Below are positions 1 through 64,000 of a stretch of 64,000 nt of DNA, one piece after another. The notes beneath the pieces are model-generated. The model did not search any database and had not been told where the DNA came from. It worked only from the letters and a program-made list of their open reading frames with translations. The stretch is taken from NCBI RefSeq assembly GCF_014323725.1, contig NZ_JABVED010000009.1:1-64000 (forward strand). Reading direction: 5' to 3'. This DNA comes from Actinokineospora xionganensis (GTDB taxonomy: Bacteria; Actinomycetota; Actinomycetes; Mycobacteriales; Pseudonocardiaceae). Numbering within the stretch: position 1 is the stretch's first letter; every line of letters begins with the position of its first letter. The translations under genes and the position numbers were made by a program.

Positions 1-130
1 GAACTACGAGACCACCGCAGGATGAAAAGGGCTCATTGTCTTGACTCACGAGTAGGGCCCGCTACCTGAAATGTGCGGTAATTTTCGTGATCGTAGCCAT
101 ATTGTGTCAGGACACCAAGATCCGTTACGT

Positions 131-2314
131 TCAGGACTTTTCGAGATATTCCGCGCGGTCTTCGGCGACCAGTTGGCGGACCATCGTGGCCAATCCCGGA
201 TAGGGCTTGAGGTCAGGGTCGTCGGCGATGAGCGCCTGGGCTACGACCCGCGCGTCGGCGATGACGTCCTCGTCGCGCAGCAGCGACAGCATCTTGAGCC
301 CGGAGCGCGATCCGGACTGGCTCGACCCGAGGATGTCGCCCTCGCGCCGCATCTCCAGGTCGAGCCGAGCGAGCTCGAAACCGTCCAAAGTGGAGGCCAC
401 AGCGGCCAGCCGGTCGCGGGTGGCGGTGCCACCCGGCATATCCGTGACCAGCAGACACAGCCCCGGCGCGCTGCCCCGGCCGACCCGGCCGCGCAGCTGG
501 TGGAGCTGGCTGACACCGAACCGGTCGGCGTCCATGATCACCATGGCGGTCGCGTTGGGCACGTTGACGCCGACCTCGACGACCGTGGTCGCGACCAGGA
601 CGTCGATGTCGCCCGCCGCGAACGCCCGCATCACGCGGTCCTTCTCGTCGGGCGCGAGCCGCCCGTGCAGGATCCCCAGCCGCAGACCGGCGAGCGCGCC
701 CTCGGCGAGCAGCGGCGCCACATCGGCGACCGCCAACGGCGGCCTGCGGTCGGTCCCGGAGTCCTTAGGGGGCTCCCCCTCATCGGTGTCCTCCGACGAG
801 ACCTCCTCGCCGATCCGGGGGCAGACGACGTAGGCCTGGTGGCCCTTGGAGACCTCCTCGCGGATGCGCTCCCAGACCCGGTCGAGCCACGCGGGCTTCT
901 CCGACACCGGCACGACGTTGGTCGAGATCGGGGACCGGCCCGCGGGCAGCTCGCGCAGCGCGGAGGTCTCCAGGTCGCCGTAGACCGTCATCGCGACCGT
1001 GCGCGGGATCGGCGTCGCGGTCATGACCAGCACGTGCGGGCTGACGTTCTCCCCCGCCCGCGCGCGCAGGGCGTCGCGCTGCTCGACGCCGAAGCGGTGC
1101 TGCTCGTCGACGACGACGAAACCCAGGTCGGCGAAGGAGACCTTGTCCTGGATCAGCGCGTGCGTGCCGACGACGATGCCCGCGGCGCCGCTCGCCGCGT
1201 CGAGCATGGCCTGCTTGCGCTGCGGCGCGGTCAGCGAACCGGTGAGCAGCGTGATGCTGGTGGCGTTCTCCGCGCCGCCGAGCTGGCCGCCCTGGGCGAG
1301 GTCGCCGAGCATCTCCGCGAGCGACCGGGCATGTTGTGCGGCAAGGACTTCCGTGGGCGCGAGGAGCGCGGCCTGCCGACCGGAATCGACGACCTGCAGC
1401 ATCGCGCGCAGGGCCACGATGGTCTTGCCGGAGCCGACTTCGCCTTGCAGCAGCCTGCTCATCGGGTGACTGCCGGAGAGGTCCTCGGCGATCGCGTGGC
1501 CGACCTCGACCTGGCCCTTGGTGAGGGTGAACGGCAGCCGCTGGTCGAACGCGTCGAGGATGCCGCCGGGCCGCGGCGGACACGCGGGCGCGGGCCGGGC
1601 TCCACTGGCCATCCGGCGCTGGGCGAGCACCAGTTGCAGCGCCAGCGCCTCATCCCACTTGAGCCTGGTCTTCGCGGACTCGACGTCGGCCCAGTCGGCG
1701 GGCAGGTGGATCGCGCGAACCGACGCGTCGTACTCCGCGAGGCCGAGCTTGTCGCGCAGCTCGTCGGGGAACGGGTCCTCGATCTCGTCGAGCATCCCCA
1801 GCGTCTGGCTGACGCACTGGGCGATCTGCCAGGACTGGATCTTCGCCGACGCCGGGTAGACCGGGATCAGGCTGCCCGCGAACTCCTCGGCGTCGACCTC
1901 GTCGGTCGAGTCGAACAGCTGGTAGTCCGGATTGGCGAGTTGGAGCTTGTTGCGAAACGCGGTGACCTTGCCCGCGAAGAGCGCGTTGAGGCCCGGCTTG
2001 AGCTTGTCCATGTGCCATGGCTGGTTGAAGAACGCGCACTCCAGCGACTTGCTGCCGTCGGTGAGGACGACCTCGATGATCGAGCCGCGCTTGGTCTTCA
2101 TCTGCCGCTTGTTGACCGAGACGACCTTCGCCATCACCGTGACGTGCTCGCCGACCTCCAGACCGGCGATCTCGGTGAGCTTGCCGCGCTCGGCGTAGCG
2201 GCGGGGGTAGTGGCGCAGCAGCTCGCCCGCGGTCTCCAAGGAGAACGCGGCCTTCAGCGCGTCGGCCGACTTCTTGCCCACCACCCGGTCGAGCTTCTCG
2301 CTCAGCGAAGCCAT
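131..2314 (-). CDS. recG: ATP-dependent DNA helicase RecG
   Basis: A 727-residue superfamily 2 helicase that remodels stalled replication forks and Holliday junctions. The N-terminal third is an OB-fold wedge domain (roughly residues 50-150). The helicase core shows a Walker A motif GEVGSGKT near residue 290, DEQH (the RecG form of the DEAH box) near 402, and a motif VI-like QLRGRVGRG near the end of the second RecA lobe. Length and domain order are normal for RecG, and the ATG start at 2314 gives the expected MASLSEKLDRVVG opening. It lies 90 nt downstream of the DAK-domain gene on the same strand, the same order as in mycobacteria, so the two may be cotranscribed. Function is confident from motifs. 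Confidence 0.96.
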   Translation of the reverse strand: MASLSEKLDRVVGKKSADALKAAFSLETAGELLRHYPRRYAERGKLTEIAGLEVGEHVTVMAKVVSVNKRQMKTKRGSIIEVVLTDGSKSLECAFFNQPWHMDKLKPGLNALFAGKVTAFRNKLQLANPDYQLFDSTDEVDAEEFAGSLIPVYPASAKIQSWQIAQCVSQTLGMLDEIEDPFPDELRDKLGLAEYDASVRAIHLPADWADVESAKTRLKWDEALALQLVLAQRRMASGARPAPACPPRPGGILDAFDQRLPFTLTKGQVEVGHAIAEDLSGSHPMSRLLQGEVGSGKTIVALRAMLQVVDSGRQAALLAPTEVLAAQHARSLAEMLGDLAQGGQLGGAENATSITLLTGSLTAPQRKQAMLDAASGAAGIVVGTHALIQDKVSFADLGFVVVDEQHRFGVEQRDALRARAGENVSPHVLVMTATPIPRTVAMTVYGDLETSALRELPAGRSPISTNVVPVSEKPAWLDRVWERIREEVSKGHQAYVVCPRIGEEVSSEDTDEGEPPKDSGTDRRPPLAVADVAPLLAEGALAGLRLGILHGRLAPDEKDRVMRAFAAGDIDVLVATTVVEVGVNVPNATAMVIMDADRFGVSQLHQLRGRVGRGSAPGLCLLVTDMPGGTATRDRLAAVASTLDGFELARLDLEMRREGDILGSSQSGSRSGLKMLSLLRDEDVIADARVVAQALIADDPDLKPYPGLATMVRQLVAEDRAEYLEKS

Positions 2315-2404
2315 ACCTCTCCGTTCCGCACTCGGCTCGCCCGATTATGTCGACTCGCACCGACACCGGCACGCGCCCCTCGCCGTGCCTGTGGACAACC
2401 CCGG

Positions 2405-4042
2405 TTATTCGAGGCCGAGCGTGAGCACCGATTCGGACTGGCCCCCGCGGTAGACCACCAGTTCGGCTTCCGGCCGCGCGGTCCGCAGGTACTCGGTCAG
2501 CGCTTCGGCGAGGCCCTCGGGGGCGTCCCGGCCGAGCAGCGCGGTCACCAGTTCCCCGCCCACCGCGAGCATCCGCTCGACAACCCCGCACGCGACCTTG
2601 ATCAACGCGTCGGACAGCGGCGGGCCGGGCTCGATCAGGACCACCTCGCCGTCGGCGAACCCGACGACGTCGTTCGCCGCGCACGAGCCGATCCAGGTGA
2701 TCGCCGCCTCCGCGGCGACCACGACCGCGCCGCGCCGGGTCGCCGCCGCGGCCTCGGCCATGGCGACCACGTCGTCGCCTGACCGGCGCCTCGGGTCGTG
2801 GACCGCGATCGCGGCGAGCGCTTGCACAGGGGACGCGCACGGCACCACGACGACGTCCTGACCGGCGGCGACAGCGCGGATCGCGGCCTCGTCGGCGATC
2901 TCCATCAGCCCGGCGTCACCCGGCAGCACGGTCACGTGACCCGCGCCGGTGCCGGTGATGACCTGCAGCAGCTCGTAGGGCGTCGGCACGTCCGCGTCGC
3001 CGACCCGGAGCACGGCGACGCCCTCGGACAGGAACAGCTCCGCGAGGTCGTCGCCGCGCACAGCGGCCACCACGGCCCGGTCCTTCGTATATCGGCTGGC
3101 CTCACCGGAGACCGCGTCGGCGAATCGCGCGACCCGGATCTTGCGGGGGCGTCCGACGTCGACCCCGGCCTCGATGGCGGCGCCGACGTCGTTGCAGTGC
3201 ACGTGGACGGTCCACAGGTCCGCGCCGTCGCCGACGACGGACACGCAGTCGCCGAGGTCGTCGAGCGCGTCGCGCAGCCGGTCGACCTCGGTGGCGTTCT
3301 CCAGCAGGTACATGACCTCGTATGCGTACAGCTCCGACCCGGCCTCCCGGGCCGCGACCAGCGGGTTCTCCGCCCGCCGGGGTGCGATCGGGGCGTCGGC
3401 GGTGACCCGCGCGGCGGCGGCCAGCTCGGGCGGCTTGCCACCGATCACCGCGACCAGCGCGTCGAGGACGACGACGACCCCGCGTCCGCCCGCGTCGACG
3501 ACCCCGGCCTCGGCGAGCACGGCGAGTTGGTCGGGGGTGCGGTCGAGCGCCTCCGCGGCGGCGATCGCGGCGGCGGCGGCCACCTCGTGCAGGCCGTCGG
3601 GGCCGGTGGCCGAGGCGGCGGCGTCGAGCACGCTGAGCATGGTGCCTGGCACCGGCTTGGACACCGCGGCGGTGGCCAGCTCGGCCCCCCGCTTCAGCGC
3701 CGCCCGCAGCTCGGGTCCACCGACTTCGCGCTGGTCACGGACCGTTTCGGCGATTCCGCGAAGCAACTGGGAGATGATCACCCCGGAGTTGCCCCGCGCG
3801 CCCGCGAGCGCGCCCCGGGCGAGCACGGCGAACGCGCCGCCCGCGTCGGACCGCTCCATGACCGGCGCGCGCAGCAGCGCTTCGAGGGCCGCACGCAGCG
3901 TGTTGAGCAGGTTCGAGCCAGTGTCGCCGTCGGCGACCGGGTAGACGTTGATCCGGTCGATCGCCGCGCGGTGGGCGTCCATCGACTGCACGCAGGCCGC
4001 CGCCCAGCGACGCACCTCGCCCGCGTCCAGTGCCTGCAGCAC
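2405..4042 (-). CDS. DAK2/DegV fusion protein (FakA/YloV-like)
   Basis: A protein of about 545 residues with an N-terminal DhaL/DAK2 kinase domain containing the nucleotide- and metal-binding stretch [15 protein letters not shown] near residue 35 and a Gly/Ala-rich [13 protein letters not shown] loop, followed by a DegV-like C-terminal half. The family includes FakA, the ATP-binding subunit of fatty acid kinase in Firmicutes; the substrate in actinobacteria is less certain. The frame stays open far upstream, but homology begins at [14 protein letters not shown] therefore place the start at the GTG at 4042, preceded by GGGAGG with only 4 nt of spacing. It is followed by recG on the same strand and is divergent from rpmB. 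Confidence 0.87.
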
Positions 4043-4099
4043 GCAGCCTCCCAAATCCGCCGGTATCCGGGCAGCGTAGCGACCGGGTCCCGCCCCGGT

Positions 4100-4129
4100 T
4101 TGGAACACCACACCGGCACCCGTTACGCT
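4100..4129 (+). promoter_or_regulatory. Candidate rpmB promoter
   Basis: TTGGAA (4100-4105) and TACGCT (4124-4129) are separated by 18 nt, a plausible housekeeping -35/-10 pair about 90 nt upstream of rpmB. It starts just upstream of the divergent DAK gene start. Identified by eye only. Confidence 0.4.
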
Positions 4130-4216
4130 GTGCTGACTGCCCGGGCCCCTGGGGCCCTCGTATGTGCGCCCATGTACAGATCCGTTTATGGGCACCGCAA
4201 CCTGAAGGAGTTCGAC

Positions 4217-4408
4217 GTGGCTGCCGTGTGCGACGTCTGTGGCAAGGGGCCAGGCTTCGGCAAGTCGGTCTCGCACTCCCATCGGCGTACCAACCGTCGT
4301 TGGAACCCGAACATCCAGACCGTGCACGCCAAGCTGGGCATTTCTCAGCGCAAGCGCCTGAACGTGTGCACCTCCTGCCTCAAGGCGGGCAAGGTCGTGC
4401 GCGGCTGA
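4217..4408 (+). CDS. rpmB: 50S ribosomal protein L28 (zinc-binding form)
   Basis: A 63-residue ribosomal protein of the large subunit. It starts at GTG 4217, with GAAGGAG a few bases upstream, giving [20 protein letters not shown]. It carries two CxxC pairs, CDVC near the N-terminus and CTSC near the C-terminus, which mark the zinc-binding (C+) form of L28. Actinobacteria often encode both C+ and C- paralogues, with the C- form under zinc control; no Zur-like site was identified here. The length is typical. It is convergent with the MFS gene, with a strong shared hairpin between them. Confidence 0.96.
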
Positions 4409-4428
4409 CGCTGCCGCAACTTGTCGTC

Positions 4429-4468
4429 GAAACCGGCGTCGGTGACTCAGGTCACTGACGCCGGTTTT
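4429..4468. terminator. Bidirectional terminator between rpmB and MFS gene
   Basis: A nearly perfect inverted repeat: AAACCGGCGTC-G-GTGAC on the left pairs with GTCAC-T-GACGCCGGTTT on the right, with a 4-nt loop and a T-run (TTTT) on the + strand. The stop codon of the leftward MFS gene (4447-4449) lies in the loop, so the right arm also encodes the last residues of that protein. Confidence 0.85.
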
Positions 4469-5634
4469 GTCATGCCCACCGCGCGCAGCGCGCGCAATGC
4501 GGCCAACCCGGCGAGCAGCGACGCCGCGCCCGCGATGGCGAACGACAGCCGGGGCCCGACGAGCGCGACCACGGCGCCGCCGAGCACGGTGCCCAGCACG
4601 TTCGACCCGATGAGGATCGCGCCGGCGGCGGCGAACACCCGCCCGCGCAGTTCCTGTGGCGTCCGTGAGCGCACCAACCCCTGGTTGCACACGTTCTGCA
4701 CCCCGTTGGCCGCGCCGCCGAGCAGATAGCCCGCCGCCACCGGCGCCGCGAACGGCAGCAGCGCGGGCACGAGCATCGCGGCGCCCATCGTGCAGCAGGA
4801 CAGGCCGAGACCGGTCAGCAGCACCCGCTCGGTCCGAGCCCGACCGGCCAGGCGCACGCCGACGAAGACCCCGATCATCCATGCGGCGTGCAGGATCCCC
4901 AGGGTCGCGGCGCCGCCGTGGAGCACGTCGACGACGTAGAAGACGTTGGCGACGTCGGCGATCATCACCCCGGCCATCGCCAGCGCCAGGCTGACCTGGG
5001 CGACCCGCAGCACCGGGTCCGCCGCGACGTGCCGCGCCCCAGCCATCGCCTCGCCCCGCCTACGCCGGGCGCGCGTCCCGCGCGGGTCGCGCTCGGCCCG
5101 CACGAAGCCGAGCAGGCACGCCTGGAGGAGGTAGGTGGCGGCGTCGAGGTACAGCGCGTCCCGGGTGCCCAGGGCGGCCACCAGCAGCCCGCCCGCCGCC
5201 GACCCGCCGAGCATCCCGAGTGTCCGTCCGGTCGCGACGACGGCGTACCCGCGGGTGGAGTCGCGCTCGCCGCAGATCACCGGGACCAACGCGGCCGCGG
5301 CCGGGTTGACCACTGCGGTGCCGCAGCCGAGCAGCACGAGCATGACCAGCACCAGCGGCAACCGGTCCAACACGGACACGACCCCGAACACGGCGCCCGC
5401 TTGGACCAGTTGGCCGACGATCATGAGCCTGCGGTTGGGCAGCCGGTCCACGAGCAGCCCGGCGAGCGGTGCGCCGAGGGTCACCGGGACGAACTCGGCG
5501 ATCAGGATCGCGACGACCGCGTAGGGGCCGGAATCCTTGACGTGCAACAGAAGGACGATGAGCGTGATGGCGGTGCCGAACATCGACACAGCGGAACCGG
5601 ATGCAACCAAAAGGAGATCGCGTCGGCCCAGCAC
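4447..5634 (-). CDS. MFS transporter
   Basis: A 395-residue membrane protein of the major facilitator superfamily with about 12 hydrophobic segments. It begins GTG CTG GGC CGA CGC, followed at once by a first helix (DLLLVASGSAVSMFGTAI). The cytoplasmic loop LLVDRLPNRRLMIVGQ after TM2 matches MFS motif A (D-R-x-x-R-R). The layout resembles the enterobactin/macrolide-type exporters of this superfamily, but the substrate cannot be read from sequence. The last codons sit in the terminator hairpin shared with rpmB. The region upstream (5635-5809) shows no gene. Confidence 0.85.
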   Translation of the reverse strand: MLGRRDLLLVASGSAVSMFGTAITLIVLLLHVKDSGPYAVVAILIAEFVPVTLGAPLAGLLVDRLPNRRLMIVGQLVQAGAVFGVVSVLDRLPLVLVMLVLLGCGTAVVNPAAAALVPVICGERDSTRGYAVVATGRTLGMLGGSAAGGLLVAALGTRDALYLDAATYLLQACLLGFVRAERDPRGTRARRRRGEAMAGARHVAADPVLRVAQVSLALAMAGVMIADVANVFYVVDVLHGGAATLGILHAAWMIGVFVGVRLAGRARTERVLLTGLGLSCCTMGAAMLVPALLPFAAPVAAGYLLGGAANGVQNVCNQGLVRSRTPQELRGRVFAAAGAILIGSNVLGTVLGGAVVALVGPRLSFAIAGAASLLAGLAALRALRAVGMTKPASVT

Positions 5635-5809
5635 ACCGCCGACGCTACTGACGATCTTGGTGGAACAAAACGGACGTCACACCCTTGCCGGACGGTGCTA
5701 CTCGGACACGCAGTCCTCCGCGGAAGCGTTCACCCGGTCGCCCCAAACGCTCCACTAACGGCCGATAGGAGACAGGGTCGAATCGTTGGCCAAGTCAACG
5801 TCCGTTGCT

Positions 5810-6484
5810 TTACGGCAGTTTCCAGTCGATGGGTTCGGCGCCTTGCTCTGCCAACAGGGCGTTGGCCCGGCTGAACGGCTTGGAGCCGAAGAACCCCGCG
5901 TGCGCGGAGAGCGGACTCGGGTGCGGGGACTCGATGCAGGGCACCGGGTCGAGTATCGGCCGGAGGTTGCGGGCGTTGCGGCCCCACAGGATCGCCACCA
6001 GGGGGCCGCCGCGGGCGGCCAGCGCCCGGATGGCCTGCTCGGTCACCTGCTCCCAGCCCTTGCCCTGATGCGAGTTCGCCTTGCCCGGCTCCACCGTCAA
6101 CGCGCGGTTGAGGAGCAGCACCCCGTTCCCGGCCCACGGCGTCAGGTCGCCGTTCGACGGCAGCGGGTGGCCGAGGTCCTCGCAGTACTCCTTGTAGATG
6201 TTGACCAGGCTCTTCGGGATCGGCCGGACGTCCGGCGCCACGGAGAACGACAGGCCCACCGCGTGCCCCGGCGTCGGGTACGGGTCCTGGCCGACCACCA
6301 GCACCCGCACGTCGGCGAAGGGCTGTTGGAAGGCACGGAGAACGTTCTCCCCGGCGGGCAGGTATCGGCGCCCGGCGGCGATCTCCGCGCGCAGGAATTC
6401 GCCCATCTCGGCGATCTTGTCCGCGGCGGGGGCCAAGGCCGTCGCCCACCCGGCTTCGACTATCTCAGTCAGCGGTCGTGCCAC
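5810..6484 (-). CDS. ung: Uracil-DNA glycosylase (family 1)
   Basis: A 224-residue enzyme that removes uracil from DNA to start base-excision repair. The catalytic water-activating motif GQDPYP is near residue 64, and the C-terminal [18 protein letters not shown] contains the catalytic His and the minor-groove loop. Length and motif spacing are those of family-1 UDG. The start is ATG 6484. The gamma-CA-like gene lies 15 nt upstream on the same strand, so GNAT, gamma-CA and ung probably form one transcript. ung is also near recG and thiL in mycobacteria. Confidence 0.97.
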
Positions 6485-6499
6485 GCCGGAAAACCTTAC

Positions 6500-7021
6500 T
6501 CAGTCAAGCCTGCGCAGCCCCGCCCGGTAGGTCTTGGCGTGCTGCAGGTAGCCCTCCACGATCCCCGACGTCATGTCCTCGGGCACCACATGGCCCTCGC
6601 GGATCTTCGCCGGAACCCCGAGCGCCATCGATCGCGCGGGGATGAAACCGTTGAACGACATGACCGTGCCCGCGCCGAGGATCGAGCCCTCCTCGACCAC
6701 GGAACCGTTGAGCAACACCGAACCCGACGCGATCATGCAGCGGTCGCCGACCGTCGCGCCCTCGATGTGGACGTTGTGCCCGATGACGCAGTCGGCGCCG
6801 ATGATCGCGGGGTGGAACGGGGTGCAGTGCACGACCGTGCCGTCCTGCACGCTGGTCCGCTCCCCCACCACGATCTCCCCCGCGTCGCCGCGCAGGACGG
6901 CCCGCGGCCACACCGAAGCACCGGCGTGCAGGGTGACGTTCCCGATGACCGTGGCGTCCGGGTGGACGTAGGCGTCGGAATGGATGGACGGAGTCAGGTC
7001 GCCGAGGGCGTAGACGGGCAC
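6500..7021 (-). CDS. Gamma carbonic anhydrase family protein
   Basis: A 173-residue left-handed beta-helix protein with hexapeptide repeats (for example HPDATVIGNVTLHAGASVWP, and IGADCVIGHNVHIEGATVGD further on). His residues in QDGTVVHC and IGHNVHIEG match the metal ligands of the gamma-carbonic-anhydrase/YrdA/PaaY group. Many members bind zinc without proven carbonic anhydrase activity, so the enzymatic role is inferred. Its start overlaps the 3' end of the upstream GNAT gene by 28 nt, which suggests translational coupling. Confidence 0.9.
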   Translation of the reverse strand: MPVYALGDLTPSIHSDAYVHPDATVIGNVTLHAGASVWPRAVLRGDAGEIVVGERTSVQDGTVVHCTPFHPAIIGADCVIGHNVHIEGATVGDRCMIASGSVLLNGSVVEEGSILGAGTVMSFNGFIPARSMALGVPAKIREGHVVPEDMTSGIVEGYLQHAKTYRAGLRRLD

Positions 7022-7470
7022 GCGATCTCCTTGCCGAGGTGGACGGACAACTCGTGCCCGGCGTAGTAGCCGAACGCGGGAACAGGTGTGTAGCCGGAGG
7101 ACTTGTAGAGCGCGACGGCCTCGGGCTGCATCAGACCGGTCTCGAGGATCAACCGCGTGATCCCCGCATCGGCGGCGGTGCGCTCGATCTCGGCGAGCAT
7201 CCGCCGGGCCAGGCCCTTGCCGCGGCCGTCCGGGGAGACGTACATGCGCTTGATCTCGGCGGTGCCGTCTCCGTGGTCACGCCAGGCGCCGGTGACCAGC
7301 GGGCGGCCGTCGACGTAGCCGACGAAGAAGCGACCCTTTGGCGGGAGAAACTCGGTCGGGTCTACCGGGCCTTCGTCGGGGCTGCCGTAGCGGACCACGT
7401 ACTCCTGCTGCACCTCGTCGATGAGCAGCTGGGAGTGCGGGTGGTCGTAGGGCCGGGCTTCGATACGCAC
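6994..7470 (-). CDS. GNAT family N-acetyltransferase
   Basis: A 158-residue acetyl-CoA-dependent acetyltransferase. The acetyl-CoA binding loop is visible as RMYVSPDGRGKGLARRML (motif A, R/Q-x-x-G-x-G/A) around residues 75-92, followed by LILETGLMQPEAVALYKSSG typical of motif B. The substrate is unknown. The start is GTG 7470 with no clear Shine-Dalgarno. CACAAT lies 6 nt upstream of the GTG, so the message may be leaderless. The gene diverges from the accessory island, and the palindrome at 7484-7505 overlaps its probable promoter. Confidence 0.88.
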   Translation of the reverse strand: MRIEARPYDHPHSQLLIDEVQQEYVVRYGSPDEGPVDPTEFLPPKGRFFVGYVDGRPLVTGAWRDHGDGTAEIKRMYVSPDGRGKGLARRMLAEIERTAADAGITRLILETGLMQPEAVALYKSSGYTPVPAFGYYAGHELSVHLGKEIACPSTPSAT

Positions 7471-7483
7471 TGGTCGATTGTGG

Positions 7484-7542
7484 TTTATGCGAGTGCGCGA
7501 CTAAAGGTCAGGTCTGTCACCTCGGGATGCTAGAACGGTCAC
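7484..7542 (+). promoter_or_regulatory. Palindromic operator and leaderless promoter, copy 1
   Basis: A 22-bp imperfect palindrome (7484-7505) with TTTA...TAAA ends and internal CG...CG, then 25 nt, then the -10-like TAGAAC (7531-7536) exactly 6 nt before the ATG at 7543. There is no Shine-Dalgarno, so a leaderless transcript is likely. The block is repeated nearly unchanged at 8275-8333 and in diverged form at 9868-9927. Binding by the adjacent XRE regulator is inferred. Confidence 0.55.
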
Positions 7543-7635
7543 ATGACGCAACAGTCCGTAACCATGGCACTCCGCAAGGTCGCAGGGGACTGCGAACTCG
7601 CGCTCGCCCAAGAGGCCACCTGTGCCCTCACCTAG
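7543..7635 (+). CDS. Short remnant of a small DUF6879-associated protein
   Basis: A 30-residue reading frame (MTQQSVTMALRKVAGDC then ELALAQEATCALT). Its first 17 residues align with the start of the intact 70-residue paralogue at 8334-8546 and its last 13 with the end of that protein (EL...EA..ALT). About 37-40 residues of the middle are missing in frame. It therefore looks like an internally deleted, probably non-functional copy. The stop overlaps the GTG of the next gene by 14 nt, the same coupling as in the intact cassette. It is probably read from the leaderless promoter at 7531. Confidence 0.55.
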   Translation: MTQQSVTMALRKVAGDCELALAQEATCALT

Positions 7636-8125
7636 CCCGTTCCACACATACCGGCGGTCGGCATGGCGGTTGGAGATCCCGCAGGCCTTCGCCATCCCAA
7701 GAGAGCAGGAGCGACTCCGCGCGTTCCGCGCGGGTGAGCCCGAACCGCCGCACAGCGACAGCTATCGCGAGTGGTTCGAACTCACCAGGTCGAATGTCGC
7801 ATCGGGCAAGACGATGGGGCGCGTGCGCGTGGTCCGTAGACCGCTCAGCGAATACGTCCGGTTTCAGTTCACCTGGGGCATCCCAAACAACATATCGGCA
7901 GGCGAGGACATCCGGATCCTCGACGTCACCGACCTCGACCTGTCACTGCCGGACCACGACTTTTGGATCTTCGACGAGGAGAGCGTCCTCCGAATGGACT
8001 TCGACAAGGACGGCGCGCTGACGAGCCAGGGAATCCTGGCCGGCGCAGACCTCGACCAGTACCGGGAATGGAAGCGCATGGCGCTGGCTCACTCCGTTCC
8101 CTTTGAGGACTATGTACGCCCCTGA
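7622..8125 (+). CDS. DUF6879 family protein, cassette A
   Basis: A 167-residue protein starting at GTG 7622. Landmarks are SAWRLEIPQAFAIPREQE near the N-terminus, MGRVRVVRRPLSEYVRFQF in the middle and VPFEDYVRP at the end. It is about half identical by eye to its neighbour at 8530-9045, so the duplication is old. The DUF6879 family has no established activity; in actinobacteria it commonly precedes XRE/DUF5753 regulators. It overlaps the preceding ORF by 14 nt and the following broken regulator by 14 nt. It is the only intact gene of cassette A. Confidence 0.75.
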   Translation: MPSPSPFHTYRRSAWRLEIPQAFAIPREQERLRAFRAGEPEPPHSDSYREWFELTRSNVASGKTMGRVRVVRRPLSEYVRFQFTWGIPNNISAGEDIRILDVTDLDLSLPDHDFWIFDEESVLRMDFDKDGALTSQGILAGADLDQYREWKRMALAHSVPFEDYVRP

Positions 8126-8270
8126 GCGGCAGCGTCAGGAACGCCAGGACTTGGCCCGTGCCCTACGCAAACTGCGGAGGGCGTCCAGCCTGTCGGGCGA
8201 AAGGCCGGCGGCTCGATGCGCCCTGCTCATTCCAAGATCAGTCGGATCGAGCCCGTGCACCGGCCGGATT
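8112..8270 (+). pseudogene. Truncated, frameshifted XRE regulator fragment
   Basis: ATG 8112 opens MYAPERQRQERQDLARALRK, closely matching the start of the intact regulator at 9032 (MFDPERQQQERKDLAKALRD). Identity runs through the helix-turn-helix to about residue 38. A one-base loss near 8225 then changes frame: the expected SKISRIE is present in another frame at about 8230-8252. Shortly afterwards the homology stops and the next promoter copy begins. The whole DUF5753 sensor domain is missing. This is a remnant of a second regulator gene, and it overlaps the upstream gene by 14 nt as in the intact cassette. Confidence 0.75.
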
Positions 8271-8274
8271 GCTG

Positions 8275-8333
8275 TTTATGCGAGTGCGTGACTAAAGGTC
8301 AGCTCTGTCACCCAGGGATGCTAGAACGTAGTC
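8275..8333 (+). promoter_or_regulatory. Palindromic operator and leaderless promoter, copy 2
   Basis: The palindrome at 8275-8296 differs from copy 1 at one base. It is followed after 25 nt by TAGAAC (8322-8327), 6 nt before ATG 8334. Placement relative to the start codon is identical to copy 1. If transcription starts at the ATG, the palindrome lies at about -59 to -38. Confidence 0.55.
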
Positions 8334-8546
8334 ATGACAACACAGCCAGTGATGACCCTTCAGAAGATCGCAGGCGATTGCCACGACCGCGATTGCCCTA
8401 CCGTGTACGTGTCAGACCGAGGGACTGTCGTCTTCCAGGGTGATGCGGTGACAGAAGCAGGCGGCCTTCGCCTCGGCGACGGCGAGCAGGCGGTCGAACT
8501 GCCGATGAGTGTGGTGAGAGAGGCGATCAGTGCGCTCGGGACCTGA
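8334..8546 (+). CDS. Small DUF397-like protein, cassette B
   Basis: A 70-residue protein, MTTQPVMTLQKIAGDCHDRD at the start, then a beta-rich middle (CPTVYVSDRGTVVFQGD) and a helical end (VVREAISALG). Its size, position and pattern resemble the DUF397-type small partners that accompany XRE/DUF5753 regulators in Streptomyces and relatives, but the match is by eye and loose. It probably starts on a leaderless message. Its stop overlaps the GTG of the next gene by 17 nt. It may act as a partner or antagonist of the regulator; no function is established. Confidence 0.65.
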   Translation: MTTQPVMTLQKIAGDCHDRDCPTVYVSDRGTVVFQGDAVTEAGGLRLGDGEQAVELPMSVVREAISALGT

Positions 8547-9045
8547 GCCGACAGGGGATCCGTTCCTTGACTTCCGATCATCGGCGTGGCGTTTGGAGAC
8601 CCAGCAGGTCTACTCGTTCCCACGCGAAATCGAACTCCTCCGACGCTTCCTGGCGGGCGAGCCCGAGCCCCCGATCGACGCACAACTCCAGGGTTGGCAC
8701 GACCTAGTCCGAACCAGCGTCGCAGCGGGAAAGACGATCGGACGGGTGCGAGCAGTCCGACGACCGCTGACCGACTACGTCCGCTGCCAGTTCGCTTGGG
8801 CTATTCCCCATAACATCGCGGCAGGCGAAGACATCCGGATCCTCGACCTGACCGACGACCTCGATCTTCCCGATCAGGATTTCTGGCTGTTCGATGACAC
8901 CGACGTTTTGGAACTCAATTTCCGCAAGGACGGCACGCTGCTCGATCGGCAGATGTCGACCGGACCGGACGTATCGAGGTACCTACGGTGGCGACAAATA
9001 GCTCTCGACCACGCGGTTCCATTCGAGGACTATGTTCGATCCTGA
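8530..9045 (+). CDS. DUF6879 family protein, cassette B
   Basis: A 171-residue protein from GTG 8530, paralogous to 7622-8125. Shared blocks include SAWRLE, GRVR.VRRPL..YVR.QF, AGEDIRILD.TD and VPFEDYVR. No catalytic motif or membrane segment is evident. It is translationally coupled on both sides: its start overlaps the small protein by 17 nt and its end overlaps the XRE regulator by 14 nt. The three genes thus form one compact operon. The biochemical role of DUF6879 is unknown. Confidence 0.78.
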   Translation: MRSGPEPTGDPFLDFRSSAWRLETQQVYSFPREIELLRRFLAGEPEPPIDAQLQGWHDLVRTSVAAGKTIGRVRAVRRPLTDYVRCQFAWAIPHNIAAGEDIRILDLTDDLDLPDQDFWLFDDTDVLELNFRKDGTLLDRQMSTGPDVSRYLRWRQIALDHAVPFEDYVRS

Positions 9046-9868
9046 GCGACAACAGCAAGAGCGCAAAGACCTTGCCAAGGCCCTCCGCGACTTGCGGAGG
9101 GCCTCAGGCCTGTCCGGTGATCGACTCGCTGCCCGGTGCGCCATGTCGCAGTCCAAGATCAGCCGGATCGAAAGTGGGAAGGTCCTTCCGTCAATAGTTG
9201 ATGTTCAGCGAATCCTGGCCGCGCTGGGCGTGGCGAATGACGCCGCCAAGCCGTTTCTTGATCTGGCGCGGGTAGCCAATGTTCATTATCGATCCGTGCG
9301 TTCGCTCGCAGAGATGGGCATCTGGCGAGGACAGGAGGAACTCGGCGCACTGGTCGAATCGGCGTCGACCATCCGCTACTTCACTCCCGCCGCGCCGTCC
9401 GGCCTGCTCCAGACCGCCGACTACGCGAGGGCCATCCTTACGCCGACCATCAGTGGCAGGCCGGCCCGAAACGTCGACCGGGCCGTGGAAGCCCGACTGA
9501 AGCGGCAGCAGGCACTGCACGACCGCTCCCGCCGATTCATTTTCATCATGACGGAGCAGACCGTGCGATGGCGGCAGGCACCCGCGGAAGTCATGTCCGC
9601 ACAGTGCCACCACATGGCAGAACTGGCCGAACTGCCGAACGTTACGATCGCCGTCGTTCCCAACGACGCCGAGATGGATTGCGGTGTACCCCTCAATAGC
9701 TTCACCGCGTATGACGAACGGTTCGTCCTGGTCGAGTTGTTCTCCGGCGAGATGATGCTGCGCGATCCACGAGACGTGGAGTATCACCTCAACATCATGA
9801 ACCATTTTCTGGAGCGCGCACTTGTCGGAGCGGAAGTTACCGCCCTTCTGCGACGAATCGAATTCTGA
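9032..9868 (+). CDS. XRE-family regulator with DUF5753 domain
   Basis: A 278-residue DNA-binding protein. Residues 1-75 form the helix-turn-helix (LSGDRLAARCAMSQSKISRI, with the recognition helix at SQSKISRIE). The rest is a DUF5753 domain, recognised by SGLLQTADYARAILTP near residue 135 and VRWRQAPAEVMSAQCHHM further on. The group includes WhiJ-type developmental regulators of Streptomyces, which act with small partner proteins. The start overlaps the DUF6879 gene by 14 nt. It may bind the palindromes at 7484, 8275 and 9868; that is inference from proximity. The stop codon shares its last base with the third palindrome. Confidence 0.88.
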   Translation: MFDPERQQQERKDLAKALRDLRRASGLSGDRLAARCAMSQSKISRIESGKVLPSIVDVQRILAALGVANDAAKPFLDLARVANVHYRSVRSLAEMGIWRGQEELGALVESASTIRYFTPAAPSGLLQTADYARAILTPTISGRPARNVDRAVEARLKRQQALHDRSRRFIFIMTEQTVRWRQAPAEVMSAQCHHMAELAELPNVTIAVVPNDAEMDCGVPLNSFTAYDERFVLVELFSGEMMLRDPRDVEYHLNIMNHFLERALVGAEVTALLRRIEF

Positions 9869-9927
9869 TTATGCTGGAGCGCGAATAAAACACGCGCACC
9901 TGAGCGGTCGCCAGTTACGTTCGACGC
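9868..9927 (+). promoter_or_regulatory. Palindromic operator and leaderless promoter, copy 3
   Basis: The palindrome at 9868-9889 matches copy 1 at 17 of 22 positions and is itself symmetric (TTAT-x-C...G-x-ATAA). After 26 nt comes TACGTT (9916-9921), a good TANNNT -10 box, exactly 6 nt before GTG 9928. The surrounding sequence differs from copies 1 and 2, so the conserved part is the palindrome plus its spacing. Confidence 0.5.
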
Positions 9928-10236
9928 GTGGAGATTCTGGGACTCACCAATCCTTATCGCGGCGATAAACCGTGTTCTCGAGCATTCCGGCACGGATTCA
10001 CGTTCCGCTGGGTCAAAGGCGACCGCTACGTCGCCGTCATGCGCGGGTTCTGTGTCGACGCTCGGCGGTACCTGATCCTGCACGACCATCTCGCGGGCCA
10101 TCAAGTCCACGAGAAGCCTCAACCGCTGGTCGACGCGATTTCCGCCCCTCCGGACGAGTGGTGGGACAACGCGCTTCTCCGGCACATCGCTGATTCCTGG
10201 GTCAACGGGCGGTCGCACCTCAGGAGGACGGGATGA
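9928..10236 (+). CDS. Unrecognised 102-residue protein
   Basis: Starts at GTG 9928 on a probable leaderless message (VEILGLTNPYRGDKPCSRAF). It is rich in aromatic residues and histidines (LILHDHLAGHQVHEK, EWWDNALLRHIADSW). It has no signal peptide or membrane span, and I do not recognise the family. It is the first gene of an operon: its stop overlaps the next start by ATGA. The position upstream of a toxin-immunity pair suggests a regulatory or accessory role, but that is context only. Confidence 0.6.
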   Translation: MEILGLTNPYRGDKPCSRAFRHGFTFRWVKGDRYVAVMRGFCVDARRYLILHDHLAGHQVHEKPQPLVDAISAPPDEWWDNALLRHIADSWVNGRSHLRRTG

Positions 10237-10463
10237 CGCAGCCCGTCCTGCTTGTCCGCCTGCGCTCAGGTCCCGGGATCGGTGAGCGGCGACGTGGAGT
10301 GCATCTGGTTTCCGCGCCCGACTCCGTGCCGGAGCACCTCACGGCGTGGTGCGGCATCAAGATCGCACCCGGTACCGCCGACCTGCTTCCGGAGTTCTCA
10401 GGAATGCCCTGCGAGCTGTGCCTGGCCCGGGCACCTCGACCGATCCTGCCGACAGGAGGATGA
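10233..10463 (+). CDS. Small cysteine-containing protein, putative zinc binder
   Basis: A 76-residue protein (MTQPVLLVRLRSGPGIGERR start). It has one Cys in the middle (LTAWCGIKI) and a CELC pair near the end (GMPCELCLARAP), plus a His in GVHLVS; together these could make a small zinc site. I recall similar short proteins with an LTA-CG...MPC--CL pattern in Pseudonocardiaceae, without known function. It overlaps the preceding gene by 4 nt (ATGA). Its TGA sits directly after AGGAGG, which probably serves as ribosome-binding site for the next gene. Confidence 0.6.
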   Translation: MTQPVLLVRLRSGPGIGERRRGVHLVSAPDSVPEHLTAWCGIKIAPGTADLLPEFSGMPCELCLARAPRPILPTGG

Positions 10464-10472
10464 GCACGCCGA

Positions 10473-11143
10473 ATGTCCGGACACCTCGAACAAGCGGCGG
10501 CGGCATTCGCCGCCGCTAGTCAAAGCGTTCCCCTCGACCATGTGCAGGCCGCCACCGGCCTGATTCCGGCAGTCGTGCAGGCGATCAGCCAGGCAGGTGG
10601 CCAGGCGGGACAGGAGCTGGTCCAACTCGCGCTGAGCGTTCAGGGGGATCTCGATGGGATCAGCGGAAGGTTGCTGGACCTCCGCGAGAAATGGACTCCG
10701 CGACGCAGGCCGTGTTGCGGGGAAGCGTTTGAGCGGCGCCGGGTAGCGAAAGTACCCAAGCGCCCGCCTTTCCGACAATCGCTGTTGAGGCTGGCGAGCT
10801 ACGTTCGTTTCCTTCGTTCTCGGCAGCGAAACGTGCCCTGGGCACACGGGCGGGCCACGAGTTGCACCACATCGTCGAACAGAATCAGGGTGACATGCGA
10901 GCCGGCCGATCTACCGGCTACAGCGGATTCACCGAGCACCGGATCAACACGACCGACAACCTCGTCTGGCTGCCGATATCCGTCCATCGGCGCATCAGCC
11001 GCCACTACGCGACCAATGACAGGTTCACGGGGACACCGCCGCGGCGGCTTCTCAGGGGCACATCACGGGATCATCAGCACAGCTACGGCTTGCGGCAGAT
11101 AGCCCGCGCACAGCGCCAGGAGGACAGCGATGGATCACCCTGA
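10473..11143 (+). pseudogene. Frameshifted HNH-type polymorphic toxin gene
   Basis: From ATG 10473 (AGGAGG 13 nt upstream) the frame encodes a helical, WXG100-like head of about 75 residues (MSGHLEQAAAAFAAASQSVP, then repeated Gln/Gly/Ala helices, ending LLDLREKW). The downstream part lies in another frame: from about 10735 it reads APAFPTIAVEAGELRSFPSF, then SAAKRALGTRAGHELHHIVEQ..., TEHRINTTDNLVWLPISVHR and RISRHYATNDRF, ending at TGA 11141. The GHE-x-HHIVEQ, NTTDNLVWLP and VH-x-x-IS-x-Y series is typical of HNH/EndoVII-fold nuclease toxins. In-frame stops block each simple frame around 10700-10740, so at least one indel separates head from toxin. Either the gene is inactivated or the read has an error. 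Confidence 0.65.
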
Positions 11144-11480
11144 CCAGCTGCGCAAAGAGTTCGAGGGTCGCGTGCGCGCACTCGACGCGACCACCGTCGA
11201 AGGCGATCCTGACGCCCGCCGAATCAACCAACTGTCCGCCGAACTGAGGGATCGGGTAGCCGAATGGGACGAACTCGGCCTCACCCAGGAGATCCTGACA
11301 CCCCTGCTGAGATCCGAGGCGGCAGGCATCCGCGCTTCGGCGGCAGGGTTCCTGCTTCGGCGCGGCGAACAGGAACGAAGTCTCGTCGTGTTGCGTGAGA
11401 TCGCCGAAGACATCTCCTTGGGCGATGTCTCCTCGATGGCTGAAACAGCACTCATGGCGTGGGACGCCGAACAGCGCTAG
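11130..11480 (+). CDS. DUF2019-like protein, candidate immunity protein
   Basis: A 116-residue, all-helical, acidic protein (MDHPDQLRKEFEGRVRALDA start; DPDARRINQLSAELRDRVAE; then a HEAT-like IRASAAGFLLRRGEQERSLV). The pattern resembles the DUF2019/HEAT-like small proteins often found as immunity partners of secreted nuclease toxins. It starts inside the end of the toxin frame (14-nt overlap) with AGGAGG upstream, the usual toxin-immunity coupling. The 3' end overlaps the convergent thiL by 4 nt. The immunity role is inferred from position and fold type. Confidence 0.7.
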   Translation: MDHPDQLRKEFEGRVRALDATTVEGDPDARRINQLSAELRDRVAEWDELGLTQEILTPLLRSEAAGIRASAAGFLLRRGEQERSLVVLREIAEDISLGDVSSMAETALMAWDAEQR

Positions 11481-12442
11481 CGCCAGTGCTGCCAGCCCGC
11501 GGCGCCCTCGTAAGTGGCTCCATCGACGGTGACGCCCGAGCCCCGGGTGACCGTGCCGATCGCGCGCCAGCCCTCCGGGATCGCGCCCGGGTCGGGGAAG
11601 GTCGCCGCCAGGGCGTGGTCTTCGCCGCCGGTGAGGACCCAGTGGCGCGGGTCGGCGCCCAGGGCCTGGGCAACGTCGATCAGGCGCTGGTGCACCTCGA
11701 TCAGGTCGGTGCGCACATCGATGGCCACATTGGATGCGACGCCGATGTGGCCGAGGTCGGCGAGCAGGCCGTCCGAGACGTCGATCATCGCGGTGGCTCC
11801 GCAGTCCGCCGCCTGCGGTCCGGCGGCATAGGGGGGTTCCGGGGCGCGGTGGGCGCCGACGACGGTGACCGGGGAGCGGAAACCCCGGCCCAGCACGGCC
11901 AGCCCGGCCGCGCTCCAGCCGAGGCGGCCCGCGACGGCGACGATGTCTCCGGGCATGGCGCCGCCGCGGGTGACCGGCATGCGGCCCTCCAGGTCGCCGA
12001 GGGCGGTGACTGAGATCACCATCGTGTCGGAGCTGGCCATGTCGCCGCCGATGATGCCGATGCGGGCTCTCGACGCCTCGTGCCACATGCCCGCTGACAG
12101 TTCGTCGATCACCGATACCGGTGTCGTCGACGGGCACGCGAGGCCGACCAGCACCGCGGTGGGGACCGCGCCCATGGCGGCGATGTCGGCGAGGTTCACC
12201 GCGATCGCCTTGCGGCCCACCTGATCCGGCGGCGACCAGTCGAAGCGGAAATGCACCCCCTCGACCAAGACATCCGTGCTGGCCACGACTCTGCCGTCGA
12301 CCGCGGCGACCACGGCGGCGTCGTCGCCGGGGCCGAGCAGCGTCGGGGCGCCTTGTTTGCGGCCCTCGGTGATTCGGCGGATGAGACCGAACTCACCCAC
12401 ATCGGCCACGGTTTCCTGGCCATGGGTCGAATCCGGTCGCAC
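11477..12442 (-). CDS. thiL: Thiamine-phosphate kinase
   Basis: A 321-residue ATP-dependent kinase that converts thiamine monophosphate to thiamine diphosphate, the last step of the pathway. N-terminal landmarks are LLGPGDDAAVV (residues about 36-46) and STDVLVEGVHFRF (about 55-67), both metal/ATP-site motifs of the AIR-synthase/ThiL fold; AVNLADIAAMGA follows. Length is normal. The start is ATG 12442. It is divergent from the AsnC-domain gene and ends 4 nt inside the candidate immunity gene. thiL is part of the conserved mycobacterial-type neighbourhood. Confidence 0.96.
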   Translation of the reverse strand: MRPDSTHGQETVADVGEFGLIRRITEGRKQGAPTLLGPGDDAAVVAAVDGRVVASTDVLVEGVHFRFDWSPPDQVGRKAIAVNLADIAAMGAVPTAVLVGLACPSTTPVSVIDELSAGMWHEASRARIGIIGGDMASSDTMVISVTALGDLEGRMPVTRGGAMPGDIVAVAGRLGWSAAGLAVLGRGFRSPVTVVGAHRAPEPPYAAGPQAADCGATAMIDVSDGLLADLGHIGVASNVAIDVRTDLIEVHQRLIDVAQALGADPRHWVLTGGEDHALAATFPDPGAIPEGWRAIGTVTRGSGVTVDGATYEGAAGWQHWR

Positions 12443-12551
12443 GACTTCCTCCGATCACCGATGTTCGGATTCCCCAACGAATCCTGAACTGGGGTACGTT
12501 GCTGAACACGTTCCTACATCTTGGGGACTCCTAGCCGCGAAGGGGCGCGCC

Positions 12552-12785
12552 GTGGTCCACGCATACATCCTGATCCAGACCGAAGTCGGCAAGGCGGCGG
12601 CGGTCGCCGCTGAAATCGCCGAGATCTCCGGGGTCACCACCGCCGAGGATGTCACCGGACCGTACGACGTCATAGTCCGGGCCGAAGCCGACAATGTCGA
12701 CCTCCTGGGCCAACTGGTGGTCGCCCGCATCCAGAATGTGGACGGCATCACTCGCACGCTGACCTGCCCGGTCGTCCACCTCTGA
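12552..12785 (+). CDS. Lrp/AsnC ligand-binding (RAM) domain protein
   Basis: A 77-residue stand-alone regulation-of-amino-acid-metabolism domain without a DNA-binding part. It starts at GTG 12552 with GAAGGGGCG upstream (MVHAYILIQTEVGKAAAVAA). The pattern VTTAEDVTGPYDVIVRAEAD and the end LTCPVVHL are characteristic. Such proteins form ring-like dimers or decamers and may bind amino acids or assist full-length Lrp proteins; the ligand is unknown. Homologues sit between thiL and ddl in related genomes. Confidence 0.92.
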   Translation: MVHAYILIQTEVGKAAAVAAEIAEISGVTTAEDVTGPYDVIVRAEADNVDLLGQLVVARIQNVDGITRTLTCPVVHL

Positions 12786-12804
12786 CCCATGGTCTAGTGG
12801 GCCG

Positions 12805-13374
12805 GTGAGCGACCAGCCCCCAACCGGGCCGCCTCGCGCCGCCGTCATCGCCGCCGTGGTCCTTGTGGGCCTGCTGGCGGCAGGCGTGGTGATCGCGAGC
12901 CGGTTCCTGCCGTCCGACACCGCGACTCCGGCGCCGACGACCTCCGCCGTGCCCAAGACCGGACCGGTCGGGCTGGTTCCCGTCGAGGCCCCCGACTCTG
13001 GGTCGGCCCATTGTGCCGCCGTGATCGCCGCGCTGCCCGCGTCGCTGGTCAGCGCGGGGACGACCCTGTCGAAGCTGCCGCTGGCCGACCCGGCCCCGCA
13101 GGCCGCCGTCGCCTGGGGCGACCGGATCGCCCCGCCCGTGGTCTTGCGCTGCGGGTTGCCCAAACCGGCCGAGCTGACGCCGACCTCTGCCCTGCGTGAG
13201 GTGTCCGGCGTGCGCTGGCTGCCGATCGAGGGCACTGGCAGCTCCACCTGGTTCGTCGTCGATCGGCCGGTGCACCTCGCGTTGACGCTGCCCGACGGCG
13301 TGGGCACCGGGCCGCTGCAGACAGTGTCCGAAGTGGTCGGTGCCACGCTCCCCGCGCAGCCGGTCAAGCCTTAG
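12805..13374 (+). CDS. DUF3515 family membrane-anchored protein
   Basis: A 189-residue protein from GTG 12805. Residues about 12-32 form one hydrophobic helix ([20 protein letters not shown]), followed by a Pro/Thr linker and an extracellular domain with two conserved cysteines ([12 protein letters not shown] and [10 protein letters not shown]), probably disulfide-bonded. This matches DUF3515, an actinobacterial family conserved beside ddl; its role is unknown, though the link suggests the cell envelope. It is convergent with ddl with a 4-nt overlap of the stop codons. Confidence 0.88.
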
Positions 13375-14462
13375 CGGAGCCCGGTTCCGCGGGCGATCGC
13401 GGTGTCGATGAGCGTGGACAGCAGCGTCGGGTAGTCCACGCCGGTGACCTCCCACATCTTCGGGTAGGCCGAGGTGGGGGTGAAGCCCGGCATGGTGTTG
13501 ATCTCGTTGATCGTCAGCGTGCCGTCCTCGCCGACGAAGAAGTCGACCCGGGCCAGTCCCTGGCAGTCGAGCGCGTGGAAGGCCTCGACGGCCATGGCGC
13601 GCAGGCGTTCGCTCACGTCGTCGGGGAGCTTGGCCGGGATGTCGAGTTCGCAGACGTCGTCGAGGTACTTCGAGTCGAAGTCGTACCAGTCGATCCCGTC
13701 GACCAGCCGCACCTCGGCGGGCTGGGACGCCTCGACGCGGCCGTCCGGGAACTCCAGGACCCCGCATTCGACCTCGCGGCCGACAATGGCGGCCTCGATC
13801 AAGACCTTCGGGTCGATCTCGCGCGCGTGCGCGATCGCCGCGTCGAGCTGGTCCCACTCGGTGACCCGGCTGATGCCGGTGGACGACCCGGCGCGCGACG
13901 GCTTGACGAACACCGGCAGCCCCAGGCGTTCGCGCTCGGCGGCGTCGAGCGTGGTCTGTCCGCGGCGCAGCTCGATGTACGGGCCGACGGGCAGCCCCTC
14001 GGCGATCAGCAGCTTCTTGGTGTAGCCCTTGTCCATCGCCACGGAGCTGGCGAGCACGCCCGGCCCGACGTAGGGCAGGCCGACCATCTCCAGCAGACCC
14101 TGGATGGTGCCGTCCTCGCCGTAAGCGCCATGGAGCATGGGAAAGACGACGTCGACGCCGGAGAGCACCTCGCCCTCGCGCCCCTTCTCCAGCACCACAA
14201 GGCGCCCCGAGGTCGGGTCGGCGGGCAGCGTCAGCTCGGTTCCCGCCTCGACGCTGGGCAGCGTCCGGCCCTGGATGCGCAGCGCCGCGGGATCCGACGG
14301 CCCGAGCACCCAGGCGCCGTCGCGGGTGATCCCGACGGGCAGGACCTCGAAGCGCTCCGGGTCGAGGTTGGTGAGCGCGCCCGCCGCGGACACACAGGAA
14401 ATCGTGTGCTCGGTGCTGCGTCCGCCGAACACGACGGCGACTCGGATCTTTGAGCTGGACAT
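13371..14462 (-). CDS. ddl: D-alanine--D-alanine ligase
   Basis: A 363-residue ATP-grasp enzyme that joins two D-alanines for peptidoglycan precursors. It shows the N-terminal [19 protein letters not shown] (Ser/Glu of the substrate site), the ATP-grasp stretch [18 protein letters not shown], and the metal-binding end [20 protein letters not shown] with [12 protein letters not shown]. It is a D-Ala-D-Ala type enzyme by overall pattern. The start is ATG 14462. A MocR-type regulator gene ends 11 nt upstream on the same strand, so the two are probably cotranscribed. Confidence 0.96.
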
Positions 14463-14473
14463 GGGTCCCGACC

Positions 14474-15898
14474 CTACCCGGATGGGCTAACGGCGGACCC
14501 GATCGACCTCGCGAACAGCTCCACCAGCACCGGGATCGCGTCCGGCAGCTGTTCGCGGGAGCACGCCGCGTACCCGAGGGCGATGCCGAACCAGCTCGCC
14601 CGGCCGCTGTGGTGGCGGGCGAGGCCGTCGAGCAGCAGCCCCCGGCTCAGGCCCTCGTCGATCATGGCGTGCTCGGCCTCGGCGGAGTCGAGTGGGACGA
14701 CCAGGTGCGCGCCCGCGTCGTCGCCGATCATCGGGATGTCCGCCGCCTGGAGGGCATCGACGAGCAGCGCCCGGCGCTCCGAGAGTTCGCGGCGGAGTTT
14801 GCGCAGGTGCCTGCCCAGGTCGCCGTTGCGCGCGAGTTCGACGAGCACGAGCTGGCCCGCGGCGGCCGGGCTGACTCCGCACTGGTCGCGGTGTTCGAGC
14901 ACGGCGGTGACGACGGACGGCGGCGCGACCATCCAGCCCGTGCCGAGAGTCGGCGTGAGGATCTTGCTGGTGGTGCCGAGGTGCACCACGACGTCCGGGG
15001 CGAGCGCGGCGAGCAGGGGCAGTGGGGCGACGTCGTAGCGCAGTTCGCCGTCGTAGTCGTCCTCGATGACCAGCCAGCCCTCGCGGCGGGCGCGTTCGAC
15101 CAGCTCGACCCGCCTGCCCGCGGACATCCGGCGGCCCAGCGGGTACTGGTGGGCGGGCGAGCAGTAGACCATCTTGGTGGCGGCGGGCAGCCCGTCGAGG
15201 AGCAGCCCGTCGGCGTCCACATAGGCGGGAACGACGCGCAGACCCGCGGCACGCAGGGTGTGCACGGCCCGCTGGTACCCGGGCTCCTCGACGGCGACGA
15301 TGTCGCCCCGGCGCAGCACGGCCGCGGCCAGTTCGCTCACCGCGGCCGTGGTGCCGCCGGTGGCCAGCACGGACTCGCCTTGGCCGCCGTCGTCGAACTC
15401 GCCGCTCACCCGGAGCCCTCGATGGCGCAGCAGGTGCTCGGCCACGACGGCCCGGTAGGCGGGCAGACCTGCCCGCTGCGGCCTTGACAGCGGGGCGACG
15501 TCCGCCGCGCCGCGCCAGGCCCGCCGCCACGCGGAGCGGTCGATGCCGCCCGCCCACGGCGAGCCGGGGGTGAGGTCGATGGCGTCGGCGGCGATGACGT
15601 CCAGGCGTGGCCTGCGCGGCTTGGCGCGTAGCGATCCGGGGGGCTCGGTGGTGATGTAGGTGCCGGAGCCGTGGCGGCCCGCGATCCAGCCTTCGGCGTG
15701 CAACTGCTCGTAGGCGGCGGCCGTGACCGTGCGGCTGACGTCGAGTTGCGCGGCCAGCGCCCGGGTCGAGGGCAGCCGGTCGCCGCTGCGGAGCCTGCCG
15801 TCGCCCGCCGCGGCACGCAGCTCCTCGGCGAGCTGCACCGCGAGCGGGGTGGCCGACTCGCGATCGAGGGTGACCGGCAGCGCTGGACTCTCCGCCAT
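14474..15898 (-). CDS. MocR/PdxR-type regulator (GntR HTH plus aminotransferase domain)
   Basis: A 474-residue PLP-dependent regulator. Residues about 15-85 are a GntR winged helix ([20 protein letters not shown], then GRHGSGTYI). The rest is a fold-type I aminotransferase domain with the probable PLP lysine in [14 protein letters not shown]. The start at ATG 15898 has AGGAGG upstream. PdxR proteins activate pyridoxal phosphate synthesis; other MocR proteins control ddl (DdlR in Brevibacillus). This gene sits between a divergent PNPOx-like gene and a codirectional ddl, so either target is possible. Confidence 0.9.
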
Positions 15899-15924
15899 AA
15901 GTGGCCTCCTGAAATCCCCGAGCT

Positions 15925-15945
15925 GTGGCTCTACAGGGATGCCAC
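15925..15945. promoter_or_regulatory. Candidate MocR operator
   Basis: An inverted repeat GTGGC-N11-GCCAC lies in the 68-nt divergent region between the MocR gene and the PNPOx-like gene, with a further GTGGCC half-site at 15901. CTCTAC is directly repeated at 15929 and 15945. MocR proteins often bind repeated sites in such divergent regions; binding here is inference. Confidence 0.35.
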
Positions 15946-15966
15946 TCTACTCGGCAGGCTAGCCGG

Positions 15967-16629
15967 GTGACCCAGACACCGCTCTCCCCGACCAGCCGGA
16001 GCACCGTCCGACGGGGCAAGAAGCGCGCCGTCGCCGACCGCGCTGTCCTGCACTCGATCCTCGACTCCGGCCTGGTCTGCCACCTGTCCACGATCATCGA
16101 CGGCGCGCCGGTGGTGCTGCCGACCGCCTATGGCCGCGACGGCGACACCCTCTACGTGCACGGCTCGACCGGCGCTCTGAGCCTGCGGACAGCGGGCGCG
16201 GGCGTCGAGGTGTGCGTCGCGGTGACCCTGGTCGACGGGATCGTGTACTCGAGGTCGGTGTTCAACCACTCGATGAATTACCGCTCGGCTGTCGTGCACG
16301 CCACCGCGACCGCGGTGACCGACCCGGACACGAAGTGGCACGCCTTGAAGGTCGTGACCGACCACGCCGCCCCCGGTTCATGGGACTACGCGCGCGAACC
16401 CAACGCCAAGGAACTGGCGCAGACCTCGGTGCTCGCGATCGACCTCACCGAGGCGGCGGTCAAGGTCCGGGCGGGCGGGCCCGCGGACGACGAGGACGAC
16501 ATCGAGGCGAACCGTGTGTGGGCCGGTGTGCTTGCACTGCACCAGGTCTGGGGCGAACCGGAGCCGTGCGAGTTGCTTCCGGAGGGGTTCCCGGCACCGG
16601 AGCACGTGGTCGCGCGCGAGGTCCGATAG
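15967..16629 (+). CDS. Pyridoxamine 5'-phosphate oxidase-like flavin-binding protein
   Basis: A 220-residue protein of the FMN-binding split-barrel class. The N-terminal barrel shows VCHLSTIIDGAPVVLPTAYG and DTLYVHGSTGALSLR; the FMN-site-like VFNHSMNYRSAVVHATA follows. This is the Nim-like/PNPOx-like group rather than canonical PdxH, so the substrate is uncertain. I place the start at GTG 15967 (VTQTPLSPTSRSTVRRGKKR), because an upstream GTG at 15925 would lie inside the putative operator. It is divergent from the MocR regulator. Confidence 0.85.
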   Translation: MTQTPLSPTSRSTVRRGKKRAVADRAVLHSILDSGLVCHLSTIIDGAPVVLPTAYGRDGDTLYVHGSTGALSLRTAGAGVEVCVAVTLVDGIVYSRSVFNHSMNYRSAVVHATATAVTDPDTKWHALKVVTDHAAPGSWDYAREPNAKELAQTSVLAIDLTEAAVKVRAGGPADDEDDIEANRVWAGVLALHQVWGEPEPCELLPEGFPAPEHVVAREVR

Positions 16630-16668
16630 CCGCCGGCTCGGGCAGGCTGCGGCGGACAGGCTGGGCGC

Positions 16669-17121
16669 ATGACGTTCCAATTCCACGCCATCCCCGCCGC
16701 CGTCCTCACCGAGGTCCGCTCGCAGCCCACGCAACCGTGGACCGCGGGCGGCGGTGAGCCGCTGCGCTGCTGCCTGCGCGACGCCACGGCGGGCGAGGAA
16801 CTGATCCTGTTCAACTACGAGCCGCCGCTGCCTTCGGACAGTCCCTACCGGGAGAAGGGCGCGGTGTTCGCGCACCCGGCCGACTGCGGCGGTCCCGCCG
16901 CGACCGACCGGTATCCGTCCGACTGGCTCGGCAGGCCACAGGTGCTGCGCGCCTACGACAGGCGGGGCTGGATTCACCCGTCGACGACGGTCCACGACGG
17001 ACAGGACCCGGAAGGCGAGATCGCCCGACAGCTGGCGGACCCGAAGGTGGCCTGGGTGCACAGCCGCAACATCGCCTACGGCTGCTACATGTTCACGGTC
17101 ACACGGGCTGCGGGCCGGTGA
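16669..17121 (+). CDS. DUF1203 domain-containing protein
   Basis: A 150-residue soluble protein (MTFQFHAIPAAVLTEVRSQP). Landmarks are CCLRDATAGEELILFNYEP, YREKGAVFAHPADC and VHSRNIAYGCYMF, which fit the DUF1203 family. No function is established. It has a conserved Cys/His content but no recognisable catalytic motif. It lies 39 nt after the PNPOx-like gene and may share its transcript. Its 3' end overlaps the convergent dioxygenase gene by 23 nt. Confidence 0.85.
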   Translation: MTFQFHAIPAAVLTEVRSQPTQPWTAGGGEPLRCCLRDATAGEELILFNYEPPLPSDSPYREKGAVFAHPADCGGPAATDRYPSDWLGRPQVLRAYDRRGWIHPSTTVHDGQDPEGEIARQLADPKVAWVHSRNIAYGCYMFTVTRAAGR

Positions 17122-17572
17122 GCGGGTCGAGCCGGTAGTGCCCCATGGGCGGGCGGCCCTCGCGGTAGACGTGGATGCTCACCGCGGGGTCGGTCCCGGC
17201 GTTGGCGACCTGGTGGACGTAACCGGGGCCGAACACGCGGGTCTGGCCGACCGTCACCGGGTGCAGCACCTCGGCGGGCCGGGCGCCGCCGCGGGCCACC
17301 CGCTCGGTCAGGACGCCGGACACGACGGTGAACGCGCCCGCCACCGAGCCGTGGTCGTGCAGGTCGGTGCCCTGGCCCGGCAGCCACGACATCAGCCAGA
17401 TCTCCTGGCCGTCGGCGCGGTCGATGAGCGCGGTGAAACGCTCGGCCGGGTCATAGCTGAGCAGGTCGCGCCAGCGGTCGCGGTCCAGGGCGTACTCGCG
17501 GGCGATCAGCGCCGGGTGCGCGAGGGCCGGGGTACCGCCAAGGGCGATGGTGTTCGGGGGAACGGCGAACAT
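17099..17572 (-). CDS. Cysteine dioxygenase family (cupin) protein
   Basis: A 157-residue cupin. The iron-binding cupin motif 1 is WLPGQGTDLHDHGSVAGAF around residues 68-86 (H-x-H), and the second motif GPGYVHQVANAG supplies the third His. This is the bacterial cysteine dioxygenase or 3-mercaptopropionate dioxygenase type, oxidising a thiol to a sulfinate. The start ATG 17572 (MFAVPPNTIALGGTPALAHP) follows a weak GAGAAGAG site. A short Cys-containing leader peptide lies 65 nt upstream. The 3' end overlaps the DUF1203 gene. Confidence 0.87.
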   Translation of the reverse strand: MFAVPPNTIALGGTPALAHPALIAREYALDRDRWRDLLSYDPAERFTALIDRADGQEIWLMSWLPGQGTDLHDHGSVAGAFTVVSGVLTERVARGGARPAEVLHPVTVGQTRVFGPGYVHQVANAGTDPAVSIHVYREGRPPMGHYRLDPLTGPQPV

Positions 17573-17637
17573 CTTCAAGTCTCTTCTCGGGATGCACGAG
17601 CACGACACGACCGGAACAGGTCGCAGGGCGGGCTGGA

Positions 17638-17703
17638 TCACCGACAGAGACAGAGCGCGCCTGCGACACGACAGAGGTCGATGTGACCCCGTCGGCCGGT
17701 CAT
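17638..17703 (-). CDS. Leader peptide with Cys codons upstream of the dioxygenase gene
   Basis: A 21-residue ORF, MTGRRGHIDLCRVAGALCLC plus Arg, ending in TGA. It matches the actinobacterial family of short leader peptides (RRH-x-DL-x-R...LC) found before sulfur-metabolism genes, some of which act as cysteine-responsive attenuators in mycobacteria. Three Cys codons are present, two of them at the end. There is no Shine-Dalgarno before the ATG, in keeping with a leaderless start. It ends 65 nt before the dioxygenase ATG. Confidence 0.7.
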   Translation of the reverse strand: MTGRRGHIDLCRVAGALCLCR

Positions 17704-17841
17704 GGCGCGGAACAGCATGCCAATAGGGAACCATGAGTCCGGGCGACCGTCAAAGGCGCCCAGTTGATGAGACGACCCATCCGGACCCGCCAGGGCGCCG
17801 AATGTCAGCTGACGGGGTTGGACGGATGAGAGCGGGTGGCC

Positions 17842-18438
17842 ATGGCCGACCGGGTTCGGCGGATCACGGGGAGCGTGCCCGATACGGAGCTGCCCCCGGA
17901 CGCGGGCGCGCTGCTGCAGCGCGTCGCACGGGGCGACGAGCAGGCGTTCAGTGCGCTCTATGACCTTGTCTCAGCGCCCGTGTTCGGGCTGGTGCGACGC
18001 ATTGTTCGAGATCCGGCGCAGTCGGAGGAGGTGACCCAGGAAGTGATGCTCGAGCTGTGGCGCACCGCCGCCAGATACGCCCCCGACCGGGGAAGCGCGA
18101 TGACCTGGGTCATGACCCTGGCCCATCGCCGCGCCGTCGACCGCGTCCGCTCGGCGCAGTCGGCGACCGACCGCGAGGACAAGGCGTTCCGTCGCGAGAC
18201 CACGCGGCCCTTCGACGAGGTCGCCGAGCAGGTGAGCACCCGCCTGGAGTACGAGCAGGTGCGCCGCTGCCTGGCCTCGCTCACCGATCTGCAGCGCGAA
18301 TCGGTCGAACTCGCGTACTACCGCGGGCTCACCTACAAGGAGGTGTCGGAACTGCTCGACACTCCGCTCGGCACGGTCAAGACTCGACTCAGAGACGGAC
18401 TCATCCGTCTGCGCGACTGCTTGGGGGTGGCCCGATGA
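17842..18438 (+). CDS. sigK: ECF sigma factor, SigK type
   Basis: A sigma factor of about 198 residues. Region 2 shows DEQAFSALYDLVSAPVFGLV and SEEVTQEVMLELWRTAARY with TWVMTLAHRRAVDRVRS (-10 recognition). Region 4 has LTDLQRESVELAYYRGLTYK and LLDTPLGTVKTRLRDGLIRL. The sequence closely follows mycobacterial SigK. The start may be ATG 17842 or the in-frame GTG 17836. The anti-sigma gene begins in its stop codon (ATGA), so the two are cotranscribed and coupled. Membrane-linked regulation by the partner is expected. Confidence 0.92.
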   Translation: MADRVRRITGSVPDTELPPDAGALLQRVARGDEQAFSALYDLVSAPVFGLVRRIVRDPAQSEEVTQEVMLELWRTAARYAPDRGSAMTWVMTLAHRRAVDRVRSAQSATDREDKAFRRETTRPFDEVAEQVSTRLEYEQVRRCLASLTDLQRESVELAYYRGLTYKEVSELLDTPLGTVKTRLRDGLIRLRDCLGVAR

Positions 18439-19154
18439 CCCCGGACATCCACGCGTTGACCGGCGCCTACGTCCTCAACGCGGTCACCGAGACCGAACGC
18501 GCGGACTTCGAACGCCACCTCGCCGAATGCGGGGCGTGCGCCGAGGAAGTCCGCGAACTGGAGGCCACGGCGACCCGCCTCGGCGAAGCCGCCGCCGCGG
18601 GGCCGCCCGCCGCGCTGAAGGCGGCGGTGATGGCGAGGATCGGCGAGGTGCGTCAGCTGCCACCGGTCCGCGACGAGTTGGCGGTCCGCCGCAAGCGGTG
18701 GTCCACGCGGATCCTGGGCATGGCCGCGGCCGCGCTGCTGGTCGTGTCGGTCGCGCTCGGGGTGGTCACGGCGCAGAGCAGGCAGGAACTCGACGCGGGC
18801 AGGCAGCAGGTGGCGGCGATGTCGGCGCTGCTGGCCGCCGAGGACGCGCGGCTGGTCAACGGGTCCACGCCGGACGGACTGGTCGGCACGGTCGTCGTGT
18901 CACGCAAGCGCGGTGAGGTGATGCTGCTGGCGGACAAGATGCCCGCGGCGCCGCAGGGCAAGACCTACCAGGTCTGGCTCATCGGCGAGGACAAGCGCTC
19001 GATCGGCTTGATGGCGCCCGACAACGGCCGAGCGGCCCTCATGGCCGCGTCCGCCATCCAGGACGCGGTCGCGATCGGCGTCACCGTCGAACCCGCGGGC
19101 GGCTCGGACCAACCCACCACCGACCCCGTCATGGCCATGACGCTTCCCACCTGA
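18435..19154 (+). CDS. rskA: Anti-sigma-K factor, RskA type
   Basis: A 239-residue single-pass membrane protein. The N-terminal cytoplasmic part has the zinc-anti-sigma pattern H-x3-C-x2-C (FERHLAECGACAEEVREL, around residues 25-42) that binds the sigma factor. One helix spans about residues 98-116 (MAAAALLVVSVALGVVT). The extracellular part has the conserved PQGKTYQVWLIGEDK of the RskA C-terminal domain. It overlaps sigK by 4 nt. The pair probably responds to an extracytoplasmic, redox-related signal via proteolysis, as known for SigK/RskA. Confidence 0.93.
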   Translation: MTPDIHALTGAYVLNAVTETERADFERHLAECGACAEEVRELEATATRLGEAAAAGPPAALKAAVMARIGEVRQLPPVRDELAVRRKRWSTRILGMAAAALLVVSVALGVVTAQSRQELDAGRQQVAAMSALLAAEDARLVNGSTPDGLVGTVVVSRKRGEVMLLADKMPAAPQGKTYQVWLIGEDKRSIGLMAPDNGRAALMAASAIQDAVAIGVTVEPAGGSDQPTTDPVMAMTLPT

Positions 19155-19359
19155 CCCGGCTTTCGTTTCGGTCGCGAGTCCAACGTTCAGAACAACGAGT
19201 CCAACGTTCAGAACAACGAGTCCAACGTTCAGTACATCGAACTTCCGTCTTACGTCACGTGAGGCTGGAAATCAGATGTTCTGAACGTTGGACTCGTTGT
19301 TCTGAACGTTGGTCTCGTTGTTCTGAACGTTGGACTCGCGACCGGAACGAAAGCTGGGT
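19154..19359. repeat. Stop-to-stop inverted repeat with GAGTCCAACGTTCAGAACAAC units
   Basis: The whole space between the convergent rskA and lyase stop codons is one inverted repeat with arms of about 80 nt and a loop of about 38 nt. Each arm contains three tandem copies of a 21-nt unit whose core is GAGTCCAACGTTCAGAACAA, flanked by CGGTCGCGA at the outer end. The arms differ at only a few positions. It would form a very stable hairpin and serve as a bidirectional terminator. A shorter relative occurs at 61373-61518. Confidence 0.85.
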
Positions 19360-20447
19360 CAGGGGTCGAGGGCGGTGAGGAGGTCGGCTACCAGGTCGGT
19401 GGGGTCCTCGCAGCCGCAGGAGAAGCGGAGAAGGCCGTCGGGGACGGGGTCGCCCCAGCGGGCTCGGCGGTCGGCTGTGGAGTGCAGGCCCCCGAAGCTG
19501 GTGGCGGCGGACACGAGGGTGGCGGCGGACACGAACGCGTCCGCTGCCTCCGCCGACTCCATTTCGAAGGTGACCACACCGCCGAAGCGACGCATCTGGC
19601 GGGACGCGATCTCGTGTGCGGGGTCGTGTGTGGAGCCGGGCCAACGGATCCCGCGGATCCGTGGGTGCTCGCGCAGCGCTTCGTAGACGGCCGCCGCGTT
19701 CTCCGCCTGCCTGGCCAGACGCAGGTCCAAAGTCCCCAGACCCCGGTGGGCCAGCCATACCTCGAAGGGACCCGGGACGCCGCCGCTGCCGGTGCGCTCC
19801 GAGCGGAGCCGGGCAGCCAGGTCAGGGTCGGCGGTGCTGATGTGGCCGAGCACCACGTCGCTGTGGCCGGAAAGGGCCTTGGTGTCGCTGGCGAAGACCA
19901 CGTCCGCGCCCAGCGACAGGGGGCGTTGCCCCAGTGGCGTGGCCGTGGTGTTGTCGACTGCCATGAGCGCGCCCGCCGCGTGGGCGAGGTCGGCCACGGC
20001 CGCGATGTCGCACACGTCCAGGCGCGGGTTCGACGGCGTCTCGACTATCACCAGACGGGCGCCCTCGACCATGTCCTCGGTCCACACCATGCCGGTCGGC
20101 AGTTCGCGGACCGTCAGGCCCAGCGCGGCCAGGTTGTCGCGGACGTAGGTGCGGGTCAGGTAGTAGCCGTCCGAGGGGAGCACGACGGTGTCCCCCGCGC
20201 GAAGCACCGTGCGCAGCAGGGACGTCGTCGCGGCCATGCCTGAGGCGAACACGACGCACGTGCCGCCGTCGAGGTCGCCGATGGCCGTCTCCAGCGCGTC
20301 CCAGGTCGGGTTCTCGGCGCGGCCGTAGGTGCGCGCGCCGCCGAGGTGGAACTGGGAGGCGAGCACCGGCTGCGGCCCCACCGGGGCGCCGGGTTCGGCC
20401 GGGGGCAGTCCGGCGTGCACACAGCGGGTGCCGTCGCCGAGGGTCAT
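19359..20447 (-). CDS. Cystathionine gamma-lyase/synthase-type PLP enzyme
   Basis: A 362-residue Cys/Met-metabolism PLP enzyme. The cofactor-ring stretch [16 protein letters not shown] is near residue 70; the binding Asp lies in [13 protein letters not shown]; the PLP lysine is in [18 protein letters not shown] near residue 190. The family covers cystathionine gamma-synthase, beta-lyase and gamma-lyase; sequence alone does not settle which. The frame is open far upstream, but homology starts at ATG 20447, which overlaps the gpsA stop by 4 nt (ATGA). It ends exactly at the large hairpin repeat. Confidence 0.9.
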
Positions 20448-21445
20448 CGTTCCGGCTTCGTCTTGCGCCCGATCAGCTCGCCCGCCATCTCCCGCGGGTC
20501 GAAACCGTCGTGGCAGACCCGGTGGACGACCTCGGTGATCGGCATCTCGACCCCGTGGCGCTGGGCGAGTTCGCGGATCGAGGAGCAGGACTTCACTCCT
20601 TCGGCGACCTGGCCCTGCGCGGCGGCCTGGGCCTGCGCGACGGTCTCGCCCTTGCCGAGCCGTGCGCCGAAGGTCCGGTTGCGCGACAGCGGCGAGGAGC
20701 ACGTGGCGACCAAGTCGCCTAGGCCCGCCAGTCCGGAGAAGGTCAGCGGGTCCGCGCCGAGCGCCGCGCCCAGCCGGGCGGTCTCGGCGAGGCCGCGGGT
20801 GATCAGCGTGGCCAGGGTGTTCGCGCCGAAGCCGAGGCCGGTGGCCATGCCGCAGGACAGCGCGATGACGTTCTTGCAGGCGCCACCGATCTCGCAGCCG
20901 ATGACGTCGGTGATCGTGTACGGCCGGAAGTAGCTGTTGGTGCACAGCTCCTGCAGCGCGATCGCGCGGTCGTGGTCGCGGCAGGCGATGACCGACGCCG
21001 TCGGCTGCTCCTGCGCGATCTCCACCGCGAGGTTCGGTCCGGACACCACCGCGACACGATCCTCGGCGACACCGGTGATGTCGACGATGACCTCGCTCAT
21101 CCGCTTGAGGGTGCCCAGTTCCACGCCCTTGGCCAGGCTCACCAGGGTCGCGTCCGGCGGCAGCAGCGACGACCACGCGGCCAGGTTGTGCCGAAGGCTC
21201 TGGCTCGGGACGGCGAGCACGACCGTGTGCGCGCCGTCGAGCGCCACCCTCGGGTCCGATGTGGACCTCAGGGTGTCCGGGAGCCGAACGCCGGGCAGGT
21301 ACTCGGCGTTCTCACGGTGGCGCTCGATGGCCTCCGACACCGAGCCGCGGCGGGCCCACAGGGTGACTTCGCGGCCGCTGTCGGCCATGACCTTGGCGAA
21401 AGTGGTGCCCCACGACCCGGCACCTAGGACGGTGATCTCAGCCAT
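20444..21445 (-). CDS. gpsA: NAD(P)-dependent glycerol-3-phosphate dehydrogenase
   Basis: A 333-residue cytoplasmic enzyme reducing dihydroxyacetone phosphate to sn-glycerol-3-phosphate for phospholipid synthesis. It has the nucleotide-binding [15 protein letters not shown] at the N-terminus, the catalytic-lysine region [19 protein letters not shown] near residue 190 and [19 protein letters not shown] near 255. It lies 1 nt downstream of plsC, which uses its product, and its stop overlaps the next gene. This is one operon for lipid precursors plus a sulfur amino-acid enzyme. Confidence 0.97.
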
Positions 21446-21446
21446 G

Positions 21447-22169
21447 TCAGATCGCGGTCTCGTCGCGCTTGGCGCCGGGCCGGAAGAACTCCGCGGGCGG
21501 CTGCTCCTCGCGGATCTCGGCGAGCAAGTCGCGGACCTGGGTCATCAGCAGGTCGGTGACCTCGCGAAGCAACTGGTTGGTGATGGGCTTGCCGCGGTAC
21601 GGCGAGAGGTCGACCGGGTCGCCGACAACAGTGCGCACGTGCTTGCGCGGCAGCGGTCGGAACTTCTTGGTGTAGCCGTCCCAGATGTCGTTGGTGCCCC
21701 AGCGCGCGGCGGGCAGCACCGGCGCGTCGTTCTCCAGAGCCAGCCGCGCCACCCCGGTGCGGGCCCGCATCGGCCAGCCCGTCGGGTCCTTGCTGATGGT
21801 GCCTTCGGGGTAGATCACCACGACCTTGCCCTCCTTGAGCGCCTCGTGCGCGGCCCGCAGGCTGTCCTTGGCCTCGGAGGAACCACGGTAGACGGGAATG
21901 CCGCCGGAGCCCTTGAGGATGCGCCCGAAGATCGGCACCTTGAACAGGCTGTCCTTGGCCATGAACCGCGGGACCCGCTTGTTTCGGTGCACGAACACGG
22001 CGTCGTTGGGCGGGTCGAGGTGCGAGACGTGGTTCATCACGAGCAGCGCGGCCCCGGTGCGCGGCAGCTTCTCGCCGCCCACGTAGGTGCGCTTGCCCAA
22101 CCAGGTCATCGGGTAGAAAGCGGCGGCGGCCGCACCGACCCAGAACCCGCCCTTCTCGCGCTTGCCCAA
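21447..22169 (-). CDS. plsC: 1-acyl-sn-glycerol-3-phosphate acyltransferase
   Basis: A 240-residue membrane-associated acyltransferase making phosphatidic acid. The catalytic HX4D motif is [14 protein letters not shown] (near residue 47). The acceptor-binding block [16 protein letters not shown] lies near residue 120. The start is TTG 22169, supported by an excellent AGGAGGAGGA site 6 nt upstream. It overlaps or abuts gpsA downstream, giving a plsC-gpsA pair, and is divergent from fbiD. Confidence 0.93.
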
Positions 22170-22273
22170 CGTTCGTCCTCCTCCTGCTGCTGCCGTGGCC
22201 CGTGAGTCTCCCTGGCGACCCCGCCTCCGGTCCAGACGGGGTGTCCTCGGGCGAGCCGGCAGGATCTCGGATC

Positions 22274-22903
22274 GTGGTGGACTTGGTGGTCCCGGTGAAG
22301 CACCTCGACCGGGCGAAAACGCGGCTGCGCGGCACGGTGCCGGGCGGTCCGGGCGGCCACCTCGAACTCGTGCTCGCCCTGCTCGTCGACACCCTCGTCG
22401 CCGCCGTCGCGGCCCCCGGCGTGCGCCGGGTCCTGGTCGTCTGTGAGGACGAGCGGGTGACCGAGGCGGTCGCCGCGACCGGGGCGGAGTGTGTCGACGA
22501 GCGCGGGCTGCCGGGTCTCAACGCGGCACTGCGGTTCGGCGCGGACGTCCTGCTCACCGACGACCCGGACACCACCGTCGGCGCGCTGCAGGCCGACCTG
22601 CCCGCCCTGCGCCCGGCCGACCTGGGCGCGGCGATCAGCCGGGCCGCGGGCGCCCGGGCGTTCGTCGCCGACCGGGAGGGCACCGGCACGACACTGCTGA
22701 TCGCCGCCGCGGGGACCTCGCTCGCCCCGAGGTTCGGCGCCGGGTCGGCGCTCGCCCACGGTCGCACCGCGTTGATGGTGGGCGCCGGACTGGCCACGCT
22801 GCGCTGTGACGTGGACACCGCGGCGGACCTCACCGAGGCGTTGGCGCTGGGCGTCGGACCCCGGACCAGCGAGGTCGTGCAAGGTATTCGGAAGGTGTGC
22901 TGA
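22274..22903 (+). CDS. fbiD: 2-phospho-lactate/phosphoenolpyruvate guanylyltransferase
   Basis: A CofC/FbiD nucleotidyltransferase of about 209 residues for coenzyme F420 biosynthesis; in actinobacteria it activates phosphoenolpyruvate with GTP. Landmarks are the N-terminal VVPVKHLDRAKTRLRG (nucleotide-binding), VLLTDDPDTTVGALQADLPA (metal-binding Asp) and DREGTGTTLLIAA. The start at GTG 22274, preceded by an AGGA, fits the family best; an in-frame GTG at 22202 would add 24 residues. It lies between plsC and ppk as in mycobacteria. Confidence 0.92.
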   Translation: MVDLVVPVKHLDRAKTRLRGTVPGGPGGHLELVLALLVDTLVAAVAAPGVRRVLVVCEDERVTEAVAATGAECVDERGLPGLNAALRFGADVLLTDDPDTTVGALQADLPALRPADLGAAISRAAGARAFVADREGTGTTLLIAAAGTSLAPRFGAGSALAHGRTALMVGAGLATLRCDVDTAADLTEALALGVGPRTSEVVQGIRKVC

Positions 22904-22966
22904 CAATTAACCGCTCGGTTCGCCGGACAGTGGGCTGATGGCCGCTTCTTGCTGAACAATGAAACC

Positions 22967-25165
22967 GTGAGCACCCAGAGCAGTCAGAGCAGCGAGAACA
23001 CCGACGAGAAGGTCATCGCCCCACCCGCCGCGGCGACCGACGGCCGGGCGGTCGAGCCACGCGCGCTGCCGTCCGCTCCGCCCGCGGCGACCCCCGCGGC
23101 GGCGGTGACCGACCTGCCCGACGACCGGTATCTCAACCGCGAACTGTCCTGGTTGGACTTCAACGCCCGGGTGCTCGCCCTGGCCGAGGACTCCTCGCAG
23201 CCGCTGCTCGAACGCGCCAAGTTCCTGGCGATCTTCGCCTCGAACCTCGACGAGTTCTACATGGTGCGCGTCGCGGGCCTCAAGCGGCGCAACGAGACGG
23301 GCCTGTCGGTCCGCAGCGCCGACGGGCTGACCCCGCGTGAACAGCTGGCCTACATCGCCAAGCGCAACCAGGAACTCGTCGAGCAGCACTCTCGGGCGTT
23401 CGAGGAGCGGGTTCGCCCGGAGTTGGCCGAGCGCGGCATCCGCATCGCCACGTGGAGCGAGATCACCGACGACGAGCGCACCCGGCTGTCGGCCTACTAC
23501 CGCGACCAGGTCTTCCCGGTGCTCACCCCGCTGGCCGTCGACCCGGCGCACCCGTTCCCCTATATCTCCGGCCTGTCGCTCAACCTCGCGGTGACGGTGC
23601 GGGACCCGGAAGGCGGCATCGAGCGCTTCGCCCGCGTCAAGGTGCCCGACAACGTGCCCCGGCTGGTGCCGATCGACCGCAGCGCCGACGAGCAGGTCGC
23701 GATCTTCCTGCCGCTGGAGGAACTGATCGCCGCGCACCGCAACACCCTGTTCGCGGGCATGGACGTCACCGGCGTGCACGCGTTCCGGGTCACCCGCAAC
23801 GCCGACCTCGAGGTCGAGGAGGACCGCGACGAGGACCTGTTGCAGGCCCTGGAAAGGGAGCTGGCGCAGCGCCGTTTCGGCGCGTCGGTGCGCCTGGAGG
23901 TCGCGGGCGACATGACCGAGCACATGCTCGAACTGCTGCTGCGCGAGTTGGAGGTCCACCCCAACGACGTCGTCGTCGTGCAGGGACTGCTGGACCTGTC
24001 GTGCCTCTGGCAGCTCTACGGCGTGGACCGCAAGGAGCTCAAGGACCCGGTCGTCGTGCCCGCCACGCACCCGGCGTTCGGCGAGCGCGAGACACCGAAG
24101 AGCATCTTCGCCACCCTGCGCGAGGGCGACGTGATGGTGCACCACCCGTACGACTCGTTCTCCACGAGCGTGCAGCGCTTTGTCGAGCAGGCCGCGAGCG
24201 ACCCGCACGTGCTGGCCATCAAGCAGACGCTCTACCGCACCTCCGGCGACTCCCCGATCGTCGACGCCCTGATCGACGCGGCCGAGGCGGGCAAGCAGGT
24301 CGTGGCCCTGGTGGAGCTCAAGGCCCGGTTCGACGAGCAGGCGAACATCAAGTGGGCGCGCGCGTTGGAGAAGGCGGGCGTGCACGTGGTGTACGGGTTG
24401 GTGGGTCTCAAGACCCACTGCAAGATCTCGCTCGTGGTGCGGCAGGAGGGGTCCACGATCCGCCGCTACTGCCACATCGGCACGGGCAACTACAACCCGA
24501 AGACCGCGCGGCTCTATGAGGACGTCGGCTTGCTCACCGCCGAACCCACCATCGGCGCCGACCTGACCGACTTGTTCAACGTGCTCACCGGTTACGCTCG
24601 TCAGGACACGTACCGGGGTCTGCTCGTGGCCCCGTACGGTGTGCGGCGCGGGATCATCGAACGGGTCGACGACGAGATCGCGCACCAGCGCGCGGGCAGG
24701 CCCGCCGGGATCCGCATCAAGGTCAACTCGCTGGTGGACGAGCAGGTCATCGACTCGCTCTACCGGGCGTCGCAGGCCGGGGTGCCGGTGGAGATCGTGG
24801 TGCGCGGCATCTGCGCCCTGAAACCGGGTATCCCCGGGCTGAGCGAGAACATCGAGGTCCGGTCGATCCTGGGCCGGTTCCTGGAGCATTCGCGGGTGTT
24901 CGTTTTCAAGGGCTGCGACGAGCACTGGATCGGCAGCGCCGACATGATGCACCGCAACCTCGACCGCCGGGTGGAGGTCCAGGTCCGGGTCACCGACAAG
25001 CGGCTCACCAAGCAGTTGGACGACATGCTGGATTCGGCCCTGAACCCCGCGACCCGCTGCTGGGTCCTCTCCGGCAACGGCGACTGGCACCCCTCACCGG
25101 TGGGCGCCAAGTCGGTTCGCGACCACCAGGCCGAACTCCTCAAGCGCCACCGAGCCCTGGGTTAG
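22967..25165 (+). CDS. ppk: Polyphosphate kinase 1
   Basis: An enzyme of about 732 residues that reversibly transfers the terminal phosphate of ATP to polyphosphate. After a low-complexity acidic/Ala N-terminus, the PPK N domain starts [20 protein letters not shown]. The phospholipase-D-like catalytic domains contain [13 protein letters not shown]-type and [13 protein letters not shown] sequences (phospho-accepting His in LKTHCK) and [19 protein letters not shown]. The start could be GTG 22967 or TTG 22949; neither has a good ribosome-binding site. mutT1 follows after 4 nt. Confidence 0.95.
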
Positions 25166-25169
25166 TCCC

Positions 25170-26033
25170 GTGACAAATCCCATCCTCGCCGCCGGCGCCG
25201 TGCTGTGGCGGCGGTCGGCGGAGGTCGAGATCGCCGTGGTGCACCGTCCGCGGTACCGGGACTGGACCCTGCCCAAGGGAAAACTGGACGAGGGCGAGTC
25301 GCTCTACGCCGCCGCGGTGCGGGAAGTCGCCGAGGAGACCGGATTCCGCTGCGCGCTGGGTCGGTCCCTGGGGCACGTGTCGTACGCGGTGGACGGCGTG
25401 CCGAAGACGGTCGACTACTTCGCGGCGCGGGTCGTCGACGGGGAGTTCACCGCCAACGACGAGGTCGACAGGCTGCGGTGGCTGACTTTGCCCGCGGCGG
25501 CGGAACGCCTGACCTATGACCACGACCGCTCGGTGCTGGCTGGCTTCGCCGAGACCGGCCCGGAAACGGCGACCGTGTTGCTGGTCCGCCATGGCCACGC
25601 GGGCCGCCGTGACAGGTGGCCCGGTCCCGACGACGAACGACCGCTGTCCAAGACCGGGAGGGGGGAAGCGAAAGCCCTCGCGCACCTCATCCCGCTGTTC
25701 GCCCCGGACCGGGTGCACTCGGCCCCGAAGGCACGGTGCGTGCAGACAGTCCGGCGGGTGGCCGAACAGCTGAATGTAGACGTGCGTCTGGAAGCGACAC
25801 TGCTCGAGTCGGCCGATCGGACCGACGCTGTGGACCGCCTACGGGAGATCGTCGGCGACGGCGGGACAGCGGTGGTGTGCAGCCAGGGCGGAGTCATTCC
25901 CGACCTGGTCAGCGACCTGGCGAAGGATTCCAGTGTGGACGTTGGCGAGGTCCGCAGCCGCAAGGGCAGCCTCTGGCTCCTGTCCTTCGCCGGGGACACA
26001 ATGATAGGAGCCCTATACATAAGGCAAGCGTGA
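25170..26033 (+). CDS. mutT1: Nudix hydrolase with histidine phosphatase domain (MutT1 type)
   Basis: A 287-residue two-domain protein. Residues 1-140 form a Nudix domain, with the Nudix box GKLDEGESLYAAAVREVAEE followed by TGF. The C-terminal half begins TVLLVRHGHAGRRD, the RHG catalytic motif of the histidine phosphatase superfamily. Mycobacterial MutT1 with this architecture hydrolyses 8-oxo-(d)GTP and diadenosine polyphosphates. It starts at GTG 25170, 4 nt after ppk, in the same order as in M. tuberculosis, so the pair is probably an operon. Confidence 0.93.
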   Translation: MTNPILAAGAVLWRRSAEVEIAVVHRPRYRDWTLPKGKLDEGESLYAAAVREVAEETGFRCALGRSLGHVSYAVDGVPKTVDYFAARVVDGEFTANDEVDRLRWLTLPAAAERLTYDHDRSVLAGFAETGPETATVLLVRHGHAGRRDRWPGPDDERPLSKTGRGEAKALAHLIPLFAPDRVHSAPKARCVQTVRRVAEQLNVDVRLEATLLESADRTDAVDRLREIVGDGGTAVVCSQGGVIPDLVSDLAKDSSVDVGEVRSRKGSLWLLSFAGDTMIGALYIRQA

Positions 26034-26169
26034 CATGGCGCCTGGTGGCGCGGCTCGGCCGCTTTGTGGTGACCAAGCAGGACTGGGGTGCAGGCGCCAT
26101 GGCACAACCCCACACACGCGAGAGCCCGCACGGGAGAAGCGTGCGGGCTCTCGCGATGTGCCTGTCTGA

Positions 26170-27060
26170 CTACTTCTTGGCTGCCCGCTTCGCGGGAGTG
26201 GCCTTCGCCGTCGCCTTGGCCGCGGTGGTCTTCGCCGCGGTCGTCTTCTTGGCGGTGGTGGCCTTGGCCGCTGCAGGCTTCTTGGCCGCGGTCGTCTTCG
26301 CCGCCGCCTTGGGGGCCGCCTTCGCCGCGGTGGTCTTCGCCGCGGTCGTCTTGGCCGCGGTCGTCTTCACCGCCGCCTTCGGGGCCGCCTTCGCCGCGGT
26401 GGTCTTCGCCGCGGTCGTCTTGGCCGCGGTCGTCTTCACCGCCGCCTTCGGGGCCGCCTTCGCCGCGGTGGTCTTCGCCGCGGTCGTCTTGGCCGCGGTC
26501 GTCTTCACCGCCGCCTTCGGGGCCGCCTTCGCCGCGGTGGTCTTCGCCGCGGTCGTCTTGGCCGCCGTGGCCCTGGTGGTCGCGCGAGCCGTGGTGGCCT
26601 TGGGGGCCGCCGCGGGCTTCGCCGCCGCCGCGCGGGTCCGCGTGGTGGTGCTACGCGTAGCCGTGGGACGTGCCGTGGCGCCGGCCGCCGCCCGGGTGGT
26701 CCGGGTCGCCGTCGCGGTGCCGCGAGCCGCGGGGGCCTTGGCCGCCGCTGCCGCCGGACGAGTGGCCGCCACCTTGGGCAGCTTCTTCGTCCCGCTCACG
26801 ACCTCCTTGAACATCGTGCCCGCGCGGAACGCGGGGACGTTGGTCTTCTTCACCTTCACCGTCTCGCCGGTGCGAGGGTTGCGCGCGGTGCGGGCAGCGC
26901 GAGCGCGCTTCTCGAACACGCCGAAGCCGGTGATGTTGACCTTCTCGCCCTTGTTGACCGTACGAACGATCACGTCGACGAGACCGTCGACCGCAGCGCC
27001 TGCGGCCTTCTTGTCGCCAAGACGCTCGGACAACGCCTCGATGAGTTGGGCCTTGTTCAC
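26170..27060 (-). CDS. hupB: HU-like nucleoid protein with histone-H1-like tail
   Basis: A 296-residue DNA-binding protein. Residues 1-90 are a standard HU fold ([41 protein letters not shown], the DNA-binding arm). The remaining 200 residues are almost only Lys, Ala, Thr and Pro, like eukaryotic H1 and mycobacterial HupB, which compacts DNA. The tail includes three perfect 23-residue repeats ([20 protein letters not shown] plus AAK). Mycobacterial HupB is about 214 residues, so this tail is expanded. The ATG at 27060 follows a GGAGGAC site. Confidence 0.96.
26312..26518. repeat. 69-bp tandem repeats inside hupB
   Basis: Three consecutive 69-bp units, essentially identical, plus a partial fourth unit to about 26566. 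The period is a multiple of three, so length change by recombination keeps the hupB frame. It encodes the Lys/Ala-rich tail. Confidence 0.85.
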
Positions 27061-27306
27061 CCTTCAGTCCTCCGTTTGAGACCACACTGCCGTTAACGGC
27101 CCAATTTGGCCGACTTCACGCCACCGTATGCCTATAGGCGCGTAATTTCCACGCGACGCGCCCGATTTTTCCTTGCATCGTGCGATGTTCGGCCCCCTGA
27201 GGGGTCGAAATCGGCGAAATCGGGTCCGTCACGCTGAAAGTGGGCGGCTGGATTGTGGTCCCGGGATACCCCTTGAGGGAAGGGAATCCGGGAGTCGATC
27301 AGGGGG
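27061..27306. other. Intergenic region hupB-leuD
   Basis: 246 nt without a gene. It holds the hupB upstream region, with a perfect 10-bp palindrome CCGTTAACGG near 27091. An imperfect inverted repeat at about 27261-27295 (CCCGGGAT...ATCCGGG) just after the leuD stop could act as its terminator. AT-rich patches around 27160-27175 may belong to the hupB promoter. Confidence 0.4.
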
Positions 27307-27900
27307 CTACAGCGGGGTGGTTACCGGCTTCCACTTGGGCCTGGCCTGCTCGAACTCGGTCACGGCGGCCTCGTGGCGCAGGGTCAGGGCGATGTCGTCG
27401 AGCCCTTCGAGCAGCCGCCGGCGGGTGTAGTCGTCGACGAAGAACGGGGCGGTGAAGTCCTTTGCCCGGACCGTCTTCTCGATGAGGTCCACCGTGACCT
27501 CGGTCCCAGGCTCGGCTTCCAGGATCTTCCAGAGCAACTCGATATCAGACTGCTCGCACTGGGCGGCCACCAGGCCCTGCTTGCCGGCGTTGCCGCGGAA
27601 GATGTCGGCGAAGCGGGCCGAGAGGACGACCCGGAACCCGTAGTTCAGCAGCGCCCACACCGCGTGCTCACGCGATGAGCCGGTGCCGAAGTCCGGCCCG
27701 GCGACCAGGACGCTGCCCGCCCGGTAGGGCTCCTGGTTGAGGATGAACTGCTCGTCGCCGCGCCAGGCGGCGAACAGGCCGTCCTCGAAACCGGTCCGGG
27801 TGACCCGCTTGAGGTAGACGGCCGGGATGATCTGGTCGGTGTCCACGTTGGACCGGCGCAACGGCACCCCGACGCCGGTGTGGGTGGTGAACGGCTCCAT
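27307..27900 (-). CDS. leuD: 3-isopropylmalate dehydratase small subunit
   Basis: A 197-residue subunit of the isomerase that interconverts 2- and 3-isopropylmalate in leucine synthesis. It has [17 protein letters not shown] near the start and [18 protein letters not shown] (substrate-recognition loop) near residue 70. The start is ATG 27900 ([16 protein letters not shown]). It lies 14 nt downstream of leuC on the same strand; the two subunits form the active enzyme. Length is typical. Confidence 0.97.
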
Positions 27901-27914
27901 GGTGTTCTCCGTCC

Positions 27915-29318
27915 TCAGTTCAGGTCGTCGGGGGTGGACAGGGTTCCGCGCACGGCGGTGGCCGCCGCGACGAGCGGGGACACCAGGTGGGTCCGCCCGC
28001 CCTTGCCCTGCCTGCCCTCGAAGTTGCGGTTCGACGTCGACGCGCTGCGCTCGCCGGGGGCCAGTTGGTCGGGGTTCATGCCCAGGCACATCGAGCAGCC
28101 CGCCTGCCGCCACTCGGCGCCCGCGGCGAGGAAGACCTTGTCCAGGCCCTCGGATTCGGCCTGCGCGCGCACCCGCATCGAGCCGGGCACCACGAGCATC
28201 CGGACGTTGTCGGCCACGTGGTGACCGCGGATGACGGCCGCGGCGGCCCGCAGGTCCTCGATGCGGCCGTTGGTGCAGGAGCCCAGGAACACCGTGTCGA
28301 CGTGGATGTCGCGCAGCGGCGTGCCTGGCGCGAGGCCCATGTAGGTCAGTGCCTTCTCGGCGGCGATCCGCTCGTTCTCGTCGGCGATGTCCGCGGGGTC
28401 GGGCACGCTCGCGGTCAGTGGGAGCCCCTGGCCCGGATTGGTGCCCCACGTCACGAACGGCACGAGCGAGTCGGCGTCGATGACGACTTCCTCGTCGAAA
28501 ACGGCGTCGTCGTCGGTGCGCAGCTCGCGCCACGCGGCGACGGCGGCATCCCAGTCCGCGCCGTCGGGGGCGTGCGGGCGGCCCTTGAGGTACTCGAAAG
28601 TCGTGTCGTCGGGCGCGATCATGCCCGCGCGGGCGCCTGCCTCGATGGACATGTTGCACACCGTCATCCGGGCTTCCATCGACAGCGCCTCGATGGCGCT
28701 GCCGCGGTACTCCAGGACGTAGCCCTGACCGCCGCCGGTGCCGATTCGCGCGATCACCGCGAGGATCACGTCCTTGGCCGTGACGCCGTGCCGCAGCTCA
28801 CCGTTCACCGTGATCGCCATCGTCTTGAATGGACGAAGCGACAGGGTCTGGGTCGCCAGCACGTGTTCGACCTCGGAGGTGCCGATGCCGAACGCCAGCG
28901 CGCCGAACGCGCCGTGGGTGGAAGTGTGGCTGTCGCCGCAGACCACGGTCATCCCCGGCTGGGTGAGGCCCAGCTGCGGCCCGACGACGTGCACGATGCC
29001 CTGCTCGACGTCGCCCATCGGATGCAGCCGCACACCGAACTCGGCGCAGTTGCGGCGCAGGGTCTCGACCTGCTTGCGGGACACCGGGTCGGCGATCGGG
29101 AGGTCGATCCCCGTCGTCGGCACATTGTGGTCCTCGGTGGCGATGGTCAGATCGGGCCTGCGCACCGGTCGACCGGCCAGCCGCAGGCCGTCGAACGCCT
29201 GTGGGCTGGTCACCTCGTGAATGAGGTGCAGGTCGATGTAGAGCAGGTCCGGTTCGGCGCCGTCACCGCGACGCACCACATGCTGGTCCCAAACCTTTTC
29301 GGCGAGCGTTTTGGCCAT
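27915..29318 (-). CDS. leuC: 3-isopropylmalate dehydratase large subunit
   Basis: A 467-residue aconitase-family [4Fe-4S] enzyme subunit. The cluster cysteines are visible as [14 protein letters not shown] (near residue 347) and [13 protein letters not shown] (near 407). It also has [20 protein letters not shown] typical of LeuC. I chose ATG 29318 ([15 protein letters not shown]), with GGTGAG upstream, over longer frames that run into the divergent regulator. It forms an operon with leuD and is divergent from the IclR gene. Confidence 0.97.
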
Positions 29319-29332
29319 CGCTCTCACCATCA

Positions 29333-29375
29333 ACTTCCCATGGACTGGACTTCCCATATAACGGGAACGTAGTAT
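29333..29375. promoter_or_regulatory. leuC-iclR divergent operator/promoter region
   Basis: The 63-nt gap between the divergent starts contains ACTTCCCAT twice (from about 29333 and 29350) and the inverted repeat TTCCC-N7-GGGAA (29351-29367). TAGTAT (29370-29375) lies 6 nt before the GTG of iclR, suggesting a leaderless iclR message. The regulator probably binds here to control leuCD and itself. Confidence 0.5.
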
Positions 29376-29381
29376 CGCCTT

Positions 29382-30083
29382 GTGGGACAGCATAGCGGCA
29401 TCGGGGTTTTGGACAAGGCAATGGCGGTACTGCAGGCCGTTGCGAAAGAGCCCTGCGGATTGGCGGAGCTGTGCACCAAGACCGGACTGCCAAGGGCCAC
29501 GGCCCATCGCCTGGCGGTCGGCCTTGAAGTGCATCGCCTGCTACGCAGGGGTTCTGACGGTCGATGGCGACCGGGTGCGGCGCTCGGGGAGTTGGCGGGC
29601 GGCGCGACCGACCCGCTGCTCGACGCGGCCACCGCGGTGTTACCGAGATTACGTGACCGAACCGGCGAGAGCGTCCAGCTCTACCGCCGCGACGGCCTGC
29701 ACCGCATCTGCGTGTGCTCGGCGGAGCCGCAGAGCGGGTTGCGGGACACCGTCCCAGTTGGAACGCGCCTGCCGATGACGGCCGGGTCGGGAGCCAAGGT
29801 TCTTGCCGCGTGGGCGGATCCCGCCACGCAGCGCAGCCTCCTGGCCGACGCGGTGTACGGCGAGCGCGCGCTGCTCGAGGTCCGCAGGCGCGGGTGGGCG
29901 CAGAGCGTCGCCGAGCGGGAACCCGGTGTGGCCAGTGTTTCCGCGCCCGTGCGCGACGCCACGGGGACGGTGGTGGCCGCGGTTTCGGTCTCCGGCCCCA
30001 TCGACCGGATGGGACGTCGTCCGGGCGCCCGCTGGGCCGCGGACCTGCTCGCCGCCGCGGACGCCCTGCAAAACCGCCTCTAG
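29382..30083 (+). CDS. IclR-family regulator of leucine genes (NdgR/LtbR-like)
   Basis: A 233-residue transcription factor. Residues about 5-70 are a winged helix ([40 protein letters not shown]). The C-terminal IclR effector domain has [20 protein letters not shown] and [20 protein letters not shown]. Members divergent from leuCD are known as NdgR in Streptomyces and LtbR in Corynebacterium, which control leucine and other amino-acid genes. The start is GTG 29382, with no Shine-Dalgarno but a -10 box 6 nt upstream. A strong hairpin follows the stop. Confidence 0.93.
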
Positions 30084-30087
30084 CTGT

Positions 30088-30127
30088 CGTTTGTGTCGCC
30101 CGACAAGGTGTCGGGCGACACACAACG
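30088..30127 (+). terminator. Terminator after the IclR gene
   Basis: TTGTGTCGCCCGACA pairs with TGTCGGGCGACACACAA across a 3-nt AGG spacer, giving a stem of about 15 bp right after the iclR stop. The T-tract on the + strand is weak. Confidence 0.75.
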
Positions 30128-30198
30128 AGACTTAATCGTCATCGCGGCTGAGTAGTGCTACGGATCTCTTCCGGGCCTAGGCGAGCCATTCTCAGTCC

Positions 30199-32031
30199 AT
30201 GGCAGCCGACAGAACCGCACTCGCGCGTCTCGCCGAGGAGATCGACGAACTTGGGCGCCGACTGACCCTGGTCGGCGCCGAACTGCGGACGATGCGGACA
30301 TCGGGCGAAGCGGTGCCCCAACAGGCTCCGCCCGCCGCGCCCGCGTGGCCCGTCCCGCCCATGGCGCCCCCCGCCTTCACGTGGCCGTCGCCACCCATGG
30401 TCCAGCAGCCGATGCCCCAATACGGGATGGCTCAGCACGCGATGGCCCAGCCGCGGCCGCTGGGGCCCATGCCCGCGCCGATCCGCCGGGAGTCGCTCGG
30501 CGAGAAGCTGGGCAAGGAGGGCGCGGGCAGCAGGATGCTGGCGTGGATCGGCGGCGCCGTCACTCTTCTCGGGATCGTCCTGCTGCTCGTGCTGGCGATC
30601 CAGCGCGGCTGGCTAGGACCGCTCCCCCGGGTCCTCGTCGGCGCGGGTTTCGGCCTCGCGCTGGTCGCCGTCGGCCTGCGGCTGCACCGCGATCCCGCGG
30701 GTCGCACCGGGGCCTTCGCCCTCGCCGCGACCGGCATCGCCGTGCTCTACCTGGACACCATCGCGGCCACCACCCTCTACGAGTACCTGCCGGTCGTCGT
30801 CGGCTTGGGCATCGCGCTCGCCATCGTGGTCGGCGGTCTGCGGCTGGCCACCCACTGGGACTCCGCGTCGCTCGGCACGGCCGTGGTCCTGGGCTGCGCG
30901 GTGTGCGCTCCCCTCATCACCCAGGGCTTCACCCCGACGCTGGTGACGTTCCTGCTGGCCGTGCAGGTGGCGACGACTCCGGTTCAGCTGAGCAAGGAGT
31001 GGACCCCGGCGGCCTGGGGCGCCGGGATACCACCGCTGCTGGCCTCGGCGATAAGCACCTTCGTGCTCGCGAAGCCTGGTTCGTGGACCAACACCGCAGC
31101 CGCGGTGGGCGCCGGGGTGATCGGTCTCGGGCTGGCCGTGCTCGCCACCCACCGCCGCCCGGCGGACCCGGCGGCGCTGAGCCTGCTGGCTCTCGCGGCC
31201 GCGCCGACGCTGATCGCCGCGCTCTTCCTGCCCAAGTCCCAGGCCGTCCTGCTGGCCGCGGGCGCCGCGGCGGTCCTGCTGGGGGTGTGTGTGGCCCTGC
31301 GTGGGACGGCCGGACAGCTCGCGGGCATCGCCGGGATGGCGGCGGCCTTCCAGGCGACGGTCACCCAGTTCGACGGCACCGCCCGCACCGCCATCCTCCT
31401 CGCCGAGGCGCTGTTGCTCACCCTGGTGGCCTGGCGCGTCCGCAAGGACTTCGCGCTCGCGGGCGGACTCGCCTTCGCCGCGGTCGGCGGCATGCTCGCG
31501 TGGAGCACCGACTTCCCACCCACGATGATCGCCGAGTTCCGTCCATGGACGTCCGGGAGGCTCGCGGGCGCCTGTCTGGTGGCGGCGCTGATCCTCGCTG
31601 TCTCGGTGGCGCTGCCGTGGACGGCCTCGCGGTTGGGCAAGCTGGGCGCTCCGGGCAAAACCATGCCGCCATGGTTGTTCGGCGGATTCCTGGCGCTGTA
31701 TGGGGCGGCTGGAGTGGTGCTCACCGCGTCCCTGCTGGTGTTCCCGGGCAGGACCGGATTCCTCGTCGGGCACGTGCTCATCACGGTCTCGTGGACCGCG
31801 GCGGCGCTGGTTCTGCTCGTGCGCGGGATCGACGTCCCCGCGTTGCGGACCATCGGATTGGTGCTCGTGGGCGCGGCGGTCCTGAAGCTCATCCTGTTCG
31901 ACCTGTCCGCGCTGGACGGCATGGCCCGGGTCGCGGTCTTCCTCTGCGCGGGCCTGATCCTGCTGGCCGCGGGCGCCCGCTATGCCCGCAAGGTGGCCGC
32001 GACCGCCCGGCCCGAGGAGAAGATCTCTTAG
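30199..32031 (+). CDS. DUF2339 family polytopic membrane protein
   Basis: A 610-residue protein. The first 40 residues form a helical, possibly coiled-coil segment (ALARLAEEIDELGRRLTLVG), followed by a Pro/Met/Ala-rich cytoplasmic linker to about residue 110. From MLAWIGGAVTLLGIVLLLVL onward come some 18-20 hydrophobic helices, the usual DUF2339 layout. The family function is unknown; a transport or envelope role is often guessed. It is convergent with the M1 peptidase gene, 51 nt apart, and starts the region not found at this place in mycobacteria. Confidence 0.85.
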   Translation: MAADRTALARLAEEIDELGRRLTLVGAELRTMRTSGEAVPQQAPPAAPAWPVPPMAPPAFTWPSPPMVQQPMPQYGMAQHAMAQPRPLGPMPAPIRRESLGEKLGKEGAGSRMLAWIGGAVTLLGIVLLLVLAIQRGWLGPLPRVLVGAGFGLALVAVGLRLHRDPAGRTGAFALAATGIAVLYLDTIAATTLYEYLPVVVGLGIALAIVVGGLRLATHWDSASLGTAVVLGCAVCAPLITQGFTPTLVTFLLAVQVATTPVQLSKEWTPAAWGAGIPPLLASAISTFVLAKPGSWTNTAAAVGAGVIGLGLAVLATHRRPADPAALSLLALAAAPTLIAALFLPKSQAVLLAAGAAAVLLGVCVALRGTAGQLAGIAGMAAAFQATVTQFDGTARTAILLAEALLLTLVAWRVRKDFALAGGLAFAAVGGMLAWSTDFPPTMIAEFRPWTSGRLAGACLVAALILAVSVALPWTASRLGKLGAPGKTMPPWLFGGFLALYGAAGVVLTASLLVFPGRTGFLVGHVLITVSWTAAALVLLVRGIDVPALRTIGLVLVGAAVLKLILFDLSALDGMARVAVFLCAGLILLAAGARYARKVAATARPEEKIS

Positions 32032-32082
32032 CCGGAGCGGGATTCGCCGGGCGCGGGAGTCCGTGCCCGGCGAACCGACCGG

Positions 32083-33577
32083 TCAGCGGTGCCCGTGACC
32101 GCTGTGCGCGAGCATCTCGCGCGTCTCGTGGATCGCGCGGAACGAACGCGGTTCCACCCCGGAACGGCCTGCCGTGGTGGGTCCGTTCGGGCCGACGGCG
32201 GGCTTGCCCGCGGTGTAGAGCCAAGTCGTGAACAGCGCCCGCAGATCCTTTCCGGACGTCTTCTCCGCCAAGGCCCGGAACTGTTCGGTGGTGACGTTGC
32301 CGTACTGGTGGTCGGCGGGCCACGTGCGCAGCGTCTTGAAGAACGCGGCGTCACCCATCGCGGTCCGCAGCGCCCGCGGGGTCATCGCACCGCGGTCGTA
32401 CACCGCGTCGTCGAACTGTCCGGCGGCGCTGGGGTCGCCCGGAAGCACCTGCCAGAACGGGTCCCCGGCCGGGATCGAGTCGTAGGTGTACCGCGCGAGT
32501 TGCGCCGGGGTGCCCTCGCCGAGGTGCTCCGACCACAAGTATTCCGCGTAGGTCGCGAAACCCTCGTTGAGCCAGATCTCCTTCCACCGCGCGACCGACA
32601 CCGAGTCGCCGAACCACTGGTGCGCGTTCTCGTGCGCGACCACATAGGTGTCGCAGCCGCGGCGGAAGAACCGGTCGCTGCAGATCGGCCGGGTCTGGTT
32701 CTCCAGCGCGAAGGCGATCGCGGTGCTCACCACGCCGCCCTGCGCCTCGAACGGGCAGGGCCCGAACTGGGTCTCCTGGAACTCGACGATCTCCGGCGTG
32801 CGCTCCACACTGGCCCGGGCGGCGCCGCCGTAGACCAGGTCGTCGCCGTACGCGGTGATGAAGGACGGGCCGTTGGGCGTGGTCTGGTCGCGCGGTTCGA
32901 ACTTCCCGACGGCGAGCAGGGTCTCGTAGGTTCCCTGTGGCTTGACACTGCGCCAGTTCCGCCGGACCCAGCCGTCGATCTGCTGCTGGGTGCCGACGAA
33001 CACGCCGTTGGAGATCACCTTGTAGTCCTCGGGCGCGGCGACGGAGACGTCGAACGTCGTCTTGTCCAGCGGGTGGTCATTGCTCGGGTACCACCACGGC
33101 GCGATCTGCGGCTCGTCCGCGGCGAGCGCGCCGCCGTCGGCGCCGATCTTCCACGCGTTGTAGCCGTAGCGCTCGTACTTGCCCGGGGTGTCCTTGTAGC
33201 TGACCACGTTCGTCATGACCGTGCCCTTGGCGATGGGCTTGGCGGGGGTGACGACCAACTCGCCGTCCTTCGATCGAGTCGACGCGACGGCGTCGTTCAT
33301 CCGCACGGAGTCCACTCGGAGCAGGAAGTCCAAATCGAATCGGGACAAGTCCTGGGTGGCGGTCGCGGTGACCGTCGTGGTGCCCCACAGCTCGTCGCGG
33401 AAGAGCTTGTGGCTCAGCCAAACGTCGTAGTGCGAGACGTCGTAGCCGCCGTTGCCGTCCCCCGGGTAGTGGTCGCCGATTCCGGCCGCGCCCCGGCGAC
33501 GGGGCCGCACTGGCCGGGGTGGACACGAGCACCGCCACCACCGCGGCCGACATGACGAGTTGTGATCGCACGCGCAT
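32083..33577 (-). CDS. Secreted M1-family metallopeptidase with apparent frameshift
   Basis: A zinc aminopeptidase-like protein of about 497 residues. The catalytic motif HENAHQWFGD is followed 18 residues later by the zinc ligand Glu in NEGFATYAEYL. A beta-sandwich N-domain precedes it; the large helical C-domain of ERAP-type enzymes is absent. The natural start ATG 33577, with GGAGG upstream, gives a signal peptide (MRVRSQLVMSAAVVAVLVST then PASAAPSPG) in a different frame from the mature part (AAGIGDHYPGDGNGGYDVSH). Removing one base from the CCCC run at 33491-33494 joins the two. It is either a real lesion or a read error. Confidence 0.85.
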
Positions 33578-33642
33578 GAATCCCTGCCTCCTGGTCGGAT
33601 TCGCCGGAACCTGCCACGAGGGATCACGCGCCACTAAAGACC

Positions 33643-33667
33643 AAATGGCGGCACGTGGCCGCCATTT
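33643..33667 (-). terminator. Hairpin downstream of the M36 peptidase gene
   Basis: Perfect 10-bp arms AAATGGCGGC/GCCGCCATTT with a 5-nt loop lie about 93 nt after the M36 stop in its direction of transcription, followed there by a T-rich stretch. It also lies upstream of the M1 gene. Confidence 0.6.
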
Positions 33668-33759
33668 CCGACAGACTTCCCATCGAATCGGCCTTCAAGG
33701 CACCTTTCTTCCCGGGACGACCGGTGACCGCGAAAGAATTCGCGGCCACCGGCACTGTC

Positions 33760-36700
33760 CTACTGGGTGTCCGTCGCGGTCAGCGTGATCGGCACCGCGG
33801 CGCCGAGCCAGAGCTGGGTCAGGACGTAGCGGGTGCCGCTGGGCAGCGTCCCCGACTCGTCCGCCGCGGCGGACGCGGCTGACCCGGTGAGCTTGCAGGC
33901 GGCGTCGTAGAAATACAGGTCGAGGTCGTACGGCGCGGGCGAATCGCCCTTGACCTCCACGTTGTGCGCGCCGTCGCCGAAGCTCGCCGGGACCTCGGTG
34001 ACCCAGCCGTCGGCGCCCTGCGCGGGCGCGGCGGGCACGCCGCACGCCGCGGTCATGGCGGCGGCGGTGACGCCGGTCGGGGCGGTCCCGGTGGACGGGT
34101 TGGCCGCCACGATGGTGCCGGTGTCGGTGATCGGCTCGTCCGGCGGCAGCGGCGGGAGGGGCTCGATCCCCTTGACCTTGCCGGAGAACACCTGCACCTC
34201 GGCGGTCTGCACGACCGTCTTCGTCTCACCCTGCGCCGAGTCCGTCCAGAAGCGGATGTACTGCGCCTGCACGGGCTTGTCGAGGGTGAACGTCCGGTAG
34301 TTCAGGTCCGGGGCGGTCGGCCGCGGGGCCTGGTAGCCGAACGCCGCGGACTCGGTCCGCACGGTCTTCCAGTTCACGCCGTCGGTCGAGGTCTGCAGGG
34401 TGAACCCGCGCAGGGCCTCGAAGCGCGACGTCGTGAAGGCGCTGACCTGGATCGCCGAGATCGGCGCCGCCTTGGCCAGCTTGACGGTCGCCTTGCCCGT
34501 GCGCGGAGCGGACTTCCAGACACTGCCCGCGGTGTCGTCGAGCAGCTTCTCCGCGCCCGGCGTGGTGCTGTCGACAACCGTCGCGCCCATCGCCGTCGAG
34601 GCGAGGTTGGGGCTCAGCGTGAACTTCCGCGCGGTGGTCGCACCCGCGGCGACCGCGACATCGTCGAAGGTCTGGGTCCCGAAGCCGGGGGCGAAGATCG
34701 TCACCGGGTAGCGGCCCGCTGTCACCGGGGCGGAGAACGCGCCGGTCGCGGAGCTGGTGCGCAGCGCGCTCACCCTGGCCTCGAACCGGCCGAGCACGAT
34801 CTTCGCGCCCGCCACGGGCGAACCGGTGGCGGCGTTGACGACGCTGCCGGTCAAAGTGCCGTTGTGGGCCGGGTTGAGGTGCGCGAACGACGGCACGGGA
34901 TCGGTGTCCTCCCCGCCGTCGGTCGCCGCACCGACACCGAGTCCGCGCTGGGCGAACGCGCCGAAGACAAGGTCGACGACGGTGTCGTAGTCCGACCGCG
35001 TGTGGTAGCGGTTGTCCAACGCCGTCCGCATGGCGTCGCGCATGTCCACGAAGGACGGGTCCGGCGGGGACAGCGGCATCGCGTCGGTGACGATCCTGGC
35101 GGCCATCTCCCCGCCCCGCGCCTCACCGAACTTGGCGACCAGGGACTTGCGCATGGTCCAGAGGGTCGTCGTCCAGATCTCACCGTCCGCGTGTACCTGG
35201 GGACCGCTGAGGTCGTAGCCGACGTCGCCGAAGGTCGTCGGGTTGCTGTCGTAGTCCCAGTTGCGGATGCCGCGCTCGCCGTTGCCGGTGGCGTACTCGC
35301 CGACGACCGCCTTGCTCGCCAGTCCCTTGCCGTAGAGATAGTTCAGCGCGTACCAGTCGCCCCAGCCCTCGCCCATCGCGCCGGACTGGTGGGCGCCAAG
35401 GCTGTTGTCCTCGCCGCTGACATACCGGTTGGACAGACCGTGGGCGTACTCGTGCTCGATGACCGAGGCGTCGAAGTTGCCGTCGGTGTACGGGCCCTCG
35501 AAGGCGTCGTTGATCGGCTCCCACAGGAACATCCCGCTCCACGGCGGGATCCCGTCGGGCAGCGTGAGCATGTAGGCGTTGTCCCGGCCGGTGTACGTCG
35601 GCGCGCCACCCGAGGCGGCTCCCGCGTGGACCAAGCCGATGATCGGGTCGCCGCCCTGACCGCCCTTGCCGTTGTTGTTGACCTGGAAGTTGCCCGCGGA
35701 CTCGGTGAAACCGAGTTCGGCGAACTCGTCGTGGATGCGGTTGTGGTGGAAGAACAAGTTGGTGGCCGCCGGATCGAGGTCGAGCGCGTAGCTCGGCGGG
35801 ACGGTCGCGCCGTTGGTGCGGGCCCAGTTCGCCGCGTAGGCGTAGTTGAACTGGGAGGTCGGGCTCACCGGGCGCGGGCCCTGGTCGGCGGGGACGAGGA
35901 AGTTGGAGTAGTTGGCGTAGCTGTTGGCGTTGTTGCCGAACGTCGTCGGGCCCGGCAGACCGGCCAGCCCGGTCGGGTCCACCCAACCTGAGGGCGACTG
36001 CGGGGTGGGCCCGAACGGCTTGATGACGGGGTTCCCGCCGCGCGCCGCACCCGGGTGGTTCTCGTAGACAGTCCCCTCGGACTCGTGCGCGACAAGGTTC
36101 GCGCGGTAGAGCACGGCGCCGGTCTCGGCGTCGACCATGGTGTCCCACGCCGCGTCGAGCGCCTTGACGAACAGGACCCGGTACGCGGGCCGGGCGCCGT
36201 CGGCGGTGGGGAAAGCCGCCCGCTGGACATAGGACTCGGCCGCGAACGGGCCCTTGGCGAAGGTCTGGAAGCCCGCGCGCTCCCCCGCGCTCGTGGCGGT
36301 GAAGGCGACGCCGGGGGCGAGCGAAGCGACCACACCCTGCAGCGCCTGCGCCGAGGTGAGCCGATAATCGCCGCGCAGGTCGCCGCCGCGAGCGGTGGCA
36401 CCGGAGTAGGACAGCACCCGTCCGTCAGCGGTGACGGCCACGACGAGATGCCCGCCTCGAGCGGCACGGACGCCTTCGAAGGTCTGGGCGAAGGTGACCA
36501 GCCGAGTGCCGGTGCCCGCGAGTTCATGCTCGCGCACGACGGCCATCCCCGCCACGTCGGCGGCACCAAGCCCGAAGGCGGCGCGGTGGCTGTCCACGAA
36601 GGACCTCGCGATGACCGCGGCGGCGCCGGCGGCGGGTCCGGTCAGCCAGCCGCCGTCACGCCGGATGGTGCGCGGCGTCCCGAACCTGGGATCCCAGGTC

Positions 36701-36906
36701 ACGCGCGTGCCACTGCCCGCCAGGCCTGCCAGCCGGTTCGCGGCGGCGAGTTGCTCACCGGTGGGGGCGACTTCGGTGGCGCGGCGCACGTCGACGCCCT
36801 CGCCTGGGGGCGCCGCCGGGTCGACGGTGACCGAGTTGGCGACTGGCACGAGCGCCACTGTGGTGGCGACGGCCAGCGCGGCCGCTAACAGCGGACGGAC
36901 ACGCAT
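33760..36906 (-). CDS. Secreted M36 (fungalysin-like) metallopeptidase
   Basis: A 1048-residue secreted protein. The signal peptide is MRVRPLLAAALAVATTVALV followed by PVANS. An FTP-type propeptide runs to about residue 290. The catalytic domain has HEYAHGLSNRYVSG near residue 482 and GEGWGDWYALNYLYG about 30 residues later (Glu ligand). After about residue 690 comes a carboxypeptidase regulatory-like beta domain (GSVVNAATGSPVAGAKIVLG), then an F5/8C discoidin-type domain (RFEALRGFTLQTSTDGVNWK) and a final beta region. The role is probably extracellular protein degradation. It lies upstream of the M1 gene on the same strand. Confidence 0.92.
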   Translation of the reverse strand: MRVRPLLAAALAVATTVALVPVANSVTVDPAAPPGEGVDVRRATEVAPTGEQLAAANRLAGLAGSGTRVTWDPRFGTPRTIRRDGGWLTGPAAGAAAVIARSFVDSHRAAFGLGAADVAGMAVVREHELAGTGTRLVTFAQTFEGVRAARGGHLVVAVTADGRVLSYSGATARGGDLRGDYRLTSAQALQGVVASLAPGVAFTATSAGERAGFQTFAKGPFAAESYVQRAAFPTADGARPAYRVLFVKALDAAWDTMVDAETGAVLYRANLVAHESEGTVYENHPGAARGGNPVIKPFGPTPQSPSGWVDPTGLAGLPGPTTFGNNANSYANYSNFLVPADQGPRPVSPTSQFNYAYAANWARTNGATVPPSYALDLDPAATNLFFHHNRIHDEFAELGFTESAGNFQVNNNGKGGQGGDPIIGLVHAGAASGGAPTYTGRDNAYMLTLPDGIPPWSGMFLWEPINDAFEGPYTDGNFDASVIEHEYAHGLSNRYVSGEDNSLGAHQSGAMGEGWGDWYALNYLYGKGLASKAVVGEYATGNGERGIRNWDYDSNPTTFGDVGYDLSGPQVHADGEIWTTTLWTMRKSLVAKFGEARGGEMAARIVTDAMPLSPPDPSFVDMRDAMRTALDNRYHTRSDYDTVVDLVFGAFAQRGLGVGAATDGGEDTDPVPSFAHLNPAHNGTLTGSVVNAATGSPVAGAKIVLGRFEARVSALRTSSATGAFSAPVTAGRYPVTIFAPGFGTQTFDDVAVAAGATTARKFTLSPNLASTAMGATVVDSTTPGAEKLLDDTAGSVWKSAPRTGKATVKLAKAAPISAIQVSAFTTSRFEALRGFTLQTSTDGVNWKTVRTESAAFGYQAPRPTAPDLNYRTFTLDKPVQAQYIRFWTDSAQGETKTVVQTAEVQVFSGKVKGIEPLPPLPPDEPITDTGTIVAANPSTGTAPTGVTAAAMTAACGVPAAPAQGADGWVTEVPASFGDGAHNVEVKGDSPAPYDLDLYFYDAACKLTGSAASAAADESGTLPSGTRYVLTQLWLGAAVPITLTATDTQ

Positions 36907-37010
36907 GATTGCTCCTCACGTGCACGAGCAGGGGATCCGATCGGACGTGAATCGGGGGGACGCCCTGGACGCAACAGCGAAGCAGCGGAATTACGCCATT
37001 TGTCGCAACG

Positions 37011-37895
37011 CTACGGAAACCTCGGAATCACGCTCGGCAGCAAAGTCGGCAACCCAGGCCTGGTCCGCACGCTCGGGGTGGTGGTCGTGACCTGCGGTGG
37101 CTTGGTCGGACCGCCCGCGGTGACCGGGACGACCGTGGTGGTCGGGAGTATCCGGGCAGGTCGGGTGGTCGCCGCCGCGGAAGTCGTGGACGTCGGCGAC
37201 GGCTCGACCGTCAGGGCGCGCAGCCGCTCCAGCTCAGCGCGCAGCCGCCGCTCCTCGACGGGGTCGCGGACCTCGCCGATGAGCACGGCCGCCCGGTCGA
37301 GCAGCGTTCGCGCGGACTGCACGTCACGACGTTCGATGGACCCCCGCACCTCCCCGAGGACCTGCTCGGCGGCGGCGATGGCGACCCGGTCGGTCCCGGC
37401 GGGGACCGCGGGCGAGGAGGGCCCGTCCGGCTGGTTGCCGGTGAGGCTGACCACCCCGACGCCTGCCGCGATGACAGCCGCCGCGGCGGCGACCCAGCGG
37501 ACGGCCCGACCGGCGGCGCGCGGCTTCGCGGGCGCGCTCGTGCGGCGCTGGGCGTTCCTGGGCCGCGCGGCGCGCGTGATCTCGTGCACGACCGGGGGCG
37601 CGAGGAACGCGGTGGTCTCACCCGACGTGGCCGGTTCGCCGGACGGCAACGGGTCGAGCGTGCCGACATGCGGCTGATAGGACACGTCCGGAACCTCGGT
37701 GGCAGGCGGCGCCGAGTCGACAGTGGCGACGACAGCCGGTGATCCGGGCCTCTCCGGGAGGGCCGCGCGCCACTCGGCGAGCAGGGCGATGGGGCCCGCG
37801 GCGTCCTCGATGGCGTCGCCGCGGCCGATGCGGTCGAGCAGGTCGTCGTCCACGGCGAGGCGGGCGAGGTCGACGGCGGACTGGTCGTCGGTCAT
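37011..37895 (-). CDS. rsdA: Anti-sigma-D factor, RsdA type
   Basis: A protein of about 294 residues. The N-terminal 60 residues (MTDDQSAVDLARLAVDDDLL; GPIALLAEWRAALPE) match the SigD-binding segment of RsdA. One transmembrane helix lies near residue 130 (WVAAAAAVIAAGVGVVSL). The outside part has a short helical segment (DRVAIAAAEQVLGEVRGSIE) and a Thr/Pro-rich tail. I start it at ATG 37895, which overlaps the sigD stop by 4 nt, rather than the longer frame inside sigD. In M. tuberculosis RsdA is degraded to free SigD; the same is expected here. Confidence 0.88.
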   Translation of the reverse strand: MTDDQSAVDLARLAVDDDLLDRIGRGDAIEDAAGPIALLAEWRAALPERPGSPAVVATVDSAPPATEVPDVSYQPHVGTLDPLPSGEPATSGETTAFLAPPVVHEITRAARPRNAQRRTSAPAKPRAAGRAVRWVAAAAAVIAAGVGVVSLTGNQPDGPSSPAVPAGTDRVAIAAAEQVLGEVRGSIERRDVQSARTLLDRAAVLIGEVRDPVEERRLRAELERLRALTVEPSPTSTTSAAATTRPARILPTTTVVPVTAGGPTKPPQVTTTTPSVRTRPGLPTLLPSVIPRFP

Positions 37896-38515
37896 GCCAC
37901 CACCTCGTCGGCCGGGTCCCGCGTCCACTCCCGCAGGCGCGCGAGCGCCCTGGACTGTGCCATGCGCACAGCGGCGGGCGTCATTCCCAACACCGCCCCG
38001 ACCTCCTCCGCGGACAACCCGGCGGCGATTCGAAGCGTGATGATCTCACGCTGGGCGTCCGAGAGATGATGAAGCATCCCGGCGACCCGCTGAAACAGGT
38101 CCGCCGACAACGCGTGCCGCTCCGGGCCCGGCGCCTCGTCGGCGGGTTCGGGCACGCGGTCGAACGGGAACACCGAGCGTGCCTTCATCGCCGCGCGGTG
38201 CGCGTCGGCGACTTTGCGGGCGGCGATGGCGTACACGTAGGCGGTGAACGGCAGCCCGCGGTCCTGGTAGCGGCGCAACGACTGGAAGACCGCGAGACAC
38301 ACCTCTTGCGCCACGTCGTCAGGTGAGGCGTACCCCCGGCCCGAGGCCCCCAGCCGAGCCCAGCAGTACCGCAGGATCCCCGGCCGGATGGCGGCGAGCA
38401 GCGCGGCCTCGGCCCGCGAATCGCCGAGCACCGCCGACCGCACGACCTCGCGGTCGACTATGCGGTCGACACCGCGGTCGACACCGCCATCGACACGGCC
38501 GTCCGACTCAGCCAT
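37892..38515 (-). CDS. sigD: ECF sigma factor, SigD type
   Basis: A 207-residue sigma factor. Region 2 is seen in SPDDVAQEVCLAVFQSLRRY and PFTAYVYAIAARKVADAHRA; region 4 in LSDAQREIITLRIAAGLSAE and GMTPAAVRMAQSRALARLRE. The start at ATG 38515 follows GGAGGGGCG. The N-terminus has an odd run of VDR/VDG repeats (DGRVDGGVDRGVDRIVDREV), matched at DNA level by repeated GTCGAC. It is coupled to rsdA by a 4-nt overlap. SigD in mycobacteria controls ribosomal and lipid genes linked to nutrient state. Confidence 0.92.
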   Translation of the reverse strand: MAESDGRVDGGVDRGVDRIVDREVVRSAVLGDSRAEAALLAAIRPGILRYCWARLGASGRGYASPDDVAQEVCLAVFQSLRRYQDRGLPFTAYVYAIAARKVADAHRAAMKARSVFPFDRVPEPADEAPGPERHALSADLFQRVAGMLHHLSDAQREIITLRIAAGLSAEEVGAVLGMTPAAVRMAQSRALARLREWTRDPADEVVA

Positions 38516-38639
38516 CACCACGCCCCTCCGCCTGCCGCCCGGGATCGCCGGACTCACGCACACGGGACAACGACAGACGGGCGAACAGGTCACTGCGGCA
38601 CGGTGAGTAAACCGCGCCGCGGTGGGTAACTCACTGGGT

Positions 38640-38813
38640 ATGACCAACCGTCTCGACGACCGGACCCACCGCGTCAGGGACCGGGTGGACCACCGGATTC
38701 AGCACACCACCCAGTTGGCGCGGATCGCCCGCCACAACCCGATACCGCTGGCCATCGCCGCGCTCGTCACCGCGCTGGTCGCTCGCTTGGTGCGCCGCAG
38801 GATCGCCCACTGA
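38640..38813 (+). CDS. Small putative membrane protein
   Basis: A 57-residue ORF (MTNRLDDRTHRVRDRVDHRI) with a charged first half, a single hydrophobic stretch (IPLAIAALVTALVARLV) and a basic C-terminus. Codon usage fits the surroundings. An in-frame GTG at 38622 is an alternative start. I do not recognise a family. It sits alone between sigD (divergent) and the lysyl-oxidase-like gene (convergent, 6 nt apart). It is supported by composition only. Confidence 0.5.
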   Translation: MTNRLDDRTHRVRDRVDHRIQHTTQLARIARHNPIPLAIAALVTALVARLVRRRIAH

Positions 38814-38819
38814 CGACAG

Positions 38820-39773
38820 TCACCGCCCGAGGCAGTGTGACTCTCCCGGACAGCTGCGCAGCAGCTTGACCTCCGGCGCGCCGGTGATCGGCCCCGGAGC
38901 GTCGGCGGTGGCGGGGGGCCACTGGATGGAGATGGCGATCGACGACGAGTTGTTGTCGTAGTTCTTCTCGATCAGCCCGCGGTCCTCGTTCACCGTGTGG
39001 ACCAGGTCGTAGGTGCCGGACGGCACGTGCGTGATGTCCAGCCACTGGTAGCCGATGCGGAACTCGTACTCGTCGCCCGCGCCGACGGAGATCCCCTGTG
39101 TCACGTCCAGCGCGGACGGCTGGTGCATGCCGCAGTAGTTCTCGCGCAGGTACTTGGCGAGTTCGCCCGTCGGGCTGGCGGTGTCGCGCGGGGTGTGGGG
39201 CAGGTCGTCGGCGTCCTTGGTGACATAGCGGTCGCCGAGGCAGAAGCCGTTCTTCCGATCGCTCACCACGGCCGCGCCCAGGTGGTCGCGCAGCTGGAAC
39301 CGGTCGAAGCCGTTGAGGTGCCAGTGGTGGTGTGACTCGGCGGGCTCGTAGTACGCCGTCGCCGGGGTCGACGCCTGTGCTTCGCCGTAACTGTTCGGGA
39401 GCGGTCCGCCCGCGCCGAGTTGGAAGGCCTGGCGCACCGACATCAGCGGCTGGTCGACGCTGTCGCGGTGGCTGAACAGCAGCATCGGGCCGTCACCCAC
39501 GTTGTCCACCGAGGTGGTGAACCGAAGTCGAACCGCCTTGGCCTTGCCGAAGTAGCCGATGCACCGACCCTTGGGCGCGTCCGCGTCCTCGACCAGGCAG
39601 ACATCCCAGTCGGTGCAGGTCGCCGGGTCGCCCGCGAAACCACCTGGACAGCCGACCGGGCCCTGACGCAGATCCGGGACCATCGCCTCGGCCATGGCGC
39701 CCGCCTGAGCCGATGGCGCCAGAACCGCCGCCGCCACCACCGCGGCGGCCAGTGCCGCATACGTCCTGATCAT
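38820..39773 (-). CDS. Secreted lysyl-oxidase-like protein
   Basis: A 317-residue secreted protein. The signal peptide is MIRTYAALAAAVVAAAVLAP then SAQA. The copper site is recognisable as ESHHHWHLNGFDRFQL (H-x-H talon), as in the lysyl oxidase family. Conserved cysteines (CPGGF, TCTDWDVC, FCLGDRY, YCGMHQ) fit disulfides, and the end IEKNYDNNSSSIAISIQW is the usual C-terminal beta strand. Bacterial members are poorly characterised; oxidation of lysine side chains in extracellular proteins or wall components is inferred. The start is ATG 39773. Confidence 0.85.
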   Translation of the reverse strand: MIRTYAALAAAVVAAAVLAPSAQAGAMAEAMVPDLRQGPVGCPGGFAGDPATCTDWDVCLVEDADAPKGRCIGYFGKAKAVRLRFTTSVDNVGDGPMLLFSHRDSVDQPLMSVRQAFQLGAGGPLPNSYGEAQASTPATAYYEPAESHHHWHLNGFDRFQLRDHLGAAVVSDRKNGFCLGDRYVTKDADDLPHTPRDTASPTGELAKYLRENYCGMHQPSALDVTQGISVGAGDEYEFRIGYQWLDITHVPSGTYDLVHTVNEDRGLIEKNYDNNSSSIAISIQWPPATADAPGPITGAPEVKLLRSCPGESHCLGR

Positions 39774-39905
39774 GTGTTCCACGTCCGTCCGGAGATCTTG
39801 ATCATCAACCGTCGACCCTAGCGACGGCCGCGCCGGGCGGTCTACAGAGGACAAGCCAGGTTCACTCGATAGATTGGGAAAGAAGAACCGGAAGTGCGCA
39901 GGCCA

Positions 39906-41201
39906 TCACGCGTCGACCAGGATGCCCGCCACCCGGTTGGCCAGCCCCACGCTGGAGTTCCAACTGGTGACCTCCGGGTAGACATGCGCGGTGGTGGCCA
40001 GCAGCAGCGGGGTGTCGGCGACCTCGATCGGCGGCTGGTGGGTGAGAAATCCGAGTGGGTACACCGGCTCCACGAACGGCGCCTTGAACACCTGGACGTC
40101 CTCGATGTCCTCGGCGGTCAGACCGAGCCCGGCGTAGAGGTCGACCAGCTGCCCGGTCCACCTCGCCGCGATCGCGTCGTCGTCCTCGCGGTAGAGCGCT
40201 GACTCCCGGTCGGTGTAGCGCATGGCGTACACCAGGTGCCTGCCACCGTAGGCCTCGACGCCCGCCAGTTCGGACATCTCGATCACACCGTCGAAATCGG
40301 TGCCGGAGCGCAGCACCGGCGTCCAGTAGTGCCCGGCCAGCGGCCTGCGAAGGAAGAACAGCGCGTTCACCACACCCTGGTAGGGCAGTTGCAGCCCGGG
40401 CAACCGCGCGGCCAGGTCGGCGTCGGCGAGACCGCGCAACAGCGGCAGGGACACCGTGGACACGAGATGGTCCGCTTCGAGGACCTCGTTGTCCGCCAAC
40501 GTGATCCGTGCCCGATCGGCATGCGTGGACACCTGCCGCACCGGGACCGAGGTGCGCACCGTCCCGCCTTGCGACTCGATCGACGCCCGGAGCCCGTCGA
40601 TGAGCGACTTGTAACCGCCTTCGGGATATCCGCGGGTGGCGACGTTGCGCTCGCGGCCCAGGCGCTGCCACAGGTAGAGCGCGGGCACGTCGCCGAAGGA
40701 CGGCCCGAACTTCGAGCCGAACATCGGCGCGAGCAGGTCCTCCCACACCTTGTCGCCGTACAGTCCGCGCAGCCAGTCCTCCGTCCGGGTGGTGTCGAGG
40801 TCACGACCCTTGCCCAACCGCCGCAGCAGCAGGGACATCGCGCCGAACCTGATCCGGTCGAGCGGACCCAGCGGGCGGAACCGCAGCAGGTCCAGCGCCG
40901 AGTTGAACGGGTGGTGCGCGCCGTCGACGATCATGCCCATCCGGGTCGGACGCCAGCGGATCGCGTCCCGCAGCCCGAGTTCGCCGAGCAGCCCCAACAG
41001 GTTGTCGTCGGTGGGCATGACGCAGTGGTAGAAGCGTTCCACCCAGCGGTCGCGCCAGGGGAAGAAGGTGCCAAGGCCGCCGAGTTGGTCGCCGCCTTCG
41101 AGCAGTGTCACCCGGATTCCGGCCTGGGCCAGGCGATGGGAGGTCGCCAGGCCGCAGATCCCGCCGCCGATCACCACCGCGTGCCGCGTTGTCGCGGTCA
41201 T
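39906..41201 (-). CDS. FAD-dependent amine oxidase/protoporphyrinogen oxidase-like protein
   Basis: A 431-residue flavoprotein. The Rossmann motif is HAVVIGGGICGLATSHRLAQ, followed by the acidic strand VTLLEGGDQLGGLGTFFPW. The flavin-binding C-terminal part is present (HVYPEVTSWNSSVGLANRVA). It resembles the NAD(P)/FAD-binding proteins that accompany glycosyltransferases in polysaccharide loci (UDP-galactopyranose mutase/HpnE-like fold). The substrate is not known. It is 4 nt from the GT2 gene on the same strand, forming a two-gene unit divergent from the exopolysaccharide operon. Confidence 0.85.
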   Translation of the reverse strand: MTATTRHAVVIGGGICGLATSHRLAQAGIRVTLLEGGDQLGGLGTFFPWRDRWVERFYHCVMPTDDNLLGLLGELGLRDAIRWRPTRMGMIVDGAHHPFNSALDLLRFRPLGPLDRIRFGAMSLLLRRLGKGRDLDTTRTEDWLRGLYGDKVWEDLLAPMFGSKFGPSFGDVPALYLWQRLGRERNVATRGYPEGGYKSLIDGLRASIESQGGTVRTSVPVRQVSTHADRARITLADNEVLEADHLVSTVSLPLLRGLADADLAARLPGLQLPYQGVVNALFFLRRPLAGHYWTPVLRSGTDFDGVIEMSELAGVEAYGGRHLVYAMRYTDRESALYREDDDAIAARWTGQLVDLYAGLGLTAEDIEDVQVFKAPFVEPVYPLGFLTHQPPIEVADTPLLLATTAHVYPEVTSWNSSVGLANRVAGILVDA

Positions 41202-41205
41202 GTGC

Positions 41206-42069
41206 TCAAAGCTCCCGGTACGGCGCGGGCGCGAGCCGGTCGCGGATGAGCAGGCCCAGGTACTGCACGATCGTACGGCGCAGCCTGAGCTTGCTCGGGC
41301 CGCGCTTGCGGTCGTAGCGCAGTTTCAGCGGCACCTCGGTGATGACCGGGTGGCAGTGCCGCAGCTTCAGCAGGAGTTCGACCATGCAGGCGAACCCCTG
41401 CTCCTCGATGAGGCGCTCGCCCCAGTGCAGGCTGGCGCGTTCGAGCAGGGTGACCCGATAGGCGCGGAACCCACTGGTGAAGTCGTGGACTCCGTCGACC
41501 TTGAGCATGCGCCGGAACAGTCCCGCGGCGCCGCGGGAGAGCAGCCTGCGGAACGCGGGCGCGGTGTCGTCATCGCCGCCGTCGGTGAACCGGGAGCAGA
41601 CGACGACGTCCGCGCCGCCGGCGATCTCCGCGCGCAGCAGCGGGATCAGTCCCGGGTCATGGGTGTCGTCGGCATCCATGACCACCACGATGTCGTCCTG
41701 CCCCGCCGAGTCCAGGGCGGCGCGCAGACCTGACCGCACGGCCTGGCCGAGGCCCAGGTTGACCGGATGGCGCACCAGCCGCACGTCGAGCCCGTCGACG
41801 CCCGCGGCGGCGACCTCGGCCGTGGCGTCCGACGAGCCGTCGTCGACCACCCACACCGTCAGCATCTCGGTGCGTCCGACTTCGGCGAGCCTCGCCAGCA
41901 GCGGTGGCAGCGACGCCGCCTCGTTGTAGGCGGGCAGCACCACGTGCGAATGGCAGGTCGTCGGCGTCGCCGGGCGAGTCGGAGCTGTCGGCGAAGTCGC
42001 GGTCACTGTCGCGTCGGCACTCGGGGCGGTGCCCGGCATGGTCCGCGACGTGCTGTCCCGTAGTACCAC
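41206..42069 (-). CDS. Family 2 glycosyltransferase (polyprenyl-phosphate sugar synthase-like)
   Basis: A GT-A glycosyltransferase of up to 287 residues. It has HVVLPAYNEAASLPPLLARL at the nucleotide-sugar site, VWVVDDGSSDATAEVA, the metal-binding DDIVVVMDADDTHDPGLI (D-x-D) and GFRAYRVTLLERA. The pattern is that of dolichol-phosphate-mannose-type enzymes, without a C-terminal membrane domain. The start may be GTG/ATG at 42069 or ATG 42039; the first 40 residues are low complexity. It probably makes a lipid-linked sugar for the adjacent locus. Confidence 0.87.
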   Translation of the reverse strand: MVLRDSTSRTMPGTAPSADATVTATSPTAPTRPATPTTCHSHVVLPAYNEAASLPPLLARLAEVGRTEMLTVWVVDDGSSDATAEVAAAGVDGLDVRLVRHPVNLGLGQAVRSGLRAALDSAGQDDIVVVMDADDTHDPGLIPLLRAEIAGGADVVVCSRFTDGGDDDTAPAFRRLLSRGAAGLFRRMLKVDGVHDFTSGFRAYRVTLLERASLHWGERLIEEQGFACMVELLLKLRHCHPVITEVPLKLRYDRKRGPSKLRLRRTIVQYLGLLIRDRLAPAPYREL

Positions 42070-42412
42070 TGGCCCCCATTACGTTGGTTTCTCGGCTGGG
42101 GACAGAATTATTTGCCTGCGTGGTGAATGGGCCTCCGACCACCCCGGGCTTTGTCGTGCAGAATGCGGGCGAACGCGGCCGGGATCGGCTAAAAACTCCT
42201 TGTCACACCAGACTTGAGTCACCCAAAGGAGGGATCGGAAAGATCTCGAACAGGTGAGTCACGGCGCTAGTGAAGCAATTCAGCCGGCGTCGGGTAGTCA
42301 ATTATCTCGTTCAGGTGAACTCTAATGGTTGAAGGTGGTCGAATGTGACTGGGATGCCTCAGCGAAGGTCGTGGAAACCAGGCTCAGATTTCACCCGAAA
42401 AGGTGGTTCCGG
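42070..42412. promoter_or_regulatory. Divergent intergenic region before the exopolysaccharide operon
   Basis: 343 nt without a gene, less GC-rich than its surroundings, between divergent GT2 and the sugar transferase. It contains the direct repeat ATCTCG-x-x-CAGGTGA (42243-42257 and 42304-42318, 61 bp apart), which may bind a regulator. TAATGG near 42323 is a possible -10. No convincing -35 was found. Confidence 0.4.
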
Positions 42413-43834
42413 GTGAACCCGACAAGTTCCACGGTCACCTCGCTTCCCGCACCGAGGAGGCGACTGGCCCCGCCACGACCGCGACCGGCCGAGAGCACGT
42501 GGGTGGCCGACGCGCTCAGCCGGGTGAACGGCGTCGCGGTCCTGCTGGTCGTCGTGGACGTGGTCGCGCTGGTGGCCGCCTCGGTGACCGTCACCCTCGA
42601 CCTGGCCTGGACGTTCGCCCTGGCGGGCGCGCTGCTCACGTTCCGGGGAAGCAGCAGGCTCTACCGCAGGCGGTTGCGGCTCTCGTGGCTGCACGAGCTG
42701 CCGCGGTCGGCCATGGCCACCGCCACCGTCTTCGCCACGCTCACCTGCGCCGCCCTGATCCTGGGGGTGTCCACGCCCGCCACGGCGACGGCCCAGTGGG
42801 CGGTACTGGTCTTCGTCGCCTACAGCGAGCCCGCCCGGGCCGGGGTGTTCGCGCTCGGCCGCTGGTGCCGCCGCAGGTTCGACCGCTGCGACAGGTCGCT
42901 GGTCGTCGGCGCGGGCAAGGTGGGCGCGGACCTGGTCAGGGCCATGCTCGACCACCCGGAGTTCGGCCTGCGCCCGGTCGGGTGCCTCGACACCGGGCCC
43001 GTCCCCGCGGCGCTGCCGGTGGAACTGCTGGACGAAGACCTGGCCGAGGCGATCACCCGGTTGCGGGTGGGGACGGTGGTCCTGGCGTTCTCGCACCGCG
43101 ACTCGCCCCTGGTGGAGGCGGCGATCACCGCGCACCGACTTGGCTGCAACACGCTGGTCGTGCCCCGCATGTACGAGCTGCACGCCGACGGCCCCGACAT
43201 CGAACGGGTGCGCAGCTACCCGCTGATGCGCCTGGGCACCGCCCCCACGAGCCGCCCGAGCTGGTGGGTCAAGCGGGCCTTCGACCTGGTGGTCGCCGGG
43301 GTCGCGCTGATCCTGCTCGCGCCGGTCATGGCGCTGTGCGCGCTGGCCGTCCTGGTGGAGAGCGGCAGGCCGGTGCTCTTCCGCCAGGTCCGCGTCGGCA
43401 TGGACGACGAGACATTCGTCCTCTACAAGATCCGCACGGTCCGAATGCGCGGCGACGACGATTCGCAGATTCGCTGGTCGGTGGAAGGCGATACCCGGGT
43501 CGGGCCGGTGGGCCGATTCCTGCGCCGAACCGCGCTCGACGAGTTGCCGCAGCTGTGGAACATCATTCGCGGCGAAATGTCGGTGGTCGGTCCGCGACCC
43601 GAAAGACCGGGTTTCGTTCGCGAATTCTCCGCGATTCACGAACTATACTGGGCCCGTCATCGGGTGCCGACCGGTCTGACCGGTCTCGCCCAAGTCCACG
43701 GTTTGCGTGGAGACACCTCGATCGGCGACAGGTGCCGCTACGACAACTATTACATCGCGAATTGGTCATTGTGGCTGGACCTCAAGATCTTGCTGATGAC
43801 GGTGGGTGAGCTGGTATGTCGACGGAATCGTTGA
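42413..43834 (+). CDS. Exopolysaccharide polyprenyl glycosylphosphotransferase
   Basis: A protein of about 473 residues that starts repeat-unit assembly by moving a sugar-1-phosphate to undecaprenyl phosphate. Several N-terminal membrane helices precede a CoA-binding-like Rossmann region (SLVVGAGKVGADLVRAMLDH). The catalytic domain follows the membrane-entry KRAFDLVVAGVALILLAPVM and contains FRQVRVGMDDETFVLYKIRT, RTALDELPQLWNIIRGEMS, VVGPRPERPGFV and a PTGLTGLAQVHG end. The start at GTG 42413 has AAAGGTGG upstream; upstream TTG starts are less likely. It overlaps the next gene by 19 nt. Confidence 0.92.
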   Translation: MNPTSSTVTSLPAPRRRLAPPRPRPAESTWVADALSRVNGVAVLLVVVDVVALVAASVTVTLDLAWTFALAGALLTFRGSSRLYRRRLRLSWLHELPRSAMATATVFATLTCAALILGVSTPATATAQWAVLVFVAYSEPARAGVFALGRWCRRRFDRCDRSLVVGAGKVGADLVRAMLDHPEFGLRPVGCLDTGPVPAALPVELLDEDLAEAITRLRVGTVVLAFSHRDSPLVEAAITAHRLGCNTLVVPRMYELHADGPDIERVRSYPLMRLGTAPTSRPSWWVKRAFDLVVAGVALILLAPVMALCALAVLVESGRPVLFRQVRVGMDDETFVLYKIRTVRMRGDDDSQIRWSVEGDTRVGPVGRFLRRTALDELPQLWNIIRGEMSVVGPRPERPGFVREFSAIHELYWARHRVPTGLTGLAQVHGLRGDTSIGDRCRYDNYYIANWSLWLDLKILLMTVGELVCRRNR

Positions 43835-45093
43835 AGACCCCGGGCATGGCTTCGCGCGGACGACTCAGCCGCGCGCTTGCGGGCGTTGTGCTGATGTCCG
43901 CGACAGCCTGCGTCTCCAGTTCGGCCGGGGAATTCGACGCGCCGCCGCCGAAACCGCTCGCGCCCTGCGCGTGGTGGTACGGAATCGGTGATTCACCGTC
44001 CGCCGCGGAGATCGAGTCCGCGGCGAAGCGTTATCACGTCGTGGTGCTCAACTCGTGGGAAACCGCGGCCATGCGCAAGCTCCGCGAGCTCAATCCCAAG
44101 ATCAAGGTCCTGGTCTACAAAGACCTCTCCAGCACCCGCAATTACCCGGGCGCCGTCATCGGCGACAAGGACGCCGACCAACTGCCGACCGGTCTCGGCT
44201 ACCACAAGACCCAACGCGAGCATCCCGAGTGGTTCGCCGTGGACACCGCCGCCAGGCGCATCGAGTGGCAGGGCTACCCGAGGCACTGGCAGATGACGAC
44301 CTGGGTCAAGCAGTACCAGGAGGCGTGGGCGTACGCGGTCACCAACGAGGTCACCCGCGAAGGCTGGGACGGGGTGTTGGCGGACAACGACTTCAACTCG
44401 CTGAGCCACTACTCGCCCGCGGTGCTGGCGGGCACGACGGACGCCGCCGCCACCGACCGGCTGCTGCGCGACGGCCTCGACGCGTTCCTCAGCGTCGCCG
44501 GGGATTCCCTGGAGAAGGCCGGAAAGTTGTTTGTTCCCAACGTGTCGGAGACCTTCCTGACGCCGGGGCGCTGGACGGCGCACTCCCGCTTCGCCGGCGC
44601 GATGGAGGAGAATTTCGGGTTCCGCGACGACAACGGCGCGGGCGGCCTGCTGACCTTCCAGGGCAACGAGTGGAAGGAACTGCGCGGCCAGGCCGCGCTC
44701 GGCGAGTCCTGGCTGCTGCTGGTGACCCGCGCGAGAAGCGCGCGCGAGGAACGCGTCGGATACGCCAGCGCCGCGCTGCTGGCCGGTCCGTACACGTGCT
44801 GGAACCTGGCCACGACGGCCGATTACAGCAGGCCGGAGTTGTCGCGGCTGCACAGATCCGGCCTAGGCGAGGCGGTCGAGGCGGCCACCCGGCACCCGAA
44901 CGGAATGTGGACGCGGGAATTCACCGGTGGCTGGGTGGCGGTGAATCCGACCGGGGCGACGGCGGAGGTGGCGGTGCCCGCGGGGCTGGTCACGATCGAC
45001 GGAGCCGCGGTGACCTCGCCGCTGCAGGTCACGGCCGCGGACGGGGCCGTGCTGGTCAAACCGAAGACGAATTCACCCACCCCAGTGCCATAA
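43816..45093 (+). CDS. GHL15-like putative glycoside hydrolase lipoprotein
   Basis: A 425-residue exported protein. The N-terminal region has a hydrophobic stretch ending LAGVVLMSATACVSSS, a plausible lipobox Cys. The main domain is a TIM-barrel-like fold with WWYGIGDSPSAAEIESAAKR, KIKVLVYKDLSSTRNYPG, GWDGVLADNDFN (probable acidic residues) and FVPNVSETFLTPGRW. It matches the hypothetical glycoside hydrolase (GHL15) group by general pattern. It may trim or modify the exopolysaccharide outside the cell. It overlaps the sugar transferase by 19 nt. Confidence 0.78.
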   Translation: MSTESLKTPGMASRGRLSRALAGVVLMSATACVSSSAGEFDAPPPKPLAPCAWWYGIGDSPSAAEIESAAKRYHVVVLNSWETAAMRKLRELNPKIKVLVYKDLSSTRNYPGAVIGDKDADQLPTGLGYHKTQREHPEWFAVDTAARRIEWQGYPRHWQMTTWVKQYQEAWAYAVTNEVTREGWDGVLADNDFNSLSHYSPAVLAGTTDAAATDRLLRDGLDAFLSVAGDSLEKAGKLFVPNVSETFLTPGRWTAHSRFAGAMEENFGFRDDNGAGGLLTFQGNEWKELRGQAALGESWLLLVTRARSAREERVGYASAALLAGPYTCWNLATTADYSRPELSRLHRSGLGEAVEAATRHPNGMWTREFTGGWVAVNPTGATAEVAVPAGLVTIDGAAVTSPLQVTAADGAVLVKPKTNSPTPVP

Positions 45094-45141
45094 CTCCCCG
45101 AATGGGTGGGGTTTCGCTGCCGAATAGCCGAAACCCGGCAC

Positions 45142-45171
45142 TGATCGAAGTCGATCAACCACTTCTATATA
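45142..45171 (+). promoter_or_regulatory. Internal promoter with palindrome before the DMT gene
   Basis: The perfect palindrome TGATCG-AAGT-CGATCA (45142-45157) lies 8 nt upstream of TATATA (45166-45171) in the 150-nt gap between the GHL15-like gene and the transporter. It overlaps the expected -35 region, so it may be an operator. A CCCACCC/GGGTGGG repeat around 45080-45112 may terminate the upstream message. Confidence 0.45.
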
Positions 45172-45243
45172 CCTCGAAAGGGTAATGGAAATACAGCCCG
45201 TACGCTCCCGACATCATCGAGCACGACATTCTCAGGGAGCATC

Positions 45244-46089
45244 GTGCGCGGCTATCTCGAACTCGCGGCGTCCACGACGATGTACGGGCTGGGGATCGTG
45301 GCCCAGACCATCGCGGCCCGGCGAGCTGAGCAGCGGCCCGGGTCCGGCCTCGGACTGCTGGCGCGGCTGGCCACCGACCGGATCTACCTCCTCGGATTCG
45401 CAGGCCAGGTCGGCGGGTTCGCCCTCGCTTTCCTTGCCCGGGAATCACTTCCGCTCTACCTGGTCCAGGCGGGCTCGTCGTCGGCCGTCGGGCTCGCCAC
45501 CGTGTTCGGTGTGCTGATGCTGCGCTGGCGCGTCCGCGGGATCGAGATCGCCATGCTGCTGGTGATGGCCTTCGGCCTCGCCCTGCTGGCCGCGGCGTCG
45601 ACACCTTCGGTGGCGAACGACATCCCGACCGGCACCGGGCTGGCCATGCTCGGGCTGCCACTGCTCGCGGGCGCGGTCGCCGTGCACCTGGGTCTGGTCA
45701 CGACCGCCGTGCCTCTGGCCATCTTCGCCGGGCTGGCGTTCTCGGTCGTAGCCATCACCAGCCGCACGATCGCCGACGAATCCCTCACCGCGCTCGTGCT
45801 GCACCCGCTGGCGTGGCTGATGCTCGTGGCCGCGCTGGTCGGCCAGGCGTGCTTCGCCATGGCGCTGCAGCGGGGCTCCACCACCTCGACCGCCGCGTCG
45901 ATGGACGGCACGACGGTGATGATCGCGTCCGCCGTCGGCGTGCTCGCCCTGGGCGACCAGATCGCGCCGGGCCGGTCCTGGTGGGTCGCGCTGGGTCTTA
46001 CCCTCGTCGTGTTCGGCGTGCTCGTGCTCGGCGCGGCCTCGCGGTCCGCCCCGGCCGTCGTCACCGCGGGAGCCCGGGAGCTCGGGTGA
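45244..46089 (+). CDS. DMT/EamA-like transporter
   Basis: A 281-residue membrane protein with about nine to ten hydrophobic segments (for example LGLAMLGLPLLAGAVAVHLG-type helices and WWVALGLTLVVFGVLVLGAA near the end). It is of the drug/metabolite transporter type, starting at GTG 45244 after CAGGGAG. The substrate is unknown; in a polysaccharide locus it might move a lipid-linked sugar or small metabolite. Its stop overlaps the next start (GTGA), so it is coupled to the deacetylase. Confidence 0.8.
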   Translation: MRGYLELAASTTMYGLGIVAQTIAARRAEQRPGSGLGLLARLATDRIYLLGFAGQVGGFALAFLARESLPLYLVQAGSSSAVGLATVFGVLMLRWRVRGIEIAMLLVMAFGLALLAAASTPSVANDIPTGTGLAMLGLPLLAGAVAVHLGLVTTAVPLAIFAGLAFSVVAITSRTIADESLTALVLHPLAWLMLVAALVGQACFAMALQRGSTTSTAASMDGTTVMIASAVGVLALGDQIAPGRSWWVALGLTLVVFGVLVLGAASRSAPAVVTAGARELG

Positions 46090-47054
46090 GCGCGCGACCC
46101 GTGGCCAGCGTCTCGCTGGATCTGGACAACCTGTGGGCGTACTTGAAGACCCACGGCGACCCGAACTGGGAGCGCAGGCCGACTTTCCTGCCCGCCGCCG
46201 TGCCGCGACTGTTGGAGGTCTTCGGTGAGCACCGGCTGACCAGCACCGTGTTCGTGGTCGGCGCGGACGCGGAACGTGACGACGGGGCCGCGGCGATCGG
46301 CGCGATCACCGCGGCGGGCCACGAGGTGGCGAACCACTCCTTCGGGCACGAGCCGTGGCTGCACAGGTATTCCCGGGCCGAACTCGAGGTCGAGGTGGCC
46401 AAGGCCGAGGAGGCCATCGTCGGCGCGGGCGCGCCGCGGCCGACGGGTTTCCGCGGTCCGGGGTTCAGCGTCACCCGGGACCTGTTGGAGGTGCTCGCCG
46501 AACGCGGCTACCGCTACGACGCGACCACGCTGCCCACCTGGATCGGGCCGCTCGCCCGGGCGTACCACAACCGCACCGCGCCCACCGCGGGCGAGCCGGG
46601 CCGCGACGACCTTTTCGGCGGGTTCTCCATGGTCCGCGCGCCGAACACGCCCTACCGCTGGCGAGTCGGGAGCGGTGCGCTGACCGAGCTGCCGGTGACC
46701 ACCATGCCGTTGCTCAGGACGCCCATCCACGGGTCGTACCTGCTGCAGTTGCACCAGGCTTCGCCCCGGTTGGCCCGCGGCTACTTCCGTACGGCGCTGT
46801 TCTTGTGTCGGCTGCGTGGTGTCTCACCGTCACTGCTGCTGCACCCGACAGACGTCCTCGGCGCCGCGGACGCGCCCGGGATGGAGTTCTTCCCAGGCAT
46901 GTCGGTGCCCAGTGGGCAGAAGGTCGCCCTGCTCGGCTGGGTACTCGCCGAACTGCGCGGGCACTTCGACGTCGTGGGCACCGGCGAGCACGCCACCCGG
47001 GTCGGCGCCGAGCTGCGCGACCGGGACGTGAGCCGGGTGCGCCGATGCGGGTGA
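46086..47054 (+). CDS. Polysaccharide deacetylase family protein
   Basis: A 322-residue NodB-homology carbohydrate esterase from GTG 46086 (VSARPVASVSLDLDNLWAYL). The metal site is seen as SLDLDN (Asp) and HEVANHSFGHEPW (H-S-x-x-H), with RGPGFSVTRDLLEVLAERGY as motif 3. There is no signal peptide, so it may act on a cytoplasmic or membrane-linked glycan. It overlaps both neighbours (4 nt and 10 nt). It probably removes N-acetyl groups from the polymer or its precursor. Confidence 0.88.
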   Translation: MSARPVASVSLDLDNLWAYLKTHGDPNWERRPTFLPAAVPRLLEVFGEHRLTSTVFVVGADAERDDGAAAIGAITAAGHEVANHSFGHEPWLHRYSRAELEVEVAKAEEAIVGAGAPRPTGFRGPGFSVTRDLLEVLAERGYRYDATTLPTWIGPLARAYHNRTAPTAGEPGRDDLFGGFSMVRAPNTPYRWRVGSGALTELPVTTMPLLRTPIHGSYLLQLHQASPRLARGYFRTALFLCRLRGVSPSLLLHPTDVLGAADAPGMEFFPGMSVPSGQKVALLGWVLAELRGHFDVVGTGEHATRVGAELRDRDVSRVRRCG

Positions 47055-48346
47055 CCACCGCCGTCAGGCCGCGGTGGACGAGTTCGTCGACCGTCTGGCA
47101 CACCCCGGTGCTAGGGATCCTCGCGTGCGCGACGGTGGCCCTGGCGCCGATGGAGGGCTACCTGTTCGCGGTGCACGGCCAGCTCGCCAAGGTGGCGCCC
47201 GCGCTCCTCGCCGTGGCCTGGGTGGTGATCCGGGTGCGCGAACGCCGAGTCCCGCGCGCGCATCCGGTCCACGCGGTGCTGGCTCTGTTCGCCGTGGTCC
47301 TGCTGGCGTCGGCGGCCGTGCACACGGGCGGGCAGTTCACCATGGACTACACCGTGCGCTGGCTGCCGTTCCTGCTGCTCACCGTGATCATCGCGGACCT
47401 CGCGGCGAGGGAGCTGCCGATCCGGCTGCTGCTCGGCGCCGCCGCTGCCGGCGCGACCGCGGCGGCGGGCACGGCGCTGTACGCGATGTTCGCGCAGGGG
47501 CTGCCTCGGGCCAGTGGGCCGGTCGAGGATCCCAACGACCTTTCCTACTTCCTGGTCGTGGCCGTGCCGATGCTCATCGCGGCACTCCCCTCGGGCAGGC
47601 ACACGCCGCCGACGTACCTTTCCGGCCAGACGTTCCTTTCCGGCCAGTCGACGGCGATCGGCCTGCGCGTGGTGGCGGCACTGGCCGGGGCGACCCTGGT
47701 GGCGGGGGCGATGGCGACGTTGTCGCGCGGCGGGTTTCTCGCGCTCAGCGCGGCGGTGGGCTGGCTTCTGCTTCGGCGGGTCCTGCCGCTGCGGGTGTTC
47801 GCGGGCGCGTTGGCCGTGATCGCCCTGATCGGCGCGTCGGCCATGTCCCTGGCAGGTCCGGCCCTGGCGAAGGCCTTCGGTGAGAAGAGCTTCATCGCCG
47901 GGTCCAATGTGGACGCGAGGGAGCTGCGGTGGCAGGCCGCCGCGCGCATGCTCGCCGAGAACCCCGTGCTGGGCGTCGGTCCGGGCGGCTTCCGCAGCGA
48001 GTACGCGGCGGCATCGCACAACGCCGAGATCGGCGAGCAGACACCCGTGGCGCACAACATGTACCTGGAAGTCGCCGCCGAACTCGGGCTGCCCGGGTTC
48101 GTGCTGTTCCTCGCCCTCCTCGTGCTGGCCACCGTCGCGACCGAACGCGTCCTGCGCGCGAGCCGACACCGGCGGCCGATGGTTGCCGTGCAGGCGGCCC
48201 TGATCGCCGTGGTGGTCGCCTCCACTTTCTTGTCCCAGCAGTACTACCTGCCGCTGTGGCTGCTGATCGGCCTCGCCGTCGCGGCCGAGTCGCGTCTTCA
48301 CGAACGGAGAGGAAGTGCCGATGCGGGTGCTCCATGTGATCAGTGA
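47045..48346 (+). CDS. O-antigen ligase/polymerase-like membrane protein (Wzy type)
   Basis: A 433-residue membrane protein with about ten to twelve helices. A large extracellular loop contains ARMLAENPVLGVGPGGFRSE and THNMYLE-like AHNMYLEVAAELGLPGFVLF, the typical Wzy_C/WaaL signature (the GxGxG and H-N-x-Y-L-E motifs). The start is ATG 47045 inside the 3' end of the deacetylase gene. It is the likely polymerase that joins repeat units. It carries the tandem phrase YLSGQTFLSGQS, possibly a small in-frame duplication. Confidence 0.88.
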   Translation: MRVTTAVRPRWTSSSTVWHTPVLGILACATVALAPMEGYLFAVHGQLAKVAPALLAVAWVVIRVRERRVPRAHPVHAVLALFAVVLLASAAVHTGGQFTMDYTVRWLPFLLLTVIIADLAARELPIRLLLGAAAAGATAAAGTALYAMFAQGLPRASGPVEDPNDLSYFLVVAVPMLIAALPSGRHTPPTYLSGQTFLSGQSTAIGLRVVAALAGATLVAGAMATLSRGGFLALSAAVGWLLLRRVLPLRVFAGALAVIALIGASAMSLAGPALAKAFGEKSFIAGSNVDARELRWQAAARMLAENPVLGVGPGGFRSEYAAASHNAEIGEQTPVAHNMYLEVAAELGLPGFVLFLALLVLATVATERVLRASRHRRPMVAVQAALIAVVVASTFLSQQYYLPLWLLIGLAVAAESRLHERRGSADAGAPCDQ

Positions 48347-49397
48347 GATGGGTGCGGGCGGCGCCGAGGCGCTTGTCTCGGGCATGGTCGGCGAAGGCGC
48401 CGGGTTCGGCTGGGAGTCGGCCGTCGCCTCCGGCGGCGGATACCGCGCGGACCGCTTGCGGGAACAGGGCTGCACGACCTTCCCGGTGCCGATCGCGCGC
48501 CGCAGCGCCATCGGCGTGCTGCGCGCCACGGGCGCGGCCGCCAAGGCCATTCGGGAGTTCGACCCGCAGGTGGTGATCGCCCACAACGTCTCCGCGAGCG
48601 TGGTGACCAGGCTGGCGATGCTGCGCGCCCGGCGGCGACCGGTGTTGACGGTCTTCCACGGGGTCGCCGACGCCGACTTCCCCGGGGCGGTCCGGCTGCT
48701 GCGGCGCACCTCCGACGCCGTGGTGGCGGTCTCCTCGGCCACCGCCGACCGGCTCCGCGTCACGGGACTGACCACACCGGACCCGGTCGTGGTCGCCAAC
48801 GCGGTGTTCCCCGAGCGGCCCACCCTCGATCGCGCGGTGGTGCGCCGGTCGCTTGGGGTGGTGACCGACGCACTGCCGGTCGCCCTGTGCCTGGCCCGAC
48901 TGGAGCCGCAGAAGCGCCACGACGTGCTGCTCGACGCCTGGGCCCGGCTCGGCGGCGACGCCGTGCTGTGGTTGGCGGGCGACGGCAGCAGGCGCGCCGC
49001 CCTCGAGCAGCAGGCGGCCGAACTCGGGCTCGCGGGCCGGGTCCGGTTCCTCGGCAGCCGGTCGGATGTGCCGAACCTGCTCGCCGGGGCCGACGTGACG
49101 GTGCTGACCAGCGACTGGGAGGGCATGCCCATCGCGGTGCTGGAGTCGCTGGCCGCGGGCCGACCGGTCGTCGCGTCCGATGTGGATGGTGTCCGGGAAG
49201 CGCTGGCGCACGGTGGCGGGATCACCGTGCCGCCCCGGCAGCCGGACGCGACCGCCGCCGCCCTGCGCACGCTGCTTTTCAACCCGGTGGCCCGGGCCGC
49301 CGCGGGTGCCTGCGGACCGGCGGCCGGACACGATCCGCACACGCTCATGAAGTCCTACGACGAACTCATCCGGACACTCGCGGGAGAGCGGCTGTGA
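48321..49397 (+). CDS. Family 4 glycosyltransferase (1)
   Basis: A 358-residue GT-B enzyme. The N-terminal part begins MRVLHVISEMGAGGAEALVS; the C-terminal nucleotide-sugar site has LARLEPQKRHDVLLDAWARL and DWEGMPIAVLESLAAGRPVV (the E-x7-E motif). The start ATG 48321 has GAGAGGA about 9 nt upstream; GTG 48315 is an alternative. It overlaps the polymerase gene by 26 nt. Donor and acceptor sugars are unknown. Confidence 0.9.
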   Translation: MRVLHVISEMGAGGAEALVSGMVGEGAGFGWESAVASGGGYRADRLREQGCTTFPVPIARRSAIGVLRATGAAAKAIREFDPQVVIAHNVSASVVTRLAMLRARRRPVLTVFHGVADADFPGAVRLLRRTSDAVVAVSSATADRLRVTGLTTPDPVVVANAVFPERPTLDRAVVRRSLGVVTDALPVALCLARLEPQKRHDVLLDAWARLGGDAVLWLAGDGSRRAALEQQAAELGLAGRVRFLGSRSDVPNLLAGADVTVLTSDWEGMPIAVLESLAAGRPVVASDVDGVREALAHGGGITVPPRQPDATAAALRTLLFNPVARAAAGACGPAAGHDPHTLMKSYDELIRTLAGERL

Positions 49398-50260
49398 AGG
49401 CGATCCTGTCCAGAACTCCCCTGTCGGTGTTGGCGGGACTGGCGGCGGGCCTGCTCATGACCGCCATCGTCCTGATCGCCGCCGAGGCGCGCGGCGAGGT
49501 GTTCGAGGGGCGGGTCGGGCTGCTCGCCCAACCGGTCCCGGACGCGCGGACCCCGTACGGCGAGGTCGTCTCGCTGGGTCTGCCCGCCATGGTCGAACTC
49601 GCCCGCAGCCCGTCGGTGCTGGAGGCCGCCACGCACGGTCTCGGGATCTCGCCCGCGGACCTGGCCAAGAGTGTGTCGGTCGAACTCGTCCCGGCCTCGG
49701 CGCTGGTGCGGCTGGCCGTGCGCGCGCCCACCGAGGCCCAGGCGCAGGCCGCCGTGTCCGCCATAGCCAAGGCGATGGTCGGCGCCGATCTGCTCGCGCC
49801 CGCGGGAAAGCTGCGGCTCGTCGACGAGCGGGCCGAACTCACCAGGGTCGCCCCCGACCGTCCGCTGGCCTTCGGTCTGGCGTTGGCGGCGGGCGCCGTG
49901 GCGGCCTTCGGCACCGGGACAGCCATCACGTTGCGCCGAGCCCGCTCGGTCAAGGCGGCGCTGGACGCCGCCGGGGTGCGCCACCGGGTGACGGTCGCGC
50001 GTGAGGACGACACGGACCTGGCCGACCGGCTCGCCGTGCTGTGCGCGGCGGCGGCCCGCCCCGCCCGAGTGGTGGCCGCCGCGCCGGACCTGGCCGACCG
50101 CGCGGACGCGCTGGCGGAACGACTGCCTGACAAGACCGGTGAGCCCGGTGATGGGAGTGCGGTGATCGTGATGGTGCACAAGGAGAATCCCGAGGAGGTG
50201 GCGACCGTGGTCGGCCTGCTCCCGTCGTCCTCGGTGCTGGTGGCGGTGGTGCTGGCATGA
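49394..50260 (+). CDS. Wzz-like chain-length/polysaccharide co-polymerase protein
   Basis: A 288-residue membrane protein with two helices: residues about 10-30 (LSVLAGLAAGLLMTAIVLIA) and about 155-178 (LAFGLALAAGAVAAFGTGTA). The extracellular part between them has the alternating helix/strand make-up of Wzz/Lyz-type co-polymerases. The cytoplasmic tail is Rossmann-like without a Walker motif, so there is no tyrosine kinase as in CapAB/Wzc. It probably sets chain length together with the Wzy-like protein. The start GTG 49394 overlaps the previous stop (GTGA). Confidence 0.7.
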   Translation: MKAILSRTPLSVLAGLAAGLLMTAIVLIAAEARGEVFEGRVGLLAQPVPDARTPYGEVVSLGLPAMVELARSPSVLEAATHGLGISPADLAKSVSVELVPASALVRLAVRAPTEAQAQAAVSAIAKAMVGADLLAPAGKLRLVDERAELTRVAPDRPLAFGLALAAGAVAAFGTGTAITLRRARSVKAALDAAGVRHRVTVAREDDTDLADRLAVLCAAAARPARVVAAAPDLADRADALAERLPDKTGEPGDGSAVIVMVHKENPEEVATVVGLLPSSSVLVAVVLA

Positions 50261-51522
50261 ACAGCCGCACCCTGCGCGTGGTCACCGGGCTGGTCGCCGT
50301 CGTGGGCGCGCTGAGTGCCTGGCGTGCGCTGCAGCCATCGCTGCGCGTCCCGATTCCCAGCCTGGCCAACAAAGCCGAAGAGCGGATGCAGGACTTCAGG
50401 GACGCCCTGTACTTCCCGATCCGGGAGTTCATGGACGGCGGCAACCCGTACAACCCGGCGGTCATGTTCGCGAACTGGCCGGTGCGCCAGGACTTCAACC
50501 TGTACCAGCCCTACCACCTGGTGCTGCACCTGCCGTTCGCGCTGCCGTCCTACCGGGTCGGCGCGGTGGCGTTCACGGTGGTCTCGTTGCTGCTGCTGAC
50601 ACTGCTGGCGTGGATGGCGGCGGCGCACGTCCGGGTCCAGGTGCCGATTCCCCTGGTGCTCGGCACTGTCGTGCTGGCCACGCTGCTGGTGACCAGCCAG
50701 CTCGGCAAGGCGCAGTTGTACGTCGGACAGGTCAATCCCCTGATCGCGGTCGGCGCGGCGGGGGCGCTGATGGTCCGGTCGAGCCACCCGCGCTGGGCGG
50801 CGCTGGCACTCGCGGCGGCCTGGCTCAAACCGCAGTTCGGCCTTCCGCTGGCGATCCTGCTGTTCGCGCGTGGCTCGCAGCGGGTCGCGCTGACCGGCAC
50901 GGCGATCGCGGCGGTCGCGAGCCTTCCGTGGGTGGCGCTGCTGATCGCGCGTGGCGGCGGTGTCGGCCCGTTCCTGGACGTGATCGCGGCGAACCTGGCC
51001 CACGCCAACAGCACCTCGTACGGGGCCGTGGACTCGGTGACGGCGCAACGGGTCGACCTTCCCGCGGTCTTGTTCCGGGTCACCGGTTGGGTCGCGCCGG
51101 GAGCGGAGGCGTTGGCACTGGTGGGGATCCTCGCGCTCAGTGTCGTCCTGCTGCGGCGGCTCGACCGGCTCGGGAACCCGAACGCCACGGCGATCGCGGA
51201 TCTCCTGACCTGCCTGGCGGTCGTGGTCGCCGTGGTGCACCAGCCCGGCGACCTCCTGATCGCCGTGCCGGCGACGGCGCTGGTGGCGGCCCTGTGGTGG
51301 CGGCACCGGCGGGAACGCGACTGGCGGCTGGTCGGGTTCGCGGTCGCGGCGCTGGCCGTGCCTTTCGCGCATCTGCACTTCGTGGACAACGCGGTGGTCT
51401 CGCTTCTCGGCGCACGGGCGGGCGTCACGCTCGACGGTGTGGCCATCGTGACGGCCTGGGTGCTACTGGTGGTCTTCGCCGTCCGCCTTGTGCGCGAACC
51501 CGTTTTGCAGGGCGCCCGGTGA
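50257..51522 (+). CDS. GT87-family membrane glycosyltransferase
   Basis: A 421-residue polytopic membrane protein with about ten helices. An early acidic luminal segment (FPIREFMDGGNPYNPAVMFA) and LYQPYHLVLHLPFALPSYRV match the DUF2029/GT87 polyprenyl-phosphate-mannose-dependent mannosyltransferases of actinobacteria. The start ATG 50257 overlaps the Wzz-like stop by 4 nt. It probably adds a sugar from a polyprenyl-phosphate donor, perhaps made by the GT2 of the leftward unit. Confidence 0.83.
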   Translation: MNSRTLRVVTGLVAVVGALSAWRALQPSLRVPIPSLANKAEERMQDFRDALYFPIREFMDGGNPYNPAVMFANWPVRQDFNLYQPYHLVLHLPFALPSYRVGAVAFTVVSLLLLTLLAWMAAAHVRVQVPIPLVLGTVVLATLLVTSQLGKAQLYVGQVNPLIAVGAAGALMVRSSHPRWAALALAAAWLKPQFGLPLAILLFARGSQRVALTGTAIAAVASLPWVALLIARGGGVGPFLDVIAANLAHANSTSYGAVDSVTAQRVDLPAVLFRVTGWVAPGAEALALVGILALSVVLLRRLDRLGNPNATAIADLLTCLAVVVAVVHQPGDLLIAVPATALVAALWWRHRRERDWRLVGFAVAALAVPFAHLHFVDNAVVSLLGARAGVTLDGVAIVTAWVLLVVFAVRLVREPVLQGAR

Positions 51523-52955
51523 CGGACCTGCTCGGCGTCCGCGCGGCCCGCGGGTCGCTGTGGCTGCTGGGCGTCAACGTCGTCTCCAAGGGCAGCCAGA
51601 TGGCGGTCACCCTGGTCCTGGCCGCCTTCCTCACCGAAGGCGACCTGGGCACGGTGTCGCTGGTGGTGTCGCTGGTGAACATCGGCCAGGTCATCCAGTC
51701 CATGGGTGTCTACGACGTGATCAGCCGCACCGACCGCGACCCGCGGCTGCTGGCGGGGACGGTGCTGACGCTGAGCGTGGGCGCGGGCGCCGTGCTCGCC
51801 GCCGCGCTCGTACTCGCCGCCGACGTGGTCGCCGAGTTGTTCGGCACGCCGGGGGCGGCGCCGCTGATCCGGCTGGCGGCGGTGACCCTGCCGTTCTCGG
51901 CGGCGGGCGGGGTCCTGATGGGACTCATGCACCGCGACCTGGACTTCCGCCGCCGGATGCTGCCGGACGCGGGCAGCGCGGTGCTGGGCGCGGCGGTCAC
52001 GGTGGTGCTCGCGGCGAACGGCGACGGTCCGCGGGCGTTGGTGATCGGGTTGCTGTGCACCGCGATCGCGCAGCCGGTCCTGGGCACGCTGGCCGGGGTC
52101 CGGTGTCGGCCGAGCTGGGATTCGGGCGCGGCCCGGGAGGCGCTGCGCTGGATCGCCGTGGTGGGTCCGGCGGCCATCGTCGCGGTGCTTTTGGTGACGG
52201 TGGACTACCTGGCGATCGGTCACGTGCTGGGCGCGGAGGCACTGGGCGTGTACTCGCTGGCCTACCGGATCGCCTGGGTGCCGTACATCCTCGTCGCGGT
52301 GGTTCTCGGCGGAGTCGCGTTCCCCCTGTGCGCGGCACTGATCCGGTCCGGGCGCCGGGCGGAGCTGCCCGCGGTGGCCAGCCGGTTCACCCGCGCCACC
52401 CTGGCGGTCACCGGCGGGCTGTTCGTGGTGGCCGCCGTGCTGTCCGACCGAGTCGTCCTGCTTGGTGCCCGCTGGGCGCCCGCCGCCGGTGTGCTGGCCC
52501 TGCTGTGTGGGTACGGGCTGGCCATCAGCCTGCTTCAGACGTGGCACCAGGTGATCAAGGCGGCCGGGCATGCCCGGCTGTACCTCGGGCTGCAGACAGC
52601 CCATCTCGTCGTCCTGGTGGCCGCGCTGGTGCCGGGAACCAGGTTCGGTGTCGCGGCGGTGGCCGCCATTCAGCTCGGCGCGGCTTGGCTGCTGGTCTGC
52701 GGCACGTGGTGGGCGATGGTCCGGCGCGGCCTCGCCTTCCGCCTGGGGGACCTCGCCCGAATGGCTCTGGGCGTGGGACTCGCGGGCGCGGTCTGCGCGG
52801 GCGCGGCGATCGCGCTCGACGCAGGCTGGACGCGCTCGGTTGCGGGCACGCTCGTCGAGGGACTGCTGCTGCTCCTGGTCTACGGCGGGGCTCTCCTGCT
52901 CGTCGACCGGGAAGTGGTCCGAGAGCTGCGCGGATTCCGGGCGGTGGGCCGGTGA
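51519..52955 (+). CDS. Oligosaccharide flippase (Wzx-like, MOP superfamily)
   Basis: A 478-residue membrane protein with about 12-14 helices from GTG 51519 (VTDLLGVRAARGSLWLLGVN). The N-terminal amphipathic start followed by SKGSQMAVTLVLAAFLTEGDLGTVS and LGVYSLAYRIAWVPYILVAV is typical of polysaccharide exporters of the MOP group. It would flip the lipid-linked repeat unit outward. It overlaps both neighbours by 4 nt (GTGA). Confidence 0.9.
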   Translation: MTDLLGVRAARGSLWLLGVNVVSKGSQMAVTLVLAAFLTEGDLGTVSLVVSLVNIGQVIQSMGVYDVISRTDRDPRLLAGTVLTLSVGAGAVLAAALVLAADVVAELFGTPGAAPLIRLAAVTLPFSAAGGVLMGLMHRDLDFRRRMLPDAGSAVLGAAVTVVLAANGDGPRALVIGLLCTAIAQPVLGTLAGVRCRPSWDSGAAREALRWIAVVGPAAIVAVLLVTVDYLAIGHVLGAEALGVYSLAYRIAWVPYILVAVVLGGVAFPLCAALIRSGRRAELPAVASRFTRATLAVTGGLFVVAAVLSDRVVLLGARWAPAAGVLALLCGYGLAISLLQTWHQVIKAAGHARLYLGLQTAHLVVLVAALVPGTRFGVAAVAAIQLGAAWLLVCGTWWAMVRRGLAFRLGDLARMALGVGLAGAVCAGAAIALDAGWTRSVAGTLVEGLLLLLVYGGALLLVDREVVRELRGFRAVGR

Positions 52956-54061
52956 GGGTGATCCACGTGACGCAGCCGGTGACCGCGGGAGTGGCCGCCG
53001 TGGTGCTGGATCTGGCGGTGGCGCAGCAGCGGTCGGGGTGGTCGGTCGCCATCGCGTGTCCGCCCGAGGGGTGGCTGGCGGAGCAGGCGCGGGAGGCGCG
53101 GATCGAGGTGTGGCCGTGGGCCGCGACGCGGATGCCGGGGCCGTCGTCGGCGGTGGAAGCGGTGCGGCTGCGCCGGATTCTGAACCGGGTCGCACCGGAT
53201 GTCGTGCATCTGCACAGTTCCAAGGCGGGTCTGGTGGGCAGGCTGGTGCTCCGCGGCCGGGTGCCGACGATCTTCCAGCCGCACCTGTGGTCGTTCCAGA
53301 CCGCCGACGGGCTTCTGCGCCGGGCGTGCGGCGCCTGGGAGCGGGCCGCGTCGCGGTGGACGCACCAGTTGGTGTGCGTGAGCGACGACGAACTGGCGGC
53401 GGGTCGGGGCGTGGGGGTTTCCACGCAGGCGGAGGTGGTCTGCAACGGGGTCGACACCGCCCGGCTGCGCCCTGGGGACCGCGCGACCGCCCGCGCCCGC
53501 CTCGGCCTGGCCGTGGACGCGCCGACGGTGGTGTGCGTGGGGCGGCTCGCCCCGCTCAAGGGGCAGGACCAGTTGCTCGCGGCCTGGCCCGCGGTGCTTG
53601 CCACCGTGCCCACGGCACGTCTGGTGTTCGTCGGCGACGGTCCGATGGGAGACCCGTGGCGCGAGCGCATCGCGGTCGCGCGGCACGAGTCCGTCCAGTG
53701 GTGGGGGCACAGCGAGGCGGTCGCGGACTTCTACACCGCGGCGGACGTCGTGGCCCTGCCGTCGCGGGCGGAAGGGATGGCACTGGTGCCGCTGGAGGCG
53801 ATGGCCTGCGGCAGGCCGGTGGTGGCCTTCGACGTCGGCGGGGTGCGGCAGAGCGTGGCGGGCACGGGCGCCGTGGTGCCCGCCGGGAGCGTCCCGGCGT
53901 TGGCCTTCGCGATCGTGCGACGGCTGGCCGACCCCTGTTTCGCGGCCCGGGAAGGCGAGTTGGCGAGGCTGCGCGCCGAGACCCTGTTCGACCGTGATCG
54001 TGCGACGGACCAGATCGCCACGCTCGTCGAGAAGCTTGTCTCCCCAAGGGAATCCGTATGA
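52952..54061 (+). CDS. Family 4 glycosyltransferase (2)
   Basis: A 369-residue GT-B enzyme from GTG 52952 (VRVIHVTQPVTAGVAAVVLD). The acceptor domain includes DVVHLHSSKAGLVGRLVLRG; the donor domain has VCVGRLAPLKGQDQLLAAWP and SRAEGMALVPLEAMACGRPV (E-x7-E). It is coupled to the flippase by a 4-nt overlap and to the next GT4 by another (ATGA). Sugar specificity is unknown. Confidence 0.9.
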   Translation: MRVIHVTQPVTAGVAAVVLDLAVAQQRSGWSVAIACPPEGWLAEQAREARIEVWPWAATRMPGPSSAVEAVRLRRILNRVAPDVVHLHSSKAGLVGRLVLRGRVPTIFQPHLWSFQTADGLLRRACGAWERAASRWTHQLVCVSDDELAAGRGVGVSTQAEVVCNGVDTARLRPGDRATARARLGLAVDAPTVVCVGRLAPLKGQDQLLAAWPAVLATVPTARLVFVGDGPMGDPWRERIAVARHESVQWWGHSEAVADFYTAADVVALPSRAEGMALVPLEAMACGRPVVAFDVGGVRQSVAGTGAVVPAGSVPALAFAIVRRLADPCFAAREGELARLRAETLFDRDRATDQIATLVEKLVSPRESV

Positions 54062-55155
54062 CCCAGCGGCTTCGGATCGCGTACCTGCTGACCCAGGACC
54101 ACGGCGGGCCGGTGGACCTCACCGTGCGCCTGGCCGCGACCCTGATCGACTCCGGCGAGGCCGAGGTGCGGGTCTTCGGCCCGCCGCCGCGGCGGGGCTC
54201 GGACCTTGTCGATGGGCACCACGAGCTCATAGCCGTCCCCCGCAAGGGAGACCTGGGGGCGGCGCGGAGGGCCAGGGCCGCGCTGCGGGCGTGGAGTCCC
54301 GACGTGGTGCACGCCCAGGACCGTCGGGCGGGCTTGGTCAGCGCGGGCCTGCCTCGCGTCGTGCACACCTACCACGGTGTCCCGGACGACGTGGGCGAGC
54401 CGTGGTTCCGCGGCACCCGGGGCGCGCCGAAGCCGTCGAAGTACACCAGGGCCGTCCTGGCCGCCGACGCCTTGGTGGCGCGCGTCGTCGCCCGCACGGT
54501 GGCCCCGGCCCCGAGCATGGCCACGTTCCTCACCGGCCGCCTCCGCGTCCCCACGCAACGGGTCGTCCACATCGACAACTGCGTGGCGATGGGCGAGGCC
54601 CGCCCGACGGCCGGGCCCGTCCGGAAGTTGCTGTTCGCCGGTCTCCTGGTGGAACGCAAGGGCTTGGACCTCCTGCTGGCGGCACTCGCCATCCCCGACA
54701 CCATGCCCCCCGACGCGACCCTGACGGTGGCGGGCGACGGCCCAGAACGCACCAGGGCGGAACGTCTCGCTGATCGGCCGGGGTTGCGTGGCCGCGTGCG
54801 GTTCCTCGGTTTCCGGTCCGACGTGCCCGTTCTCCTGCGCCAGCACGACGCTTTTGTGTTGCCATCCAGGATGGAGCAGCAGCCACTGGTGATCGCGGAG
54901 GCGATGGCGGCCGGGAAGCCGGTGCTGGCCACCGACACGGGCGGCGTCGCCGACATGCTGACCGTCCCCGGCACGCGGCGGTACTTGGCCACCCCGGGTG
55001 ATGTCCACGACTTGGCGCGGCAACTGCGCGCCCTCTTCGCCGCTCCCGCACACAGTGGCGACCTTCTGGCGGCCAACGCCCGCTCCCGCTTCTCCCCGGA
55101 AACCTGCGCCCACCAACACCTAACCCTATACCGAACCCTCACTGCTCCCATGTGA
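54058..55155 (+). CDS. Family 4 glycosyltransferase (3)
   Basis: A 365-residue GT-B enzyme, last gene of the exopolysaccharide operon. The N-terminal part has YLLTQDHGGPVDLTVRLAAT and DVVHAQDRRAGLVSAGLPRV; the donor domain has LFAGLLVERKGLDLLLAALA and PSRMEQQPLVIAEAMAAGKP. The ATG 54058 overlaps the previous stop by 4 nt with AAGGGAAT upstream. It is followed by the large inverted repeat at 55245. Confidence 0.9.
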   Translation: MTQRLRIAYLLTQDHGGPVDLTVRLAATLIDSGEAEVRVFGPPPRRGSDLVDGHHELIAVPRKGDLGAARRARAALRAWSPDVVHAQDRRAGLVSAGLPRVVHTYHGVPDDVGEPWFRGTRGAPKPSKYTRAVLAADALVARVVARTVAPAPSMATFLTGRLRVPTQRVVHIDNCVAMGEARPTAGPVRKLLFAGLLVERKGLDLLLAALAIPDTMPPDATLTVAGDGPERTRAERLADRPGLRGRVRFLGFRSDVPVLLRQHDAFVLPSRMEQQPLVIAEAMAAGKPVLATDTGGVADMLTVPGTRRYLATPGDVHDLARQLRALFAAPAHSGDLLAANARSRFSPETCAHQHLTLYRTLTAPM

Positions 55156-55244
55156 TCCCGCGCGTGGACGGCAGCGGGTTGGGCCAGCCGGCTTTCGCGG
55201 GAGGCGCGTCTTGAGCCCGGTTCCGCGACCTGGGTGGGGTGCAC

Positions 55245-55374
55245 CTTCGGGTGGTTGGGCTTGATTCGGGGACCCCTGAGATGGCCCTGCGGGTCAAGAA
55301 GGTGGGGAGAGGGAAGCCCCGCCCCCGCGAGGGTATGGCCATCTCCGCCTCGAATAAAGCCCAACCACCCGAAG
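55245..55374. repeat. Large inverted repeat after the exopolysaccharide operon
   Basis: The arm at 55245-55286 begins CTTCGGGTGGTTGGGCTT and its partner at 55337-55374 ends AAGCCCAACCACCCGAAG. Inside, ATTCG/CGAAT and GAGATGGCC/GGCCATCTC also pair, with some mismatches between. The loop is about 50 nt. It may act as a terminator or be an interspersed palindromic element. Confidence 0.7.
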
Positions 55375-55527
55375 CTGCAGTCCCGTTGGAGCCCTCGCGT
55401 CAGCAGGGAGAGGGGCTCACCCCGAGCCACACACGTCCACCTGCCACCCACCGGCGAGCGCAGCGACGCGTCTCCCGCGGGAAGCCGTTGGGCGGGTTCG
55501 CGGTGGAGAGGCCGTGATCCACTCCAC

Positions 55528-56304
55528 CCCGATGCGCGCAGCGCGAGCCCCACCGCTCCGCTCCTCTCGATGCGCGCAGCGCGAGCCTCACCCTTGGCCC
55601 GGTAGGGCTGGCATGGTCACCGATCGCACCGTGGGCGACGTGCCTACTGGTTACACACCCGATGCGCGCAGCGCGAGCCTCCCCCTTGGCCCGGTAGGGC
55701 TGGCATGGTCACCGATCGCACCGTGGGCGACGTGCCTACTGGTTACACACCCGATGCGCGCAGCGCGAGCCTCCCCCTTGGCCCGGTAGGGCTGGCATGG
55801 TCACCGATCGCACCGTGGGCGACGTGCCTACTGGTTACACACCCGATGCGCGCAGCGCGAGCCTCCCCCTTGGCCCGGTAGGGCTGGCATGGTCACCGAT
55901 CGCACCGTGGGCGACGTGCCTACTGGTTACACACCCGATGCGCGCAGCGCGAGCCTCCCCCTTGGCCCGGTAGGGCTGGCATGGTCACCGATCGCACCGT
56001 GGGCGACGTGCCTACTGGTTACACACCCGATGCGCGCAGCGCGAGCCTCCCCCTTGGCCCGGTAGGGCTGGCATGGTCACCGATCGCACCGTGGGCGACG
56101 TGCCTACTGGTTACACACCCGATGCGCGCAGCGCGAGCCTCCCCCTTGGCCCGGTAGGGCTGGCATGGTCACCGATCGCACCGTGGGCGACGTGCCTACT
56201 GGTTACACACCCGATGCGCGCAGCGCGAGCCTCCCCCTTGGCCCGGTAGGGCTGGCATGGTCACCGATCGCACCGTGGGCGACCACGCAATTGGTTACAC
56301 ACCT
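55528..56304. repeat. 92-bp tandem repeat array
   Basis: Units starting at 55569, 55661, 55753, 55845, 55937, 56029, 56121 and 56213 are spaced exactly 92 bp apart and nearly identical; the first has a small variant, and the last decays after about 56283. A short partial unit precedes at 55528. Each begins GATGCGCGCAGCGCGAGCC and contains CACCGATCGCACCGTGGGCG. Because 92 is not a multiple of three, no continuous reading frame runs through it. No gene is visible between 55156 and 56441. Confidence 0.93.
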
Positions 56305-56396
56305 CGAAGGCGCGTAGCGCCGAGCCACGCCGGGTCAGGCGTGCTGATCGCACCGTGGGGGTCCGGGGGGTCGCCCCCCCGGGTGAAATAGCGAAA

Positions 56397-56433
56397 GAGC
56401 CCCCTATGCCTGCTTTCCAGGCATAGGGGGCTC
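56397..56433 (-). terminator. Terminator of tRNA-Glu
   Basis: A perfect 16-bp stem, GAGCCCCCTATGCCTG with CAGGCATAGGGGGCTC, and a 5-nt loop, placed 8 nt beyond the tRNA 3' end in its direction of transcription. A run with several T on the minus strand follows (CTTTCGC). Confidence 0.85.
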
Positions 56434-56441
56434 CCACTCTG

Positions 56442-56514
56442 TAGCCCCGACGGGATTTGAACCCGCGCTACCGCCTTGAGAGGGCGGCGTCCTAGGCCGC
56501 TAGACGACGGGGCC
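56442..56514 (-). tRNA. tRNA-Glu (CTC)
   Basis: 73 nt. The minus strand folds as a cloverleaf: acceptor GGCCCCG/CGGGGCT, D-arm TCTAGCGGCCTAGGA, anticodon stem CCGCC/GGCGG with loop CTCTCAA (anticodon CTC), and T-arm GCGGGTTCAAATCCCGT. No CCA is encoded. It is 72 nt downstream of tRNA-Gln on the same strand, and gltX, its synthetase gene, lies 1.2 kb upstream. Confidence 0.96.
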
Positions 56515-56586
56515 AAGGAACTTTCATCTTAAGTTATGTTGTCTTGCTGGCGGGAATCCTACCAGATGGCTTTGGACTCTTTACCG

Positions 56587-56658
56587 CTGGGGTACCAGGA
56601 CTCGAACCTAGACTAACTGAACCAGAATCAGTCGTGCTGCCAATTACACCATACCCCA
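56587..56658 (-). tRNA. tRNA-Gln (CTG)
   Basis: 72 nt. The minus strand gives acceptor TGGGGTA/TACCCCA with discriminator G, an anticodon stem ACTGA/TCAGT around loop TTCTGGT (anticodon CTG), and T-arm CTAGGTTCGAGTCCTGG. No CCA is encoded. Probably cotranscribed with tRNA-Glu. In actinobacteria this tRNA is usually charged with Glu by GltX and amidated. Confidence 0.95.
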
Positions 56659-56758
56659 ATGGCTATTCGATCAGCCCTGTTCGGATCTCTCCGTTAGTGC
56701 TGTTCGGGGCGCCGGAGAAGATGTTAGACCACACCCCGTACGGAGGAGAAATCGGGGC

Positions 56759-57559
56759 CTACCGTCGCGGGGTGGGGACTCCGGAGGCGCTGGTCAGTGT
56801 CGGTGTGCGGTAGTCGGTGACCAGGAGTTCCGGCAGGTCGGCGAGGCTGTCGATCACGGGGACGACGGTGTCGGTGTGTTCGCTGCCACCGGTGCGGTCG
56901 AGCCAGACGCCGTGGAGGCCCGCGGCGCGGGCGGCCAGGGCGTCGAGGTCGAGGCGGTCGCCGATGTGCAGGGTCTCACTGGGGTGTACGCCCAGTTGGG
57001 CGCAGGCCGCGTGGAAGATCGCCGGGTCGGGCTTGGCGACGCCGAGTTCGCCCGCGCTGACCACGACGTCGAAGTAGCGGGAGATGCCTTGTGCGGCGAG
57101 GCGTGCCCGCTGGTGAGGGGCTGAGGCGTTGGTCACAGCGGCGATCATGAAACCGGCGGCGCGGAGCCAGTCGAGGCAGGGGCGGGCGTCGGGGAACAGG
57201 GTCCACGCCTGGCGCATCTGGTCGAGTCTGCGGTCCTCCAGCACCGCGACGGCGTCGTCGTCGATGAGGGCGCCGAGGTCGGCCAGGAACGCCTTGGTGC
57301 GGGTGCGGCGCATCGTGTCGTAGTCGAGTTCGCCGGAGACGACCATGGCGCTGTGCTCGTCGGTGACGCGCTGCCAGGCGGGCCACATGTCGTCGCGGCC
57401 GATCAATTCGGTGAGTGCCGATCTTGCCGACCCAGTGAAATCGATCACTGTGTCGTCGATATCCAGGCACACCGCGTGAATTGTTGGCGGGCAGTGGTCG
57501 CGGGTCAGCGCTCCGGGCGTGGCCGTCGGCAACATAAAAGACATGAGCGCTGATGTCAT
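56759..57559 (-). CDS. HAD-superfamily hydrolase
   Basis: A 266-residue phosphatase-like protein. Motif I is CLDIDDTVIDFTG (nucleophile Asp, D-x-D), motif II lies in AAVTNASAPHQRARL, and motifs III/IV in GVAKPDPAIFHAACAQLGV and HIGDRLDLDALAARAAG. It is subfamily I, like 2-haloacid dehalogenase/pyrimidine-nucleotidase relatives; the substrate is unknown. I choose ATG 57559 because TATCGT lies exactly 6 nt upstream, a leaderless pattern; ATG 57544 and 57535 are alternatives. It ends upstream of the tRNA genes. Confidence 0.88.
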   Translation of the reverse strand: MTSALMSFMLPTATPGALTRDHCPPTIHAVCLDIDDTVIDFTGSARSALTELIGRDDMWPAWQRVTDEHSAMVVSGELDYDTMRRTRTKAFLADLGALIDDDAVAVLEDRRLDQMRQAWTLFPDARPCLDWLRAAGFMIAAVTNASAPHQRARLAAQGISRYFDVVVSAGELGVAKPDPAIFHAACAQLGVHPSETLHIGDRLDLDALAARAAGLHGVWLDRTGGSEHTDTVVPVIDSLADLPELLVTDYRTPTLTSASGVPTPRR

Positions 57560-57639
57560 TCAGCGACGATATGTTGTCGAAGCGCCTTTTCGATTCGTCT
57601 GCACAGGTGATATTTCGGCTACTTGCACGGTCAAGCACG

Positions 57640-57683
57640 AACGCGCCGCGATTGGTCCCGAAAGAGTTCTATCGCGGCGCGTT
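57640..57683 (-). terminator. Hairpin downstream of gltX
   Basis: Perfect 13-bp arms AACGCGCCGCGAT/ATCGCGGCGCGTT separated by 18 nt start 10 nt beyond the gltX stop. The loop is long and the T-run is poor, so termination is plausible but not certain. Confidence 0.6.
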
Positions 57684-57692
57684 CGGCAAGCG

Positions 57693-59177
57693 TTACGGCA
57701 GTGCGGCGCGCAGCCTGGAGAGGGTGCGGTCGCGGCCGAGCAGTTCGAGGGACTCGTACAGCGGCGGGGACACCGTGCGGCCGGTCGCGGCGACCCGCAC
57801 GGGGGCGAAAGCCTTCCGCGGCTTGAGACCCAGGCCGTCGATCAGCGCCGCCTTGAGCGCCTCCTCGATGGCCGGGGTGGTCCACTCGGCGAGACCCTCA
57901 AGCGCCTCGATGCTCGCGTCGAGGACGGGCTTGGCGTCCGGTCCGAGCGCCTTCGCCGCCGAGTCCTCCTCGGGGGCGAATTCGTCCTCGGGGGTGAACA
58001 GGAACCGCATCATCCCGGCGGCGTCGGCGAGCACGATGACTCGCTCCTGCACCATCGGCGCGATCGCGTCCACTGTGGCCACCTGCTCGGCGGTCGGCTC
58101 GGCGGGAAGCAGTCCGGCCGAAATCAGATAAGGCAGCGTCCGGCTGACGAACTCCGCGGGCGCCAGCGCGCGCACGTGTTCGGCATTGATCGCTTCGGCC
58201 TTCTTGAGGTCGAATCGGGCCGGATTGGAGCTGACTTTGCCGATCTCGAATGCCTCGACCATCTCCGCCATGGTGAAGATGTCGCGGTCGTCCGCAATGG
58301 ACCAACCGAGCAGCGCGAGATAGTTGAGCATTCCCTCTGGGACGAATCCGCGCTCGCGGTAGGCGAACAGATTCGACTGCGGGTCGCGCTTGGACAGTTT
58401 CTTGTTGCCCTCGCCGCGCACCAATGGCATGTGTCCGAAATGCGGGGTGAACTCGGCGACGCCGACCCGCCGCAGTGCCTCGTAGAGCGCGATCTGCCGC
58501 GGGGTGGACGGCAGCAGGTCTTCGCCGCGCAGCACGTGGGTGATCCGCATGAGGGCGTCGTCGACCGGGTTGACCAGGGTGTAGAGCGGCTGGCCGTTCG
58601 CGCGGACGAGGACCGGGTCGGGCACGCTGCCCGCCGGGAAGCTGATGTCGCCGCGGATGAGGTCGGTGAATCCGATGGCCCGGTCGGGCATGCGCAGCCG
58701 CAGGGTCGGCTCGCGACCCTCGGCCCGCAGCTTGACCTTGTCCGCGTCGGTGAGGTCGCGGTCGAAGTTGTCGTACCCGAGCTTCGGGTCCTGCCCGGCC
58801 GCCTTGCGCCGCTCCTCCACCTCCTCGTTGGTGGAGAACGACTCGTAGAGCTCGCCCGCCTCGGTCAACTTGCGGATGACCTCGGCATAGCGGTCACCGC
58901 GCTGGCTCTGCCGGTACGGGCCGTAGTCGCCGCCGACCTCGGGGCCTTCATCCCAGTCGAGTCCGAGCCAGCGCAGCGCGTCGAGGAGGGCTTCGTAGCT
59001 CTCCTCGGAGTCGCGCGCGGCGTCGGTGTCCTCGATGCGGAAGACGAGTTTGCCGCCGTTGTGCCGGGCGAAAGCCCAGTTGAACAGCGCTGTACGGATG
59101 AGCCCGACGTGCGGGGTGCCGGTCGGAGACGGGCAGAAGCGGGCTCGGACTGGGGAGTTCGCGTCAGGAGTACTCAT
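57693..59177 (-). CDS. gltX: Glutamyl-tRNA synthetase
   Basis: A 494-residue class I synthetase. The HIGH-equivalent motif is [20 protein letters not shown] near residue 15, and the KMSKS-equivalent is [11 protein letters not shown] near residue 255. The C-terminal helical anticodon-binding domain is complete. In actinobacteria it usually charges both tRNA-Glu and tRNA-Gln; both genes lie just downstream. The start is ATG 59177 ([20 protein letters not shown]). Length is normal. Confidence 0.97.
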
Positions 59178-59274
59178 GGCCCGATCAGCGTATCTCTGCC
59201 GATCTCACTTGACCGACTCGACGCCCGGGTGCATCCTGAGCTTATTCAACCGGCGTTGAAAAGGGGAGATCACC

Positions 59275-60501
59275 ATGGACCGCACGACGGTGTGCGTGGC
59301 GGGCGGCGGGCCCGCCGGGATGGTTCTGGGGCTGCTGCTGGCAAGGGCGGGGATCGAGGTCACGGTGCTGGAGAAGCACGACGACTTCCTGCGCGACTTC
59401 CGCGGCGACACCGTGCACCCGCCGACCTTGGACCTGCTCGACGACCTCGGCCTCGGCAAGCAGTTCGCCGCGCTGCCGCAGAGCCGGATCCAGCAGGTCC
59501 AGGTCCCGTACAAGGGCGGCTCACTCGTCCTCGGCGACCTGACCCTGCTGCGTGGCAGGCATGACTACATCGCGATGGTCCCCCAGTGGGACCTGCTCGA
59601 CCTGCTGGCCAAGGCCGCGCGTGAGGAGCCGACGTTCACCCTGCGGATGGGCACGGAGGCGACCGGGCTGATCCGGGAGAATGGCCGCGTCACCGGCGTG
59701 ACCTACTCGACGAGGGACGGTGGCAGCGGCCAAATCCAGGCGGACCTGACGGTCGCCTGCGACGGCCGGACCTCCCTGCTGCGGGCCAAGGCGGGCCTGC
59801 GGTCGAAGTCGTACCCGACCCCGATGGACGTCTGGTGGTACCGCCTCCCCAAGCACGAGGGCGACCCGTCGGGCATCGTCGGCCTCCTCGGCAACCACCG
59901 CGCCGCCGTGATGATCGACCGCGCCGACTACTGGCAGTGCGCCACCCTCATCCGCAAGGGCACGGACGCGGAGGCCCGCCGAACCCCGATCGAAAACCTC
60001 ATGCGGGACATGACGGAAGCCGCTCCCTGGCTGTCCGACCGCGCCGACGCCCTGTCCTCCTGGGATGACGTCAAGGTGCTCGACGTCAAACTCGACCGCC
60101 TGCGCCAGTGGCACATCGACGGCCTGCTCTGCCTGGGCGACGCGGCCCACGCGATGTCCCCGGTCGGTGGTGTGGGCATCAACCTGGCGGTCCAGGACGC
60201 GGTGGCGGCGGCCCGACTGCTGGCGGCCCCGATCAAGCGCGGCACGTTGTCCACAAAGGACCTGGCGAAGGTTCGACGGAGGAGGCTGCTGCCGACGGTG
60301 GTGGTGCAGACGATGCAGCGGATCGCCCACGCGAAGGCCCTCAAGCCCGCGCTGGACGGCGAGGTGAACATCGCCCAGTCCGTGGTGCCGCCCAGGCCGC
60401 TGCGGCTGATGGCCCGAATCCCGGCCCTGCGCCGAATCCCGGCTCTGATCGTCGGCCGCGGTCTGCTCACCGAGCCGACCCCGGTCTTCGCCCGCCGCTG
60501 A
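59275..60501 (+). CDS. FAD-dependent aromatic-ring monooxygenase-like protein
   Basis: A 408-residue flavoprotein. It shows the Rossmann motif CVAGGGPAGMVLGLLLARAG, the DG motif near ACDGRTSLLRAKAGL, and the second FAD motif LLCLGDAAHAMSPVGGVGIN. It is of the p-hydroxybenzoate hydroxylase type (UbiH/PHBH fold). The substrate is unknown; it may act on a secondary metabolite or quinone. The start ATG 59275 follows AAGGGGAG. It is divergent from gltX and convergent with the FAH gene, with a long hairpin between. Confidence 0.9.
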   Translation: MDRTTVCVAGGGPAGMVLGLLLARAGIEVTVLEKHDDFLRDFRGDTVHPPTLDLLDDLGLGKQFAALPQSRIQQVQVPYKGGSLVLGDLTLLRGRHDYIAMVPQWDLLDLLAKAAREEPTFTLRMGTEATGLIRENGRVTGVTYSTRDGGSGQIQADLTVACDGRTSLLRAKAGLRSKSYPTPMDVWWYRLPKHEGDPSGIVGLLGNHRAAVMIDRADYWQCATLIRKGTDAEARRTPIENLMRDMTEAAPWLSDRADALSSWDDVKVLDVKLDRLRQWHIDGLLCLGDAAHAMSPVGGVGINLAVQDAVAAARLLAAPIKRGTLSTKDLAKVRRRRLLPTVVVQTMQRIAHAKALKPALDGEVNIAQSVVPPRPLRLMARIPALRRIPALIVGRGLLTEPTPVFARR

Positions 60502-60504
60502 CCA

Positions 60505-60578
60505 CGCGAGTCCCCACCTCCCGACGATGAGTTCTCACGTGAAGTGGGAACTCGGTGTCGGGAGGGTGGGGACTCGCG
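60505..60578. terminator. Bidirectional terminator between monooxygenase and FAH genes
   Basis: CGCGAGTCCCCACC(T)CCCGAC pairs with GTCGGGAGGGTGGGGACTCGCG, a stem of about 20 bp. A second stem inside pairs GAGTTCTCAC with a GTGGGAACTC-like strand. It fills the space between two convergent stop codons, much like the repeat at 19154 but of unrelated sequence. Confidence 0.8.
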
Positions 60579-60583
60579 GGGGT

Positions 60584-61360
60584 TTAGCGGAGGGTGACGG
60601 GGTTGGTGAGGGTGCCTAGGCCAGCGATGGAGACCGAGACGCTCTGGCCGTCCTTGATCTGGCCGACGCCCGCGGGGGTGCCGGTCAGGATGATGTCGCC
60701 GGGCAGCAGGGTCATCACCGCCGAAACCCACTCCACCAGCTTCGGCACGTCGTGGATCATGAAGGCGGTGCTGGAGTCCTGCTTGACCTCGCCATCCACC
60801 GTGGTCGTCAGGTCGAGGTCTTCCGGCGAGACCGACGTGTCGATCCACGGCCCCAGCGGGCAGAACGTGTCGTGCCCCTTGGCCCGGGTGAACTGCCCGT
60901 CCGCCTTCTGCTGGTCCCGCGCGGTCACGTCGTTGGCGATCGTGTACCCCAGGATCACGTCCTTCGCGCGCGCCGCGGGCACGTCTCGGCACGGCATGCC
61001 GATGACGACCGCCAGCTCGCCTTCGAAGTCGACGTGATCGGAGTCACGCGGCAGCTTGATGGCCGCGTCGGGGCCGATGACCGTCGTGGACGGCTTCATG
61101 AAGATGACCGGGTGGGACGGGGCCTCCGCGCCCATCTCCTTCGCGTGGTCGGCGTAGTTCTTGCCGACGCACACGATCTTCGTGGGCAGGATCGGGGCGA
61201 GCAGCCTGGTGTCGGCCAGCGGCCACCGGCGTCCGGTGAACGTGGGCGTCCCGAAGGGATGCTCAGCGATCTCCGCCGCGACCAGGTCGTTCCCGTCGCC
61301 TTCGACGGCGACGAAGGCGACACCTTCCGGATGGGCAATTCGAGCGATACGCACGACCAC
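60584..61360 (-). CDS. Fumarylacetoacetate hydrolase family protein
   Basis: A 258-residue enzyme of the FAH/HpcE fold. It has VGKNYADHAKEMGAEAP, HVDFEGELAVVIG with the metal-binding acidic residues, GYTIANDVTARDQQ and LLPGDIILTGTPAGVG. Members act as acylpyruvases, oxaloacetate decarboxylases or dioate isomerases; the substrate cannot be fixed. The start is ATG 61360 or GTG 61354 (RIARIAHPEG). It sits beside gltX as in M. tuberculosis (Rv2992c-Rv2993c). Confidence 0.92.
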   Translation of the reverse strand: MVVRIARIAHPEGVAFVAVEGDGNDLVAAEIAEHPFGTPTFTGRRWPLADTRLLAPILPTKIVCVGKNYADHAKEMGAEAPSHPVIFMKPSTTVIGPDAAIKLPRDSDHVDFEGELAVVIGMPCRDVPAARAKDVILGYTIANDVTARDQQKADGQFTRAKGHDTFCPLGPWIDTSVSPEDLDLTTTVDGEVKQDSSTAFMIHDVPKLVEWVSAVMTLLPGDIILTGTPAGVGQIKDGQSVSVSIAGLGTLTNPVTLR

Positions 61361-61372
61361 ACCCTAAGCCCC

Positions 61373-61518
61373 CCCGTTTCGGTCGCGAGTCCAACGTTGA
61401 CGACAACGAGTCCAACGTTCAGAACATCACAGGTTCCAGCTCACAGTGACGTAGAGCGGAAGTCGATGTTTTGAACGTTGGACTCGTTGTTGTGAACGTT
61501 GGACTCGCGACCGAACGG
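61373..61518. repeat. Second, shorter copy of the GAGTCCAACGTTCAGAACA hairpin repeat
   Basis: Arms of about 55 nt (61373-61427 and 61464-61518), with CGGTCGCGA outer ends and two 21-nt GAGTCCAACGTTCA units each, around a loop of about 36 nt that differs from the first copy. The right arm ends at the stop codon of the lipoprotein gene (GGGTCA). One unit is mutated in both arms (GTTGACGACAAC against GTTGTTGTGAAC). Confidence 0.85.
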
Positions 61519-61519
61519 G

Positions 61520-62131
61520 TCAGCGTTCGGTGGGGGTGAGGCTCTCCTTGGCCAGGAGGTAGCCGGGGAGGGCCTTGTCGTAGTCGGCTCCGTCGGCGGC
61601 GGTCACGGAGACGACCACCGACCGCAGCGGGGTCACCATGGCGAACGCGCGGGCTCGGGCGCCTTGCTCTTTGACGTAGGTCACCTCGACGCCCTCGCCC
61701 ATGCCGACGTTCGTGTCGCGGTACTGCGGGTCGGAGATGGCGCCCTCGCTGCCGAGGAACTTCTCCAGCGCCCCGCGCGGCGTCGAGCCGGGCTCACGGC
61801 CCACCCAGGCCCGCAGGAACGCCGCCTTCCCGCTGCTCTCCTTGACCTGGCAGGCCAGTGCCAGACCACCGCGCGGCGACCCGCCCGGCGGCGTGGGCAC
61901 GACCTCCCACTGCTGACCGATGTCGAACACCACCGGCATCGAACACGTGTCCGGCGTGCCGACCTGCTGCGCGGTGGCCGCGGGCGTGGCCCGGGTGTGC
62001 CAGACGTCGGAGGCGGGGGGCGCCGAACTGGGCGGCGGCGCGGCGTTGCCCGGCTGGGTGCCACCGCCCGCACACCCGGTGACCATGATCGCCACCGACA
62101 CGATTGCCGCCGCCACCTGAATCCGACGCAC
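61520..62131 (-). CDS. Putative lipoprotein of unknown function
   Basis: A 203-residue secreted lipoprotein. The signal peptide MRRIQVAAAIVSVAIMVTGC ends in the lipobox V-T-G-C, followed by Gly and a Pro/Ala/Ser-rich linker to about residue 45. The remaining globular part has two cysteines (DTCSMPV and LALACQVKES), likely paired. I do not recognise the family with confidence; similar lipoproteins are common in Pseudonocardiaceae. It lies 27 nt after cimA on the same strand and may be cotranscribed. Confidence 0.8.
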   Translation of the reverse strand: MRRIQVAAAIVSVAIMVTGCAGGGTQPGNAAPPPSSAPPASDVWHTRATPAATAQQVGTPDTCSMPVVFDIGQQWEVVPTPPGGSPRGGLALACQVKESSGKAAFLRAWVGREPGSTPRGALEKFLGSEGAISDPQYRDTNVGMGEGVEVTYVKEQGARARAFAMVTPLRSVVVSVTAADGADYDKALPGYLLAKESLTPTER

Positions 62132-62158
62132 CCGACTGCCTCCTCTGCCCTGAAAGGC

Positions 62159-63844
62159 CTACGGACGCAGGCCCCCACCCGTCGGCACACCCGACCGGAC
62201 ACGCATGGCCTTGTGCGTCAGCGCGTCGCAGAGGGCCAGCCAACTGGCCTCGACGATGTTGCCGTGCACGCCGACCGTGGTCCATTCGAGCCCGTGGTCC
62301 GTGGACTGCACCAACACCCTCGTGACGGCATCCGTGCCGTGTTCGGTTGCACGCGGACTACCACCGGAGGTCAGAATCCGGACCTTGTAGTCGGTCAGCT
62401 CGACCTCGTCGATCCACGGCAGGTGCGGCACCAGCGCCTTGCGCAGGGCCGCGTCCAGCGCGTGGACCGGCCCGTTCCCCTCGGCGGTGGCGATGACCCG
62501 GCGTCCGGCCACGTGCACCTTGACCGTGGCCTCGGAGACGACCTCGCCATCGATCCGGTGGTCGAGGATCACCCGATAGGACTCCAGTTCGAACGGCGTC
62601 CGAACCGCCTCGGCGCCGCCGACCTCGTCGCGCAGCAGCAGTTCCAGGGAGGCGTCGGCGGCTTCGAACGACCAGCCGCGCGCCTCCAGTTCCTTGACCT
62701 TGGCCAGCGCGTTGTTCAACGCGTCGGGCCTGCCGGCCAGGTCGACCCCGAGCTCGTGTCCCTTGAGCTCCAGGCTGGCCCGGCCGGCCATCTCGGTGAC
62801 CAGCACCCGCATGTCGTTGCCGACGATGACCGGATCGATGTGGTTGTACAGCTCCGGGTCGACCTTGATCGCGCTCGCGTGCAGGCCCGCCTTGTGGGCG
62901 AACGCTGACGTCCCGACATAGGCCTGGTGGGTGTCGGGAGCGATGTTGGCGATCTCGGCAAGAGCATGGGAGACCCGGGTGAGCTCGGGCACGGCCTCGG
63001 TGGGTAGCACCTGCATGCCGAGCTTGGTCACGAGATTTCCGATCACGGCGAACAGGTCGGCGTTGCCTGCCCGCTCCCCGTAGCCGTTCGCGGTGCACTG
63101 GACGTGGCTCGCGCCCGCCTGCACGGCCGCGACGCTGTTGGCCACCGCGCAGGACGTGTCGTCCTGACAGTGGATGCCGACCCGGAAGCCGGTCTTGTCG
63201 ATGACCGTGCGGACCGTCTCGGCCAGGCCGAGCGGAAGCTGCCCGCCGTTCGTGTCGCACAGGACGGCGACGTCGGCGCCCGCCTCCATGCCCGCGCCGA
63301 TGACGCGCAGCGCGGTGTCGGGGTCGAATGCGTAGCCGTCGAAGAAGTGTTCGGCGTCGAGGAAGACCCGCCTGCCCTCGCCGACCAGGAACGCCACGGT
63401 GTCGCGCACCATCTCCGCGGCCTCGTCGACGTCGGTGCGCAGGGCGAGTTCGATGTGCCTTCGGTCGGACTTCGCGACCAGGGTGACGACCGGCGCCTGC
63501 GACTCCAGCAGCGCCCTGACCTGCGGGTCCGTGGCCGCCTTGGCCCCGGCGCGCCGGGTCGAGCCGAACGCGACGAGCGCGGCGTGCTTGAGGTCGAGTT
63601 CCTTGGCCGCGCGGGCGAAGAACTCGGTGTCCTTGGGCATGGCGCCCGGCCAGCCGCCCTCGATGAAGCCGACGCCCATGTCGTCGAGCAGGCGGGCCAC
63701 CGCGAGCTTGTCGGTGACGGAGTAGGAGATGCCTTCCCGCTGGGCACCGTCGCGCAGGGTGGTGTCGTAGACGTGGAAGGTGTCGCCGAGCGGTGTGCCT
63801 GCGGGCGTCGTGCGGGTCACGGGGGCTCCTGGGTCAGAGGGCAT
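62159..63844 (-). CDS. cimA: Citramalate synthase
   Basis: A 561-residue enzyme of the 2-isopropylmalate/homocitrate synthase family. The TIM barrel starts HVYDTTLRDGAQREGISYSV (catalytic Arg and metal-binding Asp), with CDTNGGQLPLGLAETVR and GIHCQDDTSCAVANSVAAVQ (metal His) following. A C-terminal regulatory LeuA-dimer-like domain is present (residues about 400-540). Sequence and length fit CimA, which condenses pyruvate with acetyl-CoA on a threonine-independent route to isoleucine. The Ile-codon leader upstream supports this. The start is ATG 63844; no good ribosome-binding site is visible. Confidence 0.92.
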   Translation of the reverse strand: MPSDPGAPVTRTTPAGTPLGDTFHVYDTTLRDGAQREGISYSVTDKLAVARLLDDMGVGFIEGGWPGAMPKDTEFFARAAKELDLKHAALVAFGSTRRAGAKAATDPQVRALLESQAPVVTLVAKSDRRHIELALRTDVDEAAEMVRDTVAFLVGEGRRVFLDAEHFFDGYAFDPDTALRVIGAGMEAGADVAVLCDTNGGQLPLGLAETVRTVIDKTGFRVGIHCQDDTSCAVANSVAAVQAGASHVQCTANGYGERAGNADLFAVIGNLVTKLGMQVLPTEAVPELTRVSHALAEIANIAPDTHQAYVGTSAFAHKAGLHASAIKVDPELYNHIDPVIVGNDMRVLVTEMAGRASLELKGHELGVDLAGRPDALNNALAKVKELEARGWSFEAADASLELLLRDEVGGAEAVRTPFELESYRVILDHRIDGEVVSEATVKVHVAGRRVIATAEGNGPVHALDAALRKALVPHLPWIDEVELTDYKVRILTSGGSPRATEHGTDAVTRVLVQSTDHGLEWTTVGVHGNIVEASWLALCDALTHKAMRVRSGVPTGGGLRP

Positions 63845-63856
63845 TTCGTTGGCCGG

Positions 63857-63892
63857 AAAACAAAAAGACCCCCCGCATGGATGCAGGAGGTC
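63857..63892 (-). terminator. Attenuator terminator before cimA
   Basis: On the minus strand GACCTCCTGCAT pairs with ATGCGGGGGGTC (12 pairs, including two G-T) around a tiny loop, followed at once by TTTTTGTTTT. It is a textbook intrinsic terminator placed between a leader peptide and its gene, which points to attenuation rather than end-of-operon termination. An upstream hairpin (AGCGCGCTGGGTAGC/GCTACACACCCGGCGCGCT, about 63892-63930) could be the competing pause structure. Confidence 0.8.
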
Positions 63893-63915
63893 AGCGCGCC
63901 GGGTGTGTAGCTCTG

Positions 63916-63945
63916 CTACCCAGCGCGCTCGTCAATAATGATCAT
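63916..63945 (-). CDS. Isoleucine-codon leader peptide of cimA
   Basis: A nine-residue ORF, MIIIDERAG, with three consecutive Ile codons (ATC ATT ATT) straight after the start, then TAG. It is followed by a hairpin, an intrinsic terminator and cimA. A ribosome stalled at the Ile codons during isoleucine shortage would alter folding downstream and allow read-through. No Shine-Dalgarno is seen before the ATG. Confidence 0.75.
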   Translation of the reverse strand: MIIIDERAG

Positions 63946-64000
63946 GGAGAAAGTGGCCACGGCCTGATAGTGCCACAGTGGACGTGGCGGTACCAACTCG

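What the first reader, a model, noticed from the sequence alone, without database searches (positions are those of the whole stretch)
10473..11480. Candidate secreted HNH nuclease toxin with DUF2019-like immunity partner, toxin frame broken
Seen: helical WXG100-like head, then in another frame a GHE-x-HHIVEQ ... NTTDNLVWLP ... VH-x-x-IS-x-Y series, and a coupled small helical gene overlapping by 14 nt. Known: HNH/EndoVII-fold toxins with such motifs and small helical immunity proteins form polymorphic toxin systems. Inference: a toxin-immunity pair behind two unknown small genes. The frame break falls between head and toxin domain, so the immunity gene could persist after toxin loss, or the break could be a read error.
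Basis: partly seen in the sequence, partly recalled or inferred. Interest (0 to 1): 0.72.

Follow-up and report, generated by a model that had tools for sequence, protein, structure and literature searches.

The report
Toxin behind a conserved stop codon
The toxin gene here is a damaged member of a bacterial family in which a stop signal sits, in frame, between a small carrier protein and its toxin, which suggests that cells make a little carrier-toxin fusion by occasionally reading through the stop.

Summary
The toxin-immunity pair is real: 10733-11143 encodes an AHH-like HNH nuclease domain, and 11130-11480, overlapping it by 14 nt, a HEAT-like partner found beside 8 of 8 compared nucleases. 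The frame reading needs correcting. In relatives, head and toxin share one frame but are separated by a stop codon right after the head. The window has that stop (TGA 10730-10732) plus a private frame change inside the head's last helix near 10690, so this copy is probably dead. I found 15 such loci in 12 genomes of 6 Pseudonocardiaceae genera: related heads, then different toxin domains (AHH-HNH, DddA-like deaminase, three unnamed). The stop is TGA 13 times, TAG twice; T-stop-A context in 10 of 15 against 5 of 136 control ORFs (UGA-A is reported leaky in E. coli). The first ATG/GTG/TTG lies 18-97 codons after the stop; pN/pS after it is 0.30-0.60. Sister loci use two genes: a solo head plus a head-toxin fusion. 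Best reading: readthrough lets one gene make much solo head and a little head-toxin fusion, probably for type VII export. No experiment shows this; internal initiation and silent storage remain rivals.

The parts
10473..10729 (+). Small helical head gene; the reading frame changes near 10690, and the last helix is read in the nuclease frame (10688-10729)
   Evidence: ORF and alignment with relatives; related head L003 modelled as helical hairpin, pLDDT 94.7
10730..10732 (+). Conserved in-frame stop (TGA) between head and toxin
   Evidence: Same place in the 15 loci of this class
10733..11143 (+). Linker and AHH-like HNH nuclease domain, no standard start codon before codon 44
11130..11480 (+). 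Predicted immunity gene, HEAT-like, overlapping the nuclease end by 14 nt

Best explanation
The window holds a damaged member of a Pseudonocardiaceae polymorphic-toxin family in which one gene encodes a small WXG100-like head, a leaky stop, a linker and a toxin domain, followed by an immunity gene. In intact relatives most ribosomes stop after the head and release the solo head; a minority read through the UGA (or UAG) and make a head-toxin fusion. The solo head would pair with the head of the fusion and the pair would be exported, probably by type VII secretion, while the immunity protein protects the producer. Shown from sequence: the conserved stop, the same frame on both sides, exchanged toxin domains, a skewed stop context, purifying selection after the stop, the two-gene sister arrangement, the neighbouring partner gene. 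Inferred: readthrough itself and its rate, the pairing, the export route, nuclease activity and immunity. In the window copy the further frame change inside the head should prevent a head-toxin product, leaving a relic with its immunity gene.
For: 15 loci in 12 genomes of 6 genera have head, stop and toxin in one frame (in the window the head's last helix only), while in 13 of 14 two-head loci the second head starts within about 2 residues of the end of the first in another frame, and in the fourteenth, L093, the heads lie apart. Behind the stop: AHH-like nuclease, DddA-like deaminase over the Pfam cut-off in 3 loci, and three kinds without a Pfam match over the cut-off. First ATG/GTG/TTG 18 to 97 codons after the stop; in L060 the conserved block begins about 8 codons after the stop and the first start is at codon 34. 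Base after the stop A in 13 of 15, against 11 of 65 other solo heads (p 6e-7) and 20 of 136 control ORFs (p 2e-8); base before it T in 12 of 15, against 4 of 65 (p 1e-8) and 22 of 136 (p 8e-7). Counting near-copies once, A 10 of 12 and T 10 of 12 (p 1.5e-6 and 3e-6 against the ORFs). AGA follows the stop in 7 of 15 but is 5 of 210 Arg codons further on in the other 14 loci. UGA before A is reported as prone to misreading by tRNA-Trp in E. coli (PMC5289835, passages). pN/pS after the stop 0.30-0.60 in 11 of 11 pairs. The same nuclease in G401 is made by the two-gene plan, solo head then head-nuclease. In 9 of 12 genomes no further head was found at E 0.001. Two EccC genes of type VII secretion over the cut-off in the window's genome.
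Against: No protein or ribosome data. 5 of 15 heads are damaged (window, L038, L059, L061, L141) although the toxin part stays open. Some toxin parts have a possible GTG or ATG start at or before the domain, for example L038 (with a GAGGA upstream), L052, L054, L055, L141. No shared RNA structure after the stop (mean z about -0.5). Long open frames after stops are common here (27 of 134 control ORFs have 130 codons or more), so openness alone proves nothing. The window and L035 have G after the stop. One E. coli proteome study reports G, not A, after the stop as lowering termination accuracy (PMC11126739, passages). Stop-free head-toxin fusions occur in or near the same head group (L136 and one L093 head). 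Many pairs used for pN/pS are saturated at synonymous sites, and one of four close pairs does not reach significance for third positions (p 0.085).
Confidence: 0.58

Rival explanations
1. The toxin part is a separate cistron begun at an internal start after the head's stop (GTG, or an unusual codon), and the shared frame is inherited from an older fusion.
For: Possible GTG or ATG codons at or before the domain in L038, L052, L054, L055, L141 and, at the start of the conserved block, L056. Toxin parts remain open behind damaged heads.
Against: First standard start lies well inside the domain in the window (codon 44), L032 (97), L035 (42) and L060 (34). Does not explain the T-stop-A context or the AGA codon. 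A separate toxin would lose its carrier.
Confidence: 0.2
2. The stop is a safety catch: the toxin is normally silent and stored as a cassette, expressed only after recombination or mutation joins it to another head.
For: Polymorphic toxins are described as exchanging domains with standalone cassettes (PMC3482391, passages); the same kind of domain occurs behind other upstream sequence without a stop.
Against: Same position of the stop in 15 loci, skewed context, linker kept in frame, pN/pS under 1.
Confidence: 0.13
3. The UGA is read as selenocysteine, or stop codons are reassigned in these genomes.
For: UGA in 13 of 15 loci.
Against: UAG in two loci; no SelB over the cut-off in the window's genome (best 199.8 bits against 242.25; I read that match as EF-Tu; the other genomes were not searched). 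84 of 136 control ORFs end in TGA.
Confidence: 0.02

Closest known systems
Type VII secreted polymorphic toxins (LXG toxins with small partner proteins: PMC9600955, PMC10653861, listing and start of abstract)
   Same: Small helical partner plus head-toxin protein with exchangeable C-terminal toxin domain and immunity gene; the two-head loci fit this plan.
   Different: Here one head gene is followed by a stop and the toxin in the same frame, with no separate partner gene; heads are about 85 residues and reach no Pfam cut-off.
AHH (PF14412) HNH/EndoVII nuclease toxins
   Same: His-His, Glu, Asn and His positions invariant in 8 homologues; weak profile match.
   Different: The window's match is under the curated cut-off (16.3 against 22.3 bits).
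DddA-like deaminase toxins (PF14428)
   Same: L020/L052, L129 and L141 score above the cut-off.
   Different: Located behind an in-frame TGA or TAG.
Programmed stop-codon readthrough (gammaretroviral Gag-Pol, PMC5009743 passages; Q-beta coat extension, recalled)
   Same: Main product ends at the stop; a minor, longer product in the same frame would carry the extra function.
   Different: Bacterial toxin genes with exchangeable extensions; no constant downstream structure; not shown experimentally.

Membership tests
Polymorphic toxin system | Conserved N-terminal part with different toxin domains in different loci | tested here: met
   Related heads, at least five kinds of following domain
Polymorphic toxin system | Immunity gene directly downstream | tested here: met
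   For the AHH-like type, 8 of 8 loci; not aligned for the other toxin types
Polymorphic toxin system | Toxicity and protection by the partner | not testable with these tools
   Needs an experiment
AHH (PF14412) | Score above the curated cut-off | tested here: not met
   Window piece 16.3 bits against 22.3
HNH/EndoVII-like nuclease (fold level) | Conserved His-His ... Asn ... His positions | tested here: met
   Invariant in 8 homologues, Priestia and Azospira included
HNH/EndoVII-like nuclease (fold level) | Predicted fold | not tested
   The fold job did not start, machine busy
DUF2019 (PF09450) for the immunity protein | Profile match | tested here: inconclusive
   2 of 8 members, best 0.0019; none for the window's protein up to E 0.1; HEAT_2 8 of 8
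WXG100 / ESAT-6 (PF06013) for the head | Profile match | tested here: not met
   Best E 0.41, under the cut-off, among the heads scanned
WXG100 / ESAT-6 (PF06013) for the head | Helical hairpin fold | tested here: inconclusive
Programmed readthrough gene | Conserved stop with coding-like selection on both sides in one frame | tested here: met
Programmed readthrough gene | Non-random stop context | tested here: met
Programmed readthrough gene | Extended protein made in cells | not testable with these tools
   Needs peptide or footprint data

The most novel reading that the evidence does not exclude
A family of bacterial chromosomal toxin genes uses programmed readthrough of a conserved UGA/UAG to make, from one gene, an excess of secretion partner and a small share of partner-toxin fusion; unrelated toxin domains are swapped in behind the same leaky stop, which thus acts as a standing control of dose and stoichiometry for polymorphic toxins.
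Probability: 0.55. Interest if true: 0.85.

Novelty: new variant of a known kind. Interest (0 to 1): 0.72.

Why it matters
Readthrough is described for viruses and animals, but the listings of my full-text searches showed no bacterial toxin family built on it (open-licence papers only). If true, it would explain how a toxin fusion and its secretion partner are kept in ratio. It would mean that ordinary annotation misses such toxins, because several of these toxin frames lack a start. It also gives a directly testable site of a few dozen bases. Starvation and low temperature raise UGA readthrough in E. coli (PMC11126739, passages), so toxin dose could follow growth conditions (inference).

Tried and rejected
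Rejected: one single break between head and toxin (relatives show a stop there). Slippage as the route past the stop: in the relatives both sides share one frame, so it is not needed. Selenocysteine. A shared hairpin after the stop: strong single cases (L036 z -4.3) but mean z about -0.5 over 15 loci. Openness of the frame as evidence (27 of 134 control ORFs). The two small upstream genes as parts (no hit in other held loci). Viral and phage homes: no relative by tblastn in IMG/VR or INPHARED (nuclease only); PHROGs and PADLOC none. Head in plasmids: none for two heads tried. PDB by sequence: none for the nuclease, 37 weak mostly coiled-coil matches for the heads, EsxA at 0.055 among them. L013 (E 6e-4) lacked the nuclease motif in a six-frame look; L004 (E 4e-6) was looked at only as listed ORFs and in one translated frame; both were dropped. 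Wider head searches: 1 of 394 class genomes with the narrow profile, the own one; 3 of 111 order genomes with the broad one, all in this family.

Rows dropped: in the tree, L141, L061, L059, L058, L042 and L137, heads under 60 residues, and 38 of 51 solo heads. In the head table, identical head sequences were counted once, and only hits up to E 1e-4 in the loci scanned were kept. The codon-position test used 4 close pairs, aligned without gaps from the 3' end. The control ORFs are mechanical (longest non-overlapping, 200 aa or more), not curated genes.

Full report
What is there. The head ORF starts at 10473; the nuclease motif series lies in another frame at 10733-11143. The small gene 11130-11480 overlaps the nuclease end by 14 nt. 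The window lies on contig C70 of a 6.8-Mb draft genome in 70 contigs, G000.

Toxin and partner. The nuclease piece matches Pfam AHH at E 0.01 and HNH_2 at 0.089, both under the cut-offs. In 8 aligned homologues the His-His pair, a Glu, two Asn and a His are invariant; AHH is matched by 5 of 8, best 1.4e-4. Homologues lie near the C-terminus of a 558-residue Priestia ORF and, unannotated, next to an ISL3 transposase gene in Azospira. Each of the 8 has a small HEAT-like neighbour: HEAT_2 8 of 8, DUF2019 2 of 8. A toxin-immunity pair is thus well supported by association; activity is inferred.

The break re-examined. In G013 the head (86 residues) ends in TGA and the nuclease follows in the same frame, with no ATG, GTG or TTG until codon 97, inside the domain. 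G187 has the same plan, first GTG at codon 18. In the window the TGA stands at 10730-10732 in the nuclease frame, and the head's last helix, recognisable beside relatives, is read in that frame too. The head ORF from 10473 is in another frame, so the frame changes near 10690. The window therefore shows one conserved stop plus one private frame change.

A family of stop-interrupted toxins. A head profile found 11 of 390 Pseudonocardiaceae genomes, a broader one 80 of 390. Among 97 distinct head sequences in the loci scanned I see three arrangements: solo heads; two-head loci; and single heads followed by a stop and, in the same frame, a toxin domain. Of 14 two-head loci, 13 have the second head starting within about two residues of the end of the first, in another frame; L093 has its heads apart. 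In most of these the second head runs on 129 residues or more before a stop, the plan of a fused toxin. The third class has 15 loci: window and L055 (G000), L032 and L036 (G013), L035 (G014), L038, L059 and L061 (G388, G386, G387), L052 (G250), L054 (G032), L056 (G187), L060 (G280), L129 and L141 (G218), L135 (G160). G014 and G160 are in one contig and G218 in two, so assembly error is an unlikely cause of the stops. Twelve of the 15 heads were put in a tree and fall in one supported set of 16 rows (98/96) that also holds L023, L136 and both L093 heads. L136 and one L093 head run on without a stop; L023 has the stop but only 27 open codons after it.

What follows the stop differs. AHH-like nuclease: window, L032, L056. 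DddA-like deaminase: L052 (scanned as L020, 8.3e-29), L129 (6.9e-17) and L141 (4.2e-14). A domain without a Pfam match: L035, L055, L060. Another without a match over the cut-off: L036, L038, L054, L059, L061 (scanned: L024, L025, L028); its relatives lie in proteins annotated as haemagglutinin-repeat (2) or ALF-repeat (1) in 3 of 6 plasmid records. A last one, L135, without a match, looks HNH-like by eye. In a search of 105 genomes of the family, 16 of the 20 returned loci of the fourth kind of domain have 83 or more open residues upstream of it; L159 is the class member L054, and L164, L171 and L177 have a stop 34, 13 and 35 residues upstream. So the joined plan is the usual one.

Signs of readthrough. 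First standard start codons after the stop, in codons: window 44, L032 97, L035 42, L036 38, L038 37, L052 41, L054 32, L055 27, L056 18, L059 36, L060 34, L061 37, L129 47, L135 50, L141 26. The stop is TGA 13 and TAG 2. The next base is A in 13 of 15, against 11 of 65 other solo heads and 20 of 136 control ORFs; the previous base is T in 12 of 15, against 4 of 65 and 22 of 136; T-stop-A in 10 of 15 against 5 of 136. With near-copies counted once, A and T are each 10 of 12. AGA follows the stop in 7 of 15, three of them near-copies, but makes up 5 of 210 Arg codons further on in the other 14 loci. UGA before A is reported as prone to misreading by tRNA-Trp in E. coli (Engelberg-Kulka 1981 as cited in PMC5289835, passages), and UGA as the leakiest stop (PMC11126739, passages). 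The same paper reports G after the stop as lowering accuracy, which does not favour A. pN/pS after the stop is 0.30-0.60 in 11 of 11 pairs, several of them saturated; third positions change most in 4 of 4 close pairs, one at only p 0.085.

Weak points. Five of 15 heads are damaged (window, L038, L059, L061, L141) while the toxin part is open. Some toxin parts have a plausible internal start. No RNA structure is shared. Open frames after stops are common in these genomes. The window copy has G after its stop and a broken head, so by itself it says little for readthrough; the case rests on relatives, among them the second locus in the same genome (L043/L055).

Novelty. The listings of full-text searches for readthrough with polymorphic toxins, type VII secretion, toxin domains, immunity proteins, Streptomyces, and bacterial readthrough in general showed no such system. 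The held text of the main polymorphic-toxin review has no occurrence of stop codon, readthrough or frameshift (PMC3482391, 300,000 of 357,715 characters). Hence: a new variant of a known kind.

Noticed in passing
L043:4156-4896 (-), G000 contig C20: The window's own genome has a second locus of the same plan with an undamaged head, TGA and 162 open codons of another toxin domain.
   Followed up: yes
L129, L141 (G218): Two paralogous loci use TAG, not TGA, between head and a DddA-like domain; the head of L141 is only about 45 residues.
   Followed up: partly
L038, L059, L061 (G388, G386, G387): Heads damaged at the N-terminus (L038, L061) or by an inner TAG (L059) while the toxin part stays open; decay or assembly error in genomes that are 82-91% complete.
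   Followed up: partly
G100, G101, G058: Genomes of one genus hold 29, 17 and 10 matches of the GISGKDR...LKPLP-type domain each, an unusual expansion.
   Followed up: no
L015:3001-3704 (Azospira plasmid pAZI09): Unannotated AHH-like nuclease fragment beside an ISL3 transposase gene, with its HEAT-like neighbour annotated only as hypothetical.
   Followed up: partly
window 8530-9868: A DUF6879 gene followed by an overlapping HTH_31-DUF5753 regulator gene; a second ORF like the first lies at 7622-8125 (seen by eye, not scanned with Pfam).
   Followed up: no
window 11477-12442 (-): Long ORF on the other strand ending tail to tail with the immunity gene; I recall it as thiamine-phosphate kinase, no call tested this.
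   Followed up: no
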